Shown here: positions 1-64,000 of the stretch, one piece after another
How the letters are laid out: the number at the start of each line of letters is the position of its first letter
Position numbering within the stretch: the stretch's first letter is position 1
Made by a program: the position numbers and the translations under genes
Notes under the pieces: generated by a model
What the model was told of the DNA's origin: nothing
What the model saw: the letters and a program-made list of their open reading frames with translations, nothing else
The model's database searches: none
Assembly (NCBI GenBank): GCA_949752745.1
Contig: OX457028.1
Coordinates: 21,622,352 to 21,686,351 of the forward strand
Origin: Protula sp. h YS-2021
Taxonomy: Eukaryota > Annelida > Polychaeta > Sabellida > Serpulidae
Direction of reading: 5' to 3'
DNA: 64,000 nt

Positions 1-594
1 GCTTGTGCTTTTTAATCGATCGGACAATTTTTGTATTTTTACAAAAAAAACTTCAAAATGCATTTCCCCTACAGTTTTGAATCGATGTCTTTTTTTTCTT
101 TTATTTATTTATTTATTTTTTTTTTGGTTTGAGGCATCCCTAAGGGGTTGAGCATGCGGCTTGTGCTTTTTTAGTCGATCCGACAATTTCTGTATTTTTA
201 GGGAATTTTTGAAGGAAAACTTCAAAATGCATTTCCTCCTACAGTTTTTATCCGATTTCATTTATTTCTGGTATGGGGCATCCTTAGGTGGGTCGGGCAT
301 ACGGCTTGTGCTATTTGACTCTCCTGCAGTTTTGACCAGACATCATTTATTTTGGGGCTGAGGCGTGCTTAGGGTGTCGTGAATACGGCCTGTGCTTTTC
401 GAGTCGATCATAGAATTTTTGGGGAATTTTTGAAGAAAAAATTCAAAATGCATTTCCTCCTAGAGTTTTTATCAGATTTCATTTGTTTTTGATACGAGCC
501 GTCTCTAGGGGGTCATGCATACGGCTTGTGCTTTATGAGTGAATTGGAAAACTTTTGAATTTTTTCGGAATTTTTTTAAAAAAAAATAAGTGAA
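1..594 (+). repeat. Diverged ~140-bp tandem repeats
   Basis: Four imperfect units each contain 'CGGCTTGTGCTTTTT' and 'TTCAAAATGCATTTCCTCCT', starting near 1, 159, 303 and 386 and fading out near 545. The later part of each unit matches the repeats at 9.3-12.9 kb ('AAAATGCTTCTTCTCCC'). They are too diverged for an exact period. Confidence 0.7.
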
Positions 595-2220
595 TCTCCC
601 ACAACGCACATTCGCAGAGTCCAAATTAAGCACTGCGCATCGATTCAAGTTAAATAAACATGCGCATTGGTCCGAAATGTGAACCACGTATCGACGGAAG
701 ATAAATAAACAAGTGAACTGCTCCAAAATAAGCACCTCGCATCAACGCAAATTAAATACGCATGCGCACTGGCCCGGAAACAGAACTACGCATCGACGCA
801 AGTTGAATAGATATGCGCAGTGGTCCGAAATAATGCGAACTGCGCATCAACGCAACCTAAAGAAACATGCGCACTGGTCCGAAATGCGAACTGCACAATA
901 ACGCAAGTTAAATAAATATGCGCACTGGTCCGAAAAAAGAGAACCGCAGTGGTCCGAAATGCGAACTGCGCATCAACGCAACCTAAAGAAACATGCGCAC
1001 TGGTCCGAAATGCGAACTGCACAATAACGCAAATTAAATAAATATGCGCACTGGTCCGAAAAAAAGAACCACACATCAACGCAACCCAAAGAAACATGCG
1101 CAGTGGTCTGAAATGAGAACCGCGCATCAACGCAAGTTAAATAAACATACGCAGTGGTCGGAAGAAAGAACCACGAATCGACGCAAGTTGAATAGACATA
1201 AGAGTCGGGCATCGACGGGACTTAAATAAACTTGCATTCTGATCCGAAATGCAAATCGCGTGTCAACGCAAGTTAAATTAACCTGCGCACTGGTCCGAAA
1301 TGCGAACCGCGCATCAACGTAACCTAAAGAAACAGGTACACTGGTCCGAAATGCGAACCCGATATCAACGCAAATTAAATAAACATGCACACTGGTCCGA
1401 ATTGGGAACCGCACATCAGCGCACGTTAAATGAACATTTGCACTGGTCCAAAATAAGTACCGCATAACAACACAAGTTAAATAAATATGCGCACTGGTCC
1501 AAAATGCGAACCACGCATCAACACAGGTTAAATAAACATGTGCACTGGCGGAAACTGCGAACCGCTCATCAACGCAAGCTAAGTAAACAAACACACTGGT
1601 CAAAAATGGGAACCGAGCATTAACGCAACCTAATAAGCAAGCAAACTGGACCAAACTAAGCACCGTGAATCAACGCAAGTTAAATAAACATGCGCACTGG
1701 TTCGAATGCGAACTGCGCATTAACGCAACTTAAACAACATCCGCACTATTCAAAATAAGAACCGCGCATCAACTCAGAGAAATATGCGCATTGGCCTGAA
1801 ATAAGAACCGCCCATCGACACACGTTAAATAAACATGCGCAGTGGTTCGAAATGCGAACCACGCGTCAACGCAAGTTAAATAAACATGCGCACTGGTCCG
1901 AAATTCGAACCGCGCATCAACGCAACTTAAATAAACATGCGCACTGGTCCGAAATTCGAACCGCGCATCAACGCAACTTAAATAAACATGCGCACTGGTC
2001 CGAAATTCGAACCGCGCATCAACGCAACTTAAATAAACATACGCGCTGATCCGAAATAAGAACCGCACATCAACGCAAGTTAAATCAACATGTGCACTGT
2101 TCCAAAATGAGAGCCGCGCATCAACGCAAATTAAATAAACATGCACACTTGCCTGAACAAGAACCGTGCATCGAGGCAAGTTACATAAATATGCACTGAT
2201 CCGAAATGCGAGCGTTGTTT
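595..2220 (+). repeat. 51-bp satellite array
   Basis: About 30 head-to-tail units carry 'GCGCACTGGTCCGAAATGCG' and 'CATCAACGCAAGTTAAATAA'. Three neighbouring units near 1915-2040 are almost identical and give a period of exactly 51 bp. Because 51 is 17 codons, several frames stay open through the array and mimic 17-residue-repeat proteins on both strands. Those frames are by-products. The same satellite is present at 18376-19190. Confidence 0.9.
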
Positions 2221-2261
2221 GAAGGTATCTATGCAGACTATCCAGTCTACCAGAGATACAA

Positions 2262-2460
2262 AAAAATCTGTTTCCCATTTTTCTGGGAAAGAAATCTTTG
2301 TATGCATTTATCGGTCTATGTTCTGGTCCGGTGCTAAATTAATTATTCAGCTAGCTCTTTGCCGTCTCATCTTTTGAAGCCCAATTTTCAGGGAAATTCC
2401 CTTGCTCATATACGCTGGAATTGGTCTTATTGCTTTTCGTAAGCTGGGACTTTGTCCTTG
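2262..2460 (+). repeat. Conserved spacer after 51-bp satellite (copy 1)
   Basis: This block contains 'CCCATTTTTCTGGGAAA', 'TTAATTATTCAGCTAGCTC' and 'TCTTTTGAAGCCCAATTTT'. It matches 19198-19345, which also follows a 51-bp array, so it is a fixed part of the element and not local sequence. CCCATTTTTCTGGG can form a short hairpin. Confidence 0.75.
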
Positions 2461-2469
2461 GACAAACTT

Positions 2470-3355
2470 GTTAAAACGATCCGATAAAATTTGGTCATTT
2501 TAAACTTTTTGATGGTCGATTTTGAAAATACTTCTACCACAATTTTAATCAGACTGGTTTCAAAGTTTGCATAAGTATTTATTAGTTGTTACTTGAATAC
2601 TCAGTTTTGGGTTTTTGCTAGAAATTGGCTAAATTGGGGGGGGGGGGAGAGGGAGGGAGGGAGGTAAAAACTTTTTGGCAGTTGGAACATTGCCTTCGTA
2701 ATCCTCACTTGAAAAAAAAATACTTCATTTTCTTGGCAGCTAATATTCAAAGTACTTGTTCTCTCATTTTATTGGGCTCCTTTCAAAGTTTTGTATGAAA
2801 GTTCCCTGGGTAGGCTTCTGTGGGAAAATTACTTTTTTCGGAGATAAGCTATAAAAATGGCTAAATAGTGAACTTTTTTATTTTTTATTTTTGATAGTAA
2901 ATTTTCAAAATGCCTTCATGTTCCTGCAATTATGTTCGGATTGCTTTCAAATTTTGTGTGAGTATCCATTAGGTAATCCACTAGGTAATCCTCTCTTGAA
3001 CAATTATTTTACCAAATTAGTCTTTTAAATCTTTTTGTTATCTATTTTTTGTTATCTATTTTTGAAATGCGCGGCTTTGTGCAGTTTTGATTGGATTTCT
3101 TCTAAATTTTAGGAGAATATTCTCCGTGTGATCCTCTTTTAATTGCTTTTTTGCCAGCTTTGGAAAAGTTTTAGGGATCCAGTTTTTCAAAATGATTATT
3201 CTCCTGCATGTAATGTAAGGTAAATCGCTTTTAAATTTTATAGCGATGGTACAACGCTTTTGAGAATCCGCCAGAGATGTGGACTTTTCAAAATTTTAAT
3301 TAACTTGTTTTAAAATGTTTCCACCACTTTTTGGCCATCCAACAAGCCTTCTGAT
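2470..3355 (+). repeat. Diverged ~140-bp tandem repeats
   Basis: About six weak units have the order 'TTTTTGATGGTCGATTTTGAAAATAC', a CCACAATTTT-like segment, 'TCAGACTGGTTTCAAA', a GTACGAAT-like segment and 'GGTAGG'. A poly-G run at 2637-2648 sits at the phase where other copies also carry G runs, just after 'TTGGCTAAATTGG'. Confidence 0.65.
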
Positions 3356-3360
3356 CTTGA

Positions 3361-3403
3361 TTAACTAGATCTCGGCTCGTGATAATGTCCCTGGACATTC
3401 TTG
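3361..3403 (+). repeat. Element tail with AATGTCC/GGACATT hairpin
   Basis: 'CTAGATCTCGGCTCGTGATA' is followed by the perfect short hairpin AATGTCC-CT-GGACATT and then CTTG. The same tail ends the element at 19413. Sequence after CTTG differs between the two copies, which marks the element boundary. Confidence 0.6.
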
Positions 3404-3707
3404 AATAACATGTTTCTGTTCTTGATTATCTTATTCTTTCTTATCTTATTCTTTCTTGAGTAGCCTGTCACACTCTTACTAACCTATATTTTCTGGTAGT
3501 TGCTATTTCTTAAATAAATCTTTCCGATGGCTGCTTCATTGATTTAATAGGTGCATACCTTCAGGTTTTTCGATCATCCAAAAACCAGCAAATTTCCTAC
3601 TGGCGGGAGGTCTACTCACCTGGCCACCGCGGGGGTGTATGTGTGGAAGGGGAGGCTTCGCTCACATCAGCCGTGGGCGGCGATCAATCAAGTGAAGCCA
3701 ATGCCTT
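3404..3707. other. Gene-free stretch; relic repeat related to 6.93-7.06 kb
   Basis: No gene is recognised. The part at about 3640-3700 ('GATCAATCAAGTGAAGCC') resembles, in inverted orientation and at roughly 70 percent by eye, the sequence at 6930-6990 ('CTTCACTTGATCGACC'), so both are probably relics of one dispersed repeat. Confidence 0.4.
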
Positions 3708-3975
3708 GGGGGGGGGGGGGAGGGAAGGGGGGGACCGAGGGGGGGATGATGGGGAGGGGAGGGGGAGGGGACCGGGGGGGATGATGGGGAGGGGAGGGGG
3801 GAGGGGACCGAGGGGGGATGGTGGGGAGGGGAGGGGGAGGGGACCGAGGGGGGGGGGTGATGGGGAGGGGGAGGGGACCGAGGGGGGATGATGGGGAGGG
3901 GACCGAGGTGGAAAGTGTGGAAATACGAAACGGGGGTGGGGTGCGGAAGGAAGGGGGCGGGGACCGAGGTGGAAA
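3708..3975 (+). repeat. Purine-rich G-tract minisatellite
   Basis: Repeats of 'GGGGAGGGGACCGAGGGGGG' and GATGATGGGGAGGGG give one strand of almost pure purine with many runs of four or more G. It should be prone to G-quadruplex or triplex structure and length variation. Open frames across it are compositional. Confidence 0.85.
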
Positions 3976-4039
3976 TTACGAAGCGCCCTGATCATTCCGC
4001 AATTTGGAAAAGTAAAAGCACCCCACAACCAGCCAAAAC

Positions 4040-4240
4040 GTATCAGCGTGTCCCAGCAGGTGTCAAAGAATGTCATACTTTGTCAAACGTACAAGTGTGT
4101 CAAAACGTGTCATAACGTCAAACGTACAAGTGTGTCAAAAACGTGTCATAACGTCAAACGTACAAGTGTGTCAGAGCGTGTCATAAAGGGTCAAACGTGG
4201 ACTACAAGTGTGTCAAAGCGTGTCATAATTTCTCAAGCTC
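4040..4240 (+). repeat. 35-bp tandem repeat, about five units
   Basis: Units of 'AACGTACAAGTGTGTCAAAA' followed by CGTGTCATAACGTCA recur with small changes. Each carries one or more CGTCA or TGTCA motifs. No gene is seen. Confidence 0.8.
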
Positions 4241-4244
4241 CCTT

Positions 4245-4450
4245 GTAGGTTGGGGAATCTTAAGAAAAGATCCATTGCTGTCTATTCCGTGTTGTAGGGG
4301 GCGACTAATCAGGATTTTTTCCCTTCTCTTCTTTTACTGTTGCTCCTTCCTTTCTTTTTTTTTTTCCTCACTTGTTCCTTAAGCAACTGCGTTCCAACAT
4401 AGCCGTCATTGTCGCTGAACGGGACGCCAAAAACCAATCAAACAAACAAC
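4245..4450 (+). repeat. Dispersed repeat, copy 1
   Basis: 'GGGGAATCTTAAGAAA', 'TATTCCGTGTTGTAGGGGGC', GCGACTAATC, a pyrimidine-rich stretch and 'GCAACTGCGTTC' occur in this order. The same order is seen at 21640-21830. It is an interspersed element of unknown class. Confidence 0.6.
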
Positions 4451-6840
4451 CAACCAAACAAACAAAAACATTTTGCATCACGATTCGGGATCCTGTCCGA
4501 ACAAGTTCTCAGACTATATGGTCCACCCTTTTGAAATTATACATTGTGAAAATATATCTTTGTCAGATGTGTAGCGTTGTATTAATTTTGACATCGATAA
4601 AAAAACTGGCGGTTCAGCGCTTTGTCAAAATGGGTCAACATTTATACATTTTGATTTGAGACTCTCTTTGCTTTGCCATACAAGGTTTTGCATGCCGATT
4701 GATCAAAAGTATAAGGAAAGTTTTGGATGACCTTCACTACCCCCACTCCTCTCCATTCCACTTTGCACAGCTTGTTGTCTTGACATACATTTGTTAAGAA
4801 TTTCCCGGCAAAATGCGGAACACGCACTTAACCAGATATTGTAGCTATAGATATTATTACGGCTCCATATTTTTGGCTCTGTGCAGCGCATGCGTTGAAT
4901 CCCGAAGTTTCCATATCTACTTTCTTTGATTTCACAGATCTGACATGCTGAAAAGTGTATTATTTTACTAGATTTTCGCTTAAACAAACTACTTATGATT
5001 GATCATTATTGAACAAACTGTGCATTATCTTGCCTTTTGCTCAAATAATACACTGAATCAGGAACATGAATACTTTAACAGTTTAGTGGCATTGTAATTC
5101 AAATGTTAATTTTATTTTGTGGCTTGCGTTGTTTTAAAAGAATTCATCATCGCTTCTGCTTGACTTCAGTAATTCAATTGCCGATGTTCTGGCGGCATCG
5201 AGAGATTTTCAGAAAATGCATAACTCAACACAGTTGACAAGTTGACATGACGTTTTCCTGCATTTTCAAGTTATACTTTTTATCGCCGTTTTCGCCTTGC
5301 TATGAATTATGATGAACAAAGGCTCATTTTTCCCAGTTGTCTTGGCGACGGCGTAAAAACCGGTCAGCTGCTGGGAAAGGTCCGGCAGAAGCTCATAAAA
5401 GTTCACCCTCTGCCTGGAACCATCATCTTTCATTATATCCAAATTCTCCAATGGTCACTGGCGCAGTGGTAAAAAGCTCGCAAACTCTTGGAGTAGACGA
5501 TGGGATTTTTTTTCCTTTGAGTCTCATATCTCATCGTCTTCGATCATTGTTCATAAAATGCTCATATCGTTTCCCATTTATCATCACCTGATGCAAGGCG
5601 ATGTAAAAACGTTAACTAATGGGAAACACTTAGGTCATATGTGATGTTTAAAATAGTGATATATTGAAACCCGGCGAAACAAGTATCAACTCGTAAATGT
5701 AGGGAAATGCATAGTAATTTTTTATCTGTGATTGAGTTACATTTTCATGAAATCCGGAATGTCTCCAGACACATTTAACATCAGACAATTTGTTGATTTC
5801 CGTATTCGCGACTAGGGAGTGTTTAAAAAATAGATTCCGGAGTAAAAATCTCGCTCCAGACTGCAATGTCTGCGCGCCATATAATAAAGCACTAAATAAG
5901 TCACAGGGTTGTTGCACAAAAGGATTGAGATAATGCAGTGATTACCAAGTAAAGAGCGAATTTAGCTCAAGCAGTTGGTTTAAGCGAGGACTAGGTCAAG
6001 TTGTCTTCGATTTCAGCATGAAGAGTTTTAACACAGACAACTGATGAGATCTGGTCATAGTTTTCCCGTGACCTCAAAATATTCTTCACCAAAATAATCT
6101 TATCGTCTCACCAAACCAATGAAGTGATGTTTTGGAACGAAGAATTGAGAAGTCTTTCCCAGTGCTTGTAACAGTTTATAAGAAAATTAAACTGAAGTAG
6201 CTGTTGACAGCTATAAATAACGTGGGTCACCCAACAGTTCCGATATACTTTCATTCAATTTACATGCGAAAATAATGTATTTGTGTTTGTTCCAAATGCT
6301 CGGTATAGTGTGGTGGTACGTATCTGCGAAACATTCATATTAGATTTTCTACAATATGATTGGATTTTAATTTATTTCAGTTTTGATGAAATTTAACAGA
6401 TACGTACACAAAGACTGTACCCTGGTCTGTATTTCCTCCACAGTATTTTTCAAAGTGCCGATTTAAAGAATATTTTTCTGACCAATTTAGATAATTCCAG
6501 GTCCTTCATGCTTCCAGATTTGTAAACAAAGCCTATTTAAGTAATGCAAAAGGAGTCCCTTTATGCGCATTGGATTCTAGTACTTCAAACAATGCAAAAA
6601 TACTCAAAACTTTGACACAGTGTACCACAAATACTCAAACATGCATGCGAGTGAAAGTATTGCAGAAAATATTGTACAAATAAAATTTACTTGTAATTTT
6701 TGACGTATCTTTTCTTTTAGATAATGCGATAAATACTCTGAATACTTGTGTACTTGGTTACACTTGTGTACGCATACGTATTGTTGCCACGGCCTGTTTC
6801 TGGTTTTGTCATTAAAAACCGTTTGCATTTGCAGTTCTTA
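4451..6840. other. AT-rich stretch without recognisable gene
   Basis: Short open frames exist on both strands, but none shows a recognisable domain, codon bias or paired splice sites that I can support. No tandem repeat was found. It is probably intergenic or intronic DNA. Confidence 0.5.
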
Positions 6841-7824
6841 CTCATTTTTTTCTGAGTCGACGTGACCAGGTAATGGACCTTGTGGGAGGTCAGGGGGTGC
6901 GGTGCGGAGGGGGGGAGGGTACCCTGTTTCAGCGGCCTTGCTTCACTTGATCGACCACCCCTCACCGCTGGCGTGGGTGAAGTTTCCTAACTTTCACCAT
7001 ACATTCTCGGGGTTGAGCCAGGGGGGTAGTCCTCTCGTAAGTAGGAAGTTTGCTGGGATTTGGAATGATTTGAGAGATCTGAAAAGCATGTTACCCTGTT
7101 ATTTCTATGGAGTTGCTGTCGCTTTTGTTTTACTAGCGTTCTTTTGTTTTACTAGCTTTCTATTAACTTATTAATCTGTTAATTTTGTAATATTAAATAA
7201 GTAGTTAAATTTGAGTTTTCTTATTAAATCATATAGTTTTGGTATTGCACTATTTAACAGTTGCTGTTGTTTTGTGTCCAAAATGTAACTAATGCGCTCT
7301 CAAATCTTTGTCGAGATCTCAGTTGCATATTTGATACAAAATTCACTTCAAAGAAGTTGCACATATTTTGTAGGCAAGTCAATATTGAATATGAACAAGG
7401 AAAATACGAACGCGTCGTTTTGGGATGGTACGAGGAGAGGAGAGGAGAGGGAAGGGGGAAGGGGGGAGGGGGGAGTGGGTTATCGTGCAGTTACGCTTTG
7501 CCTTTGTGTTTGTGTTGCTTTCGCTCAGCATTTTTCGTTGCAGACGAGATGGTGAGGAAGTAACCTGCTACAGAAGCTGATTGTGACACCTGTCCCAAAC
7601 AGAGACAGTACTTGCAGAATGGAACACCTCCATTGTTCAGGTATTAGATTTGAACTTATTAAAAATTATTTATTTTGAATGTTCCAGAGGAAACAAAGGG
7701 TCAAAGCTGAAAAGTTTAATTATTTGAAAAAAAAGTTGGCATCAAAGATCGAAGTTAAACCCAACGATGACATGTAAATAATCATATATTATAGATATTG
7801 TGAAATGGTTGTGCAAACTAATAA
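6841..7824. other. No recognised gene; repeat relic at left end
   Basis: 6900-7060 holds G-rich sequence and the relic related to 3640-3700. 7430-7480 is a purine-rich GAGGAGAGG/GGGGAGGGGG run. The rest is AT-rich and unrecognised. Confidence 0.4.
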
Positions 7825-8375
7825 GATGTCAGGTAACATGTGATACGACAGCTGAAAGGTAACATGTGACACAATAGCTGTAAAGTAACGTGACACGACA
7901 GCTGTAAGGTAACATATGACACGACAGCTGTAAGGTAATACGTCACATGACAGCTGTAAGGTAACATGCGACCCGACAACTGTAAGGTAACACGTAAAAC
8001 GACAGCTGTAAGGCAACATGCGACACTACAGCTGTAAGGTAACATGTGACACGACAGCTGTAGGGTAACATGCGACATGACAGCTGTAAGGTAACATGTG
8101 ACGCGACAGCTGTAGGGTACGTGCGACACGACAGCTGTAGGGTAACGTGTGACACGACAGCTGTAGGGTAACATGCGACACGACAGCTGTAGGGTAACAT
8201 GCCACACGGCAGCTGTAAGGTAACATGTGACACGACAGCTGTAAGGTAACATGCGACACGACAATTGTAAGGTAACATGCGACACAAATCAGCTGTAAGG
8301 TAACATGCGACACGACAGCTGTAAGGTAACATGTGACACGACAGCTGTAAGGTAAAATGCGACACGACAGCTGTC
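7825..8375 (+). repeat. 26-bp tandem array carrying CAGCTG in each unit
   Basis: About 21 units of 'GACACGACAGCTGTAAGGTA' plus ACATGC or ACATGT. Nearly every unit has the palindrome CAGCTG, and many also have CATGTG; both fit the E-box pattern CANNTG. Long minus-strand frames across the array are by-products of the repeat. Confidence 0.9.
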
Positions 8376-8524
8376 ACTGTGCTATTTTTATTTTGAACTA
8401 AATGACCAGAAATATGCTTTAAAATCGGATTATGGTAACATTGTACCACGTGTCCTAGAGACAAGATTTTACGAAGGGATTTTATTTATACATCATTTAT
8501 GTAGCAGATTTTGATTAATTTAAT

Positions 8525-8960
8525 TTTCATCCCCCGCCGTTCTGCCGGGGGCGGGAGATATAGAAACGCAGTGTCCGTCCGTCCGTCGGTCGCCACTTTT
8601 GTTTCCAGACGATATCTCCGAAACTAGTGGGCGGATGTAGTTCATATCTCCGAAACTAGTGGGCGGATCTAGTTTATATTTGGTATGCCCAACAACCAAG
8701 ATATCTAGGTGTGCCTTTGAGGGGTTTTGATCGGAGCGAAGCCCATTAGTATCTCTGTTTGGACTTAGAATCCCAAAATCCGGATGTCAATGTGTACTTT
8801 GGTTTCCAGACGATATCTCCGAAACTAGTGACCGGATCCGGTTCATATATGATATGCGCAACAACCAAGAAATCTAGATGTGGTTTTTGGAGGTACAGGA
8901 CCCGCATTACTAATTACACCCACGGAGGGGCATATGGCAATTACTGATTGCTCTTGTTCT
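8525..8960 (-). mobile_element. Hairpin plus (CCGT)n repeat element
   Basis: A GC-rich hairpin (CCCCCGCC...GGGGGCGGGAG, 8531-8559) is followed by (CCGT)n at 8573-8590 and then three imperfect copies of 'CGATATCTCCGAAACTAGTG' (from about 8611, 8644 and 8808). Hairpin next to an ACGG/CCGT tract marks one end of a family seen at least seven times in this window; here it lies in the minus orientation. It is non-coding. Confidence 0.6.
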
Positions 8961-9147
8961 TTCTAGTTACATGGAAAAGCCAAATTTGAGAATTCTAAAT
9001 ATCTCAAAACGTGACTGCCCTGCGAAACATAATCACACCCAAGTCTGAAAGAAAATAGACCCAAGGTTATGAAAAGAATTGTATACATCAGACGCTGCAA
9101 AATGTTGGTATAGAGATAAGATTGGAGGGGTTACGGGACACTTAAGT

Positions 9148-10584
9148 TTTTTTAGACCAGCCGACCTTGTCGGGCTGGTCTTATCACATCAGTAGAGGGG
9201 TATCCGTCGTCTGCATGTATGTGTGTGCGTATGTACGGATGTGCGGATGTCCGTATGCACGTGCATAATTTTTTACTTAAAATGCTTCTTCTCCTTCAGT
9301 TCTGATCGGATTCTTTTCAAATTTCTTGGCTATCCTTTCTTGGCAAATTAGGGATATTTAAAATTTTTTGGTTGTCAATTTTTAAAATGCTTCTTCGACG
9401 ACAACTTTAATCAGATTTTCTTAAAAATTTTACGCGAACTTTCTCTAGGTAGGTCTGTCTTGAATTTTTTTCGCGATCTGCCAGAAATTGGCCAAACAGA
9501 GAGCGTTATTTAATTTATTGGTAAAAAATTTTCAAAATGCTTCTCCTCCTCGAATTTTGATTGGATTCCTTTCAACTTTTATATGAATGTTCTCTAGGTA
9601 GGCCTCTGTAAAAGTTACTTTTTTTGACGATCCGCCAAAAATTGGCTGAATGGGGAGCATTTAAAATATTTTGGTTTGCCAATTTCAAAATGCTTTTCCC
9701 ACAATTTTAATAAGATTTTCTTTAAATGTTATACGAATGTTCTTTAGATAGTTCTCTCTTGAAAATTATATTTTTTTGCGATCCGTGAAAACTTATGGGG
9801 GAATTTTTAAATTTTTTGGCTTCCATTTTTCAAAATGCTTCTTCTCTCACAATTTTGATTGAATGCCTTTCTAATTTTGTACAGTTGTTCAAAGGCCTGT
9901 CTTGAAAACCTGCTCTTTTTGGAAAATGGTGGGGGGGCATTTAAATTTTCTGTTTGCCAATTTTCAAAATGATTCTCCTTCCACAATTTTGGTCAAATCT
10001 TTTTTGAATTTTGTACGAATGTTTTCTGGTTAGGCCTCTTTAAAGAAAATACTTTTTTCGCGATCCGCCCATTGGGGGCATTTTTTAATTTATTGGATTC
10101 AAAATTTTAAAATGCTTCTTTTCCCACAACTTGCATGGGATTCCTTTCCAATTTTGTGCGATTGTTCTCTAGATAGGCCTCCCTGGAAAAGTTACTTTTT
10201 AGCGATCCACCAAAAATTGACCAAATGGGGGGGGGGGAGGGGGGGGGCATTTATAATTTTATTGTTGCCAATCTTCAAACTGCTTCGTCTCCCACAATTA
10301 TGATCAGATTTTCTTTAAATTTTGTGCGAATTCTCTTTAGGTAGGCTTTACTTGAAATGTTACTTTTTTGGCAGTTCGCCAAAACTTGGCCATATGGGGG
10401 CATTTTTTAATTTATTGGCTTCCAATTTTTGAAATTTTTTTTCCCACATTTTGGATCGGATTCTTTTCCAATTTTATACGATTGTTCTCTAGGTAGGCCA
10501 TTCTTTAAAATTAACTTTTAAAAACATTTTTTAATTTCCTGATAGCCAATTTTCAAAATACTTCATTCCCCACAATTTGGATCG
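9148..10584 (+). mobile_element. Composite element: head hairpin plus ~145-bp repeats
   Basis: The head (9153-9184) is AGACCAGCC...GGCTGGTCT, an inverted repeat, followed by 'AGAGGGGTATCCGTCGTCTG' and a TGTATGTACG-like tract. About ten ~145-bp units follow, each with 'AAAATGCTTCTTCTCCCAC', 'TTTTGATCGGATTC', 'GTACGATTGTTCTC' and 'GGCGATCCGCCAAAAATTGG'. Spacing between 'AAAATGCTTC' copies ranges from about 105 to 168 bp. No protein is encoded. Confidence 0.75.
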
Positions 10585-11125
10585 GCCAAAACGCCCCAAA
10601 GTAAAATTTGTCGCAGTGGAATCCAGGACAAAGGCCCCAAAATGAATTTATGGCCAAAACGTCCCCAAAGTTAAAAAACGTATGATAACCTAAATCAAAG
10701 TTTTATTAAGCCTAACCCCTACCATAAGGTCCCCAAATGAATGAGGCTAAAACGTCCCAAAAGCAAAATTTGTCGTGGAAACCAGGAGAACACGTCCCGC
10801 GCCAAAAAGTAGTGGCAAATGTCCCCAAAGTAAAAACATATAACGTAAATTAACGCTTTAATAAGCTTTACACCGGCCATAATGTCCCCTGGCACATGGT
10901 CCCGAAATGAATTTAGGGCAGACGTCCTGAAGGCAGAAAAACGTTCAACCTAAATTAACGCTTTATTAAGCTTTACCCCGACCATGAGGTATCCGGCGTA
11001 ATGTTCCCGGCTATAATGTCCCCAAATGAATTTAGGGTCAAACGCCCCCCGAAGCAAAGTTTGTCGTGATGGAATCCAGGACTAAACGTCACCGACTATA
11101 AAGTCCCCAGCCATAACTAACTTAT
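10585..11125 (+). repeat. Inner satellite of 'GTCCCCAAA' type
   Basis: Degenerate long units contain 'AACCTAAATTAACGCTTTAT', 'TAAGCTTTACCCC', GTCCCCAAATGAATTTAGGG and 'GTCGTGATGGAATCCAGGAC', each seen three or more times. The block lies between two runs of the ~145-bp repeat, in the place that the 51-bp satellite occupies in other copies of the element. Confidence 0.7.
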
Positions 11126-12993
11126 TGGTCATTTATTTTTTGTATGAAGCATTCCTAATTGGTCGTGCATACAGCTTGTGCTTTTTGAGATGATATGTCC
11201 TTTGACAAACACTTGCAATATTTTAGTAAGCAATTTTCAAAATCCTTCTACTCCCAGTTTTGCTAAATGTTCGCTAGGCTGCCGTCTCTTAAAAAATTGG
11301 TTAAACGGGGGGGGGGGGGGGGGAGGTGGAGTGAGAGGAATTTAATGATTTGTTAGTTGCCAGCTTTCAAAAGGATTTTTCTCCCAAAATTTTTTTCGGT
11401 TCGCCTTCAAATGTTGCATAAATGTCAGTAACGCGGTATTCACTTAGACGTATCTTTTTAGACCTGCCGAGTTCGCCGGGCTGGTCTTATTACATCAATA
11501 GAGGGGCATCCGTCTGTGTGTACGTATGTACTTGTGTAATCTTTTACTTAAATGCTTCTTCTAATACAGTTTTGACCGGATTCCTTTCAAATTTTGTACG
11601 AATGTTTCTTTAGATAGGCCTCTCTTGACAAATTTTTTTGGCGATTCGCCAAAAATTGTATAAATGGTGAGCATTTAAATTTTTTCAGTTGTCAGTTTTC
11701 AAAATGCTTCTTTTCCCACAATTTCGACCAAATTTTCTTCAAATTTCATACGGATATTGTCTAACTAGGTCTCTCTTGAAAAATTACTTATTTTGGCGAT
11801 CGGCCAAAAATTGGCTAAATTTTTTGCATTGTTTAATTTTTTAGTGTTTAATTTTCTAAATGCTTCTTCTCTCACAACTTTGATCGGATTACTTTCCAAT
11901 TTTGTACAGTTGTTCTCTAGGTAGGCCTCTCTTGAAATAGTACTTTATTTGGCGATCTACCAAAAATTGGAAAAATTGGGAAAATTAAATTTTTTGGTTG
12001 CCAATTTTGCCAACATCAGTAGAGGGACACCCATCGTCTGTATGTACGTGTGTACACTTTTACTTAAAATGCTTCTCCTCCTTCAGTTTTGATCCGACTC
12101 CTTTCAAATTTTGTACGAATGTTCTTTAGATAAGCCTGTCTTAAAAACAATTATTATGTTTTTGCGATTCGCCAAAAATTGGCTAATGGAGGCATTTAAA
12201 AATTTTTGTTGTAAATTTTTAAAGTGCTTCTTCTCGAACAATTTTGATCACATTTTCTTTAAATTTTGTAGGAATATTCTTAAAATAGGCCGCTCTTGAA
12301 AGTTTACCTGCTTTTGGTGATCGCTAAATGGGATGCATTTACATTATTTTGGTTGACAATTTTCAAAATCCTTGTTCTCCCTCAATGTTGATCAGATGTT
12401 CTTTAAATTCTTTACGAATGTTCTCTTTATAGCCTTCTCTTGAAAAGTTAACTTTTTTGGCGATCTGCCCAAAATTGGCTAAGTGGGGGAAGGGGGCTTT
12501 CAAAATGCTTCTTCTCCCACAATTTTTATTGAATTCTTTTCCAATTTGGTACGATTGTTCCCTATATAGGCCTGTCTTGAAAAATTACTTTTTTGGCGAT
12601 CAGTCCGAAATTGGGCAAATGGGGACATTTTTTAAATTTTTGGTGTCTAAATTTCCAAATGCTTCTTCTCCCATAATTTTGATTGGATTCTTTTCCAATT
12701 TTGTACGATTGTTTCCTATGTAGGCATCTCTTGAAAAATTACTTTGTTTGGCGATCCGCCCAAAATTGGCTAAATGGGGGCATTTAACATTTTTTGTTGC
12801 CAATTTTCAAAATGCTTCTTCTGAAACAATTTTGATCAAATTTTCTTTAAATTTTGTACGATTATTCTTGACATAGGCCTTCTTGAAGATTTACTTCTTT
12901 TGGCGATCCGGAAAATTTGGCCAAATGGGGGCATTTATAATTTTCTGGTTGCCAACTTTCAAAATGCTTCTTCTCCCACAATTTTGATCAGAT
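11126..12993 (+). mobile_element. Composite elements with two further heads and ~145-bp repeats
   Basis: A head (AGACCTGCC...GGGCTGGTCT) starts near 11459 and a partial head ('AGAGGGACACCCATCGTCTG') near 12017. Around them are about a dozen ~145-bp units like those at 9.3-10.5 kb. A poly-G tract at 11307-11323 lies in the usual G-rich phase. Multiple heads point to nested or tandem insertions. Confidence 0.7.
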
Positions 12994-14412
12994 CCTCATC
13001 ACGGAGATCATGGTGACACTGTTCGGCCTATCCTTATCGCGGAGATCATGGTGACACTGTTCGGCCAATCCTCATCGCGGAGATCATGGTGACACTGTTC
13101 GGCCAATCATCATCGCGGAGATCATGGTGACACTGTTCGGCCAATCCTCATCGCGGAGATCATGGTGACACTGTTCGGCCAATCCTCATCGCGGAGATCA
13201 TGGTGACACTGTTCGGCCAATCCTCATCGCGGAGATCATGGTGACACTGTTCGGCCAATCCTCATCGCGGAGATCATGGTGACACTATTTAGCCTATCCT
13301 CATCGCGGAGATCATGGTGACACTGTTCGGCCTATCCTCAACGCGGAGATCATGGTGACACTGTTCAGCCCTATCCTCATCACGGAGATCATGGTGACAC
13401 TGTTCGGCCTATCCTCATCGCGGAGATCATGGTGACACTGTTCGGCCAATCCTCATCGCGGAGATCATGGTGACACTGTTCGGCCAATCCTCATCGCGGA
13501 GATCATGGTGACACTGTTCGGCCAATCCTCATCGCGGAGATCATGGTGACACTGTTCGGCTAATCCTCATCGCGGAGATCATGGTGACACTATTTAGCCT
13601 ATCCTCATCGCGGAGATCATGGTGACACTGTTCGGCCTATCCTCAACGCGGAGATCATGGTGGCACTGTTCAGCCCTATCCTCATCACGGAGATCATGGT
13701 GACACTGTTCGGCCTATCCTCATCGCGGAGATCATGGTGACACTGTTCGGCCTATCCTCATCGCGGAGATCATGGTGACACTGTTCAGCCTATCCTCATC
13801 GCGGAGATCATGGTGACACTGTTCGGCCAATCCTCATCGCGGAGATCATGGTGACACTGTTCAGCCTATCCTCATGGCGGAGATCATGGTAACACTGTTC
13901 GGCCAATCCTCATCGCGGAGATCATGGTGACACTGTTCAGCCCTATCCTCATGGCGGAGATCATGGTGACACTGTTCGGCCTATCCTCATCGCGGAGATC
14001 ATGGTGACACTGTTTGGCCTATCCTCAACGCAGAGATCATAGTGACACTGTTCAGCCTATCCTCATCACGGAGATCATGGTGACACTGTTCAGCTTATCC
14101 TCATCGCGGAGATCATGGTGACACTGTTCGGCCAATCCTCATCGCGGAGATCATGGTGACACTGTTCGGCCTATCCTCAACGCGGAGATCATGGTGACAC
14201 TGTTCAGCCCTATCCTCATCACGGAGATCATGGTGACACTGTTCGGCCTATCCTCAACGCGGAGATCATGGTGACACTGTTCAGCCCTATCCTCATCACG
14301 GAGATCATGGTGACACTGTTCGGCCTATCCTCATCGCGGAGATCATGGCGACACTGTTCAGTCTATCCTCATCGCGGAGATCATGGCGACACTGTTCAGC
14401 CTATCCCCATCC
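12994..14412 (+). repeat. 38-bp satellite with higher-order structure
   Basis: About 37 highly similar units of 'CGGAGATCATGGTGACACTG' plus TTCGGCCAATCCTCATCG. Variant units (TATTTAGCC, AACGCGG, a 39-bp unit with CAGCCC) recur in the same order about 305 bp apart (13286 and 13591), so blocks of about eight units have been copied. The array joins directly to a ~145-bp repeat at its left end, as an inner satellite of the composite element. Confidence 0.92.
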
Positions 14413-14735
14413 CGGAGACAAGATTTCCAGAAATATCTGCCAAACACCATTCAAGTAGTATAATAATCTCATCAGAACAATTTCATCAGAACAAATTTAC
14501 CAAAAGTGTTTGAGTTGAAAGTTTTATGCGAAAAAAAAAACAGACGAAGCTGAAAATAATTTCAAATACCGAAAAATAGTGATCCCAGAAGTCCCGTAAG
14601 TGTCGATAGACCAAAGTGGTAATTAAAGAATTGTATATTTTCGGAAGTAGCAATTTGTTTGTTGCTGTTACGGCTGGTTTATCACAGAATTCCTCCAGTC
14701 CTATATTATTCCTAATTGACATATTTGTGTTGCAG
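14413..14735. other. Unrecognised sequence; possible intron
   Basis: No repeat or gene is recognised. It ends in a pyrimidine-biased stretch and TTGTGTTGCAG, a good splice acceptor for the candidate exon that follows. Confidence 0.3.
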
Positions 14736-14853
14736 ACAAAAAGACCACCAAATATGATTCAACGACGCTCAGTACGACATCCTTGCACAACTAGTCCCGA
14801 TCCGGAGACAGGCGAGAATGTCCAGAGACGAATCACCTGCAAATGCTCGTCAG
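14736..14853 (+). CDS. Candidate internal exon, Cys-containing basic peptide
   Basis: A 118-bp segment lies between a good acceptor (TTGTGTTGCAG at 14725-14735) and a CAG|GTAGTA donor at 14854. One frame is open through it and continues open upstream. The peptide includes KRPPNMIQRRSVRHPC and ends ITCKCSSG, so it is basic with three cysteines, as in secreted or extracellular proteins. Base composition is more balanced than in the AT-rich flanks. I do not recognise a domain, and no partner exon was found. It could be a chance open segment. Confidence 0.35.
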
Positions 14854-15010
14854 GTAGTAAAATTGAATTGAATCGAAGCTCAAATTATTTAATACCTAAA
14901 AGATGTGATCCGTTCTCAGAAAGATCACAGATAGACCTGGGTAGTGTGTCATATATTTTGCATGAATCTTTAACAGTATTTCGTCAGAGCATATGAACAT
15001 ATTTTTAAGT

Positions 15011-15376
15011 AAACAAGAGCACCGGAACGCTGCAAATCCCCTCGCCCTTCACACGTTTTGTAACATAAACACAGTATGACATATTTAACAAGTTCAGTTT
15101 GTATGCGTGCATTACTTGCAAATGAAATGGGTAAGTTTCGATCTCAATTTTGGCTAAATAAATGAAAAGTCGGACAAAATGAATACGAGGTGCACAACTA
15201 CAACATATGAGGAGAAAATCTGTATAGGATTGGAAATGTATGTGCTTACCCGTTCGTCGGAGTTGTGCATACAAGACCACTACCCATAAGCGTGACGGAC
15301 GGACGGACGGACGGACAGACAGATTAACCAAATCCTATATCCCCCTCGCGAACAAAGTTGGGCGAGGGTATAATAA
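15011..15376 (+). mobile_element. Non-autonomous element ending in (GACG)n plus hairpin
   Basis: It begins 'CAAGAGCACCGGAACGCTGC' and ends with (GACG)n at 15295-15320, then the hairpin CCCTCGC...GGCGAGGG (15343-15371) and an AT-rich flank. There is no coding potential. The end structure matches 27210-27430 and 53045-53128 and recalls 3' ends of Helentron-associated elements, which is inference. Confidence 0.6.
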
Positions 15377-15641
15377 TTTTTACCCACAACAGAGCCATAA
15401 CTATGGACCTTATAAACACGATTCCGTCAACGGATTTTAATACGGTTTGAGTGTGTGTACCATTCACCAGTAAACACTTAACAGCCGGGATTCACCAATT
15501 ATTAGAAATGTGATTTGATTCTAGAAGAAAAGAGTATGTAGAGTCTTTATTGTGGGATATTTTCCCCTCGGGTACTGCGCCATACTGCGCCATACTGCGT
15601 ATTAACCTTCAGTATACATATCCACTCTTGGAATATGTAAA

Positions 15642-16215
15642 TTATCCCCCGTGAAACGGAGGGATATAGCTTTGAACTTTTCGGTCTGTCCGTCTGTCCG
15701 TCTGTCTGTCTGTCCGTCTGTCTGTCCGTCTGTCCGTCTGTGACGCTTCAGTCTCACGCGCCTACAGGCCACATTAATACATGGATTCGGTTCAAATTTT
15801 GTACACGGCTTCTCTGGAACCTTCCCCAGTGCAGTGACCAAGAATTTTCCGGATCGACCAAAAATTGACGAAATGGCGGACATTTGAAAATTGGCACTGG
15901 ACTTTATATATACGGCAGTCTCGCGCGTCTACAGGCCACATTAATGAATGGATTCGTTTCAAATTCTGCACACGGGCTCCCTGGCACCTTCCGCAGTGCA
16001 GTGATCAAGCATTTTCCGGATGGGACTTGACAAAATGGCGAATTTTTCAAAATCGGCGCGTACCTACGACAGTCTCACCCGAATACTGGTTAATGGATTG
16101 ATTCGTCTAAATGTTAGACACTACGTCGACTTAAATCCTTCCACTTGTAAATTTTTTTTGCGTAGTCAACACGCAACAGCCTTACACAAACCATATCCCC
16201 CACGGGGGATAGACG
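15642..16215. mobile_element. Hairpin-bounded element with two ~160-bp units
   Basis: The left end has the hairpin TCCCCCGTGAAACGGAGGGA and a (CTGTCCGT)n tract (15682-15741). Two units follow that contain 'GTCTACAGGCCACATTAAT', 'TGGATTCGTTTCAAATTCTG', CCTTCCGCAGTGCAGTGA and 'CATTTTCCGGATGGGA'. The right end has TCCCCCACGGGGGA (16197-16210). No protein is encoded. Confidence 0.55.
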
Positions 16216-16224
16216 TACTCCTCG

Positions 16225-16625
16225 AGACGTAGTCAAGTTAGCTGTGTCCTTTCGCGTGGGCGGTTATCCCTGGATGCCCCATAGGCGCTCAATGGGATGA
16301 GATCGGACCAACAGGACAACCACAATAAAACTATGACGTCATCAGCAAGGAAATAATCTACGAAGTTTTGGCTGCATAAAGTACTCGTATCCTGTTGGGA
16401 AGTTGGTCAGCTCTTGGTGTTGCTCCGAAACTGGCCTGGCACAGGCGACTGGAACTTTGTGTAACGGAGGGATGTTGACGAGTTTTTAATAATGACGAAA
16501 GGCGTTCTACTGATAAAGGAGGTTCCACCCCATACCATTATATTGTACAAACCATTGTGTGCCGCTCGAACGCAGCAATTTATTGCTGTTCGGTACATCT
16601 TCTGCCTGTGGGCCCGGGCCATCCA
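16225..16625 (-). pseudogene. Tc1/mariner transposase relic
   Basis: Reading leftward, one frame gives HRQKMYRTAINCC and then IMVWGGTSFISRTP, matching the conserved (V)MVWGGIS.GGRTPL block of Tc1-like DDE transposases. Downstream, in other frames, SDLIP and PIERLWG correspond to the catalytic-glutamate block SPDLNPIEHLW. The second catalytic aspartate block (DNARPH) is not recognisable and there are several frameshifts. The fragment covers only the C-terminal half of the ~340-residue family. It is a dead relic related to the one at 20855-21230. Confidence 0.65.
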
Positions 16626-16744
16626 CACAGTTAACGCAAAATTGCAAAACTGAATTTTCTATTGAGCCCAGTCCCGATGCTGCTGTGTGCAAAACAAGCG
16701 ACTTCGAAGACGAATTAGTGTCAAAACAGCAGATCAAAAAATAA

Positions 16745-17040
16745 TTTTCAGTTTCCGAAACCAAATTAAAAAAGTCTATTTCAGATATCATTATTTCAGA
16801 AATAAATTCTTGATATCAATAAAAGGAAAATGAATTATTGAGCTCAAAATTGATATTTTGCTCTCAAATATTTCATTTTTGCTATCAAGAATTGAATTTT
16901 TCATCTCAAAAAATTCAATTTTAGATATCATTAAATCATTTTTGATATCAATAAACATTTCTCGATATCTCTAAATATTTATTGATATCAAAAATTATTT
17001 TTGAAAAATTAATTCTTGATATCAATAATTTTCTAATAAA
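16745..17040. repeat. AT-rich tandem of GATATCAA palindromes
   Basis: Units near 20-30 bp centre on TTGATATCAA or TTGAGCTCAA-like palindromes, separated by A/T-rich spacers. No gene is present. The sequence could fold on itself and is likely unstable. Confidence 0.7.
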
Positions 17041-17423
17041 TGTGGAACACTCACGTACAAACCGGTTACTATGCATGACCATGACTTTTTAAAATGACCC
17101 CCAAGTTGGAGAAATATCCCTTTTTAACCAGGCGGCAATACCCTAATAAATTTTCACCCTCAGATACGCAGTGTGAAATGAGATATATATATAAATATTT
17201 TGTTTTACTAAATTTGTAAATTATACATAAATGAAAATAAACAGCACCCAAACAGCAAAAGCTAGATAGACATAATAAAGAATCACACTTTTCTGTGGAA
17301 TTCACGGAGGGCTGAATAAAAATTAACTGTTGGAATTCCGTGAGGACCGCATCGGGAATCCAACTTAACACCCTTACTCTTCGATAATTTTATTGGAAGC
17401 GCACTGTAGGAATTGTTTTTAAT
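17041..17423. other. No recognised gene
   Basis: AT-rich sequence with a short TA run at 17186-17198. No repeat family or domain was recognised on either strand. Confidence 0.35.
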
Positions 17424-17872
17424 CATGCCCCGTGTAGCGAGGGGATATAGGTTTCAGGTTTTCCGTCTGTCCGTCCTCCGTCGGTTAGAACGTATATTGA
17501 ACGTGTGCAACGTCGTATTCTATTTTAAATGGGCCAAAAATTCTCAAAAATACGATTTGTCAAAAAATGGCTGTATTTCAGGAAATTTGGTAGCACGGAC
17601 ATAGGTTTTGAGTTCTCCGAAACTATTTGATCCAACGCTCTGAAATTTTATGCAGCGAAAATGTACATACTGTACATTGCAACGTTGCAGTTTTTTTTAA
17701 AGTGGCCAAAAATATTAAAAAATACTACTTGTCAAAAATGTATATTTTTATGGAAACTTGCTTGCACGGAGATAGATTTTCGGAGATAGAATTTGTCAAG
17801 ACGAGTTCTCCGAAACCATTCGATCCAGCGTTCTGAAATTTTATACAGTGAAAATATATATAGTGGATGTGA
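17424..17872 (-). mobile_element. Hairpin/(CCGT)n element, left part (interrupted)
   Basis: The hairpin CCCCGTGTAGCGAGGGG (17425-17441) with a CCGTCTGTCCGTCC tract begins an element of ~180-bp units, each with 'GAGTTCTCCGAAACTATTTG', 'ATCCAACGCTCTGAAATTTT' and 'GTGGCCAAAAATATT'. The series is interrupted at 17873 and resumes at 19414 with 'CGTTCTCCGAAACTATTCG', showing a nested insertion. Confidence 0.65.
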
Positions 17873-19413
17873 TTTTTTACACCAGCCGTCTACGTCGGGC
17901 TGGTCTTATCACAACATCAATAGAGGGGCACCCGTCGTCTGTATGTACGTATGTACGTGTGCAAACTTTTACTTAAAATGCCTCTTCTTCTTCAGTTTGG
18001 ATCGGATTCCACTCAAATTTAATACGAATGTTCTCTGGGTAGGCCTCTCTTGACAAATTTTTTGGCGATCCGCCCAAAATTGGCTAAATGAGGGGGGGGG
18101 GGGCATTTGAAACTTTTCGGTTGCCAGTTTTAAAAATGCTTCTCCCACAATTTTAATCGGGTTTTATGCAAATTTTTGAAATCTTACTTTTTTGGGGATC
18201 CGCCAGAAATTGGTTAAAAATAGGGGCATTTTTTAATTTATTGGCATTTCATTTTGAAAATGCTTCTCCCACAATTTTGATTGAATTCCTTTCCAATTTT
18301 GTACGATTCCTCTCTAGGTATGCCCTTCTTGAAAAATTACTTTTATTGGCGATCCGCCAAAAATTAAAAGAGTAAAAACGCAAGTTAAATAAACTTGCGC
18401 AGTGGTCCGAAATGTGAGCCGTGCATCAACGCAAGCTAAATATATATGCGCATTGGTCCAAAATGCAAACCGCGCGTCAACGCAAATTAAATAAACATGC
18501 GCAATAGTCCGGAATGTGAACCACGTACGCCTCAACGCAAGCTAAATAAACATGCGCGCTGGTCCGAAATACGAACCGCTCATCAATAGAAGTTGAATAA
18601 ACATGCACATTGGTCCTAAATGCGAACCGCGCATCCACGCAAGTAAAATAAATATGCGCACTGGTCCAAAATGCAAACCGCGCGTCAGTGGAAGTTAAAT
18701 AAACATGGGCACTGGTATGAAATGCGAGCCGCGCATCAACCCAAGTTAAATAACTATGCGTTCTGGCCCGAAATGTCAACCGCGCATCAACGCAAGCTAA
18801 ATAAACATGCGCACTGGTCTAAAATAAGAAGCGCGCATTAACGCAAGTTAAATAAACATGCACAGTGGTCCGAAATGTTAACCGCACCTCAACATAAGCT
18901 AAATAAACATGCGCACTGGTCCGAAATACGAACCACGCATCAGTAGAAGTTGAATAAACATGGGCACTGGTCTGAAATGCGAGCCGCGCATCAACCCAAG
19001 TTAAATAACTACGCGTTCTTGTCCGAAATGTCAACCGTGCATCAACGCAAGCAAAAAAAATTGCACTGGTCTAAAATAAGAACCACGCATCATCGCAAAT
19101 TAAATAATCATGCCAACTGGTCCGAAAAATGAAACGCGCATCAACACAAGCCAAACTAACAAGTTCACTGGTCCGAAATGCACTGGTCAGAGATGCACAA
19201 GATATGTATCCCATTTTTCTGGGAAACAAATCTTTGTATGTATTTATGTTCGGGTCCGTTGCTGAAATAATTAATTAGCTAGCTCTTAGCCATCTCGTCT
19301 TTTGAAGCCCAATTTTTCAGGGAAATTCCCTATCGCTTTTCGTAAGCAACTATACAAGCTTATTCATAGATTCACTAGATCTCGGCTGGTCATAATGTCC
19401 CTGGACATTCTTG
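17873..19413 (+). mobile_element. Complete composite element, nested
   Basis: This is the clearest full copy. A head hairpin ACCAGCC...GGGCTGGT (17881-17903) with 'AGAGGGGCACCCGTCGTCTG' is followed by ~145-bp repeats (17975-18365), the 51-bp satellite (18376-19190), the conserved spacer (19198-19345) and the tail hairpin AATGTCC-CT-GGACATT ending at 19413. It is 1.54 kb long and non-coding. It splits an older hairpin/(CCGT)n repeat, so it moved after that repeat was in place. I saw no clear target-site duplication. Confidence 0.7.
18376..19190 (+). repeat. 51-bp satellite array, second copy
   Basis: About 15 units of 'GCGCACTGGTCCGAAATGCG' type, more diverged from each other than the best units of the first array. 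Open frames of 17-residue periodicity on both strands are by-products. Confidence 0.88.
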
Positions 19414-19600
19414 TTATGTAAACCTGTTTGTACGGAGATAGATTTTGTCAAGACGCGTTCTCCGAAACTATTCGATCCATCGTTCTGACATTTGAAAATA
19501 TATATATTGTAGTTGTACAATATCGTCTTATTTTTTAAATCGACCGAAAATTGAAAAAATTGTAGGGTTTTCAATTTCATTGAATTTACTAACATCCAAT
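19414..19600 (-). repeat. Continuation of interrupted hairpin/(CCGT)n element
   Basis: 'GGAGATAGATTTTGTCAAG' and 'CGTTCTCCGAAACTATTCG' resume the unit series broken at 17872. Confidence 0.55.
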
Positions 19601-19675
19601 GACGTTATGTGTCACACTGGGGATCCCGCTTCACTGAGGCTCTAGTCCTTTTGGAAAATGTCACCCCTTGAGTTA

Positions 19676-20235
19676 GACTTGCTGCGCCCTGTTCCGCCCC
19701 ACCCCTTCCCTTTATATACAGCGCGCCCTGTTCCGCCCCAATCCCTTCCCTTTACATACAGCGCGCCCTGTTCCGCCCCAATCCCTTCCCTTTACATACA
19801 GCGCGCCCTGTCCCCCCCACCCCTTCCATTTATATACAGCACGCCCTGTTCCGCCCCACACCTTCCCTTCATATACAGCGCGCCCTATTTCACCCCAATC
19901 CCTTCTCTTTACATACAGCACGCCCTGTCCCCCCACCCCTTCCATTTATATACAGCGCGCCCTGTTCCGCCCCCACACCTTCCATTTATATACAGCGCGC
20001 CCTGGTCCGCCCCCACCCCTTCCCTTTATATACAGCGCGCCCTGTTCCGCCCCCACCCCTTCCCTTTATATACAGCGCGCCCTGTTCCGCCCCCGCCCCT
20101 TCCCTTTATATACAGCGCGCCCTGTTCCGCCCCCACCCATTCCCTTTATATACAGAGCGCCCTGTTCCGCCCGACCCCTTCCATTTATATACAGCGCGCC
20201 CTGTTCCGCCCGACCCCTTCCATTTATATACAGAT
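19676..20235 (+). repeat. 40-bp satellite with TTTATATA and GC box-like parts
   Basis: About 14 units of 'GCGCGCCCTGTTCCGCCCCC' plus ACCCCTTCCCTTTATATACA with an exact 40-bp period over 20041-20160. Each unit joins a GC-rich segment to a TATA-like one. The long proline-rich frame across it is a by-product. Confidence 0.9.
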
Positions 20236-20600
20236 GAGCTTTAGAATGTCAGCCAGTTTCCAAGGTGTTCGCATCTTTTAATAAGCAGTCCGGTGGCCGC
20301 AATGTGTGAAGAAGCTCCAGAGCTGCAGGATTACAATGGAAACGTTTTGCTCTTTTCAGTAATCGGCCAGTGGTGTTGATGTGATGTCACGTGACGTGAG
20401 CGAATGCGCGCTATTGTTTGAATTTTTGTAATGAATGTTTAAAAAGTTTGTAATGAATGTTTAAAAAGTTATTTCATTTTGTGAGTACAACAGAAACGAA
20501 GCATGTCTTCAAACATCTCAGAAAGGCATTATACCCTCCTCTACGCCACCTCCCCCGCAAAAAAAAACATTATTTCCTTTTTTGTTTTGGTTTAAGCAGA
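20236..20600. other. No recognised gene
   Basis: Contains a short direct duplication of 'GTAATGAATGTTTAAAAAGT' near 20427-20470 and nothing else recognised. Confidence 0.35.
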
Positions 20601-20616
20601 ACCACGGCAATGAGTT

Positions 20617-20693
20617 TAGTGAGTCGATGAAAAGCGATCTTTTTCCCCGAAATGAAGAAGGGGAAAAAGATCGCTACGCTAGACTCTCACATT
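20617..20693. ncRNA. Perfect-stem hairpin, function unknown
   Basis: GCGATCTTTTTCCCC (20634-20648) and its exact reverse complement (20660-20674) are separated by an 11-base loop. Beyond a mismatched zone, the flanks GTGAG and CTCAC also pair. The size fits a small-RNA precursor or a miniature foldback element. Nothing in the sequence shows that it is transcribed. Confidence 0.3.
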
Positions 20694-20854
20694 TTGACCT
20701 GTCAGTCGGACAGTACCTGCAACTCCAGGAAAGTAAAACCCTCTGATTAATAGCAATAGTAGTTAAGGGCCCGAAGGTCCGTTCTAGGAGATATTTGGTC
20801 ACTTATTTCTCTCGCTTGTTTTCTACAGTGTCTTGTGACTAATCGCGATTTGGC

Positions 20855-21230
20855 GTTGGTCGCATGGATGGACACACGAGTGCGTGTGTAGAACAGTGGG
20901 TTGGCAGTCAGTACGTATTGCAATTCATTGGGTGGTCCGTGTGGGGGGGGGGGGGGGGGTTGCAGATCTAATGGTATGGGCTGCAATGTCGTTTGACAGT
21001 AGAACGATGAGGATAGCTTAATAGCTCGTTGTTGCATCACAGTTCTACTGTACCCGTCCTCTTCGCCTGATCTCGGTCCTATCGAGCACCTAAGGAACCA
21101 ATTATATCAAAAGGTAGCATCTAGGGATAACAATATACGCACGAAGACACAGCTGATTACTACTCACACTAGTGGATACGCATAAGCGGAGAGACCACCC
21201 GAAGGTTATGCGCAATATGTGGCACAGATG
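20855..21230 (+). pseudogene. Tc1/mariner transposase relic
   Basis: In shifting frames the segment reads MDGHTRV, EQWVGSQYVLQF and ADLMVWAAMSFD, then after a deletion SSSPDLGPIEHLRNQLYQKV, and lastly DHPKVMRNMWHR. This matches the conserved order DGR.RVW / (V)MVWG.IS / SPDLNPIEHLWD of Tc1-like transposases, with the catalytic glutamate in IEH. The DNARPH block is missing, a poly-G run (20942-20959) interrupts it and there are stops. It is about one third of a normal transposase and is dead. Confidence 0.7.
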
Positions 21231-21278
21231 AACATTTCCCGCGTTAAAACTTCGATATTTGAATTCCACCTCTGATAT

Positions 21279-21632
21279 GTTTTAGACCAGCCCACTACGT
21301 CGGGGCATCAATAGAGGGGCATCCGTCGTCTGTATGTACGTATGTACGTATATATATATATATATATGTGTGTAAACATTATGCTTCGATCTTCTCCTTC
21401 ATGTTTGATCGGATTGCTTTCGAATTTTGTACGAATCTTTTTTTAGGTAGGCCTCTCTTAAAAAATTATTTTTTTTGACGACCCGTCAAAAATTGACTAA
21501 ATGGGGGGGGGGGGGGGCATTTAAAATTTTTCGATTGCCAGATTTCAAAATGATTCTTTTCCCGCAATTTTTATCAGATTTTCTTTAAACTTTGTACGAA
21601 TATTCTCTTGATAGGCCTCTTTTTCTCGGTCT
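21279..21632 (+). mobile_element. Composite element head with two ~145-bp units (truncated)
   Basis: The head has AGACCAGCCCACTACGTCGG and 'AGAGGGGCATCCGTCGTCTG', then TGTATGTACG, a (TA)n run and two ~145-bp units with a poly-G tract (21504-21518) in the usual phase. The hairpin's second arm is partly deleted. Confidence 0.65.
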
Positions 21633-21639
21633 TTGTCAC

Positions 21640-21830
21640 CGTACCATGTTCCCCCCTGTGGGTGGGGGGAATCTTAAGAATACACCCACTGCGTTCTGTT
21701 CCGTGCATGGCGTAAGAGGCGACTAATCGGAATTTCTTTCATTCTAACTTTTCTTTTACTATTCCTTCATTCTCCCTCCTTTTTTCTCCAATTGTTTCTT
21801 GAGCAAGTGCGTTAAACAAGAAGGGGTTTG
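21640..21830 (+). repeat. Dispersed repeat, copy 2
   Basis: 'GGGGGGAATCTTAAGAATAC', 'TTCCGTGCATGGCGTAAGAG' and GCGACTAATCGG match the copy at 4245-4450. Confidence 0.6.
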
Positions 21831-21866
21831 TTGCACGGTTACTCACCACAAATTTCTATTGAAGGC

Positions 21867-22430
21867 ATGGCGGAGACAGAGAGCTTAGTGCACGAGGCCA
21901 TCCAGCGTTCGCTGGCAACCCTCGCTCCCTCTGCGACAAGTGCAGATTCACAGAAGCACTAGTATTATGTGAGTTAGCTGAGCACATGCATTGAATGCGA
22001 GCACCTCTCCCATATGGTGTGGAAAGCGACAGAGACAAACCGCAAAAAGAACCATACACGCAAAGAACTGCGTGAAGAAAGCAGAAGGCTCTGTCGGATT
22101 CTAAGGATACGCCTCCAAGGGAATCTTCACCGGTTGTAGCGTAAGAAGAGCAGAATGAGCTACCACTGGGCAAAAGCCGCAAAAAGGCCAAGCTAAACGG
22201 GTGCGTCTTCAGAGACAGTGACCGAGTTAGACATGGAGGACAGAGACGCATTGAGACGCCTCGCTGTCGTCACAGCACGCCTGTCGACGCTCCTCCACAA
22301 TGAGAACTGCACCTTTAGGAGCAACTGATATCTCGGTTTAGACGCCCCTATGTGAGAGCTACTTCTGGCAGGGGTTGCTTCAAGAGTCAACACAAAGGGG
22401 AGAGGATTGCATCCCAGACACGTCACCACT
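21867..22430 (+). pseudogene. Possible gag-like ORF1 of DIRS-like element, decayed
   Basis: An ATG at 21867 opens a frame reading MAETESLVHEAIQRSLATLA before an early stop. Charged fragments in other frames follow (for example KKNHTRKELREESRR, then ETVTELDMEDRDALRRL). Position just upstream of a DIRS-like pol and hydrophilic composition suggest the first open reading frame of the same element. There is no nucleic-acid-binding motif I can recognise, so the assignment rests mostly on context. Confidence 0.35.
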
Positions 22431-22469
22431 CCCTTTCAGCCAAGAGACGGGGACAGCAGGATGGCAGCG

Positions 22470-24340
22470 CCACCAGTTACCATGCCTCGCAGCAATGCAA
22501 ATTGCAGCGAACCACCGAGTTGAGATGAAGCACTCATCTCAAAGCAATACTGTTCTGTTATCACATGAAATAAAGAAGCTACTGAACTACAAAGATCTTT
22601 GCCCGTAGGAGGAAAGACAGGTTATTTCTACAAAGTTTGGATAGAAATGGAAGCCCCTTGTCGGTAGTCCGTTGGCTCCAACGAGGCTATTCCCTTGCAT
22701 TTCAGTGACAACAGGCTCTCAGCAGAATCAGGCTCTGCAAAATATGGTGCGAGAGGTACTAAGCAAAAGGGCCATACAGGAAATGCTAAGGAAATGCCAG
22801 ACTACGAACAGTGGCTTTTCAATGGGGGTATTTGTTGTTCCGTATAGAACAGGGAACTGGAGATTGTTCAGACTTGTCAGCGTTAAACCAATTCTCCGTA
22901 AGATCATTTTCAGATGGATACTGCTCAAGTGATCGAAGAAATGTTACACGGGACAGTAAAGGGACGTTAGTAGATTTATCAGATGCGTACCTCCACTTCC
23001 CAATAAACCTGAAAAGCCGCAAATACCTATGCTTTCAAATAAAGGAAAAAGATTTTCTTCCGTTCGGTCTGCCCACAGCCCAGTACGCATTCTCGAAGGT
23101 GATGAATGTTGAAATCGGGGGCTGGACCCCAGGGTATGCACGTATTTCAGTACCTGGACGATTCCTTCCTAGCCTACAGAGAGGAGGCCCAGGACGGGCT
23201 CCAAACAGTCGTTCGTAAGCCAAGCGCTTCGATAAGGTTTAACGATCAATATGCTAAAATCACAACTTGGATCCAAGCAAAGCAACAAATGACCTTTCTG
23301 GAAGAGCAATGGGATTTGGAGTTAGCCAGAGCCTATGCAACGAAAGAAAGATGAGAGAGATTTGTCATAGCCATTCGGGACATCAATCCCCTTCAGCCCA
23401 TGAAGCTTACTCGAATTGATTCTCTGCTGGGGCTATTGGTAGCCACAGAAAACAGTCCCAACAAGCTTCACTACAGACGATTTCAAAGGGCAATAAAATC
23501 AGAAGTGGCTCAGGGAAAAGGTCATCACAGGCTAGTTGTCATCCCTTCGAAAGCAGTCGAAGAGCTGCATCCCCAGAATACCTTACATCGGGTTACCCAT
23601 TCAGGCCTCCGACCACGGTGCTATCAATTCAGATAGATGCCTCATCCAAAGGGTGGATATCTACTTCAAAGGAGAGCTGTAGAAGGGCACTTGGCATCCA
23701 AGCTTAAATTCCAAGCATATAAATTGGCTAGTACTGGGAGATTTGTAGCTAGCAATCACCCAACTGCTCTCCCATCTGGAAAACAGGTCAGCAAATGTGA
23801 TGCTGGACAACTCAACAGCACTGGCTTATCTCCGCAAGCATTCAACATAGCTAACTCAGTTGACAGGGGAAATTCTTTGTCTAACGACAAGTCATCGGAT
23901 CTATTTATCGACAAGCCACATAGCCGGCAGACTAAATGTGATGGCGGATCTGGCCTCCAGAGTGGACAGAGTGGCACAAACATATGTGATGCCTGAGCCA
24001 CGACTCCTTTCAGTGCATAGTGGCTCGGTTCCCGTGCGGTCCTTCCTACCTGGACCTATTTGCCAATACTCTGACCCACCAATTACCCAGATATGTCTCT
24101 GCCCAGATGCAACATCCTGGTGGACTGACGGGTTTAAAAGTCAGTAGCAAAAGAGAGTGCTATATGCATACCCACCACAGACCATCTTAAAACAGTTGCG
24201 TCCGAGCCCTGATGTTCCCAGAAAGCAGGTTTATCCTGATAGCTCCTTGGGAACCAGAGGCTCAGTGGGTTACTCTACTGTCATGGTACAGAGGAGAGAT
24301 GTGCCTGAAAATCCCTTGTCATCCTGGACTTCTATATTAA
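22470..24340 (+). pseudogene. DIRS-like retroelement pol, copy A (broken)
   Basis: Reverse transcriptase blocks appear in order across several frames: GVFVVPYRTGNWRLFR, VDLSDAYLHFPI, DFLPFGLPTA and the catalytic box QYLDD near 23165. RNase H-like sequence follows, with DASSKGW near 23635 and HIAGRLNVMADLASRVDR near 23917, where the alanine-aspartate of the last block is kept. Further on, YAYPPQTILKQ corresponds to the YAYPP segment between RNase H and recombinase in DIRS elements. VDLSDAYLH with LFA...HQLPRYVS is typical of DIRS rather than Ty3/gypsy. Many frameshifts and stops make it non-functional. No tyrosine recombinase was recognised. A second, shorter copy follows directly. Confidence 0.65.
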
Positions 24341-25905
24341 CAACATTGAGAACATCTTAAATAAGGTAGCAAGGAACCACAGCACAGAGATGAAGCACTT
24401 GTCTTTGGGCAATGCCGTTCTTTTGCCACAAGAAATAAACAAGCTGCTGAAATGCAAGGACTCTTGGGGAGTAGGAAAAAGGGTGGGCTCTTTCTACAAA
24501 GTTTGGGTCGAAATGGGAGCCCCGTGTCGGGTAGTCCGTTAGCTCCAACAATACTATTCTCTTCCATTCCAGAGAAACAACAGGCTCCGAGCAGAATCAG
24601 ACTTGAAAGATATCTTGCGAGAGTTACTAAGCAAAAGGGCTATACAGGAAATGCCAGAGTCCGAGCCGTGGCTTTTCAGTTGAGTATTGTCGTTTCATGG
24701 AGGCTAGAGATTTGTCAGACTTGTCAAGAGTTAAACCAGTTTCTCCGTACCATGTTTTCTGACGGATACTGTACAAGAAATCAAAGAAATGTGACAGGAG
24801 GGCAGTTTGGGGACATCAGTAGATTTATCAGATGTGAACCTCCACATCCCAATAAACCTCAATAAAAATTACCGGTGCCTTCTAAGAGGGGGAAAGATTG
24901 TTTTCTGGCACTTCCCTTCGATTTGTTCACAGCCCCTACGTATTGTCGAAAGTGATGAAGGTGTTGAAATCGAGGGCAGAGCTGAAGGGTATACTCGTAT
25001 TTCAGTAACTAGATGACTGGTTCCTATCCCACATTAGAGAGGTGGACCAGGACGGGCCCCAAACACTCCTCTTAGTAAGGCAGGCGTTTTGATCAGGGCG
25101 CCCGATCAATTTGACAGAATCGAAACTTGTGCCCAAGCAACAAACGACTTATCTGGGAGAGAAGTGGGATTTAGATCTAGCCAGAGCGTACCCAATAAAA
25201 GAGATGAGGTCGAAGTGCCATAGCTATTCGGGACATCACTTACCATCACCCAATGCAGCTTACCCGAATGGATTTTCTGCTAAGGCTACTGGTATCCACA
25301 GAAAAGACAGTCCAACTGGGCAAGCTTCATTACAGACTATTTCAAAAGGCACAAAATTAGCAGTGGGTCAGGTAAGGGGTCATCGCAGGCAAGTAGTCAT
25401 CCTTTCGAAGGCAATTGAAAATCTGCAGGTGGATATCTCCAGAATGTTTGTCCCAGTGTTACCGATTCCGGCATTCCTGTGGTATCAATTCAGACAGACG
25501 CTTCATCCAAAGGGTCGAGTTTTGCTTAAAAGGGGAGTTGTGGAAGTGCACCTGGGCACCCAGCTTTACGTCTAAGCATATAAATTGGCTAGAACCGAGA
25601 GTTGTGTGACTGGCAGTCACCCAACTGCTTCCAAATCTAGAAAACAGGTCAGTAAATATGATGGTGGCCAACTCAACAGCAGTGGCGTATATCTGTAATA
25701 AGCATTTCGACAGGGCTAACTTAGTTGATAGCGGAAATCCTTTGACTAGCAAGAAGTCATGGGATCTGGAAATCGGCGGACCACATAGTCGGCAGACTAA
25801 ATGTGATGGTGGATCTGGCCTCCAGAGTAGGCAGAGTGGTACAGACAGTAGTGCCTGAGCCAAGACTCCTTTCAGTGGATGGTGGCTCGGGCCTCGTGGG
25901 CAAAT
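24341..25905 (+). pseudogene. DIRS-like retroelement pol, copy B (broken)
   Basis: It repeats the order of copy A from 'GAGATGAAGCACTTGTC' onward, offset by about 1.87 kb. VDLSDVNLHIPI corresponds to the first aspartate block, DLDLARAYPIKE and the TTYLGEKW segment follow, and the RNase H region has NSTAVAYICNK and DRPHSRQTKCDGG-like sequence (in shifted frames). The right end falls inside a DDE transposase gene (25915 onward), so the element appears to have inserted there. Copies A and B have diverged widely, so they are not a recent duplication. Confidence 0.6.
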
Positions 25906-25914
25906 CTTACAAAT

Positions 25915-26800
25915 CCACTATCATTTGTAATTTCTTTGTCGCTAGTTCTCCCACCGTACATTGGAGAAATTAATGTTACTGAAAAGTTAGGAGCACAACA
26001 AATAAAAATTTAGCTGTGTTATGATGCTTCTAATTTGACCAAGTCATGCTCTGTAAATTGAGATCTTTTGGGGTTTCAATAAAAATTTCGGAACAATCAA
26101 TTATTCCCCTTAAGTCAGGAAGCTTCGAAAAACGTGATGGTTTTGACTCATTAATCTCCTCTTTACTCGGCCAGTAAACAAGCTTTCCTAAAGTTTGTGA
26201 CATTGCTGATAACCAGCTGTGAAAAATTTTGGAACTAAGTACCTTAGAAATACCAAAACGTTTGCCCAGATCTTCATATAATAACCCTAGTCTAAGTTTC
26301 ATTAACGTTAGTAAAAACTCATCTTCACTCTTCAACTTTCGAGCCGGCCCGAATTTATTTGAAGTCCGATTGAAATTCCGTTTAACATTTATGACCCTCT
26401 TTATACCATGCCATCTTCTGCTAACAAATCTGGACACAAAATTGTGCAGGCGAAAAAACAAACTCTTTGTACTAATACCCGTAAAAAAGTTTACATCTCT
26501 GTCACATAATAACAATGTTTCATAAACACTTTTAGACCTGCTCTTTTTTTGTTTTGGCTGCAGTTGGTATCGCAAAAAAGTGTTTTCATGTTTTAGTTTT
26601 GCATTGTCTGTCTTCAGCTTTCTTACTAAAGCGAGTAAAATGAATACAATAAACTTATATGCCAACGATTGGCCACTGCGTGTATCCGCAACATTTTCAA
26701 CGTCCAGCAAGCTGTCCTCACTTGCAGCTATGGTCTACGTTTCAAAGGCAATTTCCTCTTTTTGTTTCTCTCTTCCTTTCAGAGTAGTCTTCATTAGCGT
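25915..26800 (-). pseudogene. THAP-type DDE transposase (Harbinger/ISL2EU-like), truncated
   Basis: The main frame (26030-26710) has a coiled-coil-like start (VRKLKTDNAKLKHENTFL), a helix-turn-helix (FLLTLMKLRLGLLYEDLGKR...GISKVLSSKIFHSWL) and then GIIDCSEIFIETP, where DC carries the first catalytic aspartate of DDE_Tnp_4 transposases. After stops the fold continues with SVTLISPMYGGRTSDKEIT to about 25918, where a DIRS-like copy interrupts it. The second aspartate (DRGF block) and the glutamate are lost. Upstream of 26710 the frame reads on to 26800 except for one TAG. The THAP exon at 27539-27736 belongs upstream. Confidence 0.75.
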
Positions 26801-26869
26801 CTCTTTTGTAACTGTGACTGAAAAAAACATAAGTAAGTGTGCTACCAAAAAAGGCACAAATGTCTTACT

Positions 26870-27125
26870 ATTTTGCAATACAACTACTCTCAACTGCAAA
26901 AATGGCATTTATGTAGAACTATCTTCTACCACGTGCACTACTGCCAGGCAACTGCTTCCATCACTTTACACTACTTCCATGAGCTACCCTCAACTAAACT
27001 AATGGAAACTACCCTCTACTATCTACACTACTGTCAGGGCAACTACCCTCTTCTACTTGCACTACTCTTACGACAACTTCTCTCTATTAACTGCACTGCT
27101 GTCACGGCAACTATCTGTATCCCCA
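26870..27125 (+). repeat. ~34-bp degenerate minisatellite
   Basis: Six or seven units of 'CAACTACCCTCTACTATC' plus TGCACTACTGTCACGG type. It lies in the presumed intron between the THAP and DDE exons. Confidence 0.65.
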
Positions 27126-27199
27126 TTGAATCGCCCTGCATTGTTTTTTTTTTTGTTGCTTTTTTGCATTTGCTTTAAAAAAACATAGGCATCGGAGAT

Positions 27200-27432
27200 G
27201 CAGAGACCTCAACGCAAAAGTGCGACTAACGGGCAGACGGACGGACACGAAACAAATTAAACCCGCTGTGGCACATCTACACTATACATACTTCCTTCCT
27301 GTAAGGTTTGGTGAAGATCACATGAATACTTTTTGAGATATCGTCCTTACAAAAAAAAGTTTACGGACAGACAGACGGATGCACACATCGACAGCAGTAG
27401 CCTTCAGCCAAATTGGCTGAGGGCTAAGAAGA
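27200..27432 (+). mobile_element. (ACGG)n plus hairpin-ended element
   Basis: There are two CGGAC/AGACGG tracts (27232-27250 and 27364-27380). The end is the hairpin TAGCCTTCAGCC-AAATT-GGCTGAGGGCTA (27399-27427). The structure is the same as at 53045-53128. It also lies in the presumed transposase intron. Confidence 0.55.
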
Positions 27433-27538
27433 GCTGCAGAGGGGAGTTTTCCAGGAGGAGTATATCTGTCTCCCTCTCAACTATAACCATAATAATTAAC
27501 CTCAACCAACTGCAATAAACAGAGTACAGGTTACTTAC

Positions 27539-27736
27539 GATTCTGGGGACAGATTAAGTTCTGGATCAGGATGGGCCTCGCTCGGGTAACCATCAACGAA
27601 ATGCCTAGAACAAACCCTTTGACATTTGCTGGGTTGCAGCCAAATGTGTGGCTTCTTGGGGTCCGCCCGGTTTAAGGCCTTGAGCCATCGCAATCTTGCT
27701 TCAGGCCTCTTCTTCAGTGTAGAAAAGTTCAACAAC
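27539..27736 (-). CDS. THAP-domain exon of DDE transposase
   Basis: The 198-bp exon is bounded by intact splice sites on the minus strand: acceptor ...CTTGTAG|GTT at 27736 and donor ...AATC|GTAAGT at 27539. It encodes NFSTLKKRPEARLRWLKALN and VCSRHFVDGYPSE, the central and C-terminal part of a THAP zinc finger: the C-x2-H pair is CSRH, followed by F. The N-terminal C-x4-C part should come from an upstream exon; a candidate is at 28285-28317. THAP domains bind DNA and in such elements recognise transposon ends. The exon is uninterrupted although the catalytic part downstream is ruined. Confidence 0.7.
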
Positions 27737-28489
27737 CTACAAGTTCCATAAATGAAATAAATGTTGAATTAATCATTTGAAATTCCGGATGCAAAAACAT
27801 TAAATTATATAATTTTAAAAAAAAATGCATACGCTGCATTACTTGTATTTTAAAGTCAAATTACTGTCATTGATGAAAATACCGTTCGTTTATTTCTTAG
27901 GTTTTTTTTTTTGCCATTTCGTTTTTTTTTACGCTTACACTCTTAAGAACTCACTAAGGATAACTGTCAAGTAAACTCTTGGATCGAGGTGATGTAAACT
28001 GAACAACGCGATATTTCATTTTTTCACGTCTGTACTGGTGTATTTTACTAAACATAAAAAATAGAATCAACAGGGAACAGTAAATCAACAACTATTTTGA
28101 AAACGACACCGCGTCGCAAAAAGGATCAACAGGGAACAGTAAATCAACAAAACGATATTTCAACACCTTAGCACACTATATTGTACGTGAATGGTGGCTG
28201 ACAATCACAGGATGAATGGTCATGGCGGACACCATGCAAAGTGCAATTTTCTGCCCTCCACCGTTCCAGCTAAAACTGTGCATTGGTACAGCCAACAGCG
28301 TAACAATGGGTGGTCATGATAAATCTGTTGTAGATAATCGAGTTGCATGTGACATCAGCAAAACAGCGAAAAAAGCAACGCCACACAGAAATCCCCCACT
28401 CCAACCCCACCACAAGTTAGCATTGGATACAGCCAACACAGTGATGCTGCCATGTATGAAGTGAATAACGAATGAATATCACAGAATAA
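27737..28489. other. Gene-poor spacer with short direct duplications
   Basis: 'ATCAACAGGGAACAGTAAAT' occurs twice (28066 and 28124). 'ATTGGTACAGCCAACAGCG' near 28282 and 'ATTGGATACAGCCAACACAG' near 28423 form another pair. Apart from the candidate THAP start, nothing coding was recognised. Confidence 0.4.
28285..28317 (-). pseudogene. Possible THAP N-terminal exon
   Basis: ATG at 28317 (minus) opens MTTHCYAVGCTN, which fits the start of a THAP domain (M-x3-C-x4-C). The frame then meets a stop after a few codons. A similar reading (HHCVGCIQC) occurs at 28420-28455, suggesting a local duplication. The join to the exon at 27736 is not proven. Confidence 0.3.
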
Positions 28490-28830
28490 GCCAAATCACA
28501 CTTTGACTTTTGCCGAAAAGTTTTTGCGTTTCGACTGAATTCAGTTGGGATAAGGATATAAAGAAATGATAGAAAAAACTGGCAAATATCAACAAAATTC
28601 CATTTTGCCAGAAACATAATCACATATTGGATATTAAAGGGACTGAATAATATGTAAAATAGTTTTTAGAAGATCACGTGATAGCTTTACAAATTTGAAA
28701 GTGTGTATATTGAAAGAAAATTAGAATTTTATGTTTTTCCCTTATCATTTCTTTATAATTTATCCCAAAATATTTGCAGTCGAAACAACACCTCAACCTG
28801 AAACACCCGAAAGTGCAAATTGGCTTATTT
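28490..28830 (+). repeat. ~330-bp dispersed repeat, copy 1
   Basis: Matches 46588-46885 closely: 'TTTGACTTTTGCCGAAAAG', 'AGAAATGATAGAAAAAACTG', 'AACAAAATTCCATTTTGCCA', 'GACTGAATAATATGTAAAAT' and 'GCAGTCGAAACAACACCTC' in the same order. Both copies lie beside THAP-DDE transposase genes. Confidence 0.75.
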
Positions 28831-29534
28831 ATTTATGTAACGGGTATGTACAATGTGTGATGTTTTATATGTCCAATAAAGATTGGAATTGGTCAAGACC
28901 AAATAAAACACGTCTGTCTTGTTCAAATTCAAAAACCAAAACTGGTTTTATTACCTTAGTTACTTCACATGAGTACACATGACTACACAATTACTCAATA
29001 ACGTAGTGCACAAAACACAGATACACATACAAATACACGATTTCATCACATTACACTGTGGGTTTTTTTTTTGCTCCGTAGCGTACTGAGGCAGTTGTTG
29101 ACATGTGGCCACCCCCCCTTCAAAATTCGGCCCCTAAGTGTCTACAGGTTCACTAATCTGAGCTCAAATTTTGACAAAACATGGGTATTTAAAAAAAGGC
29201 CTTTTCTGAATACAAAGAGTTTATGTAAATAGCCAACACATGTGATTTTCATGCGTACATACAGAAATGCCACTTTATCAAGGTGCTAAAATGTGACTAT
29301 TTCACCATTGAAATTTCTATTGTTTATTTTTATTGTTACTTACTCTGGAAACGATCCAAAAATGTGCAATGAAAGCTTCAAGACAAACCACAAAAGAAAT
29401 AATTTGAGGAATAAGCTCAAATTGTTGCTCTGTGCTTCTTAACCTCAATGCAAATGGCGTCGTTATTTACCTTCGAAAATTTAGTGCACATCCCGCATAA
29501 AATGTAAACCTTTTTGTGCTTGGCTGAGAGTCGA
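28831..29534. other. No recognised gene
   Basis: AT-rich; a polyadenylation-like AATAAA occurs near 28877. No domain or repeat family was recognised. Confidence 0.35.
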
Positions 29535-30046
29535 AACTCTTTATCCGTGTATAGCCCATCCATTGACTGTACCAGTTTTCATCCTGGCAAATACGTCATT
29601 GATGTCTGCCAATGTGACGTTTTCCATTAGCGGAAGCTTACAGAAACCTTTCTCCGCGAAGAAATCAACCATGACCTTCAACTGCTCCAGACTGCCCGTT
29701 CTGCTGCCGATGATAGAAATGCATCTACCCGTCAAGCTCGGTGTGGCGAGGGGCACCACAACGCCGGCATTCTTCACAGACCAGAGACACGCCTCTATGG
29801 TTTTGGGGAGTCCCACTCGATCAACACAGGCGACGACCTTGCCCTGGGCAGTGAACTTCGCCACCATGTCATCCATTGTAGCTTCGCGGGAAAGTAGGAT
29901 CGTGACATTTTCGGCAGCCTGTCCACGGATACGCGATGACCACATCGCCTACAGCATGAGGACATTCTGGTCCCACATCGCCTCCCACCTCAATGACCTT
30001 GCCACAAATCCCATGCCCAAGGACTATGCCTTTGTAGCCTTCCGTT
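29535..30046 (-). pseudogene. Zinc-dependent alcohol dehydrogenase fragment
   Basis: Reading leftward from a good acceptor (TTCTTCTGTAG|GAACGG at 30046), the first part reads VLGHGICGKVIEVGGDVGP and VGDVVIAYPWTGCRKC. These are the GHE-like catalytic-domain block and the start of the structural-zinc cysteine block of medium-chain dehydrogenases. After a frameshift and loss of roughly 110 residues of the nucleotide-binding half, the second part reads VGLPKTIEACLWSVKNAG, PLATPSLTGRCISIIGSRTG and a C-terminus VFARMKTGTVNGWAI. The usual GHE reads GHG. The lack of introns, the internal deletion and the frameshift favour a pseudogene. Functional alcohol dehydrogenases of this family are cytosolic. 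Confidence 0.65.
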
Positions 30047-30740
30047 CCTACAGAAGAACGACACGGCATTTACGACTAAAGGAACCTTTTGAACCATTAG
30101 GTAACTTTTGTTTCAATTTAAGATCTGAAGTAAGCAGCACAAACATTCAATAAACAGACGTTTCTCATATAGGTTCAATGGCTCAAACAAATCAAAACTG
30201 AACGTAAAGTAAGACCATTCCCTTACATAATGTCTTGGTTACCAGTTGCGTTTTTAAATTTGATTAATTTTATTTCAGGATTGTCCGTACGCGTACAAAG
30301 GAAACGGTAGTATTTTGCCTGGTAGATACGCTCGGTAGTACGTTCAGTCGTACTTGCCGTTCTTCCAGTATGGAAAGCGTCACGCTACGCAATACTGAAA
30401 GTGTACTTGGTTTTATCATTGTCCTTTAACGTCTTTGATGTTGTAGATGTTTATGGCACGGAAAGCCATCTGAAGGCGGAGGTAAACTGAAAAGCCACAC
30501 AAACGGGTAGACTGATTAGAAAAACCCTCCCGCAGCCTTTAGCACTGGTAGCACGAGGTTCAAAGGTATTTAGTGCGAACAGTGCGCAAGGCTGAGGGAT
30601 GATTTTCCGATCAGTCCAAACGCAAATGTGGTTTCATTTTAATTTCATGATTTTTGGTACAGATATATTCTGTTATAATTCCGACTTGGTATTGAAAATA
30701 CCAATTGGGGATGGATTGCCTCGAATTCTTCACCTATTTT
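30047..30740. other. No recognised gene
   Basis: Unrecognised AT-rich sequence; a pyrimidine run and an A-run occur at 30738-30768. Confidence 0.35.
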
Positions 30741-30779
30741 TTTTTATCACTTTTTTTAAAAAAAAATTTTCTTCTTATG

Positions 30780-31060
30780 CCGAATCGGTTTCCAGACATC
30801 TCCAAGACCGCTGAAGCTAGACCAACCAAACTTGGCATATGTATGGAGGGTCATCTGAAGTGGTGCACCTGAAAAAATTTTTTGACCTTGACCTTACTGG
30901 TCAAGGTGAAATCGGTTTTCAGATATCTACAGCAAGACCGTTGAAGCTAGAAAAGCCAAACTTGGCACATATATAAAGGACGATGTGATCTGAAGCACAC
31001 GAAAAATTTTGACCTTGACCTTGAAGGTCAAGGTCAAAATTTGACCTTCTAAAATCGCGA
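30780..31060 (+). repeat. TCAAGGTCA-bearing repeat, two units
   Basis: Two ~125-bp units share 'AGACCGTTGAAGCTAGAAAA', 'CCAAACTTGGCACATATATA' and GACCTTGACCTT. The second ends in a perfect 18-bp-arm palindrome (31005-31041) built from GACCTTGACC and GGTCAAGGTC. Confidence 0.7.
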
Positions 31061-31084
31061 AAAACGTTATTTAATAAAAACAAT

Positions 31085-31440
31085 AATTTATCTCGAAAAC
31101 GGTAAGAGAGCAATTCTGACATCACTTTCGACCTCCACCCCCTATACGACGATACGTAAGGTATATCTTCCGGTGTCCTTGACCTGCAGCTCACTTTCGA
31201 GCCCAAACCTGAAGTTGGTCTTTATCTCGAAAACGGTCAGAGATATAGCAATTGTGACCTCATTTTCGACCTGCACCCCCTGTACGACGATACGTAAGGT
31301 ATATCTTCCGGTGTCCTTGACTTGCAGCTCACTTTCGAGCCCCAAAAAGGAAGTGGGCTTCATCTCGAAAACGGTAAGCGATAGAACAATTGTGACCTCA
31401 TTTTCGACCTGCACCCCCTATACGACGATACGTAAGGTAT
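31085..31440 (+). repeat. 138-bp tandem repeat, about 2.6 units
   Basis: 'CTATACGACGATACGTAAGG' recurs at 31142, 31280 and 31419, giving a ~138-bp period. The units also carry CTCGAAAACGGT and 'CATTTTCGACCTGCACCCCC'. Related single units lie at 31870-32010, 36920-37140 and 56860-57010. Confidence 0.8.
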
Positions 31441-31469
31441 GAATATACTAATTTCAGCGTAGTTTATTG

Positions 31470-32213
31470 TTAACTTATTTCAGCTTGCAAACAAAGTTTG
31501 CAAATGGGTATTCCTGTTTATTCCTTCCCTTTTTTTGTTTTTCTTTTTTTGTTTTCAGTCTCTGGGGTTTCCAGAAAACTCCTCCTACGCTATTTGACGT
31601 AGGACGATGAAATTTGGCACAGAGATAGATAAGATGTCGTGAAACCCGTCATTTTTTTACCTTGACTTTCAAGGTCAAGGTAAATTGAGATCAAAGTATT
31701 TTTGACCTCAAAGTGGTTTCCAGAAAACTCCTTCTGCTGGAAATAGCTCTCAGATCTTTGCTTCAACACGTGTACGGTGTCAGTAGGCAGTAACATCGTG
31801 CACTGAATCTTGGCATTCAGGGTCAAGGTCATGTGACCTTGGTACATCGTAATCCGTTAGAGAAAAATTGTTCATTATCTCGAAAACAGTTAGAGATAGG
31901 GTAATTTTAAGCTTATTTTCGACCCTTTGGGCCTAAAAGACGTTATGTAAGAGGTACCTCGATAACCTTGACCTCCTCCGTCATTAAAAACCGGAAGTTG
32001 GCTATTATCTCGAAAACGGTTAGAAAACTTAATTTAATTATTTGTACCCAAAAGTGATAACATTATATTTGCTTCGATGTTCGACGTTCAAAATAACAAT
32101 TCGGAAGCTGATAATTATGACTAAGCACTGAAAAATGTGTCTTTGACCAAATAGATTGTGCCATTGCAAGTGGGTGCCATTTCGCTATGTGTAGCGAAAT
32201 TCGGTCTAGCTTC
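31470..32213 (+). mobile_element. Helitron-like non-autonomous element with hairpin-CTAG end
   Basis: The right end is the hairpin TTTCGCTA-TGTG-TAGCGAAA (32178-32197), then TTCGGT and CTAG. This matches the Helitron 3' signature of a hairpin a few bases before CTRR. An independent copy at 37180-37216 has the same end (TTCGCTA...TAGCGAA, ACGGT, CTAG). The interior holds 'TTCCAGAAAACTCCT', GGTCAAGGT and CTCGAAAACGGTTAG repeats. There is no coding sequence. The left end is not certain. Confidence 0.5.
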
Positions 32214-32528
32214 TTATGAGACCAAAATTATTAACGTAAAACGATTTGAAAAATAAAGACAGGGTGAGGGGGAAGGGATTATATCAGTACATGCAATCAA
32301 TATCTTTAAATCTAGACTTCAACAAATTTAGAAGATGCTTCTTCTGTCTTATCTCTGCCCTTCTCCTCAACACCCCCATCCCCACCCCTGCTCTCAGAAA
32401 GAGAGACGCTATATCAGATAACCAGACAACTGAAACAAGATCGATTTCACAAACAAGTGCGAGAATAAACTTGGAGATGGACAAAAAAGTTAATGGAGTT
32501 GTCGTTGGCGGTGGCGATGGTGGTGACA

Positions 32529-32529
32529 G

Positions 32530-32599
<70 letters not shown>

Positions 32600-32600
32600 C
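32529..32600 (+). repeat. (GAT)n microsatellite
   Basis: About 23 perfect GAT units. The aspartate run in one frame and the isoleucine run in the opposite strand are by-products. Confidence 0.95.
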
Positions 32601-33714
32601 AGGCCAAGTTGGGAACCAAGGTTAAAGTTCAAAGTTTATCCATATTGAAGGACAAAAGGAAGTTTTACACTGAAAACAGGTTTATTTGTTAGTCACCAAA
32701 TTGTTCAGTTCTTACGAAAATTTTAAGTCATCAGAAAAACGATCGAATTGGCTGACACAAACCGGGGCGTAACGATCGCCGATGCATATGTTTACGTGTT
32801 GGCGCCTATCTGCGCGGTAAAGCTCGAAAATGGACTCAGTCACTAAAATGATATGTCCCCCAATTAAGCATTTTCCAAGGGCCTCTTTTGATTATGATTA
32901 TTCGTCTGTCGCATTCGATTTTCATATCTCTGGTCATTCAGCATCAGTCCAATTTGCGATCGATACACGTAGTTTCCGGTTTCACTCAAGGGGGCGTCTG
33001 ATGGTTATTATTGTACTGTTCTGGCTTCTGTATCGGACAGATTTCCTCAATCCCTTTTAATTTTCCATTCCTTCTATGAGAAAAAAAACCTCAATAAATC
33101 CCGGAAATCCCCCCCCCCTCCCCGGAAAAATCCCCTCATTTTGTCAACTCCGGAGAAATTCCAGTAAGGGGGTTGTCAGCCGTTACAAAGAAGGTGGTGA
33201 ATTTCTCACTAGCTTCCACCTGTCCAAACAAGTAGCGTTTCACACTGGGAAAAACCGTGAAGTGTGAGATACATAATTGTGTAGTAAAAATATCCTGATG
33301 CTGTTGTGTTATTGCGTTATGTGAGTATGGAATAAGGGATCCGGACACTTCGCCAAACCATACGAATTAGTTTATTCCGTTTGATGTTGGTTTATTGAGG
33401 TTTTACTGCACACTTACAAAAACCTTTTCCCTCGCGATTATGCTTGGCGCTTCTTGACTGTCTGTAGGATAAAGCATTTCATCAATATCTCTGAGTACTC
33501 TTGAAAGTACTAAGCGAGACAGTTTTATACAAAGAGACACACTTACAGAAACCCTATGAATAGGTCTTTTGATCGTCCCATCAAGTGTTTTTAACGGATT
33601 GTGTTACTGCTGAACCGCAGAGATTAAATGACACAAATGACTGGCATGCCTGGTTTTATCCCTTGCTGTTTTACAACTCAATCTGAAACACTCTCAAGTG
33701 TATCAAGCAGTTGA
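32601..33714. other. No recognised gene
   Basis: Mixed-composition sequence without recognised domain, tandem repeat or paired splice sites. Confidence 0.35.
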
Positions 33715-33718
33715 ATAT

Positions 33719-35607
33719 CCCGAACACTCGCGTAACGTCGGGCCGACGTCGGAACGGTATAAATCAGGTCTTAAAACGTCCGCATCGGCTTCGATGCATC
33801 GGTTATAGGTTGGCAATAGTCGAATTTCCATTTTTTTCCCCATTCGTCGGAAGTTCATCGGTTGCCGACGTTGGCCCGATGATTATTTTCCTCAGTTTAA
33901 TGTTGGCAAATATTCTTCGGGCCGACACCTTTTTCCGACGAACTTCCTACCAATCGGGAATTATTTTTTTTAAATATTATATTCATATATTATACGTATT
34001 TCTAAATGCATATATTATACATATATTTTTATGCATTGGTTATACGTTGGAAATAGATAAACTTCCGACCAATAGTGAAAAAAAATTGAAACGGATATTG
34101 CATATGTATATTCGATGTATTTAATTATACGTATATTATACATATATTTGTATATGTTAGCCCAACGTCTGACATAGACGGACTTCCGACGGAACAAAAC
34201 TTGTTTTTGAAAAAATATTACTGATGTATAACCGACGCATTACAATAATCGTATAATATACAAATATATCACTGCATCGGCTATACGTCGGAAATATACC
34301 GAATTCCGACGGAACTTTATTTGTTTTATTTGAGATATTACAAGCATGTAATATGCGTATAAATATATACGTATATTATACATATAGTTATATTTGTTGC
34401 TGAAAGTCTGAAATATACCGATTTCCACTGGTTCTCTAAATTTGTGTATTTCACGCATAACTTGAAATGAAAACTTTAATGTTCTATATATATATATATA
34501 TATTGCGTTGTGTACGAGTGCTCCACATATTCCACAGCGTCGGAAAAAAGATGCCGGTATTATACGTATTTTTTAAACGTCTATAAAACGCATATTTTCC
34601 TATGTATAAACGACGTCGGAAATACATCGGAAAAAAAGATGCCGATATTGCAATCGTATATTATACCTATTTTTTATACGTCTATAAAACGCATATTTTC
34701 CTATGCTTATTCGGCGTCGGAAATTTATCGATTGACGTTTTGTAGGGGACATTATGAGGAATCAATAGTGGAGCATTATGAATATACTTGAAAATTATCA
34801 TTTGTCTCAATAAACTATCCCTCAACAAACAGGAAAATTATCATTTGTCTCAATAAACTATCCCTCAACAAACAGCAAAGGAGGAAAAGACAATACAAAT
34901 AACTAAATTTAAAAGCGCCAGCGGTAACAAAAAACGAAAATGTAAGAAGTAAACTTTTTGGGACTAAATAGAAACATTAGACCACTTAATTACACTGCCG
35001 AGGCAGCCCCAGCCCCGGTGGAGTAGAGGTATGTTCCGCGCCTAGGATGCAAGAGGTCTCCGGTTCAAACCAGAGTAAGTACTAGTGTTCAGTTGCGATA
35101 TATAAATATGCTATGTTGTATACTAATATGCTATGGTGTATGTATGAATATGTGAATTATGAATGGTTGGTAAAGGTTCAAGGTCGGTTAAGGCTAGACA
35201 CAATTTTTTTTCAAATGCTCACACGCATTTTTATACGTCTAAAAAAACGCATATTTTGCGATTGTCACTTGGTCGGAAATGCGTTGGAAAACCTCGGAAA
35301 TATGCATTTTATACGTATAAAAATCATCGGAAGTTCGTGGGAAATGCATCGGAATATAAACGTATTACCGACGTATAGCCGGCGGTTGGTATCCGACGTC
35401 GAAGAATTTGTAGGGATATTTCCGACGGTGGCCCGACGTATTAAAGATATATCGGCCCGATGTATATCCGATGTACGAAGCCGCTATATCTATTATGCGT
35501 CGGGCCATAGTTAATCCTCCTATGTGCAACCGATACATCGGCCGACGAAGTTGCCGATATTGCCGATCTAATATAGATGTATTTTAGACGTTTCGCGAGT
35601 GTTCGGG
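33719..35607. mobile_element. 1.9-kb terminal-inverted-repeat element rich in CCGACGT/ACGTCGG
   Basis: The ends are CCCGAACACTCGCGTAACGT (33719-33738) and its near-exact inverse ending CGCGAGTGTTCGGG at 35607, flanked by ATAT on both sides (33715-33718 and 35608-35611), a likely target duplication. The interior near both ends is packed with CCGACGT, CGTCGGAA and ATCGGCCCGA-type palindromic words, and the middle with ATACGTATATTATACATATA units. It contains a tRNA-like segment at 35009-35083. No transposase is encoded, so it depends on one from elsewhere or is dead. Confidence 0.7.
35009..35083 (+). ncRNA. tRNA-Pro(AGG)-like relic
   Basis: 'GGAGTAGAGGTATGTTCC' matches the D-arm of tRNA-Pro, a CTAGGAT loop would give anticodon AGG, and 'GGTCTCCGGTTCAAACC' contains the B box. 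The anticodon stem has mismatches and the acceptor stem does not close, so it is a tRNA pseudogene or SINE head and not a working tRNA. Confidence 0.5.
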
Positions 35608-35639
35608 ATATCAGCCAACTAACATAAAGTTTCCAGCTG

Positions 35640-35725
35640 CTACGCTTACTTGGTTAGAGGGTTGCTGTGGCAATATCCAGGTCCCGGATTCGAAACGAAT
35701 CCACTGTTGCTTATCAGAATATGGT
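35640..35725 (+). repeat. Possible tRNA-derived SINE head
   Basis: TGGTTAGAGGGTTGC (A-box-like) and 'CCCGGATTCGAAACG' (B-box-like) are about 45 bp apart, the order and spacing of an internal RNA polymerase III promoter. No tRNA fold is complete. Confidence 0.35.
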
Positions 35726-36088
35726 TCGTACAGGTCAACTTAGTTAAGCGAGAGGGAGGCATGTCAACCATCTGAGTAAGAAGTCATATCCAACTCCCAT
35801 TGATTTCCTTATGTTCCCTTTAAAACGCTCTCGGCCATGAATGGTGAAAATACGCCATAGAAAACCACTAACGCTATTGTGTATTGCATGGACATCTCCC
35901 TGGGACCACTTGGTATATCATGTTACCATGCGTGTTTTAAAAAAGAGGAACCTAGGCCAAATGCGGTTCACTGATTGCTAATTTCGTTAAAAAGGGACAC
36001 TTTTCATTCAGTACTCCGCATTTTCCACAAAATCGAGATATTTTTCTGGCTACTTTGTGGGATAAAATAACAACAACTCATGGGATAC

Positions 36089-36179
36089 ACGGAAGAGTCA
36101 TTTGTATTGCTTTCATCGGAAATCACGTGACTCCTCTTTATGCATTTATGGCAAAAGCAACACTTGTGACTCCTTCCGT
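36089..36179. ncRNA. Imperfect 25-bp-stem hairpin
   Basis: ACGGAAGAGTCA...TTGCTTT (36089-36113) pairs with AAAGCAA...TGACTCCTTCCGT (36154-36179), with one bulge and a few mismatches around a 40-base loop that itself contains CACGTG. It is a candidate small-RNA precursor or miniature element. There is no proof of expression. Confidence 0.3.
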
Positions 36180-36429
36180 ATATTAAACTCCTGTAATTTT
36201 TTTATTGTACCTTAAATCTTTTTTTATTAAATTCTTCTTATTTTCAGATCATATTGTTTAACATTGAACAAGAAAGGGATATGCGTATAAACAAAATTAT
36301 CATACGACTACAACGCCACAACTAAAATACAAATATTAATGAGAAGCAATTTCATAAACAACACATTGATTTCTACAGTTAACTATTTATTAGGAATCAA
36401 ATAAAGCAGTTTTATTACACTTGGGATTT

Positions 36430-37216
36430 GCTATAATCCCCTAGTGTATTGAATTTGTACGAAAATTTTAGCCGCAGTTGTGGCATGTTTTTTTTTCGTT
36501 TTTTTAGTTTGTCCGTGGAACTGGTCAGAGGCCGTTAGGGCTAGAAAGATGAAATTTGGATATAATAAACTTCAGTGTGTCTAGTTGAAACTCATGTATT
36601 TTTTTTAAATTCGCTTAATTTTTTCAATTAAAAAATGACAAAACAAATTTGCCAAACAGGCCGAAATAAGCTGAGAGCAATAGTTTAAACTGTCATGACA
36701 CCAGCCTCGGTGTATTGGTCGCCGAACTCTCAATGAAAGCCAGCACAGCATGCGAGTGCAAGTTAAAGTTGGCTGCAGCGTTTTGGTTTTTTTCCCAATT
36801 GCTAAAAAGTGATGAAATTTAGCTCAACGATAGAAGGTGATTAGACGCTGCAGAATGTTTTAACCATGTCCTTAGAGAACGATTGACATCCTCGGCCATG
36901 GTCAATGCCAAAAACCTGAAGTGGGCCATTATCTCGAAAACGGTTAGAGACCGATGTTGAGCTTATTTTCGACCGTTTGGGCCTAAAAGACGATATGTAA
37001 GAGGTACCTCGCTGACCTTGACCTCCTCCCTCATGGTCAAAGCCCAAACCCGGAAGTTGACCATTATTTCGAAAACGGTTAGAGACATACCGATTTTGCA
37101 CTTATTTTCGACCCTTTGGGCCTAAAAGACGATATGTAAGAGGTTAAGATTTCAGACTCGTATTTTTTCGACCCCCAAGTGAAATGTTCGCTACTCGGTA
37201 GCGAAAACGGTCTAGT
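36430..37216 (+). mobile_element. Helitron-like non-autonomous element, second copy
   Basis: It contains 'GTTAGGGCTAGAAAGATGAA', two ~135-bp units with CTCGAAAACGGTTAGAGA and 'TTGGGCCTAAAAGACGATAT', and ends TTCGCTACTCGGTAGCGAA-AACGGT-CTAG at 37216, followed by T. It is the same family as 31470-32213 and is non-coding. Confidence 0.5.
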
Positions 37217-38904
37217 TTGGTGTGCTTTTGTGAGCAGCCACTAAGGCTTAATTCTTTGCCAAGGTTTAATTCTTGTATGTCCTTTGTTGCTTTTCCTCAG
37301 TTTTAGCTTTAAAAAATTCGGCGAGAAGGATTTGTTTATTATGCTAGTGTGGGTTATTTTAGTAGGCATTCTTTTATGATGTCACTGTGTGGTTATTTTT
37401 TTTCTAAATCATAAAATAGTATAAATTGTTGAATGTGATTATCCACTGTAGTATTAAGCTAATGTTGGACTATAAGGGCAATATCATTGCAGAATATTAA
37501 ATTCCGGGCAGGACAATGATTTGTAAAGCGTATACTGAAGTTAAGCCAAAATTTTCGCTGCTTCTCGTGTCATTAAATCCACATGTATATACATTATTAT
37601 ACAAGATTGTGTGTTTGCTTGAAAGTTTACTTTATTCTCACTGTCACATTGTGCATATTTTAGTCATCATTTCAGTACACGCTAGACTAATTACTTTGAT
37701 ATGGAAGAGCCTTTTACGATTTAAAATATCTATCTTTACATAGTGCTAGTAGTTCTTAAGCCTGCTTGATAAAAGGAAGATGTAACGTTGTTATATAAAA
37801 TAAGATCCTATTGAGTTCAATGGATAGCTGTCGCTTAAAAAATACTTCAAAAGTTCTTTTACTTAGAAGCATTTATATGAATAAAAAATCCATAAAAGAA
37901 TGAACAAAAAGTTTTAATCATGGGGTTGCTTAAACAATTATGCACTTCACATGGCATAATGGAAAAATACTAGCCATTAATTTTGCAATGCTTGCTGATT
38001 GCTTTGGTAACTTAAGATTAGCTAGTTTATTTATATTCTTATACTTAGAACACAACAAATTTACGCTTCAGTTGTTTAAAAGTTATTGCTTAAGCTCTTT
38101 TCCGTGATACTTGTAGCCATAATTTTAAGATAGGGACAGAGGTCGTCCAAAAATAGAATCAACATTTTTTAAATCCTACTTAAAGTTGGAATAAAAACCG
38201 CCATAGATGGGATAATTTTGTTTATAGCATATTTAAGTGAAATAGTTCATTCATGTCAAGAAATATACAAAGGTTTTTAATTATATTGTGCATTTTGTGA
38301 ATTTAACTTCTGTCATTAGATAAGAAAATGGTTACATTTAGTGCAAACCATAAAACTGCTTAATAATAAGTTGCACATAAAAATAATACCATAGTGTGCT
38401 TGAGTATCATTAGCATTTACACAGGGTGAATACTTGCAAACAAAAATGATCTAAAATAGTTTTTTGCTAAACAAAAATATAAAATCCTCTTTTTTCTGGA
38501 GTGTTTGTAAAAATTCCGTTCTTTCCTTAAATTTTGTTCATGAACAACAAACTTCCAGAAAAGAATAAATTTCCATTTCTTCCTGTTGTATCAGAATGTG
38601 TTCTATAGTACATCTCAGTATTCCATTATTAGGATGATTTACTGTGATTTACGGCAAAACAATAAACTTTGATTTTTGATTTTAGCAAAACATTTCTCGC
38701 GTTAATGCGTACAAACTGCACCCCTCCAAGCCCTTTCTGTGCGTTTTGCTGTTTTATTTATTTTATTTTGCGCATGCATGGTAAGATATATGTGAACATG
38801 ATGCCTCTCCTTGCATGAAAAAAAAATAGGTTGGCGATGAGTATTTTATGTTTTGCAACTAAAAAGTCTGGTATAGCATGATTTCTCGTGCGTTGTTGAT
38901 GACA
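37217..38904. other. AT-rich stretch without recognisable gene
   Basis: Low-GC, no tandem repeat, and only short chance frames. The last part may be the degraded 5' region of the LINE that follows. Confidence 0.45.
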
Positions 38905-41035
<2,131 letters not shown>

Positions 41036-41289
41036 ACTATAAAACCATGCACTGTCCATAAACCCTTCGCTCTTAGCTTAATGTGAATGTTGTTTGTCGC
41101 GTTTTCGTATAATCGGTAATTGATGACTTAGAACTTATGTGATTAATTGGTATAGATTATGTAATTCTAAAGTTACAGAAAAGGGTAGGCATCTAATAAG
41201 TTTTCTACTCCTAGCCTTCGCCTTTCTAAATTACACGGCATCTGTAATTTATATATAGAATATACAGTATTTATTACTGCAAAAACTTA

Positions 41290-41494
41290 CATTCAGAACT
41301 CGGATCCCAGGATTTTCCTCATTTATATGAAACAGATTTGTTTGAAGTTTACCGTTACACAATGTCCGTCGCCAGCATCTCCAATGTATCTTTGTCTTTC
41401 TCGTTCCACTTTGTACATATTTAAAATTGTTGCAAATTAAACTTTGCCGTTCCTTCGTTCTGCCTTTAAAATATACGCCATGCTCAAAGCACAT
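41290..41494 (-). CDS. Candidate FLYWCH-type zinc-finger exon
   Basis: One minus-strand frame reads RQSLICNNFKYVQSG, then KIHWRCWRRTLCNGKLQTN. This follows the FLYWCH pattern F.Y...(6-9)WRC..R...C.G...T, with W38, C40 and C46 counted from the ATG at 41494. The closing histidines are not clear (FHINEEN). The segment ends in a strong splice donor, GAAT|GTAAGT, at 41290, so it may be a first or internal exon. FLYWCH fingers bind DNA and are common in insect BTB proteins and next to MULE transposases. The next exon was not found. It is not obviously part of the YqaJ element, which starts about 280 bp away on the other strand. Confidence 0.45.
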
Positions 41495-41737
41495 GTGTAG
41501 GCATCGACCACATTTGAAATTTGGATGACGTAATAAGTGAAATGACGTAAAGAGTTACCTTACGTAAACAACACAGTGACGTAGCAATAGCAAAAAAGGT
41601 TCGGCACTATTCATGTGATCATGGTGCCATCTTGAGAGTGGTTATACCATAGCAACAGACATGGCGAACGTAAACAAACACCTGTCAAACAGCTGTTAAA
41701 GTAATATTTATGTGACAAAAGACTAAGTAACATTTTT

Positions 41738-41746
41738 TATAAAAGG
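41738..41746 (+). promoter_or_regulatory. TATA box-like TATAAAAGG
   Basis: A textbook TATA box lies 34 bp before the first plausible ATG (41772) of the YqaJ-type gene. It may be its promoter. Confidence 0.4.
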
Positions 41747-41771
41747 TTACATGCAATATAGTATATTTACA

Positions 41772-43528
41772 ATGGAGAATTATATAAACACTTTAGAAGG
41801 GGATCATTTGGCACCATATGTTCACAAAATGCGGCTGATCGGAGATGTAGATCCGTACAAAGTTAGTGTGAAAAGTATGACCACCGATGCGGCGCAGCTA
41901 TCAGAAATTAGTTATTCGGACATCGTAAACTATTGTTTATTCACCAAAAGTTGTTACACTATGGACCAACTAAAAAGTTATAGGACTTTTGAGACATATA
42001 ACAACTTTGTTTCTGGATGGGTCTACTATGACTGCAGTAGCCGCTTTTGTGGAAAATATCTTGTCCGTACAAAAGCCTTATGATCGCAGAGCCTCAATAT
42101 GGACAAGTCCCAGCCATGGGTCATAGCTGATCCATCTGGAGAAATTTTATCGTCCCACTGCAACTGTCCAGCTGGTCTTACAGAAACATGTACAAATGTC
42201 GGGGCCTTTCTCTTATATGTTGATGTTGCCGTGCGACTGGAGAAATCGAAAACCGTAACCGATGTTTCGTCTTACTGGATGTTGCCCAAAAACGTAGACA
42301 AGGCCCCCTTCGCAGAAATTCGTAACATTAATTTTTCATCAGCCCGTTCATTAAAAAATGATGTTGAATGAGCCATTTCAAACGCCCCAGTTGCTACAAA
42401 GAAGGGAAAACACTTCCTAATGTTACAGAATTCGTTAGGAATGATTTGAAAAAGATGTTTGCAGAATTACAGAATACAAAAGCCAAGCCAGCTCTTCTTA
42501 GCCTATTGAAAGAGTTTAATGACTCTTATATACCAAGTTGCACTCGACAGAATAAGCCGTGGTTAGACTGTGAATTGCCGGTAAAAGAAAGTGACTGTAT
42601 GAGTAAAGAACAGCATGACGTAGTGGTAGATACACTGTACTTTTGGTTTTACTGTGAATGCGGACCAGTCAGAATGAATAGAATGTTCTACTCGTGAACA
42701 AAGCAAAAGTACCACGTAGCATCAATACAGGGCTGGCCGGATAACTGCATCAAATATGGGAAAAGTTTTAAAATCTTCTGATGACAACCCAGCCCCATCA
42801 ACAATTAAATCAGTGTGTTATCCTGGGTATTCGTCATTTCAGACAAAGGCAACAAAGTGGGATTGAGAACACGAACAAGATACTTTAAATTTGTACGAGT
42901 CCACGCAAAGAAAAATTCATAAAAACTTTTTATTTAAAAAAATCCGGATTTGTTATAAGCACCGAGTGCTCATTTATCGGGGGTACACCTGATGCTGTGG
43001 TTAGCTGTGATTGTTTTGGCAAGGATACCGTAGAAATAAAATGCCTATTTTGTGATAGGGATAGTTTTGTTTCAGAATTTGTAGGCAGGAAGGGTTCTTC
43101 ATTGCACAAAGAAAATCATTGTTTTAAACTTAAGCGTGACCATCAAAACTATTTCCAATTCCAAACTCAAATATTCGTTTGCAAAGTACAATATGGCGAT
43201 TATGTTGTTTGGTCAACGAAAGATATATTGAACTATTAATCCGAGATGAAGTACTGTTGTATCAAGTGATAGTAAAATCGCAGCGTTTCTTTAGGAAGTT
43301 TGTACTTGCAGAGTTAATTTCTTGCTACTTTTTACGACCAAAACCTCAATGGTAAATAAATGTATCCCTAGCGTTTCAAGCAGTATCACCAAGTCCTCGT
43401 CTGTACAGTTATATTGTTATTGTCAAACTCCAAATGATGAAAATATGACTTATATTGCATGTGAAGGTTAACAAAGTAAATATGAGTGGTTCCACATGAA
43501 ATGCGTGAATCTGGACTCAGTACTAGTA
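41772..43528 (+). pseudogene. SWIM-YqaJ-PHD protein of ISL2EU-type transposon, copy 1
   Basis: The blocks in order are: an N-terminal region (MENYINTLEGDHLAPYV...) to 42083; a SWIM-like finger at 42099-42371, with CNC and then CTN where the final residue should be histidine; a linker (ELQNTKAKPALLSL...FNDSYIPS) to about 42690; a YqaJ exonuclease domain to 43240 with GRITAS, WD-stop-EHE, TPDAVVSC and VEIKC, the last two holding the catalytic D and E-x-K; and a C-terminal PHD finger (YCYCQTP...WFHMKC) cut off at 43528. Frameshifts or stops separate most blocks. YqaJ/SWIM proteins are the second gene of ISL2EU elements, thought to act as a nuclease in transposition. Copy 1 joins copy 2 directly. 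Confidence 0.75.
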
Positions 43529-45092
43529 GCATATAACAACTTTGTTTCTGGATGGGTCTCAAATGACTGCAGTAGTAGTTTTTGTGGAAAATATCTTGTC
43601 CGTGCAAAAGTCTTATGATCGCAGAGCCTCAGAATGGACAAGTCCCAGCCATGGGTCATAGCTGAGCCATCTGGAGAAATTTTATCGTCCCACCGCAACT
43701 GTCCAGCTGGTCTTACAGAAACCTGTACAAATGTCGGGGCCTTGCTCTTATATGTTGATGCTGCCGTGCGACTGGAGAAAAAGAAAACCGTAACCGATGT
43801 TTCGTCTTACTGGATGTTGCCCAAAAACGTAGACAAGGCCCCCTTCGCAGAAATCCGTAACATTAATTTTTCATCAGCCCGTTCATTAAAAAATGATGTT
43901 GAATGAGCCATTTCAAACGCCCCAGTTGCTACAAAGAAGGGAAAACACTTCCTAATGTTACAGAATTCGTTAGGAATGATTTGAAAAAGATGTTTGCAGA
44001 ATTACAGAATACAAAAGCCAAGCCAGCTCTTCTTAGCCTAGTGAAAGAGTTTAATGACTCTTATATACCAAGTTGCACTCGACAGAATAAGCCGTGGTTA
44101 GACTGTGAATTGCCGGTAAAAGAAAGTGACTGTATTAGTAAAGAACAGCATGACGTAGTGGTAGATACACTGTACTTTTGGTTTTACTGTGAATGCGGAC
44201 CAGTCAGAATGAATAGAATGTTCTACTCGTGAACAAAGCAAAAGTACCACGTGGCATCAATACAGGGCTGGCCGGATAACTGCATCAAATATGGGAAAAG
44301 TTTCAAAATCTTCTGATGACAACCCAGCCCCATCAACAATTAAATCAGTGTGTTATCCTGGGTATTCGTCATTTCAGACAAAGGCAACAAAGTGGGATTG
44401 AGAACACGAACAAGATACTTTAAATTTGTACGAGTCCACGCAAAGAAAAATTCATAAAAACTTTTTATTTAAAAAAATCCGGATTTGTTATAAGCACCGA
44501 GTGCTCATTTATCGGGGGTACACCTGATGCTGTGGTTAGCTGTGATTGTTTTGGCAAGGGTACCGTAGAAATAAAATGCCTATTTTGTGATAGGGATAGT
44601 TTTGTTTCAGAATTTGTAGGCAGGAAGGGTTCTTCATTGCACAAAGAAAATCATTGTTTTAAACTTAAGCGTGACCATCAAAACTATTTCCAATTCCAAA
44701 CTCACATATTCGTTTGCAAAGTACAATATGGCGATTATGTTGTTTGGTCAACGAAAGATATATTGAACGATTAATCCGAGATGAAGTACTGTTGTATCAA
44801 GTGATAGTAAAATCGCAGCGTTTCTTTAGGAAGTTTGTACTTGCAGAGTTAATTTCTTGCCACTTTTTACGACCAAAACCTCAATGGTAAATAAATGTAT
44901 CCCTAGCGTTTCAAGCAGTATCACCAAGTCCTTGTCTGTACAGTTATATTGTTATTGTCAAACTCCAAATGATGAAAATATGACTTATATTGCATGTGAA
45001 GGTTAACAAAGTAAATATGAGTGGTTCCACATGAAATGCGTGAATCTGGACTCAGTACCAGAAGGAGAATGGTTTTGTAAAGGCTGTTTATA
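43529..45092 (+). pseudogene. SWIM-YqaJ-PHD protein, copy 2 (tandem duplicate)
   Basis: It starts inside the N-terminal region (YNNFVSGWV) and repeats copy 1 with a constant 1535-bp offset and only scattered differences. It shares the same defects: CTN instead of CTH in the SWIM finger, a TGA in the WD-EHE block of YqaJ, and a TAA inside the PHD finger. Unlike copy 1 it keeps the complete PHD end, EGEWFCKGCL, with a stop at 45092. The gene ends 80 bp from the convergent transposase gene, which fits the layout of ISL2EU elements. Confidence 0.75.
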
Positions 45093-45172
45093 AAATAAAC
45101 TCAAAATAATTTCCTTTTTTGTGACTTAATTCAATCAAGTGGTAGATAATAATTTCTTGTTTGTGACTAAAT

Positions 45173-46104
45173 TCAATCATATGGTATAACTGATGTATTC
45201 ATATTGCGAAATGCACAAGCTACAGCTACCATTTTATCTAAACACGGCACACCGTCAGTCTCATATATTAAATAATCTATAGGTATTTTACTTCTTAAAA
45301 TGATAAATTTATTTCTAACTAAACCGATAACTCTTTCTACATGTACTCGAGGATTTTTCGAGTTGTTTCCACATCACACGCAGTTAACTGTTTATTTGCC
45401 CCTCATAAAGGCAGGTATGTTATCCTCCGCACACATCACACCGACGGCATCACTTATATCAAAACCACGGTCTGCTAGAACAACATCACCAGGCAATAAA
45501 TTATTTAAAAAACCAGAATTTTTACATATATGCTTATCACTAGTCCTCCCTTCCCATCCGTTTGATAACCCCTTGCGGACATATGCCAATTAAATATTTA
45601 ACGGTTTTCATGTGTTTATAATTACTCCAGGTTTGGGCCCTTGACATGAAATTAGACGGCCTATCGATAAATATTTCAAAACAATCTATAATTGAAACTA
45701 TTTTTGCGCCAAAATTTCCCTGAATGACACTGGCATTGTTTACTTAATTGCTCCCTATCCGGCCACATTATGAACGATTTTAAGCGAACATATAAAACAT
45801 GCAATATACAGTTAAAATTTGCTGACACATTTGAAGACGAAATTCCGAGCCGAAAAACTGAATCCTGAATTTGAGTGTTCAATCGCAAACGCATTAAAGT
45901 TATAATAATGTTTTGAAATTTCGACATTTTTGACATGCTGTGGTGAGGTAGGAAATCACTTACTGTATTGAAAACAACAATCAGACTTAAAAATGATCGA
46001 AGCCCAGTATAATAATTTACAAAATCATCACGCCCTTCGAAAAACTTTGTGTTCATTTCAAGTTCAACGACTGTCTTTTTCAAATACATATTTTCAGTCA
46101 ACAA
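45173..46104 (-). pseudogene. ISL2EU/Harbinger-type DDE transposase
   Basis: The first frame (46104-45676) has a helix-turn-helix (FQNIIITLMRLRLNTQIQDS...FRLGISSSNVSANF) and WPDREQL, and breaks just at the first catalytic aspartate block (IIDCFE readable in a shifted frame). The middle (45589-45392) has [13 protein letters not shown] and [15 protein letters not shown], with the second aspartate in ADRGF. The last frame has RVHVERVIGLVRNKF, with the catalytic glutamate in HVER, and runs to a natural stop at 45173. All three catalytic blocks are therefore visible, but frameshifts separate them. The THAP exon is at 47058-47256, beyond an intron of about 950 bp. Confidence 0.75.
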
Positions 46105-46587
46105 TTTATTACAATTTTTAACAATGTTATCATTTTTCCTCCCCGTTTTCTTTCTCTAGTTCATTTTCGTCTCTGCCAAGATCTAACAATGCCCTGACCG
46201 CGTCATTTTTTTCTGTTTGACTCCCGCTCTTGGGCATGCACGTTCATATCTGAAAAATATAAAACAATTTAGATTAATAGATTTATTGAAAAAGGGAAAC
46301 GTGGCCCCGGGACTTAGATCAGAAAATACCTTGATAAAATAAGTGACCTCGGGCTATTGGACAACAAACTCCCCGACCCCACCCCCTCTCCTCCACCGTT
46401 TTACGTTTATTTCCAAGCATTTTCAATCAAAAAAAATTTAAAAATGACTTCCTTGCCATTTTATTAGCAGATCCTCATGGAGTTCTGCCTTCCTCTTAAT
46501 ATTGCTGAGCGGCAATGGCGCAACCAAACTGGGTGACTAACTTCGTAAAGCCTGGCTGGTTTACCTAAATTTGAAAAAAAAATCATG

Positions 46588-46885
46588 CTTTGACTTTTGC
46601 CGAAAAGTTTTTGCGTTTGGGCTGAATTCGGTAAGGACATAAAGAAATGATAGAAAAAACTGGCAAAAATCAACAAAATTCCATTTTGCCAGAAATATGT
46701 TCACATGTGGACTGAATAATATGTAAAATGGTTTTAAAAGATCATATGATGACTATATAAATTTAAAAGTGTGCATGTTGAAAGAAAATTAAAATTTTGA
46801 TGTTTTTCCCTCATCATTTCTTTATAATTTATCCAAAAAAAATTGCAGTCGAAACAACACCTCCACCGGGAAGACCCGGAAGTGA
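46588..46885 (+). repeat. ~330-bp dispersed repeat, copy 2 (in transposase intron)
   Basis: Close match to 28490-28830. It lies between the DDE and THAP exons of the element. Its start 'TGACTTTTGCCGAAAAGTTT' and end 'CAGTCGAAACAACACCTCC' define the unit. Confidence 0.75.
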
Positions 46886-47057
46886 GAATTGGCTTCAGCA
46901 ACATATCACCCCCCCTGTCAATTCACTTCGTCACTCTACGCCCCCCCCCCCACGTCTTATATATAAATATATATTTTTCTGCATATTACTCGGTCTGTTA
47001 TACTTTTTCCTTTTCTTTTCTTTCTTTTTTTGTATTTTTACCTTCACAAAAGTGATC

Positions 47058-47256
47058 TGAACAAATCCTTGACACATCTGTGAGTTTCTTTTCCCGGTTC
47101 ACGGCCGTTGCCCATTCACTTCGTCTTCTTTGTAACAGACAATGTGTTTTTTTCGCCTTGCGAATTAAAAACTTTTGGTATTCTGAAGAATCGTATCTTC
47201 TTTCCCTCCTGCCCACACATAGTAGTGCACCCGTTCACAAAACACGTCGTTGGCAT
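47058..47256 (-). pseudogene. THAP-domain exon of ISL2EU-type transposase (one frameshift)
   Basis: ATG at 47256 opens MPTTCFVNGCTTMCG, the C-x4-C start of a THAP finger, then KIRFFRIPK with its conserved FP-like turn. After an A7/T7 run at 47147-47153 the frame shifts by one, and the rest continues in the next frame: RRRSEWATAVNREKK and RICSDHFCEG, with the C-x2-H pair in CSDH. It ends at GAAG|GTAAAA, a plausible donor at 47058. A single extra base in the homopolymer explains the break, so it may be a recent mutation or a sequencing error. Confidence 0.7.
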
Positions 47257-47299
47257 GCTGAAAAATTCCAATAGAAGTCAATATAAATAAATGCTGGTT

Positions 47300-47680
47300 A
47301 AACTGTCTGCTTTAGGAACATATTTTATATGAACTGAACCTTATCAAAGCAAACAAAGATGAAGAAAACGCTAAGCATCTTACAATTTATCAGTTTTTAA
47401 TAATTTCTTAATAAAAAGCCTCAAGACAGGGTTCAAAATACATTTTAATCACGACAGGTTTTTCATTGTTTACCTATATATATATAAAATCTGGTAACAC
47501 TGTCTGCTTTAAGAACATATTTTATAAAATCTGAACCCTATCAAAGCAATCCAAAATATGGAAAATGTTTAACATATTACACTTTATCAGTTTTTAACAA
47601 GTTTTGAATAAAAAACCTCAAAACAGGTTTCGAAATCACTTTTATTACGACAGGTTTTTCATTGTTTACCTGATTACGCT
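47300..47680 (+). repeat. Two ~195-bp tandem units
   Basis: 'CTGCTTTAAGAACATATTTT', 'CTTTATCAGTTTTTAACAAG' and 'CGACAGGTTTTTCATTGTTT' occur in both units, which begin near 47308 and 47504. Confidence 0.7.
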
Positions 47681-47759
47681 GTTTGTTGATGTGTAGTTAA
47701 GAAAATGAAAACTCTCAAAATGGCGAATCAAGTCTCATAAGGTCACACGGGAAGTACTA

Positions 47760-47818
47760 ATGCAGTGTCGGCACTATGCAGTGTCGGCGTTATGCAGTGT
47801 CGGCACTATGCCATGTCA
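47760..47818 (+). repeat. 18-bp tandem, three units
   Basis: 'ATGCAGTGTCGGCACT' recurs three times with small changes. Confidence 0.8.
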
Positions 47819-47953
47819 CCCTTTTTTGCCTGAAGGGTCCGGGTCTGGGAGTTACACAAATTTGAAAACTTACCTTCCGGATTTTTTTCTTTGTATTTGG
47901 CTAACTTTCGCTAGCGGGTCACTTCACGTGCTATAGTGTAAAATATAAAATAT

Positions 47954-48786
47954 ATGTCTTCACCAGAACGAAAACAGTTATCTAATGGCGACAAGTTGGA
48001 TCGAATCATTCAATCGAATCGTTGAATGCTCAGGTTGCGTCTATCGAGGAAAATAACCGGACAATTGAACTGAAACAGAGGTTGGACGTTGTTACTCAAA
48101 AATTTAAAGACCTCGAATCATCGTCGTGTTTTAAGGTTCCTCCGCCAGTAAACAGAGTTGCAAACCCTCAGGGTGTAAATTATCGCAGAAGCGAACAGTT
48201 ATATCAGCCTCCCCAGGGAGCACACGGGTACAGCCCCCGCGGTCCAAACAACGTAACTGTTTCCGCCGCGTATGCTCAGGACGAGTTCAAATCTATACGC
48301 GATAAATACGCCTAAATAGCTATCCCTTCAAGCTTCAAGCTTGTTACAGATCGCACGGGCATGAAAAGAGAGGATCAGGGCAAAATAAACTTAGTAGCAA
48401 ATTGTGCAAAATACTTTGAAACTCTTATGAAACTAGCCATTGCCAACGAGCACGACCCTGAATCTATTAAAGAGCAAGTTTTTACTGTCGCTACCACACA
48501 ACAAAAACTGTTGCAGACAGAGTATTCTGCAATTGTTGTTGAAAATTCGTTCGATTTAAACACCGCCAAGTTTTTCAAAAAGCTTAGAAAGCATACGTGT
48601 ACCTTTGATCAGGATTCCCTTGCAGGTCTGAAAGACGCAGTAGCCGTCTGTTTCCGTTACAAACCGTCGGATAATCAATACAGAGGAAGGCACAACTATC
48701 GTTTCCCTCGTGGGGGCGGTCGCGGTCATGGGAGACAGGACGCACAAATTACTGGTTCGCAACAGATACCTACGACCTGTTTTTAA
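47954..48786 (+). pseudogene. gag-like ORF1 of second DIRS-like retroelement
   Basis: ATG at 47954 starts MSSPERKQLSNGDKLDRIIQ. A frameshift near 48020 leads to NAQVASIEENNRTIELKQRL, a coiled-coil-like stretch. One TAA at 48313 interrupts an otherwise continuous frame that runs to 48786 and ends in a basic RG-rich tail (RGRHNYRFPRGGGRGHGR), suited to nucleic-acid binding. Only two lesions in about 830 bp make this younger than the 22-kb element. There is no zinc knuckle. Confidence 0.55.
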
Positions 48787-48789
48787 AAT

Positions 48790-50225
48790 GAGGCTCGATA
48801 ATGTCACAGTTTTGGCAGAATCGCTGCAGAAAAACATTAATGACTGGCTTAGTATCGGTGCAAATGCGGAAATTATTGACTGATTAAAGTATGGTGTCCA
48901 ACTCCCTTTTAAAGTCTGTGCCAAGTTCATAGGAGTTTGAAAAACACTCGTTCAATGTTGAACAATCCTCTTTATAGATCGTGAAATTAGCTCTCTATTA
49001 AAAGCAAACGTTATTTCTCAAGTAGGGGAGAAACCATTCTGTGTCAATTCCTTGGGCTGCGTGCCCAAAAAGAACAAGTTAAGGCTAATTGTAGATCTGC
49101 GTCGATTAAACGAATATATAAAGGTTCCTCATTTTAAAAACGAGAGAATTGATGTTGTATGTGATCAAACTGAGCAGGGTGACGAATTAATTTCGGTTGA
49201 TTTGACCAATGGGTGCCATCACATATTGATTCATCCCGAGTTCCGCACGTATTTAGGATTTTCATGGAAGAAAAAATACTATGTATTTAATTGTTTACCG
49301 TTCGGGTTGAATATCAGTCCGCTTTATTTCGTGCAGTCGTACAATATCTACGATCACAGTCTCTTCGGTATACATCGTTTGTCGATGACGGAATATTGGC
49401 GGCGCAGCCTGATAAAATTCAGGATCAAAAGCAACTCTTGTTAGACACTTACAGTCGTTTAGGTTTCTATATAAACTACGAAAAATCGGATCTCACTCCA
49501 AAACAGGAACTGTTATTCATTGGCTATGTGTTAAATCCAACAGGGTTTCAATTCCCAACTCTCGCATCTACAAGCTTAGGCGAGATATTAAACGCATACT
49601 AAATAAAGGTTGCGCCTCGGCACGTTTTTAGCTCGTGTATGCGGAGAGTGTACTCCATTCACTAAGGCTATCGTCCCTACTAAATTGCAACTTCGAAATT
49701 TATACCGCTTTCTTAGCACCAGGTAATCTCGTTCAGATACATTGTCGCTAGATGCCGCTAGTGTCGATGATTTGGAATGGTGGATCGCCGCTCCACAGAA
49801 TTGGAACGGTAAACCCATAGTCAAAAAGGATGTTGATATTCAAATATCTATTCTACGATGATTCCAGCAGCGGTTGGAGTGGTTCTGTAACGGTTTAGAT
49901 CCTTGGGCAACAGAAGTCAAATTTAAATCTATCAATTATAGTGAGTTGCTCTCCGTTTTTCTCACGATTAAATCATTCGTGCATAAAGTTGGCCAAAAAA
50001 TGCATTCGGGAGTTGTCAGACAATATAACGACCGTCGCTCAGTTAAACCGCTTGGGTGGGAATATAGGCGAGCTAAACAGCTTAACGAGAGCCATATTCC
50101 GTCTAGCATACTCTCACAATATCGATATTCAGGTGAAACATTTGGCCGGCAAAATAAATACTCATGCCGACAGGCTTTCGCGAGTTGCAGAGAACAGTGC
50201 ATACAATTGGAAATTAAACCCACGA
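48790..50225 (+). pseudogene. Reverse transcriptase-RNase H of second DIRS-like retroelement
   Basis: The blocks are: VPKKNKLRLIVDLRRLNEYI, ISVDLTNGCHHILIHPEF (first aspartate), FNCLPFGLNISP and the catalytic FVDDGILAA at about 49377-49400 after a frameshift. Then come LGFYINYEKSDLTPKQELLF (thumb) and RNase H-like ELLSVFLTIKSF, LSDNITTVAQLNRLGG and HLAGKINTHADRLSR to about 50200. Several frameshifts separate them. RNase H with HADRLSR directly after reverse transcriptase, without protease or integrase, fits DIRS-type elements. No tyrosine recombinase was seen before the sequence breaks off near 50340. Confidence 0.6.
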
Positions 50226-50249
50226 ATTTTCAAAATTGCGAACAAATTA

Positions 50250-50345
50250 TACAAATTAGGTTTCTATATAAACTACAAAAAATCGGATCTCACTCAAAAA
50301 CAAGAAATATTATTCATTGGCTATGTGCTGAATTCAAAAGGGGAA
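50250..50345 (+). repeat. Internal duplication from reverse transcriptase region
   Basis: 'TTTCTATATAAACTACAAAA' and 'TTATTCATTGGCTATGTGCT' repeat 49463-49545 about 790 bp downstream, directly after the RNase H-like region. The element therefore ends in a piece of its own thumb domain. Confidence 0.75.
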
Positions 50346-51994
50346 TTTAGGGTGGGTGAGGGGTGAGGTAAATTCGATCCCGGGCTAAGGGTGAGTTCAA
50401 TTCGATCCCGGGCCTGAAGGCAAAAAAGGCCACCTGTCATGATGTATTACTTTTATTATACACTTATTTTGCGATGTTTTTGCTTTTCTTACAAATTGTA
50501 CGGGGCATTATTTTTGTTTTCTTTATACTCAGTTGGGGCGACGCGCTATTAGAACTGCGGCCAGCTGGTATTGATATTGGACCTGGTTTCTTTATTTTTA
50601 TGATTAAGAAAATAAATATTGAATGTTTATTTGTAATGTGCAATGATTATTTGCGTATAAGTTGCCCCCCCCCCCCCCACCTTGCCTTCAGACTCGTGTG
50701 GTTTAAGAACTAACCTCACGAGCACGCACGCTAAACAAGTCTTTTTTCTTTCGAATGTTTCTTGTTATTTTGACAGTTCAAGGAAATAACCTATTTCGAC
50801 TCAGATCGCGAAATACCAACGTAACAAAACACAAATGACGTTTGTAATTATATGACGTTTGCAGTTATGTGATGTTTATAAGCATTCACACATGTTAGTT
50901 GCAGCGTACTCATTATTGTAAGTTTGAGTTAGTGTATTTCACTCCTGAAAAAGTATACTTATCAGGGTGCGGGAACGTGCAATACGAGGAAAAAACTGAC
51001 CTGTTTTTTTTCTGTGGTTCTTTTATACGTGCACGGTCAGGTGTTTAATAAAAAAATCGAAGGATACTTTTTCCCTGTGGTGTGGCTTTTACAGACTGAA
51101 TAAATGTGATTAAAAATTGTATATTTTGATGTAACTTCTGAGGTTTTTATATTGCGACGTCGACACTTGATTTATTTCAAATCTCACTGTCAATCGACCA
51201 CATTCCAAGTTGCTCAAAGTTGCAGTTAGCTTTCTGTTCTTCGCCCAATTATTTAACGTTGAATTAGCGCTGTATAGGGCTCGGCAATGCGACGTTCTAA
51301 AGGCGTCGAGGTAACCACCAAATAACCACTAAGTTGTCATATTATCGTCATTCGGCTAACGGAAGAGGCCACTAAGGAATGTTGGCATCCATGCTACTTT
51401 TATATTAAGAAAGAGTAGGCTTCGAGTTTTTAAAATTCACTAGATTATCTTATGTTTTTCTGTCGTGACCTATCGTTTTTAATACGGGCTTCAGAAGTAT
51501 GTTGTTCAGTGCACGGCAATGTCCGGCAAAATTTATATATGAGTGCTCCAGTCACCGACAACGTCCGCGTTCGTCTCAGCCATCTGTAGTTCGTACTCAG
51601 TAGCAGAGCTTAAACCGTCGATTGTGAGTTTGTGTAAGCCAGGCTTATCTGTAGATGCCACATTCCACAGACCACACTCCGCGGACTTCAAGTGTAGCAC
51701 TTTTCTGTGTCTAATCTAAAAGGATGAATATGACTTAAAGCATAAAATTACTGCAGAACTTTTAGCAGCTGTTGTTTCAAAATTCAAAGCAATATGCCAT
51801 TTTTGTTTAAAGATATTGGTTTGCTGCTGTTTTTAGATTACCCTGCAGCATGTGCTTTTGAGAAGAACCCAGACATGCTACGTGTTTCTGGGATGATCCC
51901 TTACTTGGTAGTACTTCTGAATGACCCGTAACTTTACGCCGTGCTTTTCGGATGAACATCCATTTGGTGCCCACTTGTATGGACGACCCCTCAC
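50346..51994. other. No recognised gene; promoter-like words near 51.53 kb
   Basis: 'ATTCGATCCCGGGC' occurs twice at 50371-50403, and a poly-C run lies at 50666-50678. AATTTATATATGAGTG near 51530 looks like a TATA box and is followed by less AT-rich sequence, but no open frame follows it. Otherwise nothing was recognised. Confidence 0.35.
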
Positions 51995-52136
51995 CTGGTA
52001 CGTGGTGTAGCTGCCTGAAGGCTCTGACCACTTGACTTTGATCTGTCTGGGTCCCGTTGCCTGCACCCGCCAGCGGAAAGTGCGACTCACGAACGCCAGC
52101 ACCTCTTGCATGAACTTCTGCACGTGCATGTTTGAT
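51995..52136 (-). CDS. Fibronectin type III-like exon of unknown host gene
   Basis: The 142-bp segment is bounded on the minus strand by a strong acceptor (CCCCTGTGTGTAG|ATC, exon start 52136) and a consensus donor (CAG|GTGAGG, exon end 51995). The open frame reads VQKFMQEVLAFVSRTFRWRV, then ATGPRQIKVKWSEPSGSYTT and YQ. The second part has the FN3 signature of a short strand, then I.V.W..P and a tyrosine. FN3 domains are often split between two exons, which fits an exon stopping at Y-Q. GC content is much higher than in the flanks, which supports real coding sequence. The partner exon was not found within the window, so the gene is large or broken. The family cannot be named. Confidence 0.5.
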
Positions 52137-52539
52137 CTACACACAGGGGGTGTGGGGTTACTCAAGTACAAATTAGTTACTACGCATGTTCATAACTTTT
52201 TACTTTATTAAACGATACCTAAACGCGGAGTATCATGTTTGAAAAAACCCCTCTTTTATGTAAAAGCTGGCGTCCTTAAAACTCTCACCCCAAGATGCGG
52301 AGCGTCAGATTTAATAAGAGAAACACCTCTGCTTTTCCAATTACGTATTTATGGATGCACTCGATGCTTGAACACAGTTTACAGCATTCTAAGGACGACA
52401 AGCCATCGCAGAGGGCACAGCCCCCAACCGGGGCCACATACATGTATAAGGCCCCCAATCACTGTAGACTATATTCCAAGCCAGTAATAGAAGTGTAATT
52501 TGACAAAGTTTACGCAACAAGTAAGGTAGGTGAGATTCC

Positions 52540-53128
52540 ATTTTCTTGGTTTATATACCTAAACATTCTAAGTCCCATGGTGACCTTGAAAGTGAGATCA
52601 AGGTCACCAAAACCTAATCAAGTCGAGAACCTTTTATATAGAAGCCACACACCAAGTTTGATTTAAATTTACCCAGGACTTTTTGAGATATAGTGTTCAC
52701 AAGGTACATTTTCTTGGTTGGCATCTCTCAAATTTCTAAGTCTCATGGTGACCTTGAGTGTGGAATCAAGGTCACCAAAACCTAAACAGATCGAGAACAT
52801 TTTATGTAGAAGCCACACAACAAGTTTGATTGAAATCCACCCATGACTTCTCGAGATATGGTGTTCATTAGGTACATTTTCGTCATTCACATCTGTAAAA
52901 TTTCTAAGTCCCATGGTGACCTTGAAAGTAGAGTCAAGGTTGCCAAAACCTAATCAGGTCGAGAACTTTCTATATAGAAGCCACACACCAAGTTTGATTG
53001 AAATCAACAAAGGACTTCTTGAGATATGGTGTTCACAAGCTTTTGTACATGGACGGACAGACGGACGGACGGAAAGACGAGAGCCCATCCTATAGCCCCC
53101 TCCGGGTTTCCCGGATGGGGGCTAAAAA
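52540..53128 (+). mobile_element. Three ~180-bp units plus (ACGG)n and terminal hairpin
   Basis: Units with 'CCCATGGTGACCTTGAAAGT', 'ATCAAGGTCACCAAAACCTA', 'GTCGAGAACCTTTTATATAG' and 'CCAAGTTTGATTGAAAT' start near 52574, 52742 and 52911. They are followed by (GACG)n at 53052-53070 and the hairpin TAGCCCCCTCCGGG-TTT-CCCGGATGGGGGCTA (53092-53125). No protein is encoded. Confidence 0.7.
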
Positions 53129-53129
53129 A

Positions 53130-53245
53130 CCAAAGGGGCAGTAGAGTCTGAGAAGTGTGTGGGCACAATTTTTCGGTCATACTGAGAAGTGTGTGGGCAC
53201 AGTTTTTCAGTCACTCTGAGAATTGTGTGGGCACAGTTTTTCGGT
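53130..53245 (+). repeat. ~36-bp tandem, three units
   Basis: 'TGAGAAGTGTGTGGGCACAG' plus TTTTTCGGTCAC occurs three times. Confidence 0.8.
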
Positions 53246-53250
53246 CACAA

Positions 53251-53915
53251 CAGTAAACATTCTAAGATCGATCCAACGTCCTTGCGAAGTTGTGACGCCG
53301 ATTTGACCAAACCAAAACATTAAACCTGGTTGTACTTTGGTTGTGATATGTCGCAACCAGAGATCAACGTCTAACCAACGTCTTTGATACAACGTTATTT
53401 AGACGTTGCCTTTGGTGTCGACCAAAACATAAATTTCTCAGACGTAACTTCCAACATCTTTGGTGCAACGTTGAATAGACGTCAGAAAATCGACGTATAG
53501 TCGTCGGAGTCACAATAAAAAAAACCAGCCTCCCCATGTTATCGCTCACTGGAAATGGTAGCCATGACAGGTGACTGCGTAGATAGATCGAAAACAAGGA
53601 CGTACGTTATGAGGAGAGTGAAAGTTTTTTTCCCACCTACGTTTAGAAATTATTCATGTAAATCGACTTCATACATACCTGGATATCACAAGGGAGCGGG
53701 GAGGGGGGGGGGGGGTTACTATGAGGGATGTCAAGTTGGCGATTCTAGATTATTATTGCCCCGTAGTATATACATCGTCGCGTTCCGACTTCTATACATC
53801 GCCGGCTGGGAGATAGACGTTGTTCGACTTCATAAACATCCAAAACCCAACGTAGATCGGCACCGTTCGAGTGCAGTTTCTATCCAACGTTGACAGAACG
53901 TCGCAATGTTTACTG
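53251..53915. mobile_element. 665-bp inverted-repeat element rich in ACGTTG/CAACGT
   Basis: The ends are CAGTAAACATT (53251) and its inverse AATGTTTACTG (53915). Inside both ends are 'ATCCAACGTC', 'CAACGTTG' and 'AGACGTT' words. A poly-G tract is at 53700-53716. It looks like a non-autonomous MITE. No clear target duplication was seen. Confidence 0.55.
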
Positions 53916-55231
53916 TGTTCTTTTTGTTGGGTGCTGAGTGCAGTTGCGAGCTCCCTTATTTATGGAAAATGCGGGTACCGAACAAACCTCTCCCATCGCC
54001 CCCCCCCCCCTTCGCCTCGTCACCGAAATTGTCACTTCGGGCGGACCGCGCCTGACGCTACAGTACCTCCCACCCTACTCCTATCACACAAATGGTAACA
54101 CATATGCTACCAAGTGGCGCCTACTGGAAATAGTATGCCCTTTTGACTCTCCCTCAGAAGCTTAGCACGAGTAAAATGTGAACAAGTGGACTGCAAATTA
54201 ACCACAATTCCATAAAGTGTGCACATAGATACTCATATTTCCAATTGGTTTAACATAAAGCGGTCTATACCGGTAATGAAGTTCCCGGGGTGGGGGAGGG
54301 GGGTGTTTACATTGCTTCAATAATTTAAGACAAACGGGTGAAATAAATAAATAAACGGCTTAGAACAAAACCATTTTTGAAAGACTATTATAATTCACTT
54401 TGATATGGTGGTCAATTAAGAACTAAATTGATTCATTTAGTTTTATATACATTATAGTGTTCGTTGTAATCATATCGGATAGAATTTAAAAAAACTTTTC
54501 AGTGTGATTTTGGTTTGCTTTTCCTTTACAGACAGGACCATTCTAAGAAACTTTTTTGCCAGTTCGAAGCCTTTTTAGAAAACACAGCTTTGCTGCTTAC
54601 TCTAGGAAACGGTGTCTCTCCCACTCTGGAATTAAAATCACTTTTACCAGTTCCTAGATTTTTTCTCTGTTACTTACCTGAAGATTTACTTTCATAAAAA
54701 ATGGAATTATTCTATTCCTGCTGTCTGACTTTTTACAAAGAGTTGTTATATTAATGACAACAGAATGACATGAACTTCTCTCTGCTATAAACAGGCGACT
54801 GCTCGGTGAAGTGAATTACATATGTACACGTTATGTCACTGAATAAGCCAAGGTAAAACGTTACGACCAGGAACAGAATTTATTTATTTACTTGAGGCCA
54901 CACACATTTCGCGGTGACAGATTTGTCAACACGGCTCAAGGGTTTTCAAGGGCCCTATCCTTATGCAGTGTAATATTCATGGCCTGTTTTCAATGGAAGT
55001 CTTTCACCGAAAGTTCATAAAGGCATTGTTTTCTCGATGATTCCATATATAGCCCTGTATTTGACTGTATTTATATGGTGTTCAAAGCAAATCGGAATAC
55101 ATATGCAAACGTTATCTTTGGTATTTTTCAAAAGCTAAAATGTTAGCCCAGTTGTGTCCTATTAACTATGCGTCACATAAAAGGACATTGTGTATTCGAT
55201 AAATGTTCGTGATTAACGTGCAAACATATAA
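53916..55231. other. No firmly recognised gene; weak terminal-exon candidate
   Basis: A poly-C run is at 54000-54010. At 54529 a pyrimidine-rich acceptor (GCTTTTCCTTTACAG) precedes an open frame to a stop at 54697 whose peptide ends VPRFFLCYLPEDLLS. No domain or polyadenylation signal supports it. The rest is unrecognised. Confidence 0.25.
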
Positions 55232-55303
55232 GCCTCTATAGCTCAGTGGTAGAGCACTGGTCTCGTAAACCAGGGGTCGTGAGTTCAAACCTCACTGGAG
55301 GCA
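55232..55303 (+). tRNA. tRNA-Thr (anticodon CGU)
   Basis: The 72-bp sequence folds into a complete cloverleaf: acceptor GCCTCTA/TGGAGGC with one G-T pair, D-arm GCTC/GAGC, anticodon stem CTGGT/ACCAG around loop CTCGTAA (anticodon CGT, reading ACG codons), and T-arm GTGAG-TTCAAAC-CTCAC. The A box is TAGCTCAGTGGT and the B box GAGTTCAAACC; discriminator base A; no intron; CCA not encoded, as in eukaryotes. It is followed by TTTTT, an RNA polymerase III stop. Every stem pairs, so it is probably functional. Confidence 0.95.
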
Positions 55304-55309
55304 GCTAAA

Positions 55310-55314
55310 CTTTT
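55310..55314 (+). terminator. RNA polymerase III T-run terminator
   Basis: TTTTT begins about 7 bp after the tRNA-Thr 3' end, at normal distance. Confidence 0.75.
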
Positions 55315-56300
55315 TGTGCGAAGCTGTTTGCACAATTGCCATGCAAGTGACAGGCCACGACCTGCAATTAATTTACATAGACTTTATAACGATTTGAAGT
55401 CTGGCTCTCACTGCAAAGTAACACAATCACCACCAAATCGGGCGCGTCGGATCTGTAGAAGAAAAAAAAATAAGCAAAATGGGGGTCTTTCAATTAGATT
55501 GTTTTCTAAACTGATTGGAAAATAGCAACCGCGGGATCCCCCAGCTCCAAGAAGAAGCCCATTACTGGGATTCGGCGTGTCGCTTCAATTCCTCGCTATA
55601 TAACGACATACAAGTCAACTGCGCTAGGTTTGAGGCACATAACTGTGGTAATTCTGGGCGCGAATCAAATACCCTTGAGTCTACATTTGCATTTGCTAAA
55701 AGCGCGCAAAGTACAATGGTTACGGTTATTTTTCCTCTGTCAATTATATTTTACAGATAACCCATAACCCCTTTATTTAAATTTTTGGTCACTTGAATTT
55801 GGTCACATGACATTTTAAGTCCGAAAAGTAAACAACCACTTGACAGGTAAGAGCAGAAGCTAACTTTTCTGCACTTCAACGAAGAAGTAAAAGATGTGCA
55901 ACCCTCTAAAGATTGAGCCCAAAAGGGACTCATTGTACATGAACTTTCGTGAATGTCTGAATAATAGGAACTGGTGTGCAGGATTCATGCCTCAGAACAT
56001 ATGAACTTGACCCCTATTAGCGGAACAATGGAATTGAAGACTTCTTAGCTCTGATCGACAGACATATACAAGGTAATTTAACGAAGAGCTGACTCGGAGC
56101 TAGGAATCCCCCAGGAATCTCCCAGTTTTGGCCGATTTCTTTTTGAATTTCAGTCATTTTTTGAACCTGCCAAGCATAAGCCAATAAGTATTTCATAGCA
56201 ACTTTTTTCTAATACAAATCAATCTATTGTGTTTATTTTATAACAATATAATGTATGTTTATTGGCTGCACATGTGTTACATAATACATTTACCCCCTTG
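55315..56300. other. No recognised gene
   Basis: No domain, repeat or splice pair recognised. Confidence 0.35.
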
Positions 56301-57012
56301 CTTTTGTTTTTATTCCCACTTTCAAACTTCGTTTGCAACTGGATATGGCTTTGTAGTTTTTCTGGGGATTTCTGCCCTTTTAAAATGTTTCTTCTCTTTT
56401 TTCCGTTTAATGGTTTCCAGAAAATTCCTCCCACAGTTTTTGAGAGAGGGAGAAGAAATTTGGCACACGTGTTGGGGGGACGAGGTCTTGATGAATCTGC
56501 AAGCTTGTTTGACCTCAGAGGTCAAGGTCAAGGTCAAAGTGGGGTCAAAGTTATTTTTTTTTTTTATAAAATTGTTTCCAGAAACCTCCTTCTATCGTTT
56601 GAGACAGTGGAACTTTATCTTTAGTACACTTATAGACAAACATGAGGTCTCGGTGAAACGTCTAATATTTTTTATCTTTACCTCAAAGGCCAAGGTCAAA
56701 GTGAGGTCAAAATATTTTTCAAAACGCCTATTAATCCCAAAAAATTGTCATAAAAAGTGCTCAAAAAGTGCTAAAAAGTGCCTTCCATCCTAAATCTTGA
56801 TCTTAAGGTCAAGTTTAATGGTCACGTGACCTCATGTGCCGTTAACGATAGGCCGACTTATCTCGAAAACGGTTAGAAATAAAGCGATTTTGAACTCATT
56901 TTCGACCCTTCTGGCCTAAACAACGTTGCATAAGAGATATCTCGGTAATCTTGACCTTATCGGTCGAGGTCAAGGTAAAAACGGGAAATTGACTATTAAC
57001 TCGAAAACGATT
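56301..57012 (+). repeat. TCAAGGTCA / CTCGAAAACGG repeat block
   Basis: 'TTTCCAGAAAATTCCTCCCA', 'GAAATTTGGCACA', GGTCAAGGTCAAGGTCAAAG, CTCGAAAACGGTTAGAAAT and 'TTCGACCCTTCTGGCCTAAA' occur in the order seen in 31560-32010. It belongs to the same dispersed family. No terminal hairpin is seen here. Confidence 0.65.
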
Positions 57013-57060
57013 AGATATATATATATATCTAATATATATATTAGATATATATATATATAG
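57013..57060. repeat. AT palindrome TTAGATATATATATATCTAA type
   Basis: Nested TTAGATATAT / ATATATCTAA units form nearly perfect palindromes. Cruciform-prone and non-coding. Confidence 0.8.
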
Positions 57061-57745
57061 TGAAAAAATAACCAAAGGATAAGTACTGTTTTATCACTGT
57101 TATGTGCATGGTGTGAAAACAAAAACACATCATATATTCATTGTGAAAAACCAAAAGATAAGTATTGTTTTTTATCACCATTATGTGCACGTTGTGAAAA
57201 ACAAAACAAAACAAAAACATTATAGAGTTTCATTCAGGTAAGTGTACAGTTCTCAAGCCTGCTATTGTTGTCCGACCCCCCCCCCCCCCTCAAACCTGGT
57301 ATTATCGTCCGACGCCACGTCAAACCCGTACACATGTTTATCATCGTGGCCCTTGTCCCAAAACATGGCCATATTTGGTGATGATTCTTGACGAGAGCAT
57401 GCGTACAAACCTCCCTCAAAGCAGGCCCTTATTTGGTTATGATTCTGACGCATCACACCTTACTCATCGTGAAGCTCCCCCTTAAATCTGATACTATCGT
57501 CCACCCCCCACCACGTGATCGATGACGTCATAGATGGTAAGAGATATTCAACAGCACATAACCTCAAAAGTGCTGACCCCAATTTTAACCACGTTTTCAG
57601 CAAAGTGTCTGACTTTAAGTGATTTTTATGATGGCTTTGACTAAAAAGTTTCAAACGAGCATAATTTCAAAACTATTGGTCCGATTTCAACCATTTTTTC
57701 ACCTAACTGTTCAGCAGGACTTTGTCTTTGATGTAGGATAAACTG
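57061..57745. repeat. Two ~80-bp units, then degenerate CCCTCAAA repeats
   Basis: 'CCAAAAGATAAGTATTGTTT' and 'ATCACCATTATGTGCACGTT' form two units at 57068-57235. 57240-57530 has recurring CAAACCTGGTATTATCGTCC and 'TTTGGTGATGATTCTTGACG' words with poly-C. No gene. Confidence 0.5.
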
Positions 57746-57762
57746 AACGTTAGTAGGGTGAA

Positions 57763-57864
57763 AACGTTGGTTCTACCGCACTTGCGGTAGAACCAACGTT
57801 GGTTCTACCGCACTTGCGGTAGAACCAACGTTGGTTCTACCGCAAGTGCGGTAGAACCAACGTT
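57763..57864. repeat. Three overlapping 38-bp perfect palindromes with CT/AG centre
   Basis: AACGTTGGTTCTACCGCA and its exact inverse flank a 2-bp centre. Palindromes start at 57763, 57795 and 57827, each sharing AACGTT with the next. The centres read CT, CT and AG, so the third is reversed. The right arm has one (63363-63400, centre AG on the plus strand). More GGTTCTGCTGC/GCAGCAGAACC variants follow inward. Confidence 0.9.
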
Positions 57865-57924
57865 TGGTTCTGCTGCAGAACCAATGTTTTGCATTGCAGC
57901 AGAACCAACGTTGGTTCTACCACA

Positions 57925-58186
57925 CTTTGTGACGTCATACTGTCTGGACCGGAAGTGACGTCATACTGTCTGGACCGGAAGTGTTGTCTGGACCGGAAGT
58001 GCTGTCTGGAGCGGAAGTGCTGTCTGGACCGGAAGTGCTGTCTGGACCGGAAGTGCTGTCTGGACCGGAAGTGACGTCATACTGTCTGGACCGGAAGTGA
58101 CGTCATAACGTCTGGACCGGAAGTGCTGTCTGGACCGGAAGTGACGTCATCATGTCTGGACCGGAAGTGACGTCATGATAAGCGTT
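57925..58186 (+). promoter_or_regulatory. Array of ETS-CRE-like sites (left arm)
   Basis: Eleven copies of CTGGACCGGAAGTG (one GAGCGG variant); five are fused to a CRE to give ACCGGAAGTGACGTCA, and one more CRE lies at 57929. ACCGGAAGT is the ETS/GABP consensus and TGACGTCA the CREB/ATF site; the fused form matches a known composite. Whether these bind factors here is not shown. Confidence 0.5.
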
Positions 58187-58204
58187 AGGATAGGCGCGGC
58201 CCTC

Positions 58205-58315
58205 CATGAGGTCATAATGAGATCATAATGAGGTCATAATGAGGTCATAATGAGGTCATAATGAGGTCATAATGAGGTCATAATGAGGTCATAATGAGGT
58301 CATAATGACGTCATG
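58205..58315 (+). repeat. 11-bp array: AGGTCA direct repeats spaced by 5
   Basis: Nine units of ATAATGAGGTC type (one AGATCA), ending in TGACGTCA. Spacing AGGTCA-TAATG-AGGTCA equals the DR5 arrangement recognised by RAR/RXR-type nuclear receptors. The mirror copy is at 62914-63021. Confidence 0.85.
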
Positions 58316-58422
58316 CTGTGTGGCGGCTTCCTAGGGTTTGAGTGGATGATCGTTGAATTGAATGAAGTCAAGCTTTCATTTCCGAAGTCAATCGGCAACA
58401 GACCCTAAAAAGTGATGACCCC

Positions 58423-58497
58423 CCCCCCCATGAACATGCTATGTACCGACCCCCCCCCCCGGGACATACTATGTACCGACCCCCCCCCCCCCCCCCT
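58423..58497. repeat. Poly-C tracts with GTACCGA spacers
   Basis: Three C runs are separated by ATGTACCGA-type spacers; mirrored as G runs at 62729-62810. G-quadruplex/i-motif-prone. Confidence 0.85.
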
Positions 58498-58619
58498 AGG
58501 CGGCAGTCGGGACAAACCCTATGGTAAAAAGTGTGAAAATTTCACTGTTTGATTCAGTTTTATGTAAAGTTTTGTTATAAAATTGTCATGAGCTAGTTGC
58601 GCAGCTGGCTGTCTACATT

Positions 58620-59275
58620 TTTACCACCATTTTAACTTTGTAAAAATTGTGATAACTTTCGTTATAGTTGACCGATTTGTATGAAAATTTCATTGTTTGA
58701 TTCAGTTTTATATCTAGTTTTGTTATAAAGTGATCATGAGCTAGTTGCGTAGCTGGCTGTATGCATAATTTGACATGCCGCCATTTTAACTTTGTAAAAA
58801 AATTGTGATAACTTTCGTTATAGTTGACCGATTTGCATAAAAATTTCACTGTTTGATTCAGTTTTATGTAAAGTTTTGTAATAAAGTGGTCAGGGGCTAT
58901 TTGTGCATGTGGCTGTATGCATATTTGTCGCATGCCCATTTTAACTTTGTAAAAATTGTGATCACTTTCGTTATAGTTGACCGATTTGTATGAAAATTTC
59001 ATTGTTTGATTCAGTTTTATATCTAGTTTTGTTATAAAGTGATCATGAGCTAGTTGCGTAGCTGGCTGTATGCATAATTTGACATGCCGCCATTTTAACT
59101 TTGTAAAAAAATTGTGATAACTTTCGTTATAGTTGACCGATTTGCATAAAAATTTCACTGTTTGATTCAGTTTTATGTAAAGTTTTGTAATAAAGTGGTC
59201 AGGGGCTATTTGTGCATGTGGCTGTATGCATATTTGTCGCATGCCCATTTTAACTTTGTAAAAATTGACATAACT
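58620..59275. repeat. 153/156-bp alternating satellite (left arm)
   Basis: 'GATAACTTTCGTTATAGTTG' recurs with alternating 156- and 153-bp spacing, so the higher-order unit is 309 bp, present twice with nearly no change. Both spacings are multiples of three and one minus-strand frame stays open for 232 codons. The mirror array is at 61905-62605. Confidence 0.9.
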
Positions 59276-59635
59276 TTCTCTATAGTTGATCGATTTGCAT
59301 GAAAATTGCACTGTTTGGTTCAGTTTTATATCTAGTTTTTGTTATAATGTAGTCATGGGCTATTTGCGCAGCTGGCTGTAGGCATAATTTGACATTTGCC
59401 ATTTTAACTTTTTAAAAAGTGGGAAAAGTGTGATAACTTTCGTTATGGTTGACCGATTTGCATGAAAATTTCACCGTTGGATTCAGTTTGATGTCTTAGT
59501 TTTACAGTAGTTTATGCATAGGTAGGTTGTTGGAATGGCGCGCGCCCACCATTTAAACATGTGTTTGAATAAGTTTTACGTCAAACTATTGTTCAACAAG
59601 TTGTTTAGCAATTGTACAACAATTGTTCAACAAGC

Positions 59636-59908
59636 TGTTGTTGAACATGTTCAACATGTTGTTGAACATGTTCAACATGTTCAACATATTCAACATGTTC
59701 AACAACATGTTCAACAAGTTGAACATGTTCAACATGTTCAACATGTTCAACAACATGTTCAACATGTTCAACATGTTCAACATGTTCAACAACATGTTCA
59801 ACAAGTTGAACATGTTCAACATGTTCAACATGTTGTTGCACAAGTTGAACATGTTCAACATGTTCAACATGTTCAACATGTTCAACTTGTTCAACAACAT
59901 GCTGTTTA
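59636..59908. repeat. 9-bp GAACATGTT/AACATGTTC array (left arm)
   Basis: Units of CAACATGTT with inversions such as GTTGAACATGTTCAAC. The word GAACATGTTC fits the p53 half-site pattern RRRCWWGYYY. Similar arrays lie at 60936-61030 and 61348-61600. Confidence 0.9.
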
Positions 59909-59977
59909 ACAAATTGTTCAACAAGTTGTAGTTCAAGCAAAGAAAAAACAAGACATATGTTGAATAGGTTTATTAAT

Positions 59978-60065
59978 ACATTTAAATACACTTAAATGCA
60001 CTTAAATACATTTAACTACACTTAAATACACTTAAATACACTTAAATACACTTAAATACATACAG
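59978..60065 (-). repeat. 10-bp ACACTTAAAT tandem downstream of core gene
   Basis: About eight units of CACTTAAATA between the left arm and the gene's polyadenylation signal. Confidence 0.85.
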
Positions 60066-60109
60066 CTTAAATCTATAACAATATTATAACATTTATTGAT
60101 TTACAAAGT

Positions 60110-60117
60110 CTTTATTA
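60110..60117 (-). terminator. Polyadenylation signal of core gene
   Basis: AATAAA on the minus strand (TTTATT on the plus strand), about 20-30 bp after the stop codon. Another AATAAA follows near 60093. Confidence 0.6.
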
Positions 60118-60137
60118 TAATGTTTAGTCAAATAAGT

Positions 60138-60875
60138 CTATTTTTCTTCATCTGCTTCACTCTGTTCACTGGCATTCATATCACTTTCTTCGTCACTGCT
60201 TTCATCTTCCTCCTCCTCATCTAGAAGCTCTTCAAAGAATGCATCGTTTCTTCTTATAGCCGCCTTTAGTGCCTTTGAATACTCGTAATGTTTTTCATCA
60301 ACAAAGTAATTGAAGTCTTCTAAAATGGTTTCATAATGTTCGTTTTGTTGTAGACGTTGGGCATATTTGAATAGTCTCATAAACAGTTGTTTAAGTCGAC
60401 GCTTATAAATGGGTCGAAAGTCATCACTTGCTATTTCACGCGCATCTTCAAGCCCTTGTTCTTCATATTCTGAAACCTTTTCTTGAAATTTGGTATCATA
60501 TTCATCGTAGACTTCTTGAACCATATCATACCAAACAGAGTCTGCTTCTGACTCACTTTCAGAGTCTGTTTCTGACTCACTTTCAGGGCTGTCGTCATCA
60601 TCACCCTCAACACAATGTTCCATATGTTTAAACAAAGCTTCTTGACTGTTGTACAACGCACCACATTCTGTACAAGCATGTGCATTCTTTTCAGTCATGT
60701 TGACGCTTTGACTTTCCATAGAAGACTCATCTAAAGTTTCAGTGATAGGTGGTTTTACAGGGTTTTCCATATCTATCTCCAATTCTTCTTCTTCTGAAGT
60801 GTGAGCATTCTTTAAGTGCCTTTTAAGACTTTGTGGCCAATTGTAAGATTTCAAACAAATGTTGCATTTATACAT
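60138..60875 (-). CDS. Acidic two-zinc-finger protein of the palindromic element
   Basis: The 245-codon frame has no interruption. Residues 4-25 form a classic C2H2 finger (CNIC, x12, H-x4-H). Residues 68-88 form a C2HC-type finger (CTEC, x12, H-x3-C). Residues 91-112 are Ser/Asp/Glu-rich. Residues 113-216 are a predicted-helical domain of mixed charge (VWYDMVQEVYDEYDTKF, IYKRRLKQLFMRLFKYAQRL, YSKALKAAIRRNDAFFEELL). 217-245 is a strongly acidic tail. A finger starts three residues after the ATG, and a TATA box lies about 55 bp upstream, so the start is well supported. The fingers suggest DNA binding and the acidic parts suggest chromatin or activator contact; the function is unknown. A decayed relative lies at 63540-64000. 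It is the only long uninterrupted gene in the window. Confidence 0.8.
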   Translation of the reverse strand: MYKCNICLKSYNWPQSLKRHLKNAHTSEEEELEIDMENPVKPPITETLDESSMESQSVNMTEKNAHACTECGALYNSQEALFKHMEHCVEGDDDDSPESESETDSESESEADSVWYDMVQEVYDEYDTKFQEKVSEYEEQGLEDAREIASDDFRPIYKRRLKQLFMRLFKYAQRLQQNEHYETILEDFNYFVDEKHYEYSKALKAAIRRNDAFFEELLDEEEEDESSDEESDMNASEQSEADEEK

Positions 60876-60926
60876 CCTTTCGGTTCAACATGCACTTTTC
60901 AAATGAAGAAAAAGCCTTTAAACATG

Positions 60927-60935
60927 GCCTTATAT
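60927..60935 (-). promoter_or_regulatory. TATA box (TATATAAGG) of core gene
   Basis: TATATAAGG on the minus strand lies about 52 bp before the ATG at 60875. Transcription would start near 60900, leaving a leader of about 25-30 bases. Confidence 0.6.
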
Positions 60936-61038
60936 ACAACTTGTTGAACAACATGTTGAACATGTTCAACTTGTTGAACAACATGTTGAAGAACATGTTC
61001 AACAAGTTCAACATGTTGTTGAACATGTTGTCTACGCC

Positions 61039-61052
61039 TAGGGTTAGGGTTA
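61039..61052 (+). repeat. Short telomere-like TTAGGG run
   Basis: TAGGGTTAGGGTTA, two repeats of the metazoan telomere unit, sits between the core 9-bp array and the CRE-like cluster. It may be chance. Confidence 0.6.
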
Positions 61053-61068
61053 TGCCGCTTAGAGGAGT

Positions 61069-61155
61069 CTAACGTCATGACGTCTTTATGACGTTATCAT
61101 GACATCATTATGACGTCATCACGTCATCATTATAACGTCATAATAACGTCATTCG
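61069..61155. promoter_or_regulatory. Cluster of CRE-like TGACGTCA / AACGTCAT words
   Basis: At least eight ACGTCA or TGACGT words occur in 87 bp upstream of the core gene's TATA box, a possible proximal enhancer. Confidence 0.45.
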
Positions 61156-61904
61156 AACAGGCGCGCGCTTTACCAAAAAAAAAAAAACTGACTCAGCAGA
61201 ATTTGTTTCTGTTTGATAGGTATGAAATACATGTCTCACTCTTCCTTTTATGTTACTTCGATGTAATCAAAATATGGTGTGTAACTTGCTCAAAAATGCC
61301 AAACTTGTTAAAATTGCTAAAATTGCTGACTCAGCAAATCGACCAACTTGTTCAACAACATGTTGAACATGTTGAACATGTTGTTGAACATGTTGAACAT
61401 GTTCAACATGTTCAACATGTTCAACAACATGTTGAACATGTTCAACTTGTTTAACATGTTGTAGAACATGTTGAACATGTTGAACATGTTCAACTTGTTG
61501 AACATGTTGTTGAACATGTTGTTGAACATGTTGAATATGTTGAACATGTTGAACATGTTCAACAACATGTTGAACATGTTCAACAACAGCTTGTTGAACA
61601 ATTGTTGTACAATTGCTAAACAACTTGTTGAACAATAGTTTGACGTAAAACTTATTCAAACACATGTTTAAATGGTGGGCGCGCGCCATTCCAACAACCT
61701 ACCTATGCATAAACTACTGTAAAACTAAGACATCAAACTGAATCCAACGGTGAAATTTTCATGCAAATCGGTCAACCATAACGAAAGTTATCACACTTTT
61801 CCCACTTTTTAAAAAGTTAAAATGGCAAATGTCAAATTATGCCTACAGCCAGCTGCGCAAATAGCCCATGACTACATTATAACAAAAACTAGATATAAAA
61901 CTGA

Positions 61905-62605
61905 ACCAAACAGTGCAATTTTCATGCAAATCGACCAACTATAGCGAAAGTTATCTCATTTTTTACAAAGTTAAAATGGGCATGCGACAAATATGCATAC
62001 AGCCACATGCACAAATAGCCCCTGACCACTTTATTACAAAACTTTACATAAAACTGAATCAAACAGTGAAATTTTTATGCAAATCGGTCAACTATAACGA
62101 AAGTTATCACAATTTTTTTACAAAGTTAAAATGGCGGCATGTCAAATTATGCATACAGCCAGCTACGCAACTAGCTCATGATCACTTTATAACAAAACTA
62201 GATATAAAACTGAATCAAACAATGAAATTTTCATACAAATCGGTCAACTATAACGAAAGTGATCACAATTTTTACAAAGTTAAAATGGGCATGCGACAAA
62301 TATGCATACAGCCACATGCACAAATAGCCCCTGACCACTTTATTACAAAACTTTACATAAAACTGAATCAAACAGTGAAATTTTTATGCAAATCGGTCAA
62401 CTATAACGAAAGTTATCACAATTTTTTTACAAAGTTAAAATGGCGGCATGTCAAATTATGCATACAGCCAGCTACGCAACTAGCTCATGATCACTTTATA
62501 ACAAAACTAGATATAAAACTGAATCAAACAATGAAATTTTCATACAAATCGGTCAACTATAACGAAAGTTATCACAATTTTTACAAAGTTAAAATGGTGG
62601 TAAAA
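61905..62605. repeat. 153/156-bp alternating satellite (right arm)
   Basis: Mirror of 58620-59275 with the same 309-bp higher-order unit. Confidence 0.9.
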
Positions 62606-63051
62606 ATGTAGACAGCCAGCTGCGCAACTAGCTCATAACAATTTTATAACAAAACTTTACATAAAACTGAATCAAACAGTGAAATTTTCACACTTTTTAC
62701 CATAGGGTTTGTCCCGACTGCCGCCTAGGGGGGGGGGGGGGGGGGGTCGGTACATAGTATGTCCCGGGGGGGGGGGTCGGTACATAGCATGTTCATGGGG
62801 GGGGGGGGTCATCACTTTTTAGGGTCTGTTGCCGATTGACTTCGGAAATGAAAGCTTGACTTCATTCAATTCAACGATCATCCACTCAAACCCTAGGAAG
62901 CCGCCACACAGCATGACGTCATTATGACCTCATTATGACCTCATTATGACCTCATTATGACCTCATTATGACCTCATTATGACCTCATTATGACCTCATT
63001 ATGATCTCATTATGACCTCATGGAGGGCCGCGCCTATCCTAACGCTTATCA

Positions 63052-63298
63052 TGACGTCACTTCCGGTCCAGACATGATGACGTCACTTCCGGTCCAGACA
63101 GCACTTCCGGTCCAGACGTTATGACGTCACTTCCGGTCCAGACAGTATGACGTCACTTCCGGTCCAGACAGCACTTCCGGTCCAGACAGCACTTCCGGTC
63201 CAGACAGCACTTCCGCTCCAGACAGCACTTCCGGTCCAGACAACACTTCCGGTCCAGACAGTATGACGTCACTTCCGGTCCAGACAGTATGACGTCAC
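63052..63298 (-). promoter_or_regulatory. Array of ETS-CRE-like sites (right arm)
   Basis: Mirror of the left array: CACTTCCGGTCCAG units, with TGACGTCA beside several. It is about 2.1 kb upstream of the core gene's start. Confidence 0.5.
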
Positions 63299-63455
63299 AA
63301 AGTGTGGTAGAACCAACGTTGGTTCTGCTGCAATGCAAAACATTGGTTCTGCAGCAGAACCAAACGTTGGTTCTACCGCAAGTGCGGTAGAACCAACGTT
63401 TTCACCCTACTAACGTTGAATATCTGCATAACGTTGAAACTGTGGTAACACATCG

Positions 63456-64000
63456 AAAAGCAAGACATATTGAATGGTTTTATTGATACATTTAAATATA
63501 CAGCGCTTAAATCAATAACAATATTACAACATTTGTTGATTTCGGTCTTTATTATAAAGTTTAGTCAAATAAGTCTATTGTTCTTCATCTGTTTCACTCT
63601 TTTCCACCTCACTCTCTTCATCCACAGCACTTTCTTAATTGCTACTTTCATCGTTCTCCACCTCATGTAGAAGCTCTTCCAAGAATGCATCGTTTCTTCT
63701 TATAGCCACCTTTAGTGACTTTGAATACTCGTAATGTTTTTATCAACAAAGTAATTAAAGTCATCTAAAATGGTTTGATAATGTTCGCTTTGTTCTAAAC
63801 TATATTTGAATAGTCTCATAAACCTTTGTTTTAGTCGACGCTTTTAAATGGGTCGAAAATCACCACTTGCTCTTTCACGCACATCTTCAAGCCCTTGTTC
63901 TTCATATTCTGAAACCTTTTCTTGAAATTTATCATCATGGTCATCGTTCTGACTCACTTTCAGAACTGCTGTCATCATCAAGCTCGCCACAATGTTCCAT
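63456..64000 (-). pseudogene. Second, decayed copy of the zinc-finger gene (runs off window)
   Basis: It aligns with 59946-60630, including the 3' flank (AAGACATATTGAATGG, TACAGCGCTTAAATC). The C-terminal tail is in frame up to the stop at 63575-63577, but an in-frame TAA occurs at 63635-63637, a one-base deletion after 63740 shifts the frame, and the Ser/Asp/Glu region has a large deletion. It has the same orientation as the intact gene and lies directly outside the right arm, where the arm-core boundary would fall in a repeating array of elements. Confidence 0.75.

What the first reader, a model, noticed from the sequence alone, without database searches (positions are those of the whole stretch)
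57746..63417. Giant foldback-like element with an unrecognised zinc-finger gene
Two ~2.1-kb nearly perfect inverted arms surround a 1.4-kb core with an intact gene for a 245-residue protein with two zinc fingers and acidic regions. Everything else protein-like in the window is decayed, so this element looks young or under selection. Foldback elements known to me usually lack their own gene or carry a recognisable transposase; this one carries neither. A factor-only palindromic element may be a new mobile-element type.
Basis: partly seen in the sequence, partly recalled or inferred. Interest (0 to 1): 0.88.

Follow-up and report, generated by a model that had tools for sequence, protein, structure and literature searches.

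The report
Palindromic satellite of Maverick elements
The giant inverted repeat looks like a small mobile element that wears the ends of a much larger virus-like element (a Maverick), carries its own zinc-finger gene but no integrase, and so probably lives as a parasite of that larger element in an animal genome.

Summary
In detail: two 2.1-kb arms and a core with an intact 245-residue zinc-finger (ZF) gene. The element proper is 57752-63411, flanked by a 6-bp duplication, AACGTT. It is not a stand-alone type. One arm pattern, searched in the whole genome, revealed 24 paired copies; 23 have exact 6-bp duplications, all 24 have AGTAG ends. Nineteen are about 18.7 kb; the nine examined carry integrase, ATPase, protease-like and polymerase-like genes (Mavericks) and no ZF gene. 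Six other loci carry a full-length ZF gene, a seventh a piece, without Maverick markers in the fetched pieces. Two of them are 9.1-kb palindromes with two head-to-head ZF genes and a second unknown gene in each arm, which the window copy lacks. AACATGTT arrays (47 sites, against 1 in the rest of the window) and a 16-mer shared with the Maverick polymerase promoter lie upstream of the ZF gene. Best reading: a gene-bearing palindromic satellite moved by Maverick enzymes, comparable with transpovirons. Movement in trans and ZF binding are inferred. A genome-wide ZF count did not complete.

The parts
57746..57751 (.). left target-site duplication AACGTT
   Evidence: 6-bp duplication in 23 of 24 paired copies with these ends
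57752..57918 (+). left terminal segment shared with the Maverick, AGTAGGGTGAAAACGTTGG..., with 32-bp palindromic units
   Evidence: 98.8% over 167 bases to a Maverick right end, L003; 100% to L031; junction GGTTCT|ACCACAC
57752..59929 (+). left arm (inner border not sharp)
57929..58176 (.). array of GTCTGGACCGGAAGTGACGTCATA-type units
58206..58314 (.). 11-bp array ATGAGGTCATA
58534..59503 (.). 156-bp tandem repeats of the left arm
59644..59882 (.). left-arm AACATGTT array (21 sites)
60138..60875 (-). ZF gene, 245 aa, two zinc fingers, acidic linkers, conserved C-terminal domain of unknown kind
60929..60936 (-). TATATAAG box upstream of the ZF gene
60950..61029 (.). AACATGTT array in front of the ZF gene (6 sites)
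61077..61153 (.). core array of ATGACGTCATT-like units
61191..61307 (-). segment 80% alike (118 columns) to the sequence upstream of the Maverick polymerase-like gene; exact 16-mer ATAAAAGGAAGAGTGA at 61236-61251
61324..61336 (.). TGCTGACTCAGCA palindrome, also found beside the Maverick polymerase-like promoter
61345..63411 (-). right arm (inner border not sharp)
61357..61580 (.). right-arm AACATGTT array (20 sites)
63309..63411 (-). right terminal segment shared with the Maverick
   Evidence: border read from the sequence, same GGTTCT|ACCACAC junction as in the left arm
63412..63417 (.). right target-site duplication AACGTT
63486..64000 (-). decayed older copy of the ZF gene and its 3' flank, outside the element, continuing past the window

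Best explanation
The feature is a non-autonomous, gene-bearing palindromic satellite of a Maverick (Polinton) family. Shown: it has the Maverick's terminal sequence and a 6-bp duplication; the examined relatives with the ZF gene show no Maverick marker gene, and the examined Mavericks show no ZF gene; satellite copies at different sites are up to 99.2% alike. Inferred: Maverick integrase, supplied in trans, inserts it and Maverick protein-primed polymerase copies it; snap-back of a displaced strand makes or restores the two arms (the same 1.5-kb difference from L031 in both arms fits arms copied from each other). The window copy probably came from a full palindrome by losing one of two ZF genes at the centre and the second gene from each arm. 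The ZF protein is most likely a DNA-binding regulator of the satellite that recognises the AACATGTT arrays at both inner arm ends and in front of its own gene (probability about 0.4 for this last step).
For: Ends: 23 of 24 pairs have exact 6-bp duplications and 24 of 24 have AGTAG[T/G] ends; vertebrate Mavericks have 6-bp duplications and mostly 5'-(AGT)2//(ACT)2-3' ends (PMC8097293, passages). Helper: integrase core plus chromo domain, Pox_A32/Adeno_IVa2 ATPase, Peptidase_C5 (just under its cut-off) and a 1247-aa frame with polymerase-like motifs; these markers are found in 9 of 9 full-size copies examined (of 19), ZF in 0 of 9. Satellites: window, L031, L032, L033, L034, L048 and L067 hold a full-length ZF gene, of nine sequences one (L048) with a stop; L066 holds a piece at the locus edge. 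No Maverick marker was found in L031-L034, L048 and L066-L068 as fetched, and the window element matches one Maverick only in the terminal, promoter-like and C-rich parts. Palindromes: L033 and L034 match their own reverse complement over 9.13 kb at 99.4%, with a central spacer of about 25 bases (read). Recent movement: L031/L032 99.2% over 6.8 kb and L033/L034 99.2% over 9.1 kb, at sites with different duplications. Shared control: the exact 16-mer ATAAAAGGAAGAGTGA is found in the one Maverick tested (L029, L030) only before the polymerase-like gene, and upstream of ZF genes in window, L031, L032, L033 (both), L034 (both) and L048 (one of two). Array: AACATGTT 47 times in the element, at most 3 in 300 shuffles; 49 and 56 times in L031 and L033, 2 times in the Maverick pieces tested. 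Selection between subtypes: ORF264 16 nonsynonymous of 31 changes, p=0.005; ZF 8 of 13, p=0.06; pooled p=0.0008.
Against: No mobilisation was observed. The shared sequence is short: about 170 bases at the ends here (about 370 in L031, 85-92% alike), an 80% alike segment of about 115 bases, and C-rich repeats; most of the arms have no match in the Mavericks examined. The promoter-like segment points towards the element end here and away from it in the Maverick, so a simple snap-back of a Maverick left end does not give this structure. One pair (L049/L050) lacks a matching duplication. AACGTT is its own reverse complement, so in the window alone a shorter or no duplication is formally possible. 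Selection between the intact gene and the adjacent decayed copy is not significant (omega 0.66, range 0.35-1.56). The 1247-aa frame is not called a polymerase by Pfam, NCBIfam or PHROGs. The 16-mer is missing before the second L048 gene; in L067 only 163 bases upstream are held. Ten of 19 full-size copies were not examined for genes, and L048, L066, L067 and L068 were seen only in part.
Confidence: 0.82

Rival explanations
1. Internally deleted Mavericks: decay products that kept the ends and picked up a host gene, with no role for the gene.
For: Ends and a promoter-like segment are Maverick-like; at least 19 paired full-size Mavericks of this family are present.
Against: The ZF gene recurs at 8 loci (one only a piece), the palindromic plan is seen whole at five of them (window, L031-L034), two genes show fewer nonsynonymous changes than expected, and related proteins exist in other assemblies, 13 of 60 with both finger and C-terminal domain.
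Confidence: 0.12
2. A foldback element proper (Mutator or P type), moved by a transposase encoded elsewhere in the genome.
For: Long arms built of tandem repeats, as in Tetris and Galileo (PMC4079207, passages; PMC3688188, abstract).
Against: 6-bp duplication with AGT..ACT ends, where Tetris has 8-10 bp; the larger elements with the same ends are Mavericks.
Confidence: 0.03
3. The ZF gene is a host gene family and the arms formed around it by local inversion.
For: A decayed copy without arms lies beside the element.
Against: Copies with different 6-bp duplications, some 99.2% alike. The genome-wide protein search that would test this directly did not complete (last try).
Confidence: 0.03

Closest known systems
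Maverick/Polinton elements
   Same: 6-bp duplication, AGTAG..CTACT ends, terminal segment shared with an 18.7-kb Maverick family in the same genome
   Different: 5.7-9.2 kb, no Maverick marker gene found, own ZF gene, palindromic
Transpovirons of mimiviruses (PMC7031253, abstract start and passages)
   Same: About 7 kb, terminal inverted repeats, a zinc-finger protein among the core genes, helper-like regulatory elements, dependence on a larger virus
   Different: They are episomes of giant viruses, with a helicase and repeats of 380-520 bases; here no helicase was found, the arms are 2-4.6 kb, and the element is integrated in an animal-type genome; homology of the zinc-finger proteins was not tested
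Foldback element Tetris (PMC4079207, passages)
   Same: Long inverted arms with internal tandem repeats, no transposase
   Different: Tetris has 8-10 bp duplications and no conserved open frame
Galileo (PMC3688188, abstract)
   Same: Foldback-like long arms with many short sites bound by an element-encoded DNA-binding domain (THAP)
   Different: Galileo's protein is a P-type transposase; Pfam finds only C2H2 fingers above cut-off in the ZF protein
Adenovirus symmetric recombinants (recalled; the papers listed do not treat them)
   Same: Palindromic genomes with two copies of one viral end, from protein-primed replication
   Different: Known as by-products, not as heritable families with their own genes

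Membership tests
Maverick/Polinton (autonomous) | 6-bp target-site duplication | tested here: met
   AACGTT in the window; 23 of 24 pairs
Maverick/Polinton (autonomous) | (AGT)2 or similar terminal motif | tested here: met
   AGTAGG here; AGTAGT or AGTAGG in 24 of 24 pairs
Maverick/Polinton (autonomous) | own polymerase, integrase, ATPase, protease | tested here: not met
   no marker in L031-L034, L048, L066-L068 as fetched; window element matches one Maverick only outside its genes; markers present in 9 of 9 full-size copies examined
Maverick/Polinton (autonomous) | capsid genes | tested here: inconclusive
   none recognised by Pfam in the 20 helper frames scanned
Non-autonomous Maverick derivative | shares ends with larger gene-bearing copies in the same genome | tested here: met
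Non-autonomous Maverick derivative | moved by the helper's enzymes | not testable with these tools
   inferred from the ends
Foldback | long arms with tandem repeats | tested here: met
Foldback | 8-10 bp duplication as in Tetris | tested here: not met
   6 bp
Galileo / P superfamily | P-type transposase | tested here: not met
   Pfam finds only C2H2 fingers above cut-off in the ZF protein
Transpoviron | helicase core gene | tested here: not met
   frames of 75 aa or more in L031-L033 are the ZF gene, ORF264, array frames and short overlapping frames; ORF264 has no Pfam match
Transpoviron | zinc-finger core gene and helper-like promoter | tested here: met
   likeness of plan only, homology not tested

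The most novel reading that the evidence does not exclude
Animal Mavericks have their own hyperparasites: palindromic, transpoviron-like satellites with two private genes, which borrow the helper's ends and polymerase promoter, are copied by its polymerase and perhaps packed in its capsids, and use a ZF protein that binds AACATGTT arrays to keep or bias their own copying.
Probability: 0.4. Interest if true: 0.88.

Novelty: new variant of a known kind. Interest (0 to 1): 0.74.

Why it matters
Mavericks have been argued to be integrated viruses (PMC4028283, title and passages), but their life cycle in animals is hard to see. Satellite copies 99.2% alike at different sites imply recent mobilisation, so the satellite's expression, copy number and insertions could serve as an indirect readout of helper activity. 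It also offers a route by which long foldback arms can arise: from the copying of a linear, protein-primed element. I found no description of gene-bearing palindromic Maverick satellites: (six phrases for non-autonomous or miniature Polintons and Mavericks) gave 0 papers; of the papers listed none is on this by title and start of abstract. Those lists are partly capped, subscription papers are mostly missing, and repeat databases were not searched.

Tried and rejected
Nesting of the element in an older copy: the left flank is hardly more like the arm repeats than shuffles are (score 36; shuffles mean 28.6, sd 4.0; 19 of 300 reach it; reverse strand 13 of 300). Relatives in phages, viral contigs or prokaryote genomes: none; a PHROG family of unknown function matches the finger alone. 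An arm reading frame as a probe for arrays elsewhere: six low-complexity hits, uninformative. The ZF protein as a piece of the Maverick polymerase-like protein: no significant likeness; against the Maverick frames of L029 and L030 the best ZF hit has E=0.059 and the best ORF264 hit E=0.088. Known fold for the C-terminal domain: none by sequence. The idea that the arms are a doubled Maverick left end: not borne out beyond the terminal 170-370 bases.

Relatives elsewhere: of 60 proteins (E up to 1), 28 have a C2H2 motif, 25 the C-terminal domain and 13 both; the rest are partial or broken, and P0061 (E=0.1) is probably an unrelated finger protein. P0033 begins with a peptide of 9-base period (VQHVQFVQHAQLVYI), which reads like the same array followed by a TATA box; its DNA was not seen. 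P0013 and P0049 come from contigs of the same length (5192) and are nearly alike, which would fit a two-gene palindrome; this is inference.
Full report
What is there. The window holds an inverted-repeat element whose limits are 57752 and 63411 (5660 bp), flanked by AACGTT on both sides. The arms are about 2.1 kb and differ outside the inner array by 5 substitutions in about 1.9 kb, four of them within 25 bases, plus a few indels. The longest exact inverted pair is 677 bases, against 56 elsewhere in the window and 15 in 50 shuffles. From the ends inwards each arm has palindromic 32-bp units, an array with CCGGAAGTGACGTCA, an 11-bp array, C-rich blocks, 156-bp repeats and an array of AACATGTT. 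The core holds one gene of 245 codons on the minus strand.

Why it is a Maverick relative. The ends read AGTAGGGTGAAAACG... and the flanking repeat is 6 bp. Vertebrate Mavericks have 6-bp duplications and mostly (AGT)2//(ACT)2 ends (PMC8097293, passages). One exact 26-base pattern from the arm gave 100 matches in the 863-Mb genome and none for the control. By position I group them into 24 pairs and 4 unpaired places: 19 pairs are 17.7-21.8 kb long and five are 5.7-9.2 kb. All 24 pairs were checked at the ends: 23 have exact 6-bp duplications, each of a different sequence; L049/L050 does not. Copies that lack the exact pattern would be missed. A full-size copy, read in two pieces (L029, L030), encodes an integrase core with chromodomain, a Pox_A32/Adeno_IVa2-type ATPase, a stretch like adenovirus protease (E=0.0005, just under the Pfam cut-off), a NADAR protein, and a 1247-aa frame with an endonuclease VII-like stretch and the motifs KLMNNSVFGKTMEN and SDTDSL. 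That these are polymerase motifs is recalled; no library named the frame a polymerase. Polintons carry protein-primed polymerase, integrase, ATPase and cysteine protease (PMC4028283, passages). Nine full-size copies of the 19 were examined; all nine have these markers and none has the ZF gene.

The satellite family. A full-length ZF gene is in the window, L031, L032, L033, L034, L048 and L067, and a piece lies at the edge of L066; L068 has the arm gene but no ZF gene in the piece fetched. No Maverick marker was found in these loci as fetched, and the window element matches the Maverick L029/L030 only in terminal, promoter-like and C-rich parts. L033 (9164 bp) and L034 (9118 bp) are palindromes, 99.4% alike to their own reverse complement, with two head-to-head ZF genes and a central spacer of about 25 bases. 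L031 (7097 bp) and L032 (7528 bp) have arms of 2.8 and 3.0 kb and one ZF gene. Each arm of L031-L034 carries a second open frame, ORF264, of 264-284 residues, with A-P-E repeats, a basic PPRKR stretch and a C-x2-C...H-x3-C motif; single or double copies are in L048, L066 and L068, none in L067; Pfam gives no relative and the PDB search nothing better than E=0.37. The window copy lacks ORF264 in both arms: the terminal segment is joined at GGTTCT|ACCACAC to sequence that in L031 lies 1.5 kb further in (the right-arm junction is read). The same change in both arms suggests that arms are copied from each other. The longer forms also hold an inner end-like motif (AGTAGGGTGAAAACGCCGG or a close variant) in both arms, 1.7-1.9 kb from the ends, which points to earlier exchange or nesting of ends.

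Age and selection. L031 and L032 are 99.2% alike over 6.8 kb, and L033 and L034 99.2% over 9.1 kb, at different sites, so the family moved recently. Nine ZF gene sequences have 18 variable sites, 7 synonymous and 11 not (p=0.027; sequences within a palindrome are not independent); L048 has one stop. Between subtypes ORF264 has 15 synonymous and 16 nonsynonymous changes (p=0.005) and ZF 5 and 8 (p=0.06); pooled p=0.0008. Within subtypes the few ZF differences from the window copy (1-2 in L031, L032, L048) are all nonsynonymous. The intact gene against the adjacent decayed copy gives omega 0.66 with a range that includes 1.

How it probably works. Shown: ends, duplications, copy identity, lack of enzymes in what was fetched. 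Inferred from the Maverick family: the integrase acts in trans on the shared ends, and the polymerase copies linear DNA by protein priming (the repeated end motif is thought to allow jumping back, PMC8097293, passages). A displaced strand with complementary arms can fold back and be copied, which would make or restore a palindrome; loss of one gene at the centre then gives the foldback form of the window. The ZF gene lies behind the exact 16-mer ATAAAAGGAAGAGTGA, which in the one Maverick tested is found only before the polymerase-like gene (with a variant copy just upstream), and which lies upstream of ZF genes in window, L031, L032, L033 (both), L034 (both) and L048 (one of two); L067 has only 163 bases upstream in its contig and no match there. 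The 80% alike segment around it covers 118 columns. AACATGTT occurs 47 times in the element, in three places (both inner arm ends and in front of the gene), once in the rest of the window, and twice in the Maverick pieces tested. A zinc-finger protein beside many copies of one short palindrome suggests a regulator that binds it, as the THAP domain of Galileo binds many sites in its arms (PMC3688188, abstract). There is no binding evidence.

Beyond this genome. Protein searches gave 4 and then 60 relatives, all from unnamed assemblies, 24-60% identical to the window protein over part of its length; 13 of 60 have both finger and C-terminal domain. P0033 seems to preserve the array and TATA box upstream. 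This suggests an old association, but no DNA of these relatives could be read.

Compared with the known. It works like a non-autonomous transposon of the Maverick class and, in plan, like transpovirons: small, inverted ends, zinc-finger core gene, helper-like control elements (PMC7031253, passages). It is not an autonomous Maverick (no enzymes found), does not fit a Mutator-type foldback (6-bp duplication), has no P-type transposase, and is not shown to be a transpoviron relative. I rate it a new variant of a known kind.

Noticed in passing
L032:1187-1981 (-), L032:6763-7557, L031:6409-7203, L033:8521-9459 and mirror copies: A second unknown gene (ORF264) in each arm of the longer satellites, with A-P-E repeats and a zinc-finger-like end; absent from the window copy.
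   Followed up: partly
L029, L030, L049-L065: Nine full-size Mavericks whose marker proteins are mostly 96-100% identical to the L029/L030 copy (ORF410 88-99%, ORF245 91% in one), so the helper family looks young; it also carries a NADAR-domain gene.
   Followed up: partly
L031:2133, L032:2478, L033:2378, L034:2302, L048:6584: Inner copy of the terminal motif 1.7-1.9 kb inside the ends, mirrored in the other arm of L031-L034.
   Followed up: partly
window 57929-58176, 61077-61153 and 61324-61336: Sequences that match recalled animal transcription-factor sites (CCGGAAGTGACGTCA, TGACGTCA, TGCTGACTCAGCA), much denser than in the rest of the window; function unknown.
   Followed up: partly
L035:230-845 (window 63578 onward): Decayed ZF copy with no AACATGTT and no long inverted repeat in 5.3 kb: an older generation of the gene.
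   Followed up: partly
L066:4890-8461 and L068:5383-8944: Two direct copies of the outer arm in a row, a more complex satellite form.
   Followed up: no
window 26033-26734 (-), 45679-46155 (-), 48962-49441 (+), 29544-29948 (-), 55232-55303 (+): Two transposase helix-turn-helix pieces (HTH_Tnp_4), a reverse-transcriptase piece, a weak zinc-dehydrogenase piece and a tRNA gene.
   Followed up: no
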